NCBI GenBank assembly: GCA_018057825.1
Contig: JAGPCY010000059.1
Location: 1-38,355, forward strand
Length of the DNA stretch: 38,355 nucleotides
From: Kofleriaceae bacterium
GTDB taxonomy: Bacteria; Myxococcota_A; Polyangia; Haliangiales; Haliangiaceae
Direction: 5' to 3'
Below are positions 1-38,355 of this stretch, piece by piece. Both the position numbers and the translations under genes were made by a program. The notes beneath the pieces are model-generated. The model was not told where the DNA came from and searched no databases. It was given only the letters and a program-made list of their open reading frames with translations. How positions within the stretch are numbered: the stretch's first letter is position 1; every line of letters begins with the position of its first letter.

Positions 1-136
<136 letters not shown>

Positions 137-301
137 GAACCGGCTCTGCGGCGGGGCTCGTTGCGCCGGCGCGCCTGCCTTCGCGGACCCAATCGGCCAC
201 GCGGCGCCGCGCCCGCCGGCACCAGCCGCCGGGGCACGCACCGGCACCGCCGCGCGCGCTTGCCTGCCCACGCACGATCCGCCGCGGTATCGTCCCGAGC
301 G
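137..301 (+). other. Leader region upstream of the first gene
   Basis: This GC-rich stretch links the hexamer array to the ATG at 302. The reading frame of the first gene stays open back to base 161, but the upstream 47 residues are arginine/alanine/proline-rich without a recognisable fold. The hydrophobic anchor only begins after the ATG at 302. I see no clear Shine-Dalgarno sequence, promoter or second gene here. Confidence 0.5.
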
Positions 302-3136
302 ATGAGACGGCGAATGGTCGCGATCCTGGGCTTCCTGGTCGTGGTGGCGGCGGCGGTGGGGCTGTGGTGGAAGAGCCGCCCCGGCCCGGTCCCGAAAGCC
401 CCGCCGGTGGCCGCGGCCGATCCGTGGGCCGGCGCCGACAACTCGGCGCTGATCGCGAAGAAGCGCGCGAGCCGTGGCGATCGGCCGGTCGATCAGCGGC
501 CCGCGGTGCTCGGCGGCGTGGTGCGCCGCGCAGCGGATGGCAGCGGCGTCGCCGGCGCGGTGGTCACGGTCGAGTCCCGCGCGTTCGGCGGCGCCTTCGT
601 GACGGCACCGCAGACCGACGAGCCGATCGACGTCGTCACTGACGCCGGCGGTGCATGGACGGTGCCGGCGATCAAACCCGGCGCGTACGTGGTGAGCGCG
701 GCTGCCCCCGAGCTCTTGCCAGCCTCGGTCGACGTCGACGTCGCCCCGGCCAGCGCCCGTGGCGATCTGGTGCTGTCTCTCGAGGCCGGCGGCGCGACCG
801 TGTCGGGCCTCGTCGAGGACATCGGCGGCGGCGCGATCGGCGGCGCTCGGGTGACGGTGCGGCCGTCGGGCTTGGCCTCGTTGTCGTCGGCGCGCTCGTT
901 CGCTGCCCTGACCGACGCCGACGGGCGCTACCGCCTGAGCCTGCCCGACGGGAGCTGGGAGGCGACCGCCAGCCAGGCCGACTACACCGACGACAGCGAG
1001 GACTTCCAGGTCCGCGGTCGCCCGGTCGGGCTCGACTTCACGCTCACGCCGGCGGCGACGATCCGTGGCGTCGTCGTGGCCCGTGACACCGGCAAGCCGG
1101 TCCCCGGTCTGCAGGTGACGGCGAGCGGTGGGCGCGGCGGCCGCGGCCGCGAGGTCGGGGCGCGCGGCGCGGCGCTGTCCGACGATCGCGGGGCCTTCGT
1201 CCTGCGCGGCGCGGGCTCCGGCGCGCTGGCGCTGGTGGCGCGCGGGCGCGGCTACGCCTCGGCCGAGCCCACCGTCCTCGAGGTCGGCATCGGCGAGGAG
1301 GTCGCCGGCGTGACGGTGCTGGTCGATCGCGCCTACGACGTCTCGGGCTTCGTCGTGCGCAAGGGCACCGACGGCGACGGGGTCGGCGGGGTCCGCGTCG
1401 GCCTGTTCAGCTTCGGCGGCAGCGACGTCACGTTCGCGGCCCAGCCCAGCGCCGACGACGGCTACTTCGAGATCCTCGGGATCAACCCCGGGCGCTACAT
1501 GGTGGCCGCGCTGGGCGACGGCGTGATGCCGGAGCTCGGTCAGCCGGTGCCGGTGGTCGACCGCGACGTCACCGATCTGCTGGTCACCGTGGACGCCGGC
1601 GCGACCCTGCGCGGCCGCGTGACACCGCCCGCCATCGCCGGGCTGTCGATCGAGATCGACATGGAAAAGGTCGGCCTGGGCAACCTCTTCGAGCTGGCCA
1701 AGACCGCGATGGTCCATGGCACCAGCGACGCCGGCGGCGAGTTCACCCTGACCTCGGTGCCCCCCGGCACGCTCACGCTGCGCGCCCAGACCGGCGACGG
1801 TCGGGTCGGCAAGCTCGCGGTGACCGTGACCGCCGCCGACCAGAGCGGACTGGAGATCCCCCTCGAGGCGCGCGGCGCGATCAGCGGTCGGGTGGTCGAT
1901 CCCACCGGCGCCGCGGTCGCCGGGGTCACGGTCGAGGCCCGCGGTGCGGCGAACATGATCATGAGGATCGACGACGACGGCCCGTCGTCCGCGGTCACCG
2001 GCCCCGACGGCGGCTTTCGCGTCGGCGGGCTCGACCCGGGCTCGGTCCGGCTGACCGTCAGCGACAAGGACGGTCCCCTGACCTGGGCGCCGGGCGTCAA
2101 CCTCGACACCACCGAGTTCACGATCAAGGGCGCCGACGAGATCCGCGGCGTCAAGCTGGTAGTCGAGGCCCGCGATGGCGTGATTCGCGGCGTCGTCCTC
2201 GACGCCGATCGTCGTCCGGTCGGTGACGCCTGGGTCACGGCGCGGTCGAGCGCGTCGCCGTGGTCGGCCGAGATGGCGCAGATGCACGCCGCCGCCGAGG
2301 CCCGGGCTGAGGGCGACGCCGGCGCCGCTCCCGCGACCGAGCGTCCGCCGCCGAGCGCCGACGACGAGTCCGAGGAGCTGGGCGACGACAGCGATGACGG
2401 CGACGACCGGAGCTGGGGCCGGGGCCGCACCGTGCTGACTGGCGACGACGGCAGCTTCACGATCTCCACGTTGCGGCGGGGCACGTACCGGGTCACCGCC
2501 GAAGCGACCAAGGGCGCGACCCGCGCCCAGGCGACCGGCGTCAAGACCGGTGACCGCGTGACCCTGGTCCTGGCGCCGCTGGCCGCCCTGACGGTCTCCG
2601 TCGCCGCGGCGGGCGCGCCGGTCGCGACCTACGACCTGGTGTGCCAGGGCGCGACCACGGTGCAGCGCTCGGTGCGGGCCGCCGACGGCACCACCCGCCT
2701 CGATCGCCTGCCGCCCGGCCGCTACCGCTGCACCGCCACGGCCGATGCTGGCGTCGCCACCGAGACCTCGACCGTCACCGGCGACAGCCGCCTGGCGCTG
2801 ACCCTCGGCGCGTGGAGCACCGTCACCGGCGTCGTGGTCGATGGCGCGGGACGCCCGCGGGCCGGCCTACGGATCGTCGTCGCGGGCGCGGTCGGCGACA
2901 TCACCGGCGCCATGCAGGAGGCCCTGACCGGCGGCGGGATCAAGACCGACGCCGCCGGCCGCTTCGAGGTCGGCCGGCTCGGGCCCGGCGAGGCGTCGGT
3001 CATGGTGTTCGAGGATGGCCGCGGTTTTGGCCCGGTGGTGAGCACCCATGTCACGATCGCCGCCGGCCAGCGCCACGACGTCGGTACCTTGACCGCGCCG
3101 ACGCTCGACGATGCCGCCGGCGACGCCGGTCCCTGA
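302..3136 (+). CDS. Membrane-anchored protein with about nine carboxypeptidase-regulatory-like domains
   Basis: 944 residues. The ATG at 302 is chosen because it is followed directly by a short basic stretch and one hydrophobic segment (about residues 5-23), giving an N-terminal anchor with the rest outside the cytoplasm. After it come about nine repeats with the transthyretin-like beta-sandwich pattern of carboxypeptidase regulatory-like domains (PF13620 type). Each opens with a G-x-V-x-D-x-x-G-x-P-x-x-G-x-x-V-like strand pair and ends near P-G-x-Y-x-V. Examples are VSGLVEDIGGGAIGGARVTV and ISGRVVDPTGAAVAGVTVEA. An acidic low-complexity stretch rich in D and E separates two repeats around nt 2340-2420. 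Such domains are usually structural or adhesive surface modules. No catalytic motif is visible, and the role is inferred only as cell-envelope scaffolding. It converges on the kinase gene that ends at 3164. Confidence 0.8.
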   Translation: MRRRMVAILGFLVVVAAAVGLWWKSRPGPVPKAPPVAAADPWAGADNSALIAKKRASRGDRPVDQRPAVLGGVVRRAADGSGVAGAVVTVESRAFGGAFVTAPQTDEPIDVVTDAGGAWTVPAIKPGAYVVSAAAPELLPASVDVDVAPASARGDLVLSLEAGGATVSGLVEDIGGGAIGGARVTVRPSGLASLSSARSFAALTDADGRYRLSLPDGSWEATASQADYTDDSEDFQVRGRPVGLDFTLTPAATIRGVVVARDTGKPVPGLQVTASGGRGGRGREVGARGAALSDDRGAFVLRGAGSGALALVARGRGYASAEPTVLEVGIGEEVAGVTVLVDRAYDVSGFVVRKGTDGDGVGGVRVGLFSFGGSDVTFAAQPSADDGYFEILGINPGRYMVAALGDGVMPELGQPVPVVDRDVTDLLVTVDAGATLRGRVTPPAIAGLSIEIDMEKVGLGNLFELAKTAMVHGTSDAGGEFTLTSVPPGTLTLRAQTGDGRVGKLAVTVTAADQSGLEIPLEARGAISGRVVDPTGAAVAGVTVEARGAANMIMRIDDDGPSSAVTGPDGGFRVGGLDPGSVRLTVSDKDGPLTWAPGVNLDTTEFTIKGADEIRGVKLVVEARDGVIRGVVLDADRRPVGDAWVTARSSASPWSAEMAQMHAAAEARAEGDAGAAPATERPPPSADDESEELGDDSDDGDDRSWGRGRTVLTGDDGSFTISTLRRGTYRVTAEATKGATRAQATGVKTGDRVTLVLAPLAALTVSVAAAGAPVATYDLVCQGATTVQRSVRAADGTTRLDRLPPGRYRCTATADAGVATETSTVTGDSRLALTLGAWSTVTGVVVDGAGRPRAGLRIVVAGAVGDITGAMQEALTGGGIKTDAAGRFEVGRLGPGEASVMVFEDGRGFGPVVSTHVTIAAGQRHDVGTLTAPTLDDAAGDAGP

Positions 3137-3163
3137 GGGCGACGCCGGTCGCCGCGCCGGAGC

Positions 3164-4882
3164 CTAGCGTGCCGACTGGAGCGCGGGCGCCGCTCCTCGC
3201 CCGTTGCCATCCGACCGCTCGGGTCGCTCGCGGCGCGCCCCGGCGCGCGCGACGCCGGGCGCCGACGATCGCGATGGCGACCGGTCGTCGGCGGCGAACG
3301 GGATCCGGGCCGAGACCGTGGTCCCCACGCCTGGCGCCGAGTCGATCGTGACCACGCCGCCCAGGTCGACGACGCTGTCGCGGAACGCGGTCAGGCCGAT
3401 GCCGCGGCCCGAGACGAGCGACACCTCGGCCTTGGTGGTCAGGCCGGCGAAGAACACCAGCGCCATCCGCTCGGACGCCGGCATGGCGGCGAGCTCGTCG
3501 GCGGTGACGTGGCCGGCCGCGATCGCGGCGGCCGTGACGGCAGCCAGGTCGACGCCCCGGCCATCGTCGCTGACCGAGATCACCCAGCCGTCCTCGGTCA
3601 TCTCGCACACCACCACGACGGTGCCGGTCGGGGCCTTGGCGCCGCGCGCCGCGACCGGCTCGAGCCCGTGATCGATGGCGTTGCGCACCAGGTGGCCGAC
3701 GTTGCCGAGGACCGCGGCCAAGCGCTGCGGGTCGATCCGGACCTCCTCGCCGCGGAGCTCGAGCGCGACTTGCTTGTCGAGGCGCTGCGCCAGGCGGTCC
3801 ACGATCCCCCGCAGCGGGGCCAGGGTCGCCCCCACCCGGATCCAGTCGAGGGTGCGCAAGAGCTCGTCCGCCGCCGCGCGCCGCGCCGCCGGCCCCTCGA
3901 GGGCGACGATGGCGTCGAGGGTCTGGCCGAGCCGACGCCGCCCGTCGCGATCGAGCCCGGCGCGATCCCTCGTCCCGAGCAAGGCCTCGTGCTCGCGCAC
4001 GAACGCGGTGAGCGCGTCCTCGAGCTGACCGAGCTGAGCCAGCGTGATCTCGCTCGCCTCCTCGGCGGCGTGGACCTGGGCCGCGAGCTCGTGGAGGCCG
4101 AAGCAGCCGAGGTTGCCCTTGAGGGTGTGGAGCAACGAGCGGAACCCGAGCTGGGTCGGGCTGATCCGCGCGGCCGCGAACGATCGCGCGGTCTCGTCGA
4201 CGAAGTAGCGAAAGGCGTCGCCCATCCGCGCGATCTCGATCAGCGTGCGGTTGAGCGCGTTCGCGGCCTCCAGCCGGCGCAGATCGGTGGTGTCGGCCAC
4301 GGTGAAGAACACCCGGGCGACCGCACCGTCCTGGCCCAGGATCGGCGCGCCCTGGAGCGAGTAGGTGCGATCGCCCAGGCGGAGCTCGGCCGGGAGCTGG
4401 GCCAGCGCGACCTCGGGCGGGAGGATCTCGTCGAAGGCCTGGCGATGCAGGAGCTCGAAGGTCTCGCGCTGGCGGACGTCGTCGGTCAGCAGGTCCGCGA
4501 GCCGTCGGCCGGCGAGGTCGGGCAGGCCGAAGATCCCGACGCAGGCGCGCGAGTAGTTGGGGAGGATGGCGCCGTCCTTGTTGGTGAGCAGAAAGCCGAT
4601 CGCGACGTGATCGAGGATCTCGCGGACCTCGAGGGTCCGGATCTCGATGACCTTCTCGAGCATCTCGCGCTTGGCGGTCAGCTCGAAGCCCTCGATCCAC
4701 AGCTTGTCGAGCAAGGCGTTCAGCGCGTCGGCGGCGCGCTGGGCGGCGGCGCTGGGCAGGGCCAGCTCGAGGCGCAGGTCGAGCTGGTCGGCGGCGCGGA
4801 TCTGGTCGAGGAAGTCGGCGAGCTGCACGAGGGCGGGCTCGCTGTCAGCGGCGCGGGACCCGATGTCGGCGACGTCGGTCAC
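3164..4882 (-). CDS. CheA-like kinase with PAS, Hpt and ATPase domains
   Basis: 572 residues. Residues about 60-85 form a helix leading into a PAS-like sensor (about 90-200). An Hpt domain carries H252 in HTLKGNLG, the usual phosphorylated histidine context. The C-terminal ATPase is of CheA type: the N box contains LVRNAIDHGLE (N401, H405), the G1 box DDGRG is at 439-443 and the G2 box SGRGIGL at 491-497. The last 40 or so residues are basic and disordered. No CheW-like domain, membrane segment or receiver domain is present, so it probably phosphorylates itself in the cytosol and passes phosphate to an unlinked response regulator. The GTG start overlaps the hemerythrin stop by four bases (GTGA), so the two are translationally coupled. 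That context suggests input from oxygen, NO or di-iron redox state, which is inference. Confidence 0.85.
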   Translation of the reverse strand: MTDVADIGSRAADSEPALVQLADFLDQIRAADQLDLRLELALPSAAAQRAADALNALLDKLWIEGFELTAKREMLEKVIEIRTLEVREILDHVAIGFLLTNKDGAILPNYSRACVGIFGLPDLAGRRLADLLTDDVRQRETFELLHRQAFDEILPPEVALAQLPAELRLGDRTYSLQGAPILGQDGAVARVFFTVADTTDLRRLEAANALNRTLIEIARMGDAFRYFVDETARSFAAARISPTQLGFRSLLHTLKGNLGCFGLHELAAQVHAAEEASEITLAQLGQLEDALTAFVREHEALLGTRDRAGLDRDGRRRLGQTLDAIVALEGPAARRAAADELLRTLDWIRVGATLAPLRGIVDRLAQRLDKQVALELRGEEVRIDPQRLAAVLGNVGHLVRNAIDHGLEPVAARGAKAPTGTVVVVCEMTEDGWVISVSDDGRGVDLAAVTAAAIAAGHVTADELAAMPASERMALVFFAGLTTKAEVSLVSGRGIGLTAFRDSVVDLGGVVTIDSAPGVGTTVSARIPFAADDRSPSRSSAPGVARAGARRERPERSDGNGRGAAPALQSAR

Positions 4883-5286
4883 GTGACCCCCCGCTCGGTG
4901 AGGCAGGCGGAGTAGTCCCGATCCGATCCCAGGATGTGCTTGAGCAGCCAGTCCTTGAGGAACATCATCAGCGGCACGTTGATGCGGGCGTGGCTGGCCG
5001 CGTACTTCTCATGGAAGTCGACGAGCTGCGCGGTCAGCCGGCGATGCTCGGCGGCGTGGTCCTCGGCGCGCGGGTAGTGGTGCTCGGCCATCAGGCGCTC
5101 CTCGTAGGCGAAGTGCTCGGCCGTGTAGTCGAGCAAGCGCACGAGCAGCGCCGACATCCCGGCCTCGACCGTGCCGGACACCATCCCGTCGTGGAGGTCG
5201 TTCAGGGCACCGACCAAGCGCTGATGCTGCGCGTCGATCGACGGGATCCGCACCGAGTAATCGGAGCTCCACTCGAAGAGGGCCAT
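4879..5286 (-). CDS. Bacteriohemerythrin
   Basis: 135 residues, the usual size for a single-domain bacteriohemerythrin. These four-helix proteins bind O2 at a non-haem di-iron site. Ligand motifs are present in order: H in DAQHQRLVGALNDLH, the H-F-x-x-E-E segment HFAYEERLMAEHHYP, then EDHAAEH, and the last helix KDWLLKHILGSDRDY with H and D. The ATG at 5286 is preceded by a strong GGAGG about seven bases upstream. This argues against a longer product reading back through the hexamer array, although that frame is open to 5865. It is the first gene of a two-gene unit with the CheA-like kinase. It may serve as oxygen sensor or oxygen donor for that signalling protein (inference). Confidence 0.92.
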   Translation of the reverse strand: MALFEWSSDYSVRIPSIDAQHQRLVGALNDLHDGMVSGTVEAGMSALLVRLLDYTAEHFAYEERLMAEHHYPRAEDHAAEHRRLTAQLVDFHEKYAASHARINVPLMMFLKDWLLKHILGSDRDYSACLTERGVT

Positions 5287-5472
5287 GGTCCAACCTCCGT
5301 TCGGGCGCGCCAGGCCGCGCGCTCGCGCTGATCGCGGGTTCGCACGACGGCCTCGACGTGGCCGCGAACCGGCCAGATCCAGGTCATCTGCTCCGTGGAT
5401 CGTCCGCGAGCGCCCCTTGTGAAGGTTGCGAGCCGGCGCAGCGCCCCGCGGACACCGCGTCGTCTCGTCGCA

Positions 5473-5836
<364 letters not shown>

Positions 5837-5884
5837 GCCCCATCCTCCCGCCGCCAAAACTGCACCTCTGTTCAGGTACCTGAT

Positions 5885-5888
5885 AGGA
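5885..5888 (+). promoter_or_regulatory. Shine-Dalgarno-like AGGA for the DEAD-box helicase
   Basis: AGGA lies nine bases before the ATG at 5898, in a short less GC-rich leader directly after the hexamer array. It supports starting the helicase at 5898 rather than at upstream in-frame starts that would add about 180 Arg/Ser-rich residues encoded by the repeat. Confidence 0.5.
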
Positions 5889-5897
5889 TGCGCAGCC

Positions 5898-8675
5898 ATG
5901 TCTGCCCCCGTCCCGGACCCGGTGTCCACCCTCGACCTGAGCCGCTTTCCGGGACGGGTGATCGCCACCCGTACGATCCCGCCGCGCGACGCGACCTACG
6001 CGCCGCTGCCCGACGGCCTGCACCCGGCCCTGCGCGAGACCTTGATCGCGCGCGGGATCGACCGGCTCTACAGCCACCAGGTCGAGGCCTTCGCCGCCGC
6101 CCAGGGCGGCGAGGACGTGGTCGTCACGACGGGCACCGCGAGCGGCAAGTCCCTGGCCTATCTGCTGCCGGTCATCCAGGCGTCCCTCGAGGATCCGGCG
6201 GCGCGGACGCTGCTCCTGTTCCCGACCAAGGCCCTGACCCAGGATCAGCTCCGCGGCGTGGTCGGGCTCATCGATCACCTAGCGACCCGCACCGAGGTCG
6301 CGGCGCCGCGGCTGTCGGCCGGCATCTACGACGGCGACACCCCACCGGCCGAGCGGACCAAGGTCCGCGATCGCGCGCACCTGATCCTGACCAACCCCGA
6401 CATGCTGCACAGCGCGCTCCTGCCCAACCACGGCCGGCGCGGGTTCGCCCACGTGTTTCGCAACGTGCGCTACATCGTGATCGACGAGCTGCACAGCTAC
6501 CGGGGCGCGTTCGGCGCCCACCTCGCCAACCTCGTGCGCCGGCTCCTGCGGGTGTGCGCGCACCACGGCAGCGCGCCGCGGTTCCTGTGCAGCTCGGCGA
6601 CCATCGCCAACGCGCGCGAGCACGCCGAGGCGCTCTGCCACCGGCGGTTCCGCTTGATCGATCGCGACGGCTCGCCGTCGGCGGGCAAGGTCGTGCACTT
6701 CTGGCAACCGCCGATGACCGAGCGCGACACCCGGCGTCCGGTGACCGCCGAGCTGGCCACGCTCCTGCCCCACCTGATCACCGCGCGCCACCGCACGATC
6801 GCCTTTTGCCGCAGCCGCAAGGAGACCGAGATCGTCTTGAAGGAGTCGCGCGATCGCCTGCGCGACGTCGCCGGCCACGACGAGAGCTACCTCCTGGCCG
6901 GCTACCGCGGCGGCTATCTGCCCGAGGAGCGACGCCAGGTCGAGCGCGACCTGGTCGCCGGCCGGCTGTGCGGCGTCGTGTCGACCAACGCCCTCGAGCT
7001 CGGCATCGACATCGGCGCGCTCGAGGTCGTGGTCCAGGGCGGGTTCCCCGGTACGCGCGCGAGCTTCTGGCAACAGCTCGGTCGCGCCGGACGCCGCGAT
7101 CGCCTGGCCCACGCCATCGTCGTCCTGGCGGTCAGCCCGACCGATCAGTTCATCGCCGAGCACCCCGACTGGCTGGTCGGCCAGCCGGCCGAGCACGCGG
7201 TGGTCGATCGCGACAACCTGGCGATCCAGCTCGCCCACGTCCGGGCCGCGGCCGCCGAGCTGCCGCTGGCGCTCGACGACGCCGCGACCTTCCCCGACCT
7301 CGGCGAGATCGTCGGCGTGCTCGAGCGCGCCGGTGAGGTCCGGGCCGCGGCCGGGGCCTGGCACTGGACCGGCGGGTTGTTCCCGGCCGGCGAGGTCAAC
7401 CTGCGCAACCTCCACGACGATCGGTTCAAGGTCGTGAACCGCGCGACGGGCACGACCCTGACCGAGATGAGTCGGCCCCAGGTCTATCGCGAGGCCCACA
7501 CCCGCGCGGTCTACCTCCACGACGGCGTGCAGTATCAGGTCGAGGCCCTCGACCTGGTGCAACACGTCGCCACCGTGACCGCGGTCGAACAGAACTTCTA
7601 CACCCATCCCGACGTGCGCACCGCGATCGAGGTGCTCCTCACCCAGGACCAGCGCGCCGTGGGTCAGACCGAGGCCCGGTTCGGCGACGTCCGGGTCGAC
7701 GACGTCGTCGTCGGGTACAAGATGCTCGAGTTCCACAACCACCAGAACCTCGGCTACGAGGCGCTGCACGAGCACCTGCGGCTGGTACTCGAGACCGAGG
7801 CGGTGTGGGTGACCGTGCCCGAGGTGGTGCTCGCGGTCCTGGGCGGCGAGCGCGAGGACGCCCTGGCCGGCATGGTCCACGCGCTGGGCGCGAGCGCGCG
7901 GCTGCACACCATGGCCGAGCGCTCGGACCTGAACGCGACCAGCCTGCACGTCGCCGACCAGGCGACCGGGCGCACCGCGACCGCGCTGGTCTGCTACGAC
8001 AGCCACCCCGGCGGGCTCGGCTACGCAGCCAAGGCCTTCGAGCGCCTCGACGACGTGCTCGATGCCGCCAGCGGGCTCGTCGAACGCTGCCGCTGTCGGC
8101 GCGGGTGTCCGGCCTGCGTCGGGAGCTGGGCGCGCGACCGGGCGCTGATCGGCTGGGCGCTGCGGCGACTGCGCGCGCTGGTGCCGGCGCCGAGCGACGC
8201 GCCGAGCGACGCGCCGACCGAGGGGACCCTGGCACCGGTGGTGCGCCTGCCGGTGCCGCGGATCCCGTGGCGTGAGGTCGAGGCGCGGTGGGACGAGCTG
8301 GTGGCGCGGCTGCGGGCGGTGCAGCTCGACGGCGCCGAGCTCCTCGCGCGGCTGCCGGCGGCCGAGCGGCGCGGCGCTCGCCTGATCGTGCGGGTGCCGA
8401 GCCTGGGCCTGGCCGAGTGGCTGGGCCGGGACGACGCCCAGCGCCGGCTCTGGCAGGCGATCGCCGCCGAGGTCGACGCCCCGCCCGACGGCGGCCTGGC
8501 GATCGAGGTCGATCCCGCGGCCCGCGAGCGCGCCCTCGTCATCGCCGGCAAGCTGCAGCGACGTCACGACGATCTGATCGCCGACCGCGCCGACAGCGAG
8601 CGCGCGGCCAGCGCCAAGCTCGCGAGCGGCTACGTCCTGGCCGACGCCGGCCCGCGACCGGAGCCACAGCCGTGA
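5898..8675 (+). CDS. MrfA/YprA-like DEAD-box helicase with DUF1998-type Cys cluster and C-terminal extension
   Basis: 925 residues. A superfamily 2 DNA helicase: Walker A TGTASGKS (78-85), FPTKAL (motif Ia), DELH (196-199, motif II), SSAT (motif III), a second RecA-like domain with STNALELGIDIG and QQLGRAGRRD (motifs V and VI). The C-terminal region has the four-cysteine cluster C731-x-C733-x3-C737-x2-C740 expected of the MrfA/DUF1998 zinc site. Bacillus MrfA is a 3'-5' helicase in mitomycin-lesion repair; DUF1998 also occurs in the DISARM protein DrmB. Beyond the cluster about 165 residues form a helical, charged extension that I cannot assign and that exceeds the usual family length. First gene of a three-gene unit; its stop overlaps the GTG of the next gene (GTGA). 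The start is set by the AGGA at 5885. Confidence 0.9.
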   Translation: MSAPVPDPVSTLDLSRFPGRVIATRTIPPRDATYAPLPDGLHPALRETLIARGIDRLYSHQVEAFAAAQGGEDVVVTTGTASGKSLAYLLPVIQASLEDPAARTLLLFPTKALTQDQLRGVVGLIDHLATRTEVAAPRLSAGIYDGDTPPAERTKVRDRAHLILTNPDMLHSALLPNHGRRGFAHVFRNVRYIVIDELHSYRGAFGAHLANLVRRLLRVCAHHGSAPRFLCSSATIANAREHAEALCHRRFRLIDRDGSPSAGKVVHFWQPPMTERDTRRPVTAELATLLPHLITARHRTIAFCRSRKETEIVLKESRDRLRDVAGHDESYLLAGYRGGYLPEERRQVERDLVAGRLCGVVSTNALELGIDIGALEVVVQGGFPGTRASFWQQLGRAGRRDRLAHAIVVLAVSPTDQFIAEHPDWLVGQPAEHAVVDRDNLAIQLAHVRAAAAELPLALDDAATFPDLGEIVGVLERAGEVRAAAGAWHWTGGLFPAGEVNLRNLHDDRFKVVNRATGTTLTEMSRPQVYREAHTRAVYLHDGVQYQVEALDLVQHVATVTAVEQNFYTHPDVRTAIEVLLTQDQRAVGQTEARFGDVRVDDVVVGYKMLEFHNHQNLGYEALHEHLRLVLETEAVWVTVPEVVLAVLGGEREDALAGMVHALGASARLHTMAERSDLNATSLHVADQATGRTATALVCYDSHPGGLGYAAKAFERLDDVLDAASGLVERCRCRRGCPACVGSWARDRALIGWALRRLRALVPAPSDAPSDAPTEGTLAPVVRLPVPRIPWREVEARWDELVARLRAVQLDGAELLARLPAAERRGARLIVRVPSLGLAEWLGRDDAQRRLWQAIAAEVDAPPDGGLAIEVDPAARERALVIAGKLQRRHDDLIADRADSERAASAKLASGYVLADAGPRPEPQP

Positions 8676-10507
8676 CCGCCGGCACCTGGCAGCGCCTGAC
8701 GCGGGCGCTCCGCGACGACCGACGGGGCGCGCCGGCCACCGGGCTCCTCGCCCCCGGCGTGGTCGAGGCCGCGCCGGCGCCACCGGTGGAGCTGCCCGCG
8801 GCGGCGATCGATCCGGCCGAGGTGGCGGCGCGGGTGGCGGCGGTGGCCGCGCTCGATCCGCGGCTCCACGCGCGGCTGGTCGCGCTCGATCCCGACCAGC
8901 AGGCCGCGGTGGTGACCGACGCGCCGGCGGCCCTGGTGCGGGCCGCGGTCGGCAGCGGCAAGACCACCGTGCTGCTCCATCGCGCGGCCTTCCTGCACCG
9001 GGTCGTCGGGGTGCCGCTCGAGGACCTGGCGATCCTGACCTTCACGACCCAGGCGGCCCAGGCGCTGCGAGTCCGCCTCGACGAGCTGCTCGAGCGAGCG
9101 ACCAGCGCGCGCGAGCGTCGGCTGCACGGGACCTTCCACGCCGTCGCGCTGGCGCTCCTCGAGGGTGGGCTGCCGCTCGACCAGCTCGATCGCCGGCCCG
9201 GGCTGACCGTCCTCGACGACGACGCGGTCGCCGCGCTCCTCGATGAGCTGGCGGTGGCGCACCGCCTGCGGGTCGGCCCGCGGCGGCGCCTGCGCGAGCG
9301 CCTGCGGGCGGCGCCTCCGACCGGCGCGCTGGCTGAGCTGGGGCGCCTCTTCGCCGACGCCAAGCGGGCGCACAACGCCATGGAGTTCGACGATCTGATC
9401 GAGGCCGCCACCGCGCTCCTGGCCGGCCCGGGCGGCGCTCGACCGCGCTGGATCTTGATCGACGAGCTCCAGGACTGCGAGCCGCGCGAGCTCGCGCTGG
9501 TGCAGGGGCTGCGCGGGCCGACCGGCGGCGTGTTCGGCGTCGGCGATCCGTGCCAGGCGATCTACGGCTGGCGCGGCGGCGTGGCCGACGGCTTCGCCCG
9601 GGCCGCGGCGACCTTGGGCTGCGTCGTCCACCACCTGCCGACCAGCTACCGCAGCACCCGCACGATCCTCGACGGCGCGGCCGCGGTGCTCGGCGATCAA
9701 CCGATCGCGACTGGCGAGCTGCGGGCGGCGCGACCGGCCGGCTCGCCGATCGCCGTGCGCCGCCACCACGATCCGATCGCCGAGGCGACCTACCTGGCGG
9801 CGCGCCTGACCGAGCTCCACGCCGCCGGCGTCCCGCGCTCGGCGCTGGCGGTCCTGGCCCGGCTGCGCGCCCAGGTCGACGCGTTGGTCGCGGCGCTGAC
9901 CGCGGCCGGGGTGCCGTGCCTCGGCGAGCTGCGCGACGGCGCGCCGCCGGTCGACGATCCCACCGACGCGGTTCGGGTGATGACCCTCCACGCCGCCAAG
10001 GGCCTGCAGTTCACCCACGTCTTCGTCGCCGGCGCCAACCTCGGGATCTTGCCGCTGGTCCTGCGCGATCGCGGCGAGGACGAGGCCGAGGAGCGCCGGC
10101 TCCTGTTCGTCGGCCTGACCCGCGCCACCGAGACCGTCGAGGTGTCGTACGTGGCGTGCCCCCACCAGTTCGGCGCCCTGGGCGCGCCGAGCCCGCTTCT
10201 GTACTTGCTGCCGGCGGCGACCGTGGCGTGGGACGAGGCCCCGCGTGGGGCGAGCGCGACGGGCGCGACGACCGCGACGATGACGGCCGCGACGGAGACG
10301 GCCGCGACGGAGACGGCCGCGACGGTGACGGCCTCCGACGACGCCCTGCCCTGGCGAGTCGGCCAGGCGGTCCACCATCGCCGCTACGGCCAGGGGGTCG
10401 TGCGCGCGCTCGGCGACGGCGAGGTGCGCTGCGAGTTCGGCCCGTGGGGCGAGCGAGCCTTCCCGCTGGCGCTGTGCCCCTTGACCCCGGCGCCGGACGC
10501 GCCGTGA
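8672..10507 (+). CDS. Compact UvrD/PcrA-like superfamily 1 helicase
   Basis: 611 residues, shorter than UvrD or PcrA (about 720). Motif I is GSGKT (94-98), Ia LTFTTQAAQALR, Q-motif-like ALDPDQQAAV (71-80), EFDDLI ahead of motif II, DELQD (264-268), GDPCQAIYGWRG (291-302), YRSTRT (326-331), TLHAAKGLQF (438-447) and GLTRAT (481-486). All catalytic motifs are therefore present, and it should be an active ATP-dependent 3'-5' DNA translocase. The 2B region is reduced. After an Ala/Thr linker encoded by a 15-bp tandem repeat, residues about 558-600 (WRVGQAVHHRRYGQGVV) resemble the Tudor-like C-terminus of PcrA/UvrD that contacts RNA polymerase. The GTG start overlaps the preceding stop (GTGA) and its own stop overlaps the following GTG. 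It probably works with both neighbours (inference). Confidence 0.9.
   Translation: MTAGTWQRLTRALRDDRRGAPATGLLAPGVVEAAPAPPVELPAAAIDPAEVAARVAAVAALDPRLHARLVALDPDQQAAVVTDAPAALVRAAVGSGKTTVLLHRAAFLHRVVGVPLEDLAILTFTTQAAQALRVRLDELLERATSARERRLHGTFHAVALALLEGGLPLDQLDRRPGLTVLDDDAVAALLDELAVAHRLRVGPRRRLRERLRAAPPTGALAELGRLFADAKRAHNAMEFDDLIEAATALLAGPGGARPRWILIDELQDCEPRELALVQGLRGPTGGVFGVGDPCQAIYGWRGGVADGFARAAATLGCVVHHLPTSYRSTRTILDGAAAVLGDQPIATGELRAARPAGSPIAVRRHHDPIAEATYLAARLTELHAAGVPRSALAVLARLRAQVDALVAALTAAGVPCLGELRDGAPPVDDPTDAVRVMTLHAAKGLQFTHVFVAGANLGILPLVLRDRGEDEAEERRLLFVGLTRATETVEVSYVACPHQFGALGAPSPLLYLLPAATVAWDEAPRGASATGATTATMTAATETAATETAATVTASDDALPWRVGQAVHHRRYGQGVVRALGDGEVRCEFGPWGERAFPLALCPLTPAPDAP
10282..10326 (+). 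repeat. 15-bp minisatellite in the helicase linker
   Basis: Three tandem copies of the 15-base unit GACGGCCGCGACGGA (the last differs in its final base) encode a five-residue Ala/Ala/Thr/Glu/Thr repeat. They lie between the helicase core and the Tudor-like C-terminal domain of the UvrD-like protein. The length is a multiple of three, so copy-number change would keep the frame and only alter linker length. Confidence 0.85.
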
Positions 10508-11190
10508 GCTGGGCCTGGTACCTCGGCGACCTCGCCGATCACCTGGCGCGCGCCGTCGCCGAGCTCGAGGCCGGCCTGACCCTCGAGCAGGCCCCCCACG
10601 GCCTCGACACCTGGGACGAGACCGCGCTCCAGCAGGCGTTCGCCGCCGCCCTGGCCCGCGATCATGAGATCGCCCGCGAGGTCCACTACCCGTCGACCGC
10701 CGGGCGCAAGCGCAGTCACCGCGCGCGCTGCGATCTGGTCGTGACCCCGGCCGGCGCGCCGCTGTCGCGCGGCGAGCCCTTGCCCGGCCTGTGCCCGCCC
10801 GAGCAGGCGCTGTGGCTCGAACTCAAGGTCGCGCGCCGGCGACGCCCGGGCGGCGGCCGCGACGGCCGGTATCGCGGCCAGTGGCAGCGCCACCTGGTCG
10901 CCGATCTGCAGAAGCTCGCGGCCGAGCCCGCGATCCGCGACGCCGCGCTGGTGGTCGCGGTCTTCGCCGAGGACGAAGCCGGGCTCCACCGCGATCTCGA
11001 CAGCTTCGAGTCGATCCTGATCCGCCACGACGTCCTGGCCGGCTTCCGCGTCGTGCGCACCGTGGCGATCGCCGATCGGCTCGGTCACACCACCTGCGGC
11101 ATCGCGCTGTGGCCGACCGTGCAGCGGGGGACGACGGACGCCGAGCCGCCCTCGGCCCTGCCGTCCTGGTCGTCCGGGTGGCCTGGCTAG
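10504..11190 (+). CDS. Predicted PD-(D/E)XK-type nuclease, third gene of the helicase cassette
   Basis: 228 residues. I do not recognise a named family. The fold signature of PD-(D/E)XK nucleases can be read: an acidic residue in the first helix (E55 or E59), D77 in the strand RCDLVV, then E106-x-K108 in LWLELKVA, followed by a helix with D134-x-x-K137 in LVADLQKLA. Spacing and order fit the metal-binding core, and the ARCDLVV strand is typical. It starts at GTG 10504, overlapping the UvrD-like stop by GTGA, so its dosage is tied to the two helicases. The parallel with AddB/RecB, where a UvrD motor works with such a nuclease, suggests end processing or cleavage of unwound DNA. The function is inferred from motif and context only. 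Confidence 0.65.
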   Translation: MSWAWYLGDLADHLARAVAELEAGLTLEQAPHGLDTWDETALQQAFAAALARDHEIAREVHYPSTAGRKRSHRARCDLVVTPAGAPLSRGEPLPGLCPPEQALWLELKVARRRRPGGGRDGRYRGQWQRHLVADLQKLAAEPAIRDAALVVAVFAEDEAGLHRDLDSFESILIRHDVLAGFRVVRTVAIADRLGHTTCGIALWPTVQRGTTDAEPPSALPSWSSGWPG

Positions 11191-11233
11191 CCCGGACGCC
11201 ACCTCGACGACGCGCAACCACGCGGACCGCGGT

Positions 11234-11270
11234 GGGCCGGCGCTGGCCCCGGGCTTGCTGAAGCCCAGGG
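11234..11270 (+). terminator. Two adjacent hairpins after the helicase-nuclease cassette
   Basis: The first has a 5-bp GC stem (11234-11238 with 11245-11249). The second pairs 11247-11256 with 11261-11270 around a GCTG loop: six contiguous pairs, one C-A mismatch, then three more. The two overlap by a few bases and so are partly alternative. No T-tract follows, and the second ends one base before the ATG at 11272. It could therefore be a terminator for the cassette or a structure affecting initiation of the next gene. Confidence 0.4.
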
Positions 11271-11271
11271 C

Positions 11272-12534
11272 ATGGGGTGCAGGTGGATGCTGATGATGGC
11301 CGTGGTCGCGTGCGCGGGCGCCGACGATGGTCTCGAGTCTCCCGCGGAGTTGCCCCTCGGTGAGCTCGACGCCGACGACGCCAAGGCCGACGGAGCCTGG
11401 GGCGCCGCCCTCGACTGCAAGCCGATCCCGGACCGAACGCCGCTGGTCCGGCCCGAGATCACGATCTCGATCGACGGCCTGACCTTGCGGCTCGACGATC
11501 CGGCGACCGAGTTCCAGGCCGTGTATCCGATCGGGGTCGGTACGATCGAGACCGATCCCGACTCGATGCTCCTCGGCGAGTCGCGCTCGATGTATCCGGT
11601 GGTCGCGTATGACCGCGATGACTTCGCGATCCGACGGCGCGACCTGACGCCGTGCAAGGTGTGGTGGACCGACCCGGACACCGGCCGTCGCCTGCCGGTG
11701 TTCGCCGGCCTGCCGTACCTGCGCTGGTCGGGGTCGTACGCGATCCACGGCCCGGTCGACGGCTACCGATCGCCGTCGGGCGGCCGGCTGCGCCAGGGCT
11801 TCGTGTCCCACGGCTGCATCCGCATGGAGGCCGCCGACCTGCTCGAGCTCTACGCGCTCATCCGCGCCGCGCCGACCGTGCCGGTCCACGTTCAGCGCGA
11901 GCTCGATCGCAGCTTCGATGGCGTCCGCTTCCAGCCGAAGACCTCGTGGTTCGGCGCCGAGTGCGCCGAGGACCACGACTGCGGCTTCACCGACGCGATC
12001 TGTCAGGCCAACCCGTGGTCGCGCCGCGGGTTCTGCACCCGGCGCTGCACCGGCACCTGCCCCGATCGGCCGGGCCAGCCGAGATCGGCCTGCGTCGTCG
12101 ACCCGACCGCGCCCGGCCAGGGCCTGTGCGTGCCGCGCCACGGCCCGATCAACCAGGACTGTCGACCGTACGATCACCTGGTCGCGAGCCGACGACCGCG
12201 CTTCGGCCAGCCGGCGGTCGCGCTCGACGTGTGCGTCCCGGGCTCGCCGGGGTGGATCGGCGATCGCTGCCTGTCCGGCGACGACTGCGCCGCCGGGCTG
12301 ACCTGCGCCGCCGGCGTGTGCACCCAGGCCTGCCAGCGGCTGTGTCCCGATCGGCCGGGCGAGGCCGAGACCACGTGCGTGCTCGACCCCGCCCTCGGCC
12401 CGGGTGGCCAGTGCGCGCGGACCTGTGAGCGCGACGAACAGTCGTCGACCTGCGGCGCCGACCTGGCGTGCGTGAGCCGACCGCGAGCCGGCACCGGCGA
12501 GCCCCGCCAGGTGTGCGTGCCGATCGCGCCGTAG
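11272..12534 (+). CDS. L,D-transpeptidase-like (YkuD) lipoprotein with cysteine-rich C-terminus
   Basis: 420 residues. A short hydrophobic leader ends in a lipobox-like VVAC (C14), suggesting a lipoprotein. The YkuD catalytic domain is clear: H159 in YAIHGPVDG, then SHGCIRM with H180, C182 (nucleophile) and R184, as in peptidoglycan L,D-transpeptidases that make 3-3 cross-links or attach lipoproteins. From about residue 225 on there are four cysteine-rich segments of the form D-C-G-F-x-D...C...C-T-R-R-C-x-G-x-C-P-D-R-P, common in myxobacterial exported proteins and probably disulphide-bonded. The start is uncertain: the leader is short, and in-frame ATGs at 11287, 11293 and 11296 follow, with AGGTGG at 11281 well placed for 11293. 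The upstream frame holds no other start. Confidence 0.85.
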   Translation: MGCRWMLMMAVVACAGADDGLESPAELPLGELDADDAKADGAWGAALDCKPIPDRTPLVRPEITISIDGLTLRLDDPATEFQAVYPIGVGTIETDPDSMLLGESRSMYPVVAYDRDDFAIRRRDLTPCKVWWTDPDTGRRLPVFAGLPYLRWSGSYAIHGPVDGYRSPSGGRLRQGFVSHGCIRMEAADLLELYALIRAAPTVPVHVQRELDRSFDGVRFQPKTSWFGAECAEDHDCGFTDAICQANPWSRRGFCTRRCTGTCPDRPGQPRSACVVDPTAPGQGLCVPRHGPINQDCRPYDHLVASRRPRFGQPAVALDVCVPGSPGWIGDRCLSGDDCAAGLTCAAGVCTQACQRLCPDRPGEAETTCVLDPALGPGGQCARTCERDEQSSTCGADLACVSRPRAGTGEPRQVCVPIAP

Positions 12535-12559
12535 GGCGGACGCGCTGCAGTACGGTACC

Positions 12560-12577
12560 GCGGCGATCGCACGCCGC
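12560..12577. terminator. Small GC hairpin between convergent genes
   Basis: GCGGCG (12560-12565) and CGCCGC (12572-12577) form a perfect 6-bp stem with a six-base loop in the 57-base gap between two convergent genes. There is no T-tract on either strand, so it is at most a weak bidirectional stop. Such stems arise easily by chance at this GC content. Confidence 0.25.
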
Positions 12578-12591
12578 CAGCGTCGTCCCGC

Positions 12592-15273
12592 TCAGGGCCG
12601 CCAGCCGCGGACGACCCGCAGGCTGGCCGCGGACGCGGTCGGCACCGCGACCGCGAGGACCCCGCCGTCGGGCAGGAGGTCGAAGGTCCGCCGGGCCGCG
12701 TCGCGCGGCGTCGACAGGGTCAACCAGCTCCTCGGCGTCGCCACCACCGGCGTGGCGCCGGTCAGCTCGATCGGCGCGCGCCACAGGCGGTCGCCGACGC
12801 GATACACCAGCGCGCGACCGTCCGCGGTCCAGCGCGGCCACTCGCCCCCGCTGGTCGACACCTGGACCCGCGGGCCGGGGTCGGGGAAGGCCTGGACGAA
12901 GACCTGGTTCTGCCCGGAGTCGCTCGAGACGTAGGCCAGCCAGCGGCCATCCGGCGACAGCGCGGGCGCGGTCTCGTGCTCGTTCGGGTTGGCGAGGTAG
13001 CGGCGGGCCGGACCGCCGGCGGGCAGCTCGAGCACGTACAGGTCGGCCAGGCCGGTGGTCGGGTCGCGATCGTCGAACACCAGGTAGCGGCCGTCGCGCG
13101 ACAGCTCGAGGTTGGCCGGGTTCGGGCCCTGGTACAGCGCAGTCGCCGCCTCGGTGCCGTCGAGCGCCAGGCGGGCGATCTCGACGGTGGCGCCACGCGC
13201 GACCACGGCGTAGGCGCCGCCATCGTCGGCCATGACCGCGTGGTCGTAGTCCCAGCGCTTGGTCAGGCGGGTCTGGGTGCCGCGCTCGAGGTCGTAGCGC
13301 CACAGCGCGGCGTTGGCGCCGTCGATCCGGACCAGCGCGCTCTGGCCGTCGCGGCTGACCCGCACCGCGGAGACCGCCATCGCCGGGCCCGGCACCGGCA
13401 CCGCGGTGCCGTCCGCGGCAAACCGCGTCAGGCCAGCGACGAAGGCCTCCGGGCTCCCGACGACGTGGGCCAAGGTCCCGGCGGCGACGTCGAACATCCC
13501 GGCGCCGGTCGTCGACGCGGTCAAGACCGGCTCCGCGACCACCACGCCCGGACCGGTGATGGCCAACGCGCGCGGATCGAACGGCAGCGCGACGAGCTGG
13601 CCGGCCCGCGGCACGAGCAGGGTCGCCGGGGGCACGAACCGCGGACCACCGCCGGTCGTGATGCGCCGACGGGCGCCGGTCGCGACGTCGACCGCCTCGA
13701 TCGCCGCGTCGTCGAAGCTCCCGAGCGCGGCGGTGCCGGTGACGAACAGGACGGTGCGGCCGTCGGGTAGCGCGTGCGGGAAGCGGTGGCTCTTTTCGTC
13801 GGGCCCGAGGGTGGTCAGCGGGCGCGGCGCGCCGCCCTCGGCCGGCACGATGCTCAGGCCGCCGAACCAGCTCGGCGCGACCACCACCCGGCCGTCGGGC
13901 AGCCAGGTCAAGCCGCGGGTCCCGGCCGACACCCCGGCCAGGGCGATCGGCGCGCCGCCTCCCAGCGACTGCTTCCACAGGGTCGCGTCCCGGGTGTAGG
14001 CCAACCACTGGCCGTCGGGCGAGAAGGCCAGACCCTCGGCGTCGGTGGTGCCGGGCAACGCGGTCAGCGCCTCGGCGTCGAGCCGGCGCAGGTAGATCTG
14101 CGTGGCGCCGGGGCCCTCGCCGGGCCGGCCGAGGAAGGCCACCGTCGCGCCGTCGGGGGCGACCGCGACCACCTGGTTGTCCGGCGCGGGATCGTCGGCG
14201 CCACGCGGGAGCGCGACCGTGAACGCGACCGGCGACACCACCGCGGCCACCGCCGGCCCGCGACGCGGCCGAGCCACGACCGCGCCGACGACGACCGCGC
14301 CGGCCAGCGCGAGCGCCGCGCCGACGACGATCAGGCCACGGCGCCAGCGTCGATGGCGGGGCGACCGAGCGACCGCCCCAGGCGCGGCGACGAGCGCCCG
14401 CAGCCGGGCCGCGAACGCGGCGGCGCTGGGCAATCGCTCCGCGGGCGCCCACGCGACCGCCGCCGCGACCAGGGCCGCGACCCCGCTCGGCAGCCGCGCC
14501 AGATCGCGCAACCAGGGATCGCTGGTCAGCGCCGCGGGCGTCGACAGCGGCGGCGGTTCGTACGCCGTGACGAGCTGGTACAGGAGGAGCCCGAGGGCCC
14601 AGACGTCGGTGCGCTCGTCTTGCGGTTCGCCGGCGCGCTGCTCAGGTGCCATGTAGGCCGGAGTCCCAGCCCGCGAGCTCGGCGCGCCCGACGGCATCGC
14701 GCCGACCTCGCCCAGCGCCGCCAGCCCGAAGTCGAGGACCCAGGCCCGGCCTCCGTCGCCGAGGAAGATGTTGTGCGGCTTGAGATCGCGGTGCAAGACG
14801 CCCTGGCCGTGGGCGTAGGCGATCGCGTCCGCCACCTGGATCATGATCGCCAGCGCCTCGTCGAGCGGAAGGGGGCGACGGACGAGCGCGCCCAGGCTGG
14901 CGCCGTCGAGGAGCTCGAGCACCAGGTACGGCGCGCCGTCGTGCTCGCCGGTCTGGTGCAGGGTCACGATCGCCGGGTGGTTGAGGCGCGCCGTGGCCCG
15001 GGCCTCGCGCTCGAACACCGCGGCCAGCTCGGCGCGCGGGACGTGGGCCCATCGCTCGGGGTGCATCAGCTTGATCGCGACCGCGCGATCGAGCCGGCGA
15101 TCGTGGGCCCGGTAGACCACGCCCATCCCGCCGCGGCCCAGCTCGACCTCGAGCTCGAACTGCTCGCCGATCACGCGCGGCGGCCCGGCGGGTCGCGGCG
15201 GCGCGAACGAGTCGGTGCGCGCGACCGCCCGGAGCAGGCTGTCGACCGTCGTGCGCACCGGATCGGACGACAT
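12592..15273 (-). CDS. Ser/Thr protein kinase fused to an extracytoplasmic TolB/WD40-like propeller
   Basis: 893 residues. The N-terminal Hanks-type kinase has the glycine loop GRGGMG (46-51), catalytic lysine K68, HRDLKPHN (161-168, D163), DFG (181-183) and GTPAYMAPE (203-211), so it should be active. Basic residues precede a single membrane helix (about 313-334). The remaining 550 or so residues carry repeated S-P-D-G-x-x-L-A-Y / D-G-x-x-V-x-F blades of TolB/WD40-like beta-propellers, for example SPDGQWLAYTRD and SPDGRWLAYVSS, and would lie outside the cytoplasm as a sensor or binding surface. This domain order is frequent in Myxococcota and Acidobacteria. The target and ligand are unknown. 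It is encoded alone, convergent with the transpeptidase-like gene, and starts just 18 bases downstream of the asd stop, so it may be cotranscribed with asd. Confidence 0.92.
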   Translation of the reverse strand: MSSDPVRTTVDSLLRAVARTDSFAPPRPAGPPRVIGEQFELEVELGRGGMGVVYRAHDRRLDRAVAIKLMHPERWAHVPRAELAAVFEREARATARLNHPAIVTLHQTGEHDGAPYLVLELLDGASLGALVRRPLPLDEALAIMIQVADAIAYAHGQGVLHRDLKPHNIFLGDGGRAWVLDFGLAALGEVGAMPSGAPSSRAGTPAYMAPEQRAGEPQDERTDVWALGLLLYQLVTAYEPPPLSTPAALTSDPWLRDLARLPSGVAALVAAAVAWAPAERLPSAAAFAARLRALVAAPGAVARSPRHRRWRRGLIVVGAALALAGAVVVGAVVARPRRGPAVAAVVSPVAFTVALPRGADDPAPDNQVVAVAPDGATVAFLGRPGEGPGATQIYLRRLDAEALTALPGTTDAEGLAFSPDGQWLAYTRDATLWKQSLGGGAPIALAGVSAGTRGLTWLPDGRVVVAPSWFGGLSIVPAEGGAPRPLTTLGPDEKSHRFPHALPDGRTVLFVTGTAALGSFDDAAIEAVDVATGARRRITTGGGPRFVPPATLLVPRAGQLVALPFDPRALAITGPGVVVAEPVLTASTTGAGMFDVAAGTLAHVVGSPEAFVAGLTRFAADGTAVPVPGPAMAVSAVRVSRDGQSALVRIDGANAALWRYDLERGTQTRLTKRWDYDHAVMADDGGAYAVVARGATVEIARLALDGTEAATALYQGPNPANLELSRDGRYLVFDDRDPTTGLADLYVLELPAGGPARRYLANPNEHETAPALSPDGRWLAYVSSDSGQNQVFVQAFPDPGPRVQVSTSGGEWPRWTADGRALVYRVGDRLWRAPIELTGATPVVATPRSWLTLSTPRDAARRTFDLLPDGGVLAVAVPTASAASLRVVRGWRP

Positions 15274-15291
15274 CGCGCTGACGGTCCGCGA

Positions 15292-16380
15292 TTACTTGGC
15301 GGCCAACCAGCCGTCGGCGGTCAAGAGCTCGGCGGTCAGGACCGCGCCGCCGGCGGCGCCGCGCACGGTGTTGTGCGACAGCGCGACGAATCGCCAGTCG
15401 AAGAGCGCGTCGGGGCGCAGCCGGCCGATCGTCACAGCCTGGCCGTCGCCGGCGTCGCGATCGAGGCGGGTCTGCGGTCGATCGTCGTCCTCGAGGTAAC
15501 GCAGGAACGGCGCCGGCGCGCTCGGCAGGGCCAAGCGCTGCGGCCGGCCGGCGTAGTCGCGCCAGGCCGCGAGGATCTCGTCGCGGCTGGGCTTGCGGTC
15601 GAACCCGACGAAGACCGCGGCCATATGGCCATCGCTGACCGGGACCCGGATGCACTGGGCGGTGATGGTCGGGCTGGCCGCGGTGACGATCGCGCCGTCG
15701 ACCACCTGGCCCCAGATCTTGCGCGGCTCCTGCTCGCTCTTCTCCTCCTCGCCCTTGATGTACGGGATGACGTTGTCGACCATCTCCGGCCACGACGCGA
15801 AGGTCTTGCCGGCGCCCGAGATCGCCTGGTACGTGCACACCGCGATGCGGTTGGGCCCGAAGGCCTTGAGCGGGTGGATCGCCGGCACGTAGCTCTGGAT
15901 CGAGCAGTTGGGCTTGGCGGTGACGAAGCCGCGCTTGACCCCGAGGCGCCGGCGCTGGGCCTCGATCACCTGGGCGTGGTCGTCGTTGATCTCGGGGATG
16001 ATCACCGGCACGTCGGGCGTCCAGCGATGGGCCGAGTTGTTCGACACCACCGGGGTCTCGGCCCGCGCGTAGTCGTCCTCGAGGCGGGCGGTCGCGTCCT
16101 TGGGCATGTCGACGGCGCAGAACACGAAGTCGACGCCGGCCGCCACCGCCGCGACCTCGCTGGCGTCGGCCACGATCAGCGCGGCGGCCGCCGCCGGGGG
16201 CGGCGTCGACAACGCCCACCGCCCGGCGACCGCGTCGGCGTAGGTCTTGCCGGCCGAGGCCGGGCTGGCGGCGACCGCGGCCAGCTCGAACCACGGGTGA
16301 TCGGCCAAGAGGGCAACGAAGCGCTGACCGACCATGCCGGTCGCGCCGAGGACACCGACTCTGAGCTTGGGCTTCGACAT
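15292..16380 (-). CDS. asd: Aspartate-semialdehyde dehydrogenase (archaeal/fungal-type subfamily)
   Basis: 362 residues, typical length. It catalyses the NADP-dependent reduction of L-aspartyl-4-phosphate to the semialdehyde, the branch point to lysine/diaminopimelate, threonine, methionine and isoleucine. The N-terminal nucleotide-binding loop is LGATGMVGQR (11-20). The catalytic cysteine is C159 in AKPNCSIQ, and the base is probably H252 in SDGHM. Motifs such as VVSNNSAHR and PEIN match the archaeal/fungal-type branch better than the E. coli type. The ATG at 16380 has no Shine-Dalgarno sequence. A TAGATT hexamer on the minus strand (16395-16390) lies nine bases before it and could be a -10 box of a nearly leaderless transcript, with an FNR-type palindrome further upstream. 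It is divergent from the membrane-protein gene. Confidence 0.95.
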   Translation of the reverse strand: MSKPKLRVGVLGATGMVGQRFVALLADHPWFELAAVAASPASAGKTYADAVAGRWALSTPPPAAAAALIVADASEVAAVAAGVDFVFCAVDMPKDATARLEDDYARAETPVVSNNSAHRWTPDVPVIIPEINDDHAQVIEAQRRRLGVKRGFVTAKPNCSIQSYVPAIHPLKAFGPNRIAVCTYQAISGAGKTFASWPEMVDNVIPYIKGEEEKSEQEPRKIWGQVVDGAIVTAASPTITAQCIRVPVSDGHMAAVFVGFDRKPSRDEILAAWRDYAGRPQRLALPSAPAPFLRYLEDDDRPQTRLDRDAGDGQAVTIGRLRPDALFDWRFVALSHNTVRGAAGGAVLTAELLTADGWLAAK

Positions 16381-16389
16381 CGCGCGCGC

Positions 16390-16395
16390 AATCTA
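16390..16395 (-). promoter_or_regulatory. Possible -10 box for asd
   Basis: TAGATT on the minus strand matches TATAAT at four of six positions. It stands nine bases before the asd ATG, implying a very short or absent leader, consistent with the missing ribosome-binding site. The palindrome centre at 16426.5 would lie about -43 from a start near 16383. This is suggestive only. Confidence 0.35.
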
Positions 16396-16413
16396 GCAGA
16401 CGCGCGATCGTCC

Positions 16414-16439
16414 TGCGCCTTGATCTACATCAAGGCGCA
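16414..16439. promoter_or_regulatory. Perfect 26-bp palindrome with FNR/Anr-type core TTGAT-N4-ATCAA
   Basis: Two 11-base arms, TGCGCCTTGAT and ATCAAGGCGCA, flank CTAC with no mismatch. The core (16420-16433) equals the canonical FNR-family site. It sits in the 87-base gap between divergent genes: asd (start 16380) and the membrane-protein gene (start 16468). Its centre is 41.5 bases from the ATG at 16468. A Crp/Fnr-family gene with matching recognition-helix residues ends 663 bases beyond the site. Confidence 0.85.
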
Positions 16440-16467
16440 GCGGCGGCGGCGGCGCCATCGTGACCCC

Positions 16468-17154
16468 ATGCTCACGCCGCTGGCCGCCAACCACCTCGCG
16501 CGCGTCGCCGCTGGGGTCGCGATCGCGATCCTGTCCGCCATGGTCGCGATCACCGCCGCCACCGGCGTGTCGCAAGAGGCCTTCGAGGTCGTGCGCCCCG
16601 ACTACGCGGTCGCGATCGCCGACGCGGCCCCGGCGCTGCGCGCGATCCTCGGGCTCGACGCGCTGTTCCTGATCGCCTACGCCGTCGTGTTCATGCTCCT
16701 GCCACGGGCGCTGGGCGTCGCCGACGAGCCGCTGGTGCGCCTCGGGGTCGGGGCGATGCTGACGGTCGCGGCCCTCGACGCCATCGAGGATCACCACCTG
16801 GCGGCGCTGGCGCGCCTGGCCGAGCACGGCCTGCCGATCGACAGCGCGGCGCTGGCGCTACAGCACGTGATCTCGCAGGTGAAGTTCCACGCCAGCTACG
16901 CCGCGCTGGTCCTGGTCGCGGTGGCCCTGCCGCGCCGCGATCCCGTCGAGCACGCCTTCGCGTGGAGCCTGGGGCTGCCGCTGCCGCTGGCCGGCGCGCT
17001 GGCCTTCGCCTGGCCGGCCGCCGAGGCCGCGGTCGGCGTCGCGCGCTGGGGCGGGTTCATGGCCGGCTTCGTCGGCGCGATCGCGGTGCTCACCCGGGCC
17101 GCGCGCGCCCGAGGCCGAGCCGACGCCGCAGCCGCGACAGGTGCTCGGGCGTGA
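16468..17154 (+). CDS. Multi-pass membrane protein of unknown function
   Basis: 228 residues, not assigned to a named family. About six hydrophobic segments can be read: near residues 9-31, 55-78, 87-100, 127-150, 164-178 and 187-210. Histidines lie near membrane edges (DHHL near 110, LQHVISQVKFH near 131-141) and might bind a metal or haem, but no motif is diagnostic. The ATG at 16468 has no Shine-Dalgarno sequence. The perfect FNR-type site is centred 41.5 bases upstream, suggesting control by an FNR-like regulator under low oxygen, NO or a related cue (inference). Its last 65 bases overlap the 3' end of the oppositely oriented Crp/Fnr gene. A stress-related or respiratory membrane role would fit the context but is not shown. 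Confidence 0.75.
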   Translation: MLTPLAANHLARVAAGVAIAILSAMVAITAATGVSQEAFEVVRPDYAVAIADAAPALRAILGLDALFLIAYAVVFMLLPRALGVADEPLVRLGVGAMLTVAALDAIEDHHLAALARLAEHGLPIDSAALALQHVISQVKFHASYAALVLVAVALPRRDPVEHAFAWSLGLPLPLAGALAFAWPAAEAAVGVARWGGFMAGFVGAIAVLTRAARARGRADAAAATGARA

Positions 17155-17704
17155 TGCCGAGATACGAGGCGACGTGGCGCTGGGCGACCCGGGACTCGAC
17201 GTGACCGAGCCGCTCGCGGAACCGGGCGTAGCGAGCGGCGGCGTCGAGGGCGAGGAGCTCGTACTCGCGCTCGGCCTTGAGCAAGTACAGCTCGCGTGTG
17301 GTCGCCGCCAGCGCCGCCTGCCAGCCCGCGTGGTCGGCGACCGCGCGCTCGATCACCGCCCACGGCACGGTCACGATCCGGCTCGCGGCGCACGCGATCA
17401 CGTCGCACCGGGCCGGTCCACCGCGCAGCAGATCCGACAGCGAACCGGCGAAGTCCCCCGGGACCGCGAAGGCCCGCGTGCGCTCGCGACCGTCGGCCAG
17501 GACGAAGGCCTCGCGCAGGAGCCCGAGGCGGACCAGCCCGACCGCCGCGGCCGGGGCGCCGGCGGTGAGGTAGCGCTCACCGGCGGCCAACCGCCGGACC
17601 GCGAGGTGGGGCACGACAGCCGCCAGCTCGCGGGCGGTCAGCGGCGCCAGGCGCCCGACCCGGACCCGCCACCAGTCGCGCTCACCGGCGGTGATCGGGG
17701 CCAC
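17090..17704 (-). CDS. Crp/Fnr-family transcriptional regulator
   Basis: 204 residues. The N-terminal half has the cNMP-binding-domain fold (around VPGDFAGSLSDLL), then a long dimerisation helix (about 118-150) and a helix-turn-helix (about 172-197). The recognition helix reads ITPEHLSRLRRRL, with E187, S190 and R191 in the E-x-x-S-R arrangement used by FNR (E209, S212, R213) to read TTGAT half-sites. None of the FNR-type N-terminal cysteines is present (only C100 and C105), so it is not an FNR-like [4Fe-4S] oxygen sensor. A haem, NO or small-molecule cue is possible. The start is GTG 17704. A perfect TTGAT-N4-ATCAA palindrome occurs beyond the neighbouring membrane-protein gene, making that gene and asd likely targets (inference). 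It converges with and overlaps the membrane-protein gene. Confidence 0.9.
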   Translation of the reverse strand: MAPITAGERDWWRVRVGRLAPLTARELAAVVPHLAVRRLAAGERYLTAGAPAAAVGLVRLGLLREAFVLADGRERTRAFAVPGDFAGSLSDLLRGGPARCDVIACAASRIVTVPWAVIERAVADHAGWQAALAATTRELYLLKAEREYELLALDAAARYARFRERLGHVESRVAQRHVASYLGITPEHLSRLRRRLGLGRARPG

Positions 17705-17840
17705 GGCCCAACCCTACGGCCCGCCGCGGGGACCCGTCCAGCCCCTCCGGTCGCGGCCGCGAAGCGTGCGCCACTCCACGGTCGCGCCACGGCCCGCACG
17801 ATTTCTGCGACAGCGCAGCCGCGCCGTGCGACCACCGGAC

Positions 17841-18440
17841 ATGCTCCCGCGCATCGCCTGGTCCATCGTCGCCCTGTCGCTCATCGCCTGTAGCGAGGAG
17901 GGCATCGACTCCGACGAGGAGGCCCGCCGGGCCTACCTCGGCCTCGACACCTCGATCGGCAAGTGCCTGACGCTCGGGTTTGCCGGGTTCAACACCGCGT
18001 CGAGCGCCAACATCGATCCCCAGACCGCGCCCGGTGACGCCGCGGGCACGTTGACCATCAACGGCCAGGTCGATCAGGGCGCCTCGACCAACAAGGGCAT
18101 GCGGCTGCGGGTCTTCATGCTCGCGTACGACGACGGCCCGTTCCCGGTGGGCGAGGACGACGAGACCATCTCGATCGTCTACGACACCGCGAGCACCCCG
18201 GAGCTGCAGCCCGCGCTGCAGCTTCAGCTCCGCGATATCCCGTCCGGGACCTTCACCGGCTCCCTGAACGGCTTCTATGCCGTCAACGGCGGCGTCGACG
18301 GCGAGATCGTCCTCAACTTGACCATGACCGGCAACCTGCAGGCGGCCGGCGCCGGCACCGAGCGCATGCCGGGCAGCACCCAGGTCACGGGCACCGTGAC
18401 CTCGGGCAACGGCGTCTATCAGGTCGCGCTCACCCTGTGA
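17841..18440 (+). CDS. Small lipoprotein of unknown function
   Basis: 199 residues. The leader MLPRIAWSIVALSLIAC ends in the lipobox LIAC, with C17 as the lipidated residue. The following acidic S-E-E-G-I-D-S-D-E-E stretch is typical of exported myxobacterial lipoproteins. The mature part is rich in T, G, S and beta-strand-like segments without known motifs, and has only one further cysteine. It is divergent from the Crp/Fnr gene (136-base gap, in which I see no clear operator) and convergent with the methyltransferase gene 10 bases beyond its stop. No function can be given. Confidence 0.75.
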   Translation: MLPRIAWSIVALSLIACSEEGIDSDEEARRAYLGLDTSIGKCLTLGFAGFNTASSANIDPQTAPGDAAGTLTINGQVDQGASTNKGMRLRVFMLAYDDGPFPVGEDDETISIVYDTASTPELQPALQLQLRDIPSGTFTGSLNGFYAVNGGVDGEIVLNLTMTGNLQAAGAGTERMPGSTQVTGTVTSGNGVYQVALTL

Positions 18441-18450
18441 GCCGGCGCGG

Positions 18451-19311
18451 TCACGGTCGGCGGGCGCGGAACACGAACGCCCCGCCCAGCCGTAGCTCTT
18501 CGTACTCGGCGAAGCCCAGGCGCGAGAGCTGCGCCCGCAGCTCGCCGGGATCGTAGCGGCGGATGCCGGCCAGGCGCGCGGTGACGCGACCGACCAGGGT
18601 CGGCGCCTGCGCGAACGTCGAGCCGACGAAGATCCCGCCCGGCCGCAGCACCCGCCGGACCTCATGGAGCGCCTGCTCGGCGTCGTCGTAGGCGTGGAGC
18701 GCGCCGGCGTTGTTGACCCCGGCGAAGCTGCCGTCGGCGAACGGCAGGCGGTGGGCGTCGCCGCGGACCAGGACCACGTTGGCGTAGCCGCGCGATCGCC
18801 CGGCCGCGACCTCGAGCATGGCCCGCGAGATGTCGAGGCCGACCACCAGCGCGCCCGGCGCCGCCGCGGCCAGGGCCCGGGTGAACAGCCCCGGGCCACA
18901 CGACAGATCGAGCAGCGGCGCGCTCGCGCCCTCGAGGGCGAGGGCGCCCTTGTGGATGAAGAACTCGCCGGCGAACCCGCCGACCGCCGCGCCGGCGCCG
19001 CGCCCGGCCAGGACCCGGACGAAGGTCGGCCGCCACACGCGCTCGTAGAGTCGGGCCACCACCGGGCTCTCCATCAGGCGCTGCTCGGAGGTGGTCTGGG
19101 TCGGCTCGCCCTGCCCGGTCGCGCCCAGCAGATCGACGTAGCCGTCGGTCGGCTCGAGGGCGAAGCCGCAGCTACAGCGCAGCGCCTTGGTGCCGGACAT
19201 CCCGCCGGCCCGCTGGCAGCGCGGGCAGACGACGATCGGGAGGAAGTGCGGATCCACGCATCGTGGGTTGTACACGATCGCGGCCTCGGCGACGCGGTCG
19301 GCGCCGGGCAA
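18451..19311 (-). CDS. SAM-dependent methyltransferase with N-terminal zinc ribbon
   Basis: 286 residues from a TTG start. A zinc-ribbon-like module (C29-x2-C32 ... C46-x-C48) resembles Trm112-like caps seen in front of UbiE-type methyltransferases. The class I methyltransferase core has motif I LLDLSCGPG (about 133-141), the acidic end of strand 2 in VVGLDISRAM, and GDAHRLPFADGSF. The substrate (a quinone, lipid or other small molecule) cannot be told from sequence. The start is uncertain: GTG codons at 19275 and 19257 are in frame and give a protein starting just before the zinc ribbon, closer to family length. It follows the glycine-zipper gene by 12 bases on the same strand and ends this long minus-strand series. 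Confidence 0.85.
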   Translation of the reverse strand: MPGADRVAEAAIVYNPRCVDPHFLPIVVCPRCQRAGGMSGTKALRCSCGFALEPTDGYVDLLGATGQGEPTQTTSEQRLMESPVVARLYERVWRPTFVRVLAGRGAGAAVGGFAGEFFIHKGALALEGASAPLLDLSCGPGLFTRALAAAAPGALVVGLDISRAMLEVAAGRSRGYANVVLVRGDAHRLPFADGSFAGVNNAGALHAYDDAEQALHEVRRVLRPGGIFVGSTFAQAPTLVGRVTARLAGIRRYDPGELRAQLSRLGFAEYEELRLGGAFVFRARRP

Positions 19312-19323
19312 CCGACGGGGCGG

Positions 19324-20574
19324 TCACCAGGCGCCGGCGACGAGCGGCGCCACCGCGCCCCGGCCGCGCCCGCGCGTCGGCGTCAAGGTCGGGCCCCCGA
19401 GCGTCCATCCGCCGCGGCTCGAGCGCCGCACCAGGGCCGGCGGCGCGTCGTCGGGGCCGGCGCCGACGTCGTCGCGGGTCCAGCGCGTGCCGAGGTAGAG
19501 TCCGCCGGCCAGGCCCGCCATCGACAGCCAGGCGAAGGCCTGCTCGTCGTCGTCGGAGGCGTCGTCGGCCACGGCCATCCACAGGAGCCAGGGCGCGCCG
19601 GCGCCGATCGCCCCGAGGGCCCCGACCTTGGCCGCGCGACCGGCGCTGACGTCGAGGCGTCGGGCCAACCAGTGGCCGACGCCATAGCCGGCGATCGCGC
19701 CGAGGCTGGCGTTCAGGGTGTAGGCCTCGGTCTCGGGCGGCTGCATCGCCGCGCCGAGCTGGAGGCCGACCACCGTGCCGAGCGCCGCGCTGACGTCGAT
19801 GACCGCGGCGTCGCCGACCGTGAGATCGTCGTGGCGCAGGCCCAGGCCGATGATCGCGCCGCCGACCGCGCCGGCGCCGGCGCCGATCGCCAGGTCGGTC
19901 GCGGTGGTGTCCTCGAGCCCGCTGACCACGTCGGCGAACAGCGCGCCGGCCACGCCGCCCCACAGGAGGCCGCTGCCGAGCTGATGGGCGGCCGCGGCGT
20001 CGTAGCCGCGCAGCCGGGCCAGGCCGTAGGCCAGCGCGCCGCCGACCGCGCCGCCGGCCACCGCGCCCAGGGCCTCGGGTTCGCCGTCGCCGTCGTCGTC
20101 GGACAGGCCCAGGCCGAGGGCGGCGCCGCCCAGCGCGCCGTAGAAGCCGAGGGCCAGCGCGCCCCGAGGCCGGGCCGGCAGCTCGTCGAGGACCGGGGGA
20201 TCGTCGTCGGGCTCGGGGCGGACCGGGACGGCGGCCGGCGGGACCGCGGGCCGCGGCGTCGGCGGGAGCACGGTCGGCGGCAGGGCCTTGATCAGGCGCG
20301 CGTCGATGGCGGCCAGGAGCGCGCGGGCCCGGTCGGCGACCGGCGCCGCGGGCTCGCGGGCCAGGGCCTCGGTGGCGAGGATGCGGGCGTTGCCGTCGTC
20401 GCCGCTCGCGACCAGGGCCTCGGCGCGCGCCACCAGGCCGGCGGCGACCGCGGTGTCGAGCTCGACGTCGCGCGCCGGGGGGCTCGGCGCCGTCGGGGCG
20501 TAGGGATCGATCGGCTGAGCCGCGGCCAGCCCGACGGCTCCACACAGCGACGCGACGGCGAGCGAGAGGCGCAC
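19324..20574 (-). CDS. Exported protein with glycine-zipper-rich C-terminal region
   Basis: 416 residues from GTG 20574. A signal peptide (about residues 1-20, ending LAAAQP) is followed by a short helical, TPR-like segment (ARAEALVASGDDGNARILAT), a Pro-rich linker and then about eight Gly/Ala-rich hydrophobic stretches such as GALGGAALGLGL and GAGAGAVGGAIIGLGL. These look like glycine-zipper membrane or barrel-lining segments. No known enzyme motif is present. The frame continues upstream, but the signal peptide fixes the start. It is probably an envelope protein, and its role is unknown. Confidence 0.7.
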   Translation of the reverse strand: MRLSLAVASLCGAVGLAAAQPIDPYAPTAPSPPARDVELDTAVAAGLVARAEALVASGDDGNARILATEALAREPAAPVADRARALLAAIDARLIKALPPTVLPPTPRPAVPPAAVPVRPEPDDDPPVLDELPARPRGALALGFYGALGGAALGLGLSDDDGDGEPEALGAVAGGAVGGALAYGLARLRGYDAAAAHQLGSGLLWGGVAGALFADVVSGLEDTTATDLAIGAGAGAVGGAIIGLGLRHDDLTVGDAAVIDVSAALGTVVGLQLGAAMQPPETEAYTLNASLGAIAGYGVGHWLARRLDVSAGRAAKVGALGAIGAGAPWLLWMAVADDASDDDEQAFAWLSMAGLAGGLYLGTRWTRDDVGAGPDDAPPALVRRSSRGGWTLGGPTLTPTRGRGRGAVAPLVAGAW

Positions 20575-20648
20575 GCCGCGAGTATGCGGGGCGGCCGCGG
20601 CCGGTTCAACCGCGCCGGGCCGGGGGGCGCCGGCGCCGCGCCGCGACG

Positions 20649-22031
20649 TCAGGCCTTGGGCAAGGTCGGGATGGCGCCGGTGGCCGGGCGGTCCTTCCAC
20701 GCCTTCTTGTAGAAGAACAGGAAGACCACCGAGATCATCGACAGCACCGGCACCGCGAACAGCGCGCCGATCAGGCCGTAGCTCTTCTCGCCCAGGATCA
20801 GCGAGAAGATCACCAGGACCGGGTGGATCTTGGCGGCGGTGCCGATGATCTTGGGGTTGAGGAAGTTGGCCTCGATGAAGTGGATGCCGACGATCCACGC
20901 CACCATCGCGATGCCGCGCGCCACGTCGAGGCCGGAGTCGCCCGACACCAGCGCCGCCAGGACGATCGGGATGGTCGACAGGATCGAGCCGAAGATCGGG
21001 ATGAGGCTCATCGCGGCGGCGACGAAGGCCAAGATGAGCGAGTACTTCACGTCGAAGATCAGGAGCCCGATGTAGGTCAGGATGCCGTTGATGAGACAGA
21101 TCAAGAGCTGGCCGCGGATCACGCCCGACAGGCCGCGATCGATGCCGGCGATGATCACGTCGTAGTCATCGCGGACGTTGGGCGGGAACAGGCTGCGCAG
21201 GAAGGCGTGGACCTTCTCCATGTCGATCAGGATGAAGGCGCCGATCATGAGCACGAGGAAGAAGGTGAAGACGCCCTTGATGAGGCCGCCGACCACCGCC
21301 TGGCCAAAGCGCATCAGGTCGTCCATCTGCGACTGCAAGCCCGAGACGCCCTTCTGCAGGTAGCCGCGGAGCTTCTCCTCGAGGGACATCGGCTCCGGCG
21401 GCTGCTCGGCCGGCAAGACCCGGTAGCCACCGCCGGGCTCGCTCTTGATCAGGATGCCGGTCGGCGGGAGCTGCGCCGCGAAGGTGCCGTCGGGCAGCGG
21501 CACCAGCGTGAGGACGCTGCCGGGCGGCAGCGGCACGTCGCCGGCGACCTGCTCGGTGACCGGGGCCGGCGGCTTGACCTTGAGCGACGGGAAGCGCTTC
21601 TCGAGGGTGCGGGCCAGCTCCGGGATCCACTGCGTGTTGGCCTTGTCGTAGAGCGCCGGGGCCTCCTTGCCGATGCGGGCGGCGTCCTTCGACAGCCGCG
21701 GCACGAACACGACGAAGAACCCGACCACCGCGCTGATGAAGACGATGTAGCAGATGATGATCGCCAGGCCGCGCGGCATCCGCCGCGTGCCGTCCTTGCG
21801 CTCGGCCATCCACCGCACGACCGGCGCCAGGATGTACGCGACCAGGGCCGCGAACACGAACGGCAAGAGCACCCGCCGCCCGAAGTAGATCATGATGACG
21901 ACGAAGGCCGGAAAGCCCCAGCGACGGAGCACCCGCCGCACCGGCCCGCCAGGCCCGAACAGGTCCCGCCCGGGGGCGGCGACCGGGCCGGTCTGGTTCG
22001 GATCGGCGGGCAGCGGCGGTTCGGTGGCCAT
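20649..22031 (-). CDS. AI-2E family permease (PF01594-type membrane protein)
   Basis: 460 residues. Two N-terminal helices (around 38-75) and a third (WI-free segment LAIIICYIVFISAVVGFFVVF) precede a hydrophilic extracytoplasmic insert (about 125-225) that is longer than usual and Pro-rich. It is followed by the conserved second half with five helices: VFTFFLVLMIGAFILIDMEK, LLICLINGILTYIGLLIFDV, the PIFGSILSTIPIVLAAL loop, NFLNPKIIGTAAKIHPVLVI and a final pair. The P-x-x-G and N-P-x-x-x-G motifs are family signatures. Members export AI-2 (TqsA), act as Na+/H+ antiporters or have unknown substrates, so the substrate cannot be assigned. The gene starts 11 bases after lapB and is probably cotranscribed with it. 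Confidence 0.88.
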   Translation of the reverse strand: MATEPPLPADPNQTGPVAAPGRDLFGPGGPVRRVLRRWGFPAFVVIMIYFGRRVLLPFVFAALVAYILAPVVRWMAERKDGTRRMPRGLAIIICYIVFISAVVGFFVVFVPRLSKDAARIGKEAPALYDKANTQWIPELARTLEKRFPSLKVKPPAPVTEQVAGDVPLPPGSVLTLVPLPDGTFAAQLPPTGILIKSEPGGGYRVLPAEQPPEPMSLEEKLRGYLQKGVSGLQSQMDDLMRFGQAVVGGLIKGVFTFFLVLMIGAFILIDMEKVHAFLRSLFPPNVRDDYDVIIAGIDRGLSGVIRGQLLICLINGILTYIGLLIFDVKYSLILAFVAAAMSLIPIFGSILSTIPIVLAALVSGDSGLDVARGIAMVAWIVGIHFIEANFLNPKIIGTAAKIHPVLVIFSLILGEKSYGLIGALFAVPVLSMISVVFLFFYKKAWKDRPATGAIPTLPKA

Positions 22032-22042
22032 GGCGCGGCAGT

Positions 22043-23611
22043 CTACGACCGATCTTTGCCGCGCACACCCGACCAGGCCCCGGAGATCCAACCGCCGACG
22101 CGCCCCAGGAGCGACCGCCGCGTCGCGCGCGCCGACAGCTCGGCCCGGCTCAGGCCGTGCTCGACCGCGCCCTCGGGCAGGCCCCGATCGGCGCGCTCGC
22201 CGAGGAGCGCCTGGCCCCGGCGCTCGGCCCGGCGCTCGCGCGGCGCCGGCCCGATCGGAGCCGTGCGATCGCGACCGATCTCGGGGACGATCGTCGCCCA
22301 GCGCCGACAGCCGGGGCAGCGCCACGCGAAGCTCGCGGCGCGCGCGCCGCAGTGCTGGCACCGCCAGCTCGCGCCCTCGGCCCAGGCCATCGCCGCGGTG
22401 AGCGCGGCCAGCTCGGCGCGGTGCGCGGCGGGGTCGTCGCTGGCCAGGGCGGCGCGGGCGGCGGCGAGGCGAGCCGGCAGGTAGCCGGGCTCATCGGCGG
22501 CGATGGTGGCGAGGAGCGCCGCGCGCGCCGCCGGGGTCTCGGCGGCGGCGGCCGCGGCCAGCGCGACGTGGGCCGAACCGGTGCGGGTCGCGAGCTCGGC
22601 CAGGGTCGCGGCGGCGGCCCGATCGGCGGGCGCGATCGGAGCGACCTCGGCGGGGCCGTCGTCGAGCTCGTCGCCGGCCGGCAGTCCAGCGACGGCTGGC
22701 GAGGCGGTCGCCTCCGACGTCGCAGCGATCGCGGTCGCGGTCGCGCTGGTCGGGGCCGTCGCGGCGGACGCAGCCGCCGTCGGCAGGTCGCCCGCCGCCA
22801 GGGCCGGCGCGCCCGACGCCGCGAGCTGACGCTCCGCCGCGACCAGCCCGGGCACCAGGTACGGCGCGAGGGCCGGCGCCGCGACCAGGGCCTGACACAG
22901 CCGTTCGCGGGCGCCGCGCGGGTTGCCGCGCGCGGCGGCCAGCTCGGCGGCGCAGGCCGCGAAGTGCGCGGTCTCGCCACCGGCCTTGGCGTCCTTCAGG
23001 AGCTGCTTGGCGCTGTCGAGATCACCGGCCGCGATCGCCTGCTGGGCGGCGGCGCACAGGAGGTGGTGATGGCGGCGCGGCGGCGGCTCCCCGCGCAGCT
23101 TGCCGAGCCGGGCCCAGGCCCCCGCGGCCTCGGCGAACCGCCCCTGCTCCTCGTACAGGCCACACAGCGCGCGCACCGCACCCTCGTGGCCGGCGTCGTC
23201 GGCGAGCACCTGCTCGAGGGCCTTGACCGCGCGCCGCGGCATCCCGGCGGCACGGAAGTCGAGGCCGAGCTCGTAGAGCGCGCGCTGGCGCAGCCGCGCG
23301 GTCGCGCCGTCGCGCACCGCCAACGCCTGGTGGACCCGGATCGCGCGCTCGTGCTCGCCGCGGCCGCGAAACAGCGCGGCCAGGGCGAAGTACGGCTCGC
23401 TGTCGTCGACGTTGTCGTCGACGACGCGGCGCAGCTCGTCGATCACGGTGTCATGATCGCGGGCGATGTGGTGGGTCAGGGCCTTCAAGTAGTGGGCGCC
23501 GTGGCGAGCCCGCCGCTTGAGCGCGCGATCGTCGGGGACGTAGTAACGGCCGAGCAAGACGCCCACCGCCAGCGCGCCCAGGACCAGGCACAGGATCAGG
23601 AGCGCCGCCAC
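22043..23611 (-). CDS. lapB: LapB/YciM-like TPR protein with rubredoxin-type zinc domain
   Basis: 522 residues against about 390 in E. coli LapB. An N-terminal membrane anchor (residues 2-21, then GRYYVPDD) is followed by TPR helices (about 45-250), an Ala/Thr-rich low-complexity insert (about 262-310), further helical repeats and the diagnostic C-terminal zinc module: C418-x2-C421 ... C432-x2-C435, in CQHCGARAASFAWRCPGCRRW. About 75 extra residues follow it. In enterobacteria LapB works with FtsH to control LpxC and so lipopolysaccharide synthesis. The same role here is an extrapolation supported by the adjacent lapA-like gene. The GTG start shares one base with the lapA stop (TAGTG). Confidence 0.85.
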   Translation of the reverse strand: MAALLILCLVLGALAVGVLLGRYYVPDDRALKRRARHGAHYLKALTHHIARDHDTVIDELRRVVDDNVDDSEPYFALAALFRGRGEHERAIRVHQALAVRDGATARLRQRALYELGLDFRAAGMPRRAVKALEQVLADDAGHEGAVRALCGLYEEQGRFAEAAGAWARLGKLRGEPPPRRHHHLLCAAAQQAIAAGDLDSAKQLLKDAKAGGETAHFAACAAELAAARGNPRGARERLCQALVAAPALAPYLVPGLVAAERQLAASGAPALAAGDLPTAAASAATAPTSATATAIAATSEATASPAVAGLPAGDELDDGPAEVAPIAPADRAAAATLAELATRTGSAHVALAAAAAAETPAARAALLATIAADEPGYLPARLAAARAALASDDPAAHRAELAALTAAMAWAEGASWRCQHCGARAASFAWRCPGCRRWATIVPEIGRDRTAPIGPAPRERRAERRGQALLGERADRGLPEGAVEHGLSRAELSARATRRSLLGRVGGWISGAWSGVRGKDRS

Positions 23612-24045
23612 TACCGGGCCTCGTCAGCGTCGTCGTCGGTGGCGACCGCGCGGTCGATGTCGGCCAGGACGCGGGCGGTGCCGGCGTTGGGCGTCTCCGG
23701 CAGATCCTCGAGGGGCGACGGCTCGGTCAGCGGCAGGTTGCGCAGCCGGGCGAGCTCGCGCTCGAGCCGGGCCACCAGGGCCTCGTACTGCCGCCGCCGC
23801 CACACGTAGTACATGCTCCACACCAGGAGCGCCGCCAGGAGGAGCGACGCCACGAGCCAGCCCGCGATCAGCGCCGGCAGCCACACCTGCAGGCGCGGCT
23901 CGGGCGCCCACGACGCCATCCACGGCGGGACGTCGACGGTGATCCAGGTGCCGTTGGCGACCAGGAACAGGCCGACCACGACGCCGATCGCGATGAAGGC
24001 CAGGGTCGCGGTCGCCTTGGCCGCGATGCGCAGCCAGCGGATCAC
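23611..24045 (-). CDS. lapA: LapA-like (DUF1049) small membrane protein
   Basis: 144 residues. Two membrane helices (about 10-32 and 55-78) are followed by a cytoplasmic coiled-coil-like basic segment (WRRRQYEALVARLERELARL), the layout of LapA proteins (PF06305). The acidic, disordered tail is longer than in E. coli. The GTG at 24045 is preceded by a G-rich stretch a few bases upstream. It overlaps lapB by one base, and lapA-lapB order is conserved in many Gram-negative bacteria, where the pair acts in lipopolysaccharide assembly. The sequence match is modest, and the gene order strengthens the call. Confidence 0.8.
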   Translation of the reverse strand: MIRWLRIAAKATATLAFIAIGVVVGLFLVANGTWITVDVPPWMASWAPEPRLQVWLPALIAGWLVASLLLAALLVWSMYYVWRRRQYEALVARLERELARLRNLPLTEPSPLEDLPETPNAGTARVLADIDRAVATDDDADEAR

Positions 24046-24091
24046 GGCGCGGCCCCCAGGTGCATCGCGTTCGACTGTACCAAAGGTCGGG

Positions 24092-25813
24092 TCACACCAC
24101 GCCGGTGCGACCGGCCAGGATCTGGGCGTTGGCCAAGCGACGGGCCTCGGCGGCGCCGCGCATCGCCGTCCACAGGACCGGGTTGCCCGCGACGACGTCG
24201 TAGAACTCGCGCGGCGACAGCACCGCGAGCTCACACGGCCCGACCGCGACCACGCTGGCCGAGGCGACGTCGCCCGACAGGAGCGACATCTCGCCGAAGT
24301 ACGCGCCCTCGCCGAGGGCGGCCAGGACGGTGGCGCCGCGGGTGCCCAGATCGCGCACCACCTCGACCGCGCCCAAGACGATCAGGTACAGACCACCGGC
24401 GCGCTCGCCCTGCCGGATGATCGCCGCGCCGGACTCGATCCGTTGCGGCTGAAAGCGGGCCAGGAGCGCCGGCCGCTGATCCGGCGGCACCAGCGCGAAC
24501 AGCGGCGTCGTGAGCAGCAGGTTGGCCAGCAGGCGCTCGCGATAGAAGCCCTCGAGGGCCGGCCCGACCTCAGGGAAGGCCGCCGCCAGCTCGCGCAGGA
24601 GCGCGCGTGGGATCTCGTAGATCTCGGCCTCGGTCACCGCGACCACGGTGGCGTGGCGACGGCGATCGGCGAGCAACGCGAACTCGCCGAACAGCGCGCC
24701 GTCGCCGAGGCGGGCCAGCTCGACCTCGCCGTCGGACGTGTGCTTGCGGACCGCGACCTCGCCGCGGACGACGACGTAGCAGGCGTCGCCGAGGTCGCCT
24801 TCGCGGATCACGACCTCGTCGGGCTCGTAGGGCTTGACCACCGCGCGCTCGGCCAGCACCTGGGCGGCCTCGGGCGGCAGGATCGCGAACACCCCGAGCG
24901 GACCGTCGAGGGGCCCACCCAGCGGATCGAGCTGGGCCAGGGTGTGATCGAAGGAGCGCTCGAAGGTCGGACTCGGGTTGGCGAACTCGCTGGCGCCGCG
25001 CGGCGGCGTGGTCGGCTCGTCGTCGTCGAGGGGCGAGGACAGGCCGCTGCCCTCGCCGCTCTGGTCGAGGGCCTCGAGGTCGAGCAGCTCGAGATCGCGC
25101 GCGGTCAGCTTGGGGCGGCGCCGGGTCACCATCTCGGCCGCGAAGTCGGCCGACGACGGCCGCTCGCCGGGCCCCGGCCGCACGTGGGTGAGCGGGATGA
25201 TCGTGTCGGGCTCGTCGAGGGGCGCCGGCATCTCGACCACGCTGTCGCGGGCCGCGTCGTGGAGCGGCAGCGGCGGTGGCAGCGGGGTGTCGAGGTCGGG
25301 CACGCTGGGCCGCGGCAGCGGCGCCGGGGTCGGCGCCGAGCGCGCAGCCGGCGGCGGCGGCGGGACCCGCTTGACCGTGGCCAGCATCGGGTTGTCCTCG
25401 CGCGCCGGCGCGGTCAACCGGGTGGCGGCCGGCCGCATCGGCGGCTCGATGGTGGTGAGGCGCGGCAGGGCCGGCGGCGGGGCCGGCGGCGGGGGCGCGG
25501 CCTCCGCCGGGACGCTCGGCGGCGCGGTCGGCGGCGGCTGGGTCGTCGAGCCGGCGCGCTCGAGGTGGCGCAAGAGCGAGAAGAGCTGGCCGTCCTCGGG
25601 CGCGACCTCGAGCGCCGATCGGCACACCGCCGCGGCCTGGGTGGCGCGCCCCTGTTCCGCGTAGGCCAGCGCCACCGATCGGTACAGCGCCAGGGCCTCG
25701 ACGTCGCGGCGGGCCTCGCGGTAGCCGGCGGCCAAGGTCAACCGCAGCGCCAGGTTGTCGGGCTCGCGCTGGAGCTGGCGTTCGAGATCGCGGATCGGCC
25801 GTTTCTGGGTCAT
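24092..25813 (-). CDS. TPR and tandem cyclic-nucleotide-binding-domain protein
   Basis: 573 residues. The N-terminus (about 5-90) forms TPR-like helices. Residues about 92-300 are Pro/Asp-rich and disordered. Two cNMP-binding domains follow (about 305-420 and 430-560). The first keeps the phosphate-binding cassette FGEFALLADRRRHAT, with E377 and R386 at the ligand-binding positions. The second reads FGEMSLLSGDVASAS and has alanine (A517) in place of the arginine, so it may not bind cAMP or may bind something else. There is no kinase, HTH or membrane segment, so it probably acts by protein contacts. It lies 46 bases upstream of lapA on the same strand. Confidence 0.88.
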   Translation of the reverse strand: MTQKRPIRDLERQLQREPDNLALRLTLAAGYREARRDVEALALYRSVALAYAEQGRATQAAAVCRSALEVAPEDGQLFSLLRHLERAGSTTQPPPTAPPSVPAEAAPPPPAPPPALPRLTTIEPPMRPAATRLTAPAREDNPMLATVKRVPPPPPAARSAPTPAPLPRPSVPDLDTPLPPPLPLHDAARDSVVEMPAPLDEPDTIIPLTHVRPGPGERPSSADFAAEMVTRRRPKLTARDLELLDLEALDQSGEGSGLSSPLDDDEPTTPPRGASEFANPSPTFERSFDHTLAQLDPLGGPLDGPLGVFAILPPEAAQVLAERAVVKPYEPDEVVIREGDLGDACYVVVRGEVAVRKHTSDGEVELARLGDGALFGEFALLADRRRHATVVAVTEAEIYEIPRALLRELAAAFPEVGPALEGFYRERLLANLLLTTPLFALVPPDQRPALLARFQPQRIESGAAIIRQGERAGGLYLIVLGAVEVVRDLGTRGATVLAALGEGAYFGEMSLLSGDVASASVVAVGPCELAVLSPREFYDVVAGNPVLWTAMRGAAEARRLANAQILAGRTGVV

Positions 25814-25865
25814 AGGGTCGCGAGCCCGCGGGACCCGTCGGTTGTACCGCGTCTCGGACCGGCGA

Positions 25866-26516
25866 TCACGACGGCGACAGCGTGACCGTGCTCTGGAACG
25901 TCATGCCGGCGGCGGTGGTCGGGAGCTTCCAGGTCTTGGACACCCCCTGCATGCAGCTATCGAAGGCGCTGCCCAGGGAGTCGGGGCGGAAGCTGGCGCG
26001 CCCGACCGTGCCGTCGCCGCCGTAGCGCGCTGAGACCTGCAGCGAGATCGTGCGGGCCTGGAGCGAGCTGTTCTTCTTGAGCGCCTGCTCGTAGCACTTC
26101 TGGATGCTGCCGCGCGACCGGCGGACCGCGTCGATGAACTTCTGCGACAGCTCGGCCGCGACCTTGTCGTCGACCGGCGGCGCGCCACCGCCACTGAGCG
26201 GCTTGGACTTCACCACCAGGCTCTCGCCCTCGATCGTGAAGACGTACTCGTTGCCGCCCGAGGCGTCCATCTTCAGGCGCGCGATCTCGGCCTGGTAGTC
26301 GGCGAGCAGCTTGTCCTTCTCGGCCGCCTTGTCGGTGCACGCGGTCAGCTTGGCCGCGGTCTCCGGGTTGTCCTTGACGGTGGTGCCGCCCTTACATCCG
26401 GCGACCAGCCCGGCGGCGGCGACCAGCCCGCCCAGAGCGGCGGCCAGCCCGACGGCGGAGGCCATCCCGACGTCAGAGGAAGGACCAAGCGAGCTACGGG
26501 ACTTTGACTTCTTCAC
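25866..26516 (-). CDS. Lipoprotein with AgmX/PglI-type C-terminal domain
   Basis: 216 residues. The basic n-region KKSKSR, hydrophobic stretch and lipobox LVAGC (C41) give a lipoprotein signal. Residues about 60-80 look coiled-coil (TDKAAEKDKLLADYQAEIARL). The C-terminal 85 residues fit the myxobacterial AgmX/PglI-type, TonB-C-like domain: SIQKCYEQALKKN, ISLQVSARYGGDGTV, then a C and W near TWKLP. These domains occur in gliding and envelope proteins. The GTG at 26516 has GAGG six bases upstream and overlaps the ferredoxin gene by 23 bases. An ATG at 26465 would remove the basic n-region and is less likely. Confidence 0.8.
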   Translation of the reverse strand: MKKSKSRSSLGPSSDVGMASAVGLAAALGGLVAAAGLVAGCKGGTTVKDNPETAAKLTACTDKAAEKDKLLADYQAEIARLKMDASGGNEYVFTIEGESLVVKSKPLSGGGAPPVDDKVAAELSQKFIDAVRRSRGSIQKCYEQALKKNSSLQARTISLQVSARYGGDGTVGRASFRPDSLGSAFDSCMQGVSKTWKLPTTAAGMTFQSTVTLSPS

Positions 26517-27000
26517 GGACGACCTCGGGGACGGTGGGATCGGGCCGCGGCGATGACGGGCGCGGCTCCGTCGGGCGGAGCGGGACGGTCTCGATCAGGT
26601 GGCGGACCACGGCGCCGCCGACGACGTGCCCGGCGACGAGCTCGGCGGCGTGGGCCGGGGTGACGCGATTGTACAGCGCGGTCGCCTGGCGCGCGGCGCC
26701 GCCGAGCCGCGGCGGGAGATCGGCCAGCCCGACCCGCGGTGGCGGCGCGCCGGTGATCTCGCGGACCAGGACGTTGGGGCCCTGGGAGCAGCGGCCGAAG
26801 CAGCACTGCCAGTCGAACTCGCAGCGGTCGCTGACCCCGGCCGCGTGGACCGCGTCGACCAGGGCGGCGTGGACCACCGCCGAGCCGCGGCGGTCGCCGC
26901 AGTCCGGGCCGCGACACACGACGATCCGGAAGCGACGCACCGTCACGTCGAGAGCGTGACCGGTCGCTCGGACGGTGTCAACCGCACCGCCGACGGTCAC
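26494..27000 (-). CDS. Thioredoxin-like [2Fe-2S] ferredoxin (NuoE-like)
   Basis: 168 residues. The core (VRRFRIVVCRGPDCG ... CCFGRCSQGPNVLV) has the cysteine pattern of thioredoxin-fold ferredoxins: C29 and C34 after the first strand, then C67-x3-C71 followed by G-P-N-V-L-V. C60 and C66 are extra. It should carry one [2Fe-2S] cluster in the cytosol. A helical segment (PPRLGGAARQATALYNRV) and a Pro-rich tail of about 30 residues follow. The GTG at 27000 overlaps the upstream stop by GTGA. A second GTG at 26946 would give the family's usual start next to the first strand. A cytosolic ferredoxin among envelope protein genes is unexpected, and its partner is unknown. Confidence 0.82.
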   Translation of the reverse strand: MTVGGAVDTVRATGHALDVTVRRFRIVVCRGPDCGDRRGSAVVHAALVDAVHAAGVSDRCEFDWQCCFGRCSQGPNVLVREITGAPPPRVGLADLPPRLGGAARQATALYNRVTPAHAAELVAGHVVGGAVVRHLIETVPLRPTEPRPSSPRPDPTVPEVVREEVKVP

Positions 27001-28808
27001 TTCGCGGTGAGCGCGGCCTGGGCCAGCGCCGCGATCGCGGGCGTGGTGCGCACGTCGACCGCGATCATCCGGACCGTCTCGCGATCCTGCTCGCTGCCGG
27101 CGGCCAGCGCCGCCAGCATCGCGGTCACCAGGTCGGTCTCGGCGGCGAAGCCGGGATCGGCGCGGTACGCCATCAGCTCGCGGGCCAGGATCGGGCGCTC
27201 GCGCCCGGCGCCGATCGCGATGAGCGCCCGCACCAGCTCGAGGCGCGCCGGCGCGCCGTGGACCGGATCGAAGGCCTGCGCCTCGAGGACCGCCAGGGCC
27301 TTGGCCTGATCGTCAGCCGACAGCGCGGTCCCGGCCAGGGCGGCCAGCGCCCGGGCCACCTCGACGATGCCGACCGGCTGGGTCCCGGCGACGAAGTCGG
27401 CCTTGACCGACAAGGTCTCGAGCATCGCCGGCAGGCCGAGCGGATCGCGCCGCTTGATCAGCAGGTCGGTGACCACGTCGTGGAGCGCGGTCGGGGTGCG
27501 CGGGTCGACGATCAGCGCGATCAGATCGCGGCTGACCTCGGCGCCCTCGAGCTTGGCCATCGACGCCACCGCGTAGGCCTTGATCGGCTCGAACCGAGCG
27601 TCGCGATCGCGGGCGATGGTGGCGAGGGCGGTCACCGTCGACGGCGTGGTGGTCGACGGCGGCGGCGTCCAGCCGTCGCAGTCGATCGTCGCGCCCAGGA
27701 CCGGGCCGCCGACCTCGAGCTTGCCCGATGCCCGGACCGCGCCGGTCTGGGGATCGAGGGCGACCACGGTGCCGTCGGCGGCCACGCCGACGATCGCGGC
27801 GCCGGCGTGGTCGCTGGCGACCAGCTCGACCCGCGGGTGGCTGTAGGCCCAGCGCAGCTCGCCGGTCGTGGTCAGCCCGAAGACGAAGCGGAAGAAGTGG
27901 ACGGCGATCAGCTCGCCGTCGAAGCGCCAGCCCTCGCCGGTCGGGGCCGCGCGCCACAAGACGCGCCGGCGGTCGAAGGCGCTGTACGACGCCTGGATCG
28001 GATCGAAGTGATCGCGGCCGAAGGTCGCGCTGGCCAGCGCCGGCGGCAGGGTCACGGTGCCGTAGGTCGAGCCGGCCCGGCTGCCGGTGGCGGCCCGCTC
28101 GTCGAGGCGCGTCGCGCCGGTCATCGCGCCGAAGAACGCGGCCTCGCCGGTGACCCGGAGCATGCTGATCTCGTCGTCGAGACCGCGGATGCGGGTGAGC
28201 TGGGCGCCGGTCTTGGCGTCGAGGAGCGTCAGCCACTGCTTGAGAAACGGCGCCAAGACCAGCCCGCGGTGCGCGGCCGGCGCGCCCAGGGCGCCGGGCC
28301 AGTTGTTCTGCCACAGCGCGCCGCCGTCGAGGTTGTAGGCCGCCAGGGTCCACACCGGCTTGCCCTTGGCCTCGCCCTGGGTGACGACCAGGACCCGCTC
28401 GCCGTCGGTGGTGGCGCCGACCAGCTCGCCGACCACCGGGATCTGGGCCCGGACCCCGCCGTCGGCGACCCGGCGGATCGCGAGGGCGGCGCCCTCGCGG
28501 GTCACCAGCACCTCGCCACCGACCGAGACCCGCGAGCTGACGTCGGCGTCGACCGACCACAGCGGCGCGCCGGCGCCGAGATCGTAGGCGACCAGCTTCT
28601 TGGGCGTGCCGCCGACCACCGCGAAGACCAGCGGCTTGCCCAGGCGGTTGGCCGGCGCCGCGGCGGTGGCCTCGGTGCGGGTGGCCAGGGCGGCGGCCAG
28701 GCGCGTCGGGTTGTTGTCGTCCGACGACAGCCCGTGGACGATCGTGGGGCCACAAGCGCCGCACAGGGCGACGCCGACCAGGAGCGCGAACCAGCGGATG
28801 GTGGACAC
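26997..28808 (-). CDS. Lipoprotein with PQQ-like propeller and HEAT-like C-terminus
   Basis: 603 residues. The leader (WFALLVGVALCGAC, C19) suggests lipidation. Residues about 55-385 contain PQQ/BamB-like blades (LVAYDLGAGAPLWSVDAD, TLAAYNLDGGALW, VVALDPQTGAVRASG), each ending in a W or A-S-G strand. From about 390 on the sequence turns helical with HEAT-like repeats (PIKAYAVASMAKLEGAEVS, TALHDVVTDLLIKRRDP). The fusion resembles the preceding HEAT-only gene, suggesting a common partner or assembly (inference). The GTG start shares one base with that gene's stop (TAGTG) and its own stop overlaps the ferredoxin GTG (GTGA). No catalytic residues are evident. Confidence 0.78.
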   Translation of the reverse strand: MSTIRWFALLVGVALCGACGPTIVHGLSSDDNNPTRLAAALATRTEATAAAPANRLGKPLVFAVVGGTPKKLVAYDLGAGAPLWSVDADVSSRVSVGGEVLVTREGAALAIRRVADGGVRAQIPVVGELVGATTDGERVLVVTQGEAKGKPVWTLAAYNLDGGALWQNNWPGALGAPAAHRGLVLAPFLKQWLTLLDAKTGAQLTRIRGLDDEISMLRVTGEAAFFGAMTGATRLDERAATGSRAGSTYGTVTLPPALASATFGRDHFDPIQASYSAFDRRRVLWRAAPTGEGWRFDGELIAVHFFRFVFGLTTTGELRWAYSHPRVELVASDHAGAAIVGVAADGTVVALDPQTGAVRASGKLEVGGPVLGATIDCDGWTPPPSTTTPSTVTALATIARDRDARFEPIKAYAVASMAKLEGAEVSRDLIALIVDPRTPTALHDVVTDLLIKRRDPLGLPAMLETLSVKADFVAGTQPVGIVEVARALAALAGTALSADDQAKALAVLEAQAFDPVHGAPARLELVRALIAIGAGRERPILARELMAYRADPGFAAETDLVTAMLAALAAGSEQDRETVRMIAVDVRTTPAIAALAQAALTAK

Positions 28809-29611
28809 TAGCGATCTCCTGCTTGGCGAGCGGTCAAGACCGCCTCGGCCTCGCGCCGCGACTGCCGCGGCGGGTTGGCCGGCGTGGCCTTGACGTAGGC
28901 CTCGAGCGCGTCGAGGGCCTCGACGCCGGACAGCTTCGACAACATGCGGACCAGGTCGACCCGGGCCGGCTCGGGACCAAAGCTCGGCTTGGCGAGCATG
29001 CCGCCGAGGGCGAGCGCGACCGCCTGATCGGGCGCGCCCCCGAAGTGCTCGGCGACGCTGCGGAACAACAGCTCGTCGCCGAGCTTGCCCAGGGCCCGGG
29101 CCGCCGGGACCTCGCCCTTGTCGAGCAAGACCAAGAGCGCCGGCACGGTCGCGGTCAGCCCGCGATCGCCAGCGGCGTCGGCGGCGACCGCGCGGACCTG
29201 CGCGTCGAACGAGGTCAATCCACCGGCGATCGCGGCGACGTCGCCCGACAGGCCGATGTAGAGCTTCACGGCGGCCGCCCGCACCGCCGGGTTGCGGTGG
29301 CGCTGGTAGATCGGCACCACCTCGAGGGCGTCCTTGGCCCCGGCCGCGCCCAGGGCGGTCAGGCCGGCGATCGCGACGTCGGGGTGGACCCCGGTGGCGA
29401 GCGCGTCGAGGAGCGCCTCGCGCGGGGCCGCCTCCTTGGCAGCGCCTAGCGCGGTCGCCGCAGCGACCGCGGCGGCGACGTCACCACCCCCGACCGCGGC
29501 GGTGGCCTTGGCGACGTCGAGCTTGCCGGGCCGCGGCCGCGGCTGGGCCAGCGCGGAGCTGGTGAGGACGGCGACCGCGAGGCCGCCGAGGACGAGATGG
29601 TGTGGGCGCAT
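28808..29611 (-). CDS. Exported HEAT-repeat protein
   Basis: 267 residues. The ATG at 29611 is chosen because a signal peptide (about 1-23, ending SSALAQ) begins there and GGGGG lies five bases upstream; the frame is open a further 20 residues. The mature part is a string of about 30-residue helical pairs (AVAAATALGAAKEAAPREALLDAL, HRNPAVRAAAVKLY, AQVRAVAADAAGDRG), the pattern of HEAT/PBS-lyase-like repeats that bind proteins. It is the first gene of a coupled set with the propeller lipoprotein, ferredoxin and AgmX-type lipoprotein. Function not known. Confidence 0.78.
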   Translation of the reverse strand: MRPHHLVLGGLAVAVLTSSALAQPRPRPGKLDVAKATAAVGGGDVAAAVAAATALGAAKEAAPREALLDALATGVHPDVAIAGLTALGAAGAKDALEVVPIYQRHRNPAVRAAAVKLYIGLSGDVAAIAGGLTSFDAQVRAVAADAAGDRGLTATVPALLVLLDKGEVPAARALGKLGDELLFRSVAEHFGGAPDQAVALALGGMLAKPSFGPEPARVDLVRMLSKLSGVEALDALEAYVKATPANPPRQSRREAEAVLTARQAGDR

Positions 29612-29692
29612 GGATCCCCCGGCCGAGTGGCCGCGTGCGCCGGAGCGTAGCCACCGGCCGGCCGAGATCAAGCCGCCGACCGGGGAATCGCG

Positions 29693-30241
29693 CTACTCGT
29701 CGTCCTCGGTGCGCTTGGTGTCCTCGTCGGTGAAGTCGACCTTGCCGCTCAGGCGCTCCTCCTCGCCGAGGATCTTGAACTTGCCCGACGCCACCGGCCG
29801 GCCGCTGACCTCGATCACCATGAGCAGGTGCTTGTTGACGCCGACGTGCTTGCGCTCGAGGGTGAAGTGCGAAAGCAGGGCCTTCTGGCCGCGCTGATCG
29901 ACGAACTGCTCGAAGCTAGCCAGGAGCACCTTCTGGCGCTGGCCGACATCGTAGAGCTTGACCGCGACCTCGATGTCGGTGAGGCCCTTCTTGAAGAAGG
30001 CGGCGAAGTAGATCTTCCAGGTCTGCTTGGCCTTGTCCTCGAAGAAGTTGACCTTGCTCTGCTTCTTGAGCGTGGCGACGTAGGCCGCCGGGCTCTTGGC
30101 GTACGACGGGTACTTCTTGTCGCTGGTGAGGATCTTCCCCGCGAAGACCTTCTCCGGGCCTCCGCCGGCCTGGGCCGACGCGCCGAGGAACGACAGAGCC
30201 AAGCTGAGCATGGCGACGAGCGGCAGGAACGTACGGCGCAT
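29693..30241 (-). CDS. Small exported protein of unknown function
   Basis: 182 residues. A clear signal peptide (MRRTFLPLVAMLSLALSFLGASAQA) fixes the ATG at 30241, with GAGGAG about five bases upstream. The mature protein is lysine-rich at first (LTSDKKYPSYAKSPAAYVATLKKQ), then alternates strands (KIYFAAFFKKGLTDIEVAVKLYDV, KALLSHFTLERKHVGVNKHLLMVIEV) in a beta-sandwich-like pattern, and ends in an acidic tail. I cannot place it in a named family. It is separated by about 80-95 bases from both neighbours, so it may have its own promoter. Confidence 0.75.
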   Translation of the reverse strand: MRRTFLPLVAMLSLALSFLGASAQAGGGPEKVFAGKILTSDKKYPSYAKSPAAYVATLKKQSKVNFFEDKAKQTWKIYFAAFFKKGLTDIEVAVKLYDVGQRQKVLLASFEQFVDQRGQKALLSHFTLERKHVGVNKHLLMVIEVSGRPVASGKFKILGEEERLSGKVDFTDEDTKRTEDDE

Positions 30242-30335
30242 GGGACTCCTCGGGCAGGGGCCGCGGGCGGGCGGCCGAGTTGGGACGGATGCTACCCGCA
30301 ATTGTTCATCCGCGACCAGCACCAAGCGACCGCGC

Positions 30336-31220
30336 TCACCCGACCAGGAGCGCGTCGAGGGCCGCGGCCGCCTCGGCGCTGAGCCCGGGGCGCGCCAGCG
30401 CCAGCGTGCGTCGGCCCAGCACGCGGTAGAGCGCCGCCAGCTCGGGATCGCCCGCGACCGCGGCCAGGTGCCGGGCCACGGTGCCGGCGTCGCCGCGCCG
30501 GATCGGTCCAGTCAGCCCGTCGGCCAGGCCACGGCTGGCGGCGTTGGCGATCGCGCCCTGGGCCAGCGGGGCCAGGGCCGCCAGCGCGGCGTCGCGATCG
30601 AGCCCGGCGGCGGCCAGCGTCGCCACCGCCGCGTCGAGGACCGCGACCGCGAAGTTCGACGCGATCGCGGCCGCCGCGTGGTACGGCGCCATGGTCGCCG
30701 CGTCGAGCGACAGGGCGGTGCCGCCCAGGCTGCGGACCAGGGCGTCGGCGGCCGCGCGCCCGCGGCCGTCGCCCTCGACGCCGAAGACCGTGCCCTTCCA
30801 GCCGCCGCGCTGCCGGGCCAGCTCGGCGCCGGTCGGGATCGCGCGCAGCGGATGCAGCGTGCCCAGCCCGCCGACCTTGCCCGCCACCGCCGCGAAGGCG
30901 TCGGCGGCCGCGGTGGCGCCAGCGCAGTGGACCAGGACGTGGCGCTCGCCGACCAGGCCGGTCGCGCACAGCCGAGCCGCGACCTCGCCGATCGCGTCGT
31001 CCTTGACGGCGACGATCACCACCTCGGCCTCGAGGAGCAGGTCGGGCGGCGCCGGCGAGAACCCGGCGACGCCCGCCGCGGCCGCCGCGGCGCGAGACGC
31101 CTCGGGGCGGCGGGCCCACAGGCCGAGGACCGGGACGCCGGCCTGGCGCAGGCCGCCGGCCAGCGCGGTCGCGACCGCGCCGGCACCGACGATGAACGTG
31201 TTGGGAGCGCGGGCCGTCAT
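30336..31220 (-). CDS. Rossmann-fold DUF2520-type oxidoreductase-like protein
   Basis: 294 residues. The N-terminal dinucleotide-binding loop is IVGAGAVATALAGGL (about 9-23), followed by the ARRPEASRAA segment expected at the second strand of NADP-binding Rossmann folds. The pattern VHCAGA ... GTLHPLRAIPTG and a helical C-terminal domain (YHAAAAIASNFAVAVLDAA) match the DUF2520/Rossmann-like pair (PF10727/PF10728). The substrate is unknown; relatives resemble pyrroline-5-carboxylate reductase and ketopantoate reductase. The ATG at 31220 overlaps the nadD stop by ATGA, so the product is coupled to NAD synthesis at the expression level. Confidence 0.85.
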   Translation of the reverse strand: MTARAPNTFIVGAGAVATALAGGLRQAGVPVLGLWARRPEASRAAAAAAGVAGFSPAPPDLLLEAEVVIVAVKDDAIGEVAARLCATGLVGERHVLVHCAGATAAADAFAAVAGKVGGLGTLHPLRAIPTGAELARQRGGWKGTVFGVEGDGRGRAAADALVRSLGGTALSLDAATMAPYHAAAAIASNFAVAVLDAAVATLAAAGLDRDAALAALAPLAQGAIANAASRGLADGLTGPIRRGDAGTVARHLAAVAGDPELAALYRVLGRRTLALARPGLSAEAAAALDALLVG

Positions 31221-31786
31221 CGGTACAGTCCTCGCTCGTCGATATAGCGAAAAACCGCGGCCGGCAACAGGTCGGCGACCTCCTGTCGCGCGGCCAACCG
31301 GCGCCGGACCTCGGTCGATGACACGATCGGCATGGCCAGCTCGGTCACGGTCGCGCCCGGTGGCGGCGTCACCCCGCCCCGCCCGACCACGATCGGCGGC
31401 GCCCGCCGACACACCTCGTCCCAGCCCAACCAGGCCGTGGTCTCGCCGAGGATGTCGGCGCCGATCACCAGCCGGAACTGGAGCTCGGGCCGGGTCACCG
31501 CGAGATGCTCGAGTGTGTACAAGGTCCGGCTCTCGCCGCCCCGGGCCCGCGCGACCTCCTCCTCGACGCGCGACACCGAGGCCCGCGGCCCGAGCGCCGT
31601 CGCCAGCCGCTCGCTCATCGCGACGCGATCGTCGTAGCTCGCCAGGTCCTTGCCGAAGGCGTGGCGGTAGGTCGGCACCAGCCACAGCGCGTCGATCGCG
31701 GTGGTCTCGAGGACGTAGAGCCCGAGCAGGGCGTGGGCGACGTGGGGCGGGTTGAAGCTGCCGCCGAAGAGGCCCACCACCGTCAC
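31217..31786 (-). CDS. nadD: Nicotinate-nucleotide adenylyltransferase
   Basis: 189 residues, the usual length. It transfers AMP from ATP to nicotinate mononucleotide to form deamido-NAD in the cytosol. The signature GGSFNPPHVAH (8-18) holds the T/H-x-G-H-like nucleotidyl-transfer histidines H15 and H18. LVPTYRHAFGKD, the IGADILGETTAW loop and the C-terminal SSTEVRRRL (ATP-binding SxxR-type motif) complete the family pattern. The GTG start overlaps the upstream NamZ-like gene by GTGA, and its stop overlaps the next gene by ATGA. Sequence support is strong. Confidence 0.93.
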   Translation of the reverse strand: MTVVGLFGGSFNPPHVAHALLGLYVLETTAIDALWLVPTYRHAFGKDLASYDDRVAMSERLATALGPRASVSRVEEEVARARGGESRTLYTLEHLAVTRPELQFRLVIGADILGETTAWLGWDEVCRRAPPIVVGRGGVTPPPGATVTELAMPIVSSTEVRRRLAARQEVADLLPAAVFRYIDERGLYR

Positions 31787-32982
31787 GGCGCGTCCGGATA
31801 CAGCAGATGCGGCGCGCGCTCGTCGGCGAAGGCCGCCTCGGCCTCGGCCCAGGTCGCCGTCAGCTCGGGCAAGGTCGCGCCGCCCTCGATCATCGTGCGG
31901 ACCCGAGCGTCGCCGGTCAGCAGGTCGATCGCCGGCACGTCGTCGACGAACTCGTAGGCCTTGGTCCGCCAGCGGGCGGCGCCGTCGGCGACCTGCCAGG
32001 CCGCGCGCAGGAACGCGACCCCGGTCGCGTAGGGCCGGTACGCGCGGGCGTCAGTGACGTGCTGCTGCACGCCGCCGCACGGTCGCCCGGCGTGCTTGTG
32101 GAACGTCGGGCGGAAGACCACCGGGCGGAACCGCACCCCGGGGAGCTGCTCGGCCTCGAGGGCGGCGACCAGGCGGTCGGCGTCGAGATACGGCGCGCCG
32201 GCCAGCTCGAAGGGCCGCGTGGTGCCACGGCCCTCGGAGAGCTCGGTGCCCTCGACCAGACACATGCCGGGATAGACCAGCGCGGTGTCGCAGGTCGGCA
32301 TGTTGGGCGACGGCATCACCCACGGCAGGCCGGTGTCGCCGAAGTGCATGCCGCGATGCCAGCCGGCCATCGGCACCACGGTGAGGTCGAGGTCGAGGCG
32401 CTCCTCGGCGGCCCGCCAGCGCGCGATCTCACCGGCGGTCAGGCCGTGGCGGTTGGGGCACGACACCAGGCCGACGAAGGAGGTGAAGCCGGGCGCGATC
32501 GCGCCGCCCTCGATCGCGACGCCGCCGATCGGGTTGGGCCGATCGAGGACCACCATGGCCTTGCCGGCCGCGGCGCACGCCCGCATCGCCAGCACCATCG
32601 TCCACACGAACGTGTAGTAGCGGCTGCCGACGTCGGCGACGTCGAACACGACGACGTCGACCTGGTCGAGCATCTCCGGGGTCGGGCTCAGCGAGGCGAG
32701 GTCGTGGCCGTACAGGCTGTAGACCGGCACCCCGGTGCGCGGATCGCGATCGCCGTCGACGCCGATCATGTCCTGCGCGTCGCCGCGCACGCCGTGCTCG
32801 GGGCCGAACAGCGCGGTCAGGCGCACGTCGGACCGCGCCGCCAGCAGATCGGCGGCGTGGCGCAGCTCGGCGTCGACGGTGGTCGGGTTGGCGATCAGCC
32901 CGACCCGCCGCCCGCGGAGCGACCGCGCCCCGGAGCTGGGCTCGGCGGCCAGGAGCACGTCGAGGCCGGTCGCGACCCGCAT
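31783..32982 (-). CDS. DUF1343 / NamZ-like exo-beta-N-acetylmuramidase
   Basis: 399 residues, typical for DUF1343. NamZ of Bacillus removes terminal N-acetylmuramic acid from peptidoglycan fragments. Conserved blocks are present: GLIANPTTVD, FGPEHGVRGDAQDM, the VFDVADVGSRYYTF segment, DRPNPIGG, then PSPNMPT and EGTELSEGRGTTRPFE. No signal peptide is visible from the ATG at 32982, so this copy may act in the cytosol on recycled muropeptides, or it is exported by another route. The start shares one base with the upstream stop (TGATG). It is followed immediately by nadD. Cell-wall recycling is the likely role, by family. Confidence 0.88.
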   Translation of the reverse strand: MRVATGLDVLLAAEPSSGARSLRGRRVGLIANPTTVDAELRHAADLLAARSDVRLTALFGPEHGVRGDAQDMIGVDGDRDPRTGVPVYSLYGHDLASLSPTPEMLDQVDVVVFDVADVGSRYYTFVWTMVLAMRACAAAGKAMVVLDRPNPIGGVAIEGGAIAPGFTSFVGLVSCPNRHGLTAGEIARWRAAEERLDLDLTVVPMAGWHRGMHFGDTGLPWVMPSPNMPTCDTALVYPGMCLVEGTELSEGRGTTRPFELAGAPYLDADRLVAALEAEQLPGVRFRPVVFRPTFHKHAGRPCGGVQQHVTDARAYRPYATGVAFLRAAWQVADGAARWRTKAYEFVDDVPAIDLLTGDARVRTMIEGGATLPELTATWAEAEAAFADERAPHLLYPDAP

Positions 32983-34481
32983 CAGACGATCGGCACGGGC
33001 TTGAGCGAGACCTTGCCGTCCTTGGCGACGACCCGGAACCGCACCGCCTTGCACTGGAACTGGGCCTTCAGCCGACCCTCGTTGACGCGCAGCTTGGCGA
33101 TGAAGCCCTCGAAGCTGACCTCGTCGGGGGTGCCGGCGGCGCGCCGGGCCGCGGTGTACTCGGTGTAGACCCGCTTGTAGTAGTCGGGCTCGGCCTCCTG
33201 GGCCAGGGCCGCGAGATCGGGGTCGGCGGCCGGCCGGGCCTCGCCCTCGTCGATCTCGACCCGCCCCGAGACCACCGGGTTGCCGTCGTCGTCGTAGGCC
33301 TCGTCGCCCGGCTCGGGGCGACCGAGCAGGCGGGCCAGCATGACGTTCAGGCCGTTGGCCAGGCCGTCGAGCTCGTCGCCCACCGGACGGAAGGTCCGCT
33401 CGAGGTTGCCGTTGATGATCTCGGCCACGCCTAGCTCGACCTCGTCGACCTGGTGGATGATCCGCTGGGTCGCGAGCAAGATGCCGCCGATCGCCAGGAC
33501 GCCGGCGACCACGCCCAGGACCAGGATCAGCATGCCGGCGCTGCCGTGCTCGGTCGCGCCGGGATCGGCCTCGGTCAGGACCAGGAGGCCGGCGGTCTGG
33601 CCGGGGTAGTCGGCCGGCAGAGGCGCGAGCACCGACACCCGCGGCAGACGCACCGCCGACACCAGGTAGCGCTTGCCGCGCACGGTGGTCTCGACGAACT
33701 TGCCGGCCCGGCCCTTGGCCAGGGCGGTCGCGACCAGCTCGCCCTGCGACAGGATCGGCACCAGGGCCGCCTGCATCGCCGAGTCCTCGCTGTCGTCGGC
33801 GCGGCGGAAGCTGGTGGCGAACACCTGGCCGGCGTCGAAGTACGCGATGTGGGTCCCGAGCACGTTGCTCTGCTCGCGGGCGGCCTTGGCGGTGACCGCG
33901 TAGGCCAGGACCACCGCGCCGAGGATCTTGGGCTTGCCGTCGGGGCCGAGGGCCTGATCGTCGACCACCGTACCCAGGCCGACCCGCATGACGCCCTTGC
34001 CCGGGTAGTTCCAGACCTCGGCCAGGAGGGTCGGCTGGGCCAGCGCCAGGGCGAGGCCGCGCCACGCCACCTTGTCGTCCTTCTTGAACTCGCCGGCGAC
34101 CGGGGCCGACACCCCGTCCATCGCCACGATCGAGCCGGTCGGATCGACCAGGGCCAAGAGGTCGGGCGCCATGCCGTCGCGCTCGCGGGTGGCCCGGAAC
34201 TCCTGGAAGGCCAGGTTGGCGGCCCGCGACCGCTCGTCGGGCATGGTGGTGCGCAGCGCGGTCAACACCCCCGGCGACTTGGCCAGCACCTCGACCTTGT
34301 TCGAGGTGTCGAGGGCGACCAGGGTCGCGTTGTTGTTGGCCTGTTCGGGCGCCCGCTTGATCAGCGCCTTGGCCTGACGTTCGAGGGGCTTGCCGAGGCT
34401 GCCCGTGGCGACCATATACATGACGGCGGTCAGCGCCGCGATGGCGACCGCGACGGCGGCGCCGATGACGTTCCGGGACAT
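32982..34481 (-). CDS. MXAN_5187-like membrane sensor with HAMP-like segment
   Basis: 499 residues. Two membrane helices (about 6-26 and 316-338) bracket a large extracytoplasmic region (about 30-312) resembling a dCache-type sensor, with DPTGSIVAMDG and YFDAGQVFATS. A HAMP-like stretch follows (IIHQVDEVELGVAEIINGNL, then GDELDGLANGLNVML), and then an acidic linker. The last about 70 residues (YYKRVYTEYTAARRAAG ... KAVRFRVVAKDGKVSLKP) match my recollection of the C-terminal domain of MXAN_5187-type myxobacterial proteins. No kinase or methyl-accepting region is present. The ATG at 34481 has GGAGGA five bases upstream, which decides the start. Confidence 0.75.
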   Translation of the reverse strand: MSRNVIGAAVAVAIAALTAVMYMVATGSLGKPLERQAKALIKRAPEQANNNATLVALDTSNKVEVLAKSPGVLTALRTTMPDERSRAANLAFQEFRATRERDGMAPDLLALVDPTGSIVAMDGVSAPVAGEFKKDDKVAWRGLALALAQPTLLAEVWNYPGKGVMRVGLGTVVDDQALGPDGKPKILGAVVLAYAVTAKAAREQSNVLGTHIAYFDAGQVFATSFRRADDSEDSAMQAALVPILSQGELVATALAKGRAGKFVETTVRGKRYLVSAVRLPRVSVLAPLPADYPGQTAGLLVLTEADPGATEHGSAGMLILVLGVVAGVLAIGGILLATQRIIHQVDEVELGVAEIINGNLERTFRPVGDELDGLANGLNVMLARLLGRPEPGDEAYDDDGNPVVSGRVEIDEGEARPAADPDLAALAQEAEPDYYKRVYTEYTAARRAAGTPDEVSFEGFIAKLRVNEGRLKAQFQCKAVRFRVVAKDGKVSLKPVPIV

Positions 34482-34541
34482 GGGTCCTCCAGCCTCGGCG
34501 AGATTATCGGAGCCGGGCGATCGCGGTGTCAATCGCTCCGG

Positions 34542-36233
34542 TCACTTGCCGGCCAACGCGGCCTGCAGCTCGGGCACGAAGCACGGCGTGATCTCGTTGT
34601 ACAGGCAGGCCACCTCCCCCAGGCCCTCGGCCAGGCGCGCCTCGAGGGCGGCGCGGTCCTCGGTGTCGACCACGAGGAGGGTCTTCTCGCGCAGGCGGTA
34701 GTAGCTGCCCAGGGCGGCGCAATCGCCGACCTGAGAATCGAGCACGCCGGGGGAGCACAGGACCTCCTGGGGCACGACCACCAGGGCGACCGCCGGCTCG
34801 CGCGGCGGACCGGCCAGGCCACGCGCCGCGAGGATCGGCGCCAGCGCCGCGCGCACCTTGCGCCCGGCCGCCACGACGTCGTCGGCCCGCCAGCGCGACG
34901 ACGACACGACCCGCACCTGCCCGAGGCCGTCGGACGGCGGCGCCTCGGCCTTCCAGACCAGGTTCGGCAAGGTCAAGGTCGGCGGGCCCGGGGGCGCCGC
35001 CGTCGCCGGTGCGGCCGGGTCGGCGCGACGGATCCGCCACAGCACCGCGGCCCCGGCGGCCAGGACCAGGAGCCCCGAGCCGATCCACAGCCAGCGCAGG
35101 CGGCGCTCGATCGGGCGACGGGCCTCGGGCTCGAGCTCGTCGGCCAACCCGGTGCCCTGCCCGGAGCCGGCAGCGGCCGCGGCCTTCACCGCCGGCGTCG
35201 CCGGCGCGGTCACCGGCGGCGGCACGACCACCGCAGGGTCGCTGGCCACCACTCCGCTGCGGGCGCGCGCGACGGTGTCGCGGGCCAGGCGCTGGGTCTC
35301 GGCGAAGCCGTCGTTGGCGTCCTTGAGCGCCTCCTCGAGCTCCTTGCGGAAGTCGCGGGCGGTGGCGAAGCGATCGTCGACCTTCTTGGCCAGGGACCGC
35401 ATGACCGCGGCCTCGAGCACCGCCGGCACCCGGACCCCGCGGGCCGCCAGGGGCTGCGGCTGCTCGGTCAGGTGCTTGCTCATGATCTCGAAGTGGGTGT
35501 TGCCGTCGAACGGCGTGTCGCCGACCAAGGCCTCGTACAGGGTCGCGCCCACCGAGTAGATGTCGGAGCGGGCGTCGACCTCCTGGCCTCGCACCTGCTC
35601 GGGCGACATGTAGCGGACCGTGCCCATGGTCTGGCCGGTCGCGGTCAACCGCGTCGAGGTCGTCATCTTGGCGATCCCGAAGTCCATCACGGTCGCGGTG
35701 CCGTCGTCGTCGCGGACCAGGACGTTCGACGGCTTCATGTCGCGATGGACGACGCCGCGGCCGTGGGCGAACTCGAGGCCGCGCAGCACGTCGACCGCGA
35801 TCCGGGTCGCGGTCGGCCAGTCCTGGCCCTCGCTGTCGAGGATCAGCTTCTCCCAGGTCTGGCCGTGCACGAACTGCATGGCCAGGACGAAGCTGCCGTT
35901 CTCCTGGCCGAAGTTGTAGAGGTGCACGATGTTCGGGTGGTCGAGCTGGGCCAGGGCCTTGGCCTCCTCGAGGAACCGCGACTTGACCTGGCTGTAGGCG
36001 GCCAGCTCGGGCGGCAAGACCTTGAGCGCGACGTCCTGCTCGGTCAGGCTGTGCTTGCCGCGGTAGACCACGCTCATCCCGCCCTGGCCGAGGACGTCGA
36101 CGATGCGGTACTGGCCGAGCACGGTGGTGCCGATCAACCGGTTGACCCCGGTCGACGACACGTTGGCGCCGCAGGTCCCGCACTTGACGTCGGCCTCGGT
36201 GTACTCGGCGCCACAGGACGGGCAAGCAGGCAT
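34542..36233 (-). CDS. Ser/Thr protein kinase with N-terminal zinc ribbon and extracytoplasmic domain
   Basis: 563 residues. A zinc ribbon (C4-x2-C7 ... C18-x2-C21) precedes a Hanks-type kinase: glycine loop GQGGMSVV (49-56), K71, HRDMKPSN (163-170), DFG (184-186) and the activation-loop end GTVRYMSPEQ. Residues about 305-375 are an Ala/Pro-rich linker. One membrane helix (about 381-400) leads to an extracytoplasmic domain of about 160 residues (VLDSQVGDCAALGSYYRL, CLYNEITPCF) that has no known name. The substrate is unknown. It lies 14 bases downstream of the hydrolase gene, so a shared transcript is likely. All catalytic residues are present. Confidence 0.9.
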   Translation of the reverse strand: MPACPSCGAEYTEADVKCGTCGANVSSTGVNRLIGTTVLGQYRIVDVLGQGGMSVVYRGKHSLTEQDVALKVLPPELAAYSQVKSRFLEEAKALAQLDHPNIVHLYNFGQENGSFVLAMQFVHGQTWEKLILDSEGQDWPTATRIAVDVLRGLEFAHGRGVVHRDMKPSNVLVRDDDGTATVMDFGIAKMTTSTRLTATGQTMGTVRYMSPEQVRGQEVDARSDIYSVGATLYEALVGDTPFDGNTHFEIMSKHLTEQPQPLAARGVRVPAVLEAAVMRSLAKKVDDRFATARDFRKELEEALKDANDGFAETQRLARDTVARARSGVVASDPAVVVPPPVTAPATPAVKAAAAAGSGQGTGLADELEPEARRPIERRLRWLWIGSGLLVLAAGAAVLWRIRRADPAAPATAAPPGPPTLTLPNLVWKAEAPPSDGLGQVRVVSSSRWRADDVVAAGRKVRAALAPILAARGLAGPPREPAVALVVVPQEVLCSPGVLDSQVGDCAALGSYYRLREKTLLVVDTEDRAALEARLAEGLGEVACLYNEITPCFVPELQAALAGK

Positions 36234-36247
36234 CGGCGGGCGCCAGT

Positions 36248-37150
36248 CTACTCGGTCGCGGGGCCTAGCTGCCAGCCGGGGACGCGGGCAAGCAGCCGGT
36301 ACAGCTCGTCCTTGATGATCGCCGGATACTCGACCGGCGTGTAGTGGGTGCCGCCGGGGATCACCCGCAAGCGGGCGCCGACGATCGCGCGGGCCAGGGC
36401 CTCGGCGGTGGCCGGCGGCGTCAGCACGTCCTTGTCGCCAGTGACGATCGCCGTCGGCACCGCGATCGTCGACAGCACGTCGGTGGCGTCGTGCTGGTTC
36501 AGGCGCTCGAGCAGGTCGCCGTAGATCCGCCAGTCGAGGGTGCGGAACCCGGCGGCGACGTCGCGAAACGCGGCGACGTCGAGCGTCTTCGACACCAGCC
36601 CGAAGCGCTGCATCGCCGCGATCAAGGCGTCGGAGCCGGCGACCTTATCGGCGGCCTTGCCGACCAGCGCGGCCTGGCCCCGCATGATCTTCAGCAAGGT
36701 CGGGATCACCTTCTCGATGAACTCGAGCCCGAACAGCGTCCGGAACGGGCGGCCGCTGGTGCCGTTGATCGCGAGGAGACCGGCGACCCGGTGAGCGTGG
36801 GCCCGCAAGAGCTCGAGGCCGACCTGGACGCCCATCGACCAGCCGATCACGACCGCGCGGTCGATGCCCAGGCGATCGCACAGCTCGATCGCGTCGCCGA
36901 CCTGGTGGGCCACGGTCAGCGCGGTCGGATCGGGCGGCGGCGTCGACGAGAACAAGCCGCGGTAGTCCCAGCACACGACGCGGTAGTCGGGCAGCGCCGC
37001 GAAGACGTGGCGATAGGCCTCGAAGGTCCCGCCGAGGCCGTTGGCCAGGAGCACCGCCGGCGCGTCGGCGCCCCGCCCCGCCCGCACCTGGTAGCCGATC
37101 CGCGCGCCGTCGCGCGCGATGAACCAATGCTGCTCGAGTCCGGGGACCAC
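36248..37150 (-). CDS. Alpha/beta hydrolase
   Basis: 300 residues from GTG 37150. Alpha/beta-hydrolase landmarks are clear: the oxyanion region LLANGLGGTFEAY (about 34-46), the nucleophile elbow GWSMG with S105, the acid near D241 in TGDKDVLTPP and H269 in GGTHYTP. These predict an esterase, lipase or related hydrolase. The substrate is not evident, and there is no signal peptide. The cap region (about 140-220) is helical. No ATG is available near the start of the conserved region, so GTG 37150 is the best choice. Confidence 0.88.
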   Translation of the reverse strand: MVPGLEQHWFIARDGARIGYQVRAGRGADAPAVLLANGLGGTFEAYRHVFAALPDYRVVCWDYRGLFSSTPPPDPTALTVAHQVGDAIELCDRLGIDRAVVIGWSMGVQVGLELLRAHAHRVAGLLAINGTSGRPFRTLFGLEFIEKVIPTLLKIMRGQAALVGKAADKVAGSDALIAAMQRFGLVSKTLDVAAFRDVAAGFRTLDWRIYGDLLERLNQHDATDVLSTIAVPTAIVTGDKDVLTPPATAEALARAIVGARLRVIPGGTHYTPVEYPAIIKDELYRLLARVPGWQLGPATE

Positions 37151-37197
37151 GGCGCACTCTACCGCCGACGGCGGGCCGGGCACAAACCGGCGCGCGG

Positions 37198-38142
37198 TCA
37201 GCGGCGATCGAGCGCGGTGTCCGCGAACGACGCCGGATCCTCGAGGGGCTCGAGGTGGGTGAAGGCGATCGCGCCCGGCACCACGGCGGCGATCGCGCGC
37301 TCGAGCTCCTCGACCAGGGCGTGGCCGCGCGCGATGGTCCAGTCGCCGGGCACGACGACGTGCATCGACACGAAGCGGCGCCGCCCGGACTGCCGGGTCC
37401 GCACGGCGTGGATCTGCACCGGGGCCGCGTAGCTGGCCAGGACCTGGCCGAGCGCAGCCAGCTCGGGCGCGGGCCAGGCCCGATCGAGGAGGCCGAGGGC
37501 CGAGGTCCGGACGATCCGCACGCCGGTCCACACGATGTTGGCGGCGACCGCCAGCGCGATCAGCGGATCGAGGCGTTGCCAGCCGGTGAGCGCGACCGCC
37601 GCCACCCCGACCACGACGCCGGCCGAGGTCCAGACGTCGGTCATGAGGTGATGGCCGTCGGCCTCGAGGGCGATCGAGCGGTGGCGTCGGCCGGCGGCGA
37701 GGAGGATGCGGGCGACGACCAGGTTGATCGTCGAGGCCCCGACCGAGACGCCTAGACCGAGCCAGGCCTCATCGATCGGCGCTGGCGCGCGCAGGCGCTC
37801 GATCGCGGTCCAGGCGATGAGCCCGGCCGCCACGAGGATCATCGCGCCCTCGGCGCCGCTGCCGAAGTTCTCGGCCTTGCCGTAGCCGTAGGCGTGGTCC
37901 TCGTCGGGCGCACGGGCGGCCAGGCCCAGCATGAGGAGGGTCAAGACCGCGGCGATCAGGTTGACGCCGGACTCGAGGGCGTCGGACAGGAGGCCGACCG
38001 AGCCGGTCAGCCACCAGGCCCCGAGCTTGAGGGCGATGGTGGCGACGGCGGCAGCGATCGACAGCCACGCGAACCGGGTCAGCGCGCCGTCGCCGTCGGG
38101 GGCGCGGGGCTCTGGCGGCGGACTCGACGCGACGACCGGCAT
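37198..38142 (-). CDS. Cation diffusion facilitator (CDF) metal transporter
   Basis: 314 residues, typical CDF size. Six membrane helices precede a cytosolic ferredoxin-like C-terminal domain (from about 215, with VQIHAVRTRQSG and SMHVVVPGDWTIARGHALVEELE). Metal-site helices read LLSDALESGVN (D54, E57) and EADGHHLMTDVWTSAG (H165-x3-D169); HAYGYGKAENF is a family signature. The second metal-binding Asp of the FieF pattern (D-x3-D) is Ser58 here, so metal specificity should not be assumed. These proteins export Zn2+, Mn2+, Fe2+ or Co2+ by proton antiport. The gene begins just after a hexamer array. No ribosome-binding site is evident before ATG 38142. Confidence 0.9.
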   Translation of the reverse strand: MPVVASSPPPEPRAPDGDGALTRFAWLSIAAAVATIALKLGAWWLTGSVGLLSDALESGVNLIAAVLTLLMLGLAARAPDEDHAYGYGKAENFGSGAEGAMILVAAGLIAWTAIERLRAPAPIDEAWLGLGVSVGASTINLVVARILLAAGRRHRSIALEADGHHLMTDVWTSAGVVVGVAAVALTGWQRLDPLIALAVAANIVWTGVRIVRTSALGLLDRAWPAPELAALGQVLASYAAPVQIHAVRTRQSGRRRFVSMHVVVPGDWTIARGHALVEELERAIAAVVPGAIAFTHLEPLEDPASFADTALDRR

Positions 38143-38182
38143 GCGCCGGCACTGTACCGCTGTCGGCCCGGCTTGGCCGGCC

Positions 38183-38355
<173 letters not shown>

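Follow-up and report, generated by a model that had tools for sequence, protein, structure and literature searches.

A two-helicase operon with a candidate nuclease

The window analyzed here is a stretch of 38,355 nucleotides from a Kofleriaceae bacterium (contig JAGPCY010000059.1). Three open reading frames on its + strand encode proteins of 925, 611 and 228 aa, the middle one sharing four bases with each of the others:

5898..8675, + strand: gene 1, MrfA/YprA-like SF2 helicase, 925 aa, with DEAD, Helicase_C and MZB (DUF1998) domains and an extra C-terminal region
8672..8675, + strand: 4-base GTGA stop/start overlap of genes 1 and 2; the same type is found at L019, L020, L022, L123 and L137
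8672..10507, + strand: gene 2, UvrD-like SF1A helicase, 611 aa, of the subfamily that accompanies extended MrfA
10504..10507, + strand: 4-base GTGA stop/start overlap of genes 2 and 3; of the NTGA type at homologous loci
10504..11190, + strand: gene 3, putative PD-(D/E)XK-type nuclease, 228 aa, from sequence and predicted structure

A preliminary description of this DNA had taken the two overlaps as a sign that the genes are made together. Reading frames and overlaps were confirmed, and on this sequence evidence the trio is a single, jointly produced unit. The neighbors that we examined near the trio are ordinary chromosomal genes, with no methylase, defense gene or integrase among them.

Gene 1 is a repair-type helicase with an additional C-terminal domain

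YprA/MrfA (6znp) matches the gene 1 protein over residues 21-743 (E 3e-162). Gene 1 contains no large inserted domain, because these residues pair with residues 21-732 of MrfA. MrfA matches the protein end to end with 545 bits and TIGR03817 reaches 632 bits, whereas the best anti-phage profile scores 147 bits. The MZB domain (60.7 bits) holds a Cys4 cluster that reads CxC...CxxC, in line with the SF2 helicase and DUF1998-type cluster recognized earlier. By its alignments, the protein has the features of the YprA/MrfA repair branch, namely an SF2 core and an MZB/DUF1998 Cys4 cluster without the large insertions of the defense branch.

7878..8120, + strand: MZB (MrfA zinc-binding) domain with the Cys4 cluster, from the domain match and the sequence
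8256..8639, + strand: C-terminal extension of gene 1, a KH-like domain (about 8265-8516) followed by a helix, from alignments, model and fold comparison
8550..8576, + strand: codons of KLQRRHDDL, the best-conserved motif of the extension, from alignments

The C-terminal extension is conserved and is absent from MrfA. It matched nothing in the family libraries, nor by profile against PDB sequences. The KH-like domain is modeled with pLDDT above 90 across the domain, and its best match in VIA is 4tps (Z 7.4, rmsd 2.8, 78/82 residues aligned). Foldseek places DnaA domain I, DciA and tau domain V in its nine best matches (E 0.01, probability 0.99). Neither the VIA nor the Foldseek value reaches a level that would be safe on its own. 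In its predicted fold, the tail is similar to DnaA domain I, DciA and Pol III tau domain V; the corresponding domains of DnaA and DciA act on DnaB.

In three g122 genomes without an adjacent UvrD, RRRLED replaces KLQRRHDDL. A tie between the motif and UvrD adjacency was considered and dropped, because the three genomes belong to one genus and two of them retain UvrD elsewhere.

Gene 2 belongs to a distinct UvrD subfamily and lacks the 2B subdomain

The gene 2 protein matches the N and C domains of UvrD and carries the SF1 motifs, as had been proposed. It scores 189 bits against UvrD/PcrA versus 140 bits against GajB profiles. With about 42-53% identity to the other paired UvrDs and 33% to the housekeeping copies of its own genome, it is, judging from these comparisons, a distinct subfamily. 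We dismissed the idea that it might be the only UvrD of the genome, which has a RecB-like gene as well as two closer UvrD/Rep-type genes.

9917..9973, + strand: site of the absent 2B subdomain in gene 2, between about residues 416 and 434, from alignment
10352..10483, + strand: Tudor-like C-terminal segment of gene 2, as in PcrA/UvrD; the UvrD and PcrA profiles are matched through their C-termini

What had been called a compact UvrD-like protein can be described more precisely as one missing its 2B subdomain, as seen when gene 2 is aligned with 2B-bearing relatives and with the UvrD/Rep-type proteins of its own genome. The gap is found in all trio copies, and the housekeeping and f29 copies carry 2B at that place. 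We take the missing 2B as a derived loss within the UvrD/Rep/PcrA family. In UvrD-type helicases, the 2B subdomain is autoinhibitory. Rep monomers are activated for unwinding once it is removed, and Rep then displaces DNA-bound proteins less well (PMC6158625).

The KH-like domain and the Tudor-like segment raise the question of an accessory role in replication or transcription, in which the former would contact the replisome or the latter RNA polymerase, the motors would clear conflicts and the nuclease would process stalled forks or R-loops. The resemblance of the KH-like domain to replication-initiation and clamp-loader modules is consistent with this idea, as is the binding of RNA polymerase and UvrB by the PcrA Tudor domain (PMC8318588). 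We nevertheless find it improbable. The Tudor segment is not universal among the trio proteins (the UvrD protein of one trio genome, L022, has neither this segment nor the N-terminal helix), KH-like folds are common, with many ribosomal proteins among the VIA rows for this domain, and impaired protein displacement, as in Rep without 2B, is the opposite of what roadblock clearance would need (PMC6158625).

Gene 3 encodes a small protein with a predicted PD-(D/E)XK layout

10732..10734, + strand: D77 codon of gene 3, at the start of predicted strand 2, from alignment and model
10819..10827, + strand: E106-x-K108 codons of gene 3, in predicted strand 3, from alignment and model

The preliminary description had pointed to D77, E106-x-K108 and an upstream Glu in this protein, and had reasoned that homologues without the D/ExK residues would count against a nuclease. 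D77, E106 and K108 are invariant across the 6 homologues, as are E39 and E59, and substitution rates (dN about 0.13 versus dS about 0.48-0.53) show purifying selection on the gene. The model (pLDDT 74.6) displays the alpha-beta-beta-beta-alpha-beta order expected for PD-(D/E)XK proteins. Its best match in VIA is EcoRV (Z 7.1, rmsd 4.6, 133 residues aligned), which is below the level safe by itself; Foldseek returned nothing significant, with methyltransferase rows ranking level with nucleases. Gene 3 belongs to no family in Pfam, NCBIfam or PHROGs, and a profile search against PDB sequences was empty. The predicted structure has a PD-(D/E)XK layout, with no fold match that is statistically secure.

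We consider it very unlikely that gene 3 is instead a structural or DNA-binding partner that merely resembles PD-(D/E)XK proteins. Such a role would fit the lack of a family or significant Foldseek match, and methyltransferases and IF3 lie less than 1 Z unit from the restriction enzymes in VIA. However, the three putative catalytic residues do not vary, the D opens strand 2 and the E-x-K lies in strand 3 of the core, as in PD-(D/E)XK enzymes, and EcoRV and SwaI head the VIA rows, in which Cas4, PspGI, HincII and BstEII are present too.

A scan of genome contigs with gene 3 only gave 222 pattern matches and 0 relatives, and weak matches in G247 and G203 were attributed to chance, their loci having no MrfA or UvrD relatives. 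The gene was not found in 50,697 phage and 72,556 plasmid records.

The helicase pair is the conserved core

Further trios, complete or split between contigs, occur in five genomes of the same genus and one of another genus, with the gene order kept while the flanks differ. The trio is not here by chance, a possibility which had been named as a point against it: it recurs in relatives amid different flanking genes, and purifying selection acts on gene 3. The trio is patchy within the genus, and flanks that change in this way would also be expected of a mobile module.

Extended MrfA and a gene 2-type UvrD are found together in 21 of 379 Myxococcota genomes, with exceptions in 3 and 1 and neither in 354; counted by genus, 9 have both and 224 neither, with 2 and 1 exceptions. 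The pairing persists with the genes apart in three genomes (G069, G107 and G143), and across 12 genera the distribution of the pair goes with lineage, not with mobile elements. The pair is present without an adjacent nuclease in L137, L154 and f29, so the nuclease cannot be essential to it, and we rejected the nuclease as part of the ancestral unit. From the co-occurrence counts and the lineage restriction of the nuclease, the conserved core is therefore the MrfA-UvrD pair, and the nuclease is an addition in one small lineage. The distances of MrfA and UvrD correlate (r 0.82), a value that we do not use as proof because it largely reflects shared phylogeny.

Comparison with known systems

MrfAB (YprAB) is the mitomycin repair pair of Bacillus subtilis, in which MrfB is a DEDD exonuclease; its alleles are reportedly species-specific (PMC12458937). 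The trio is similar in that gene 1 is MrfA-type over its first 743 residues and a candidate nuclease follows in the operon. It differs in having no MrfB: the downstream genes encode the UvrD-like protein, a second motor, and the 228-aa protein, PD-(D/E)XK-type instead of DEDD, and its MrfA bears the KH-like tail.

In ARMADA type II, too, YprA-family and UvrD-family helicases are encoded by the same operon (PMC12458937), but the trio has no BrxHII-like helicase or PglX methyltransferase, its UvrD has no RelE domain, and its YprA protein has no Vsr nuclease and a C-terminus that models as KH-like. TALON has a PD-(D/E)xK nuclease as a protein apart from its YprA-family helicase (PMC12458937); this nuclease, however, is NERD-type, and TALON includes TPR-cold-shock and TATA-binding proteins but lacks a UvrD, whereas gene 3 has no NERD match in Pfam and the TALON partner genes are not among the neighbors. 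In DISARM, helicase and DUF1998 are split over DrmA and DrmB, while gene 1 carries both on one protein.

The earlier comparison with AddAB/RecBCD proved loose. These enzymes likewise join a UvrD-like motor to a PD-(D/E)XK nuclease, but as a domain of the helicase itself and beside a second large subunit, whereas the trio nuclease would be a separate 228-aa protein, gene 2 stops after the Tudor-like segment, the other motor is SF2, and the genome has separate RecB-like and RecC-like genes of its own on C72. GajB profiles of Gabija match gene 2, but less well than UvrD/PcrA, and there is no OLD/TOPRIM GajA beside the trio. UvrD, PcrA and Rep share SF1 motifs and a Tudor-like C-terminus with gene 2, which differs in being of a distinct subfamily and, in this copy, in having no 2B. 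As already suggested, no named system matches the trio, either by defense-system profiles or in the YprA-family survey (PMC12458937). The three-gene unit appears to be previously undescribed and probably clears damaged DNA.

Several defense systems are anchored by YprA helicases, and the trio might, like DISARM, ARMADA and TALON, track along foreign DNA and cut it. In ARMADA type II, YprA is paired with a GajB-like UvrD helicase, and in TALON with a PD-(D/E)xK nuclease (PMC12458937); the patchiness of the trio and its different flanks in each genome would also be compatible with anti-phage defense or restriction. We regard this as unlikely, and as less likely than repair, because the helicase is repair-type, matched full-length by MrfA with defense profiles at no more than 147 bits, the neighbors are ordinary, and gene 3 has no phage or plasmid matches. 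The pair also tracks lineage and not mobile elements. Among repair, resection and restriction, which had been left side by side, the evidence leans to repair.

A possible two-motor repair machine

Both motors belong to 3'-5' families. We give roughly even chances to the trio being a chromosomal two-motor variant of MrfAB-type lesion repair, with the nuclease standing in for MrfB. MrfA would open the DNA at a lesion, and its KH-like domain would dock the UvrD-like motor, as the DnaA and DciA look-alikes act on DnaB. Having no 2B to inhibit it, this second motor would then strip the strand, which the small nuclease would cut or trim, thus taking the place of the DEDD exonuclease in MrfAB. A bolder proposal, made by analogy and more doubtful, is that the KH-like tail may be a motor-docking module bringing a permanently active 2B-less UvrD to lesions, in a repair machine of two superfamilies to which one lineage added a nuclease.

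In a survey of about 52,000 YprA-family helicases, those of the repair branch were described as accompanied by MrfB or as lacking a conserved gene context (PMC12458937). The YprA of repair type presented here, from uncultured Myxococcota, has another partner, a UvrD subfamily whose association with it is phylogenetically consistent, and an unreported C-terminal domain, and the trio and the pair offer a direct handle on the role of MrfA in the absence of MrfB. The trio also supplies natural 2B-less UvrD helicases, which to our knowledge have so far been known mainly as engineered proteins, along with a new small family of candidate nucleases. The preliminary description had the unit and the protein types right, and missed the KH-like tail, the absent 2B and the MrfA-UvrD core. 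The MrfB family has no match above 45 bits in the genome that carries the trio; in sister families, G031 and G034 have a canonical MrfA followed by MrfB, with neither the extension nor a gene 2-type UvrD.

A three-gene unit is conserved among related Myxococcota

The unit consists of three codirectional genes:

5898-8675, + strand: gene 1, a 925-aa SF2 helicase with DEAD, Helicase_C and MZB (DUF1998) domains (domain search)
8672-10507, + strand: gene 2, a 611-aa UvrD-type helicase (domain and profile search)
10504-11190, + strand: gene 3, a 228-aa protein (ORF)

Both junctions are 4-base GTGA overlaps; in related loci, nearly all junctions have an NTGA overlap or its one-base equivalent. Five further genomes of the same genus (G001, G002, G003, G004, G006) and G011, from another genus of the family, contain relatives of gene 3. 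All three genes occur in the same order in G002, G003, G004 and G011; in G001 and G006 the trio is broken by contig ends, with its pieces in corresponding positions. The trio noticed in the preliminary description is thus real and not a chance arrangement of one genome. Its flanking genes are not alike among these four intact loci and that of the window's genome (G000), so the three genes keep together as their surroundings change. Gene 3 is under purifying selection.

Hexanucleotide tandem arrays (GACCGA, TCGGGT/TCGGTC, CCGAGA) lie at 1-142, 5495-5834 and 38181-38355, the second shortly upstream of the trio and the others at both contig ends, where the assembly therefore probably broke at such repeats.

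An extended MrfA and a dedicated UvrD form the core

Residues 21-743 of the gene 1 product align with the solved MrfA/YprA structure (E 3e-162), and MrfA has nothing equivalent to the residues past about 743. Conservation of this C-terminal, KH-like extension spans the trio genomes, G368 (family f23), many genomes of family f29, which belongs to another class, and one Planctomycetota MAG. Its model is confident (pLDDT >90 over the domain). Foldseek ranked DnaA domain I highest, at probability 0.99 and E 0.01, with DciA and the Pol III tau C-terminal domain also among the best nine, and VIA aligned it to DnaA domain I with Z 7.4 over 78 of 82 residues; since folds of the KH-like type occur widely and ribosomal proteins fill many of the other VIA rows, these matches indicate a resemblance of fold and do not establish homology. 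Many f29 proteins (such as those of loci L072, L079 and L080) end in a conserved GDGSVN/GDxSIN tail, missing in the trio genomes, which could be a short binding peptide.

The gene 2 product shares 42-53% identity with the UvrDs whose genes neighbour an extended MrfA elsewhere in the Myxococcota and 39% with that of the Planctomycetota MAG, against only 33% with the UvrD/Rep-type proteins of its own genome. In alignments, all trio copies lack the 2B subdomain (roughly 150-200 residues), which is present in the f29, G368 and housekeeping copies; the UvrDs of locus L137 and of the Planctomycetota locus (L154) are compact too. Rep monomers become active in unwinding when 2B is removed, and their ability to displace bound proteins is impaired (PMC6158625).

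We assessed co-occurrence in 379 Myxococcota genomes, assigning proteins of 495 bits or more to the UvrD subfamily; two genomes at 372-375 bits were excluded as too near housekeeping scores (up to 337 bits). The extended MrfA was found in 24 genomes and the UvrD subfamily in 22. Both were present in 21 genomes, MrfA alone in 3, UvrD alone in 1 and neither in 354 (Fisher p about 3e-30), the corresponding counts by genus being 9, 2, 1 and 224 (p about 1e-13), p-values that are inflated by relatedness as most genomes come from f29. Contigs end shortly past the gene in two of the three MrfA-only genomes (G154, G328), and the gene of the UvrD-only genome also lies at a contig end. Both genes are present in G069, G107 and G143 as well, although there they are not adjacent and lie on separate contigs. 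Two genomes of sister families (G031, G034) carry a canonical MrfA without the extension, directly followed by MrfB, and the UvrD subfamily is absent from both.

The pair occurs in f1, f23, f29 and the Planctomycetota MAG. Among the 379 genomes, gene 3 is confined to the window's genus, G011 and a broken remnant in G368. The putative nuclease (gene 3) is missing beside the pair in f29, L137 and L154, and so does not belong to the common core. The trio had been proposed as a new DNA-processing unit; this view is partly right, with the correction that its conserved heart is the extended MrfA with its dedicated UvrD and that the nuclease is a local addition.

In L154 (327-4764; MAG HyVt-576), the extended MrfA and 2B-less UvrD genes overlap by 44 bases; this contig, labelled Planctomycetota, reflects either horizontal transfer or misbinning. 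In genus g87 of f29, a patatin-like gene separates the two helicase genes (L072, 7011-8165), and similar-sized gaps in L071, L073 and L075 suggest the same insertion.

The gene 3 product is a putative PD-(D/E)XK nuclease

No match to the gene 3 product was found in Pfam, NCBIfam, PHROGs or PDB sequences. Residues D77, E106 and K108, the motif on which the nuclease proposal was based, are invariant in the six sequences aligned, as are E39 and E59. The AlphaFold model (pLDDT 74.6) has the alpha-beta-beta-beta-alpha-beta core order of the PD-(D/E)XK layout, with D77 starting the second strand and E106-x-K108 within the third. In structural comparisons of this model, direct Foldseek returned no significant match. 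VIA re-alignment put EcoRV at the top of its list (Z 7.1, rmsd 4.6 over 133 residues), followed by SwaI; Cas4, PspGI, HincII, SfsA and BstEII stand in lower rows, and unrelated methyltransferases lie within one Z unit of the restriction enzymes. The assignment to the PD-(D/E)XK superfamily therefore depends chiefly on the conserved residues and where they lie in the model, and we consider the protein a putative member.

A decayed remnant of the gene with stops (G368, contig C6, L033, 4535-4771) lies on the opposite strand immediately upstream of the extended MrfA, which suggests that the nuclease was once also present in f23. Away from its trio, G002 has another, truncated copy that corresponds to the protein's C-terminal third (contig C47, L025, about 1619-1801; 66% identity).

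Possible function and relation to known systems

In Bacillus subtilis, MrfAB is reported to be a helicase-exonuclease pair acting on mitomycin adducts independently of UvrABC (PMC11194089). A YprA family survey distinguishes a repair branch, with no conserved context or with MrfB, from a defence branch comprising DISARM, Dpd, Druantia, ARMADA, BRIGADE and TALON (PMC12458937). A role in defence is the main rival to repair: as described there, YprA is likewise joined by a UvrD-family helicase in ARMADA type II, and by PD-(D/E)xK nucleases in TALON and in some BRIGADE systems. However, the other defining genes and domains of these systems are missing here, and we regard defence as rather unlikely. 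We give roughly even chances to the trio being an MrfAB variant in which a second motor and a PD-(D/E)XK nuclease replace MrfB. The survey's main text is silent on any extended MrfA paired with a UvrD, and we found no other paper on this combination in the open-access literature.

The sequences show the order and conservation of the genes, their domain content, the lack of 2B and the co-occurrence; how such a repair variant might act is inferred. MrfA and UvrD are both presumably 3'-5' translocases, judging by their families. MrfA would open the DNA at a lesion and use its KH-like tail to keep hold of the UvrD motor, freed from 2B autoinhibition, while incision or trimming of the displaced strand would fall to the gene 3 product.

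Elsewhere in G000 (contig C65, L131, 3358-9238), three genes stand in a row, the first large, the next encoding 581 aa with an MZB match and the last 247 aa; they are possibly the drmA-drmB-drmC genes of DISARM.
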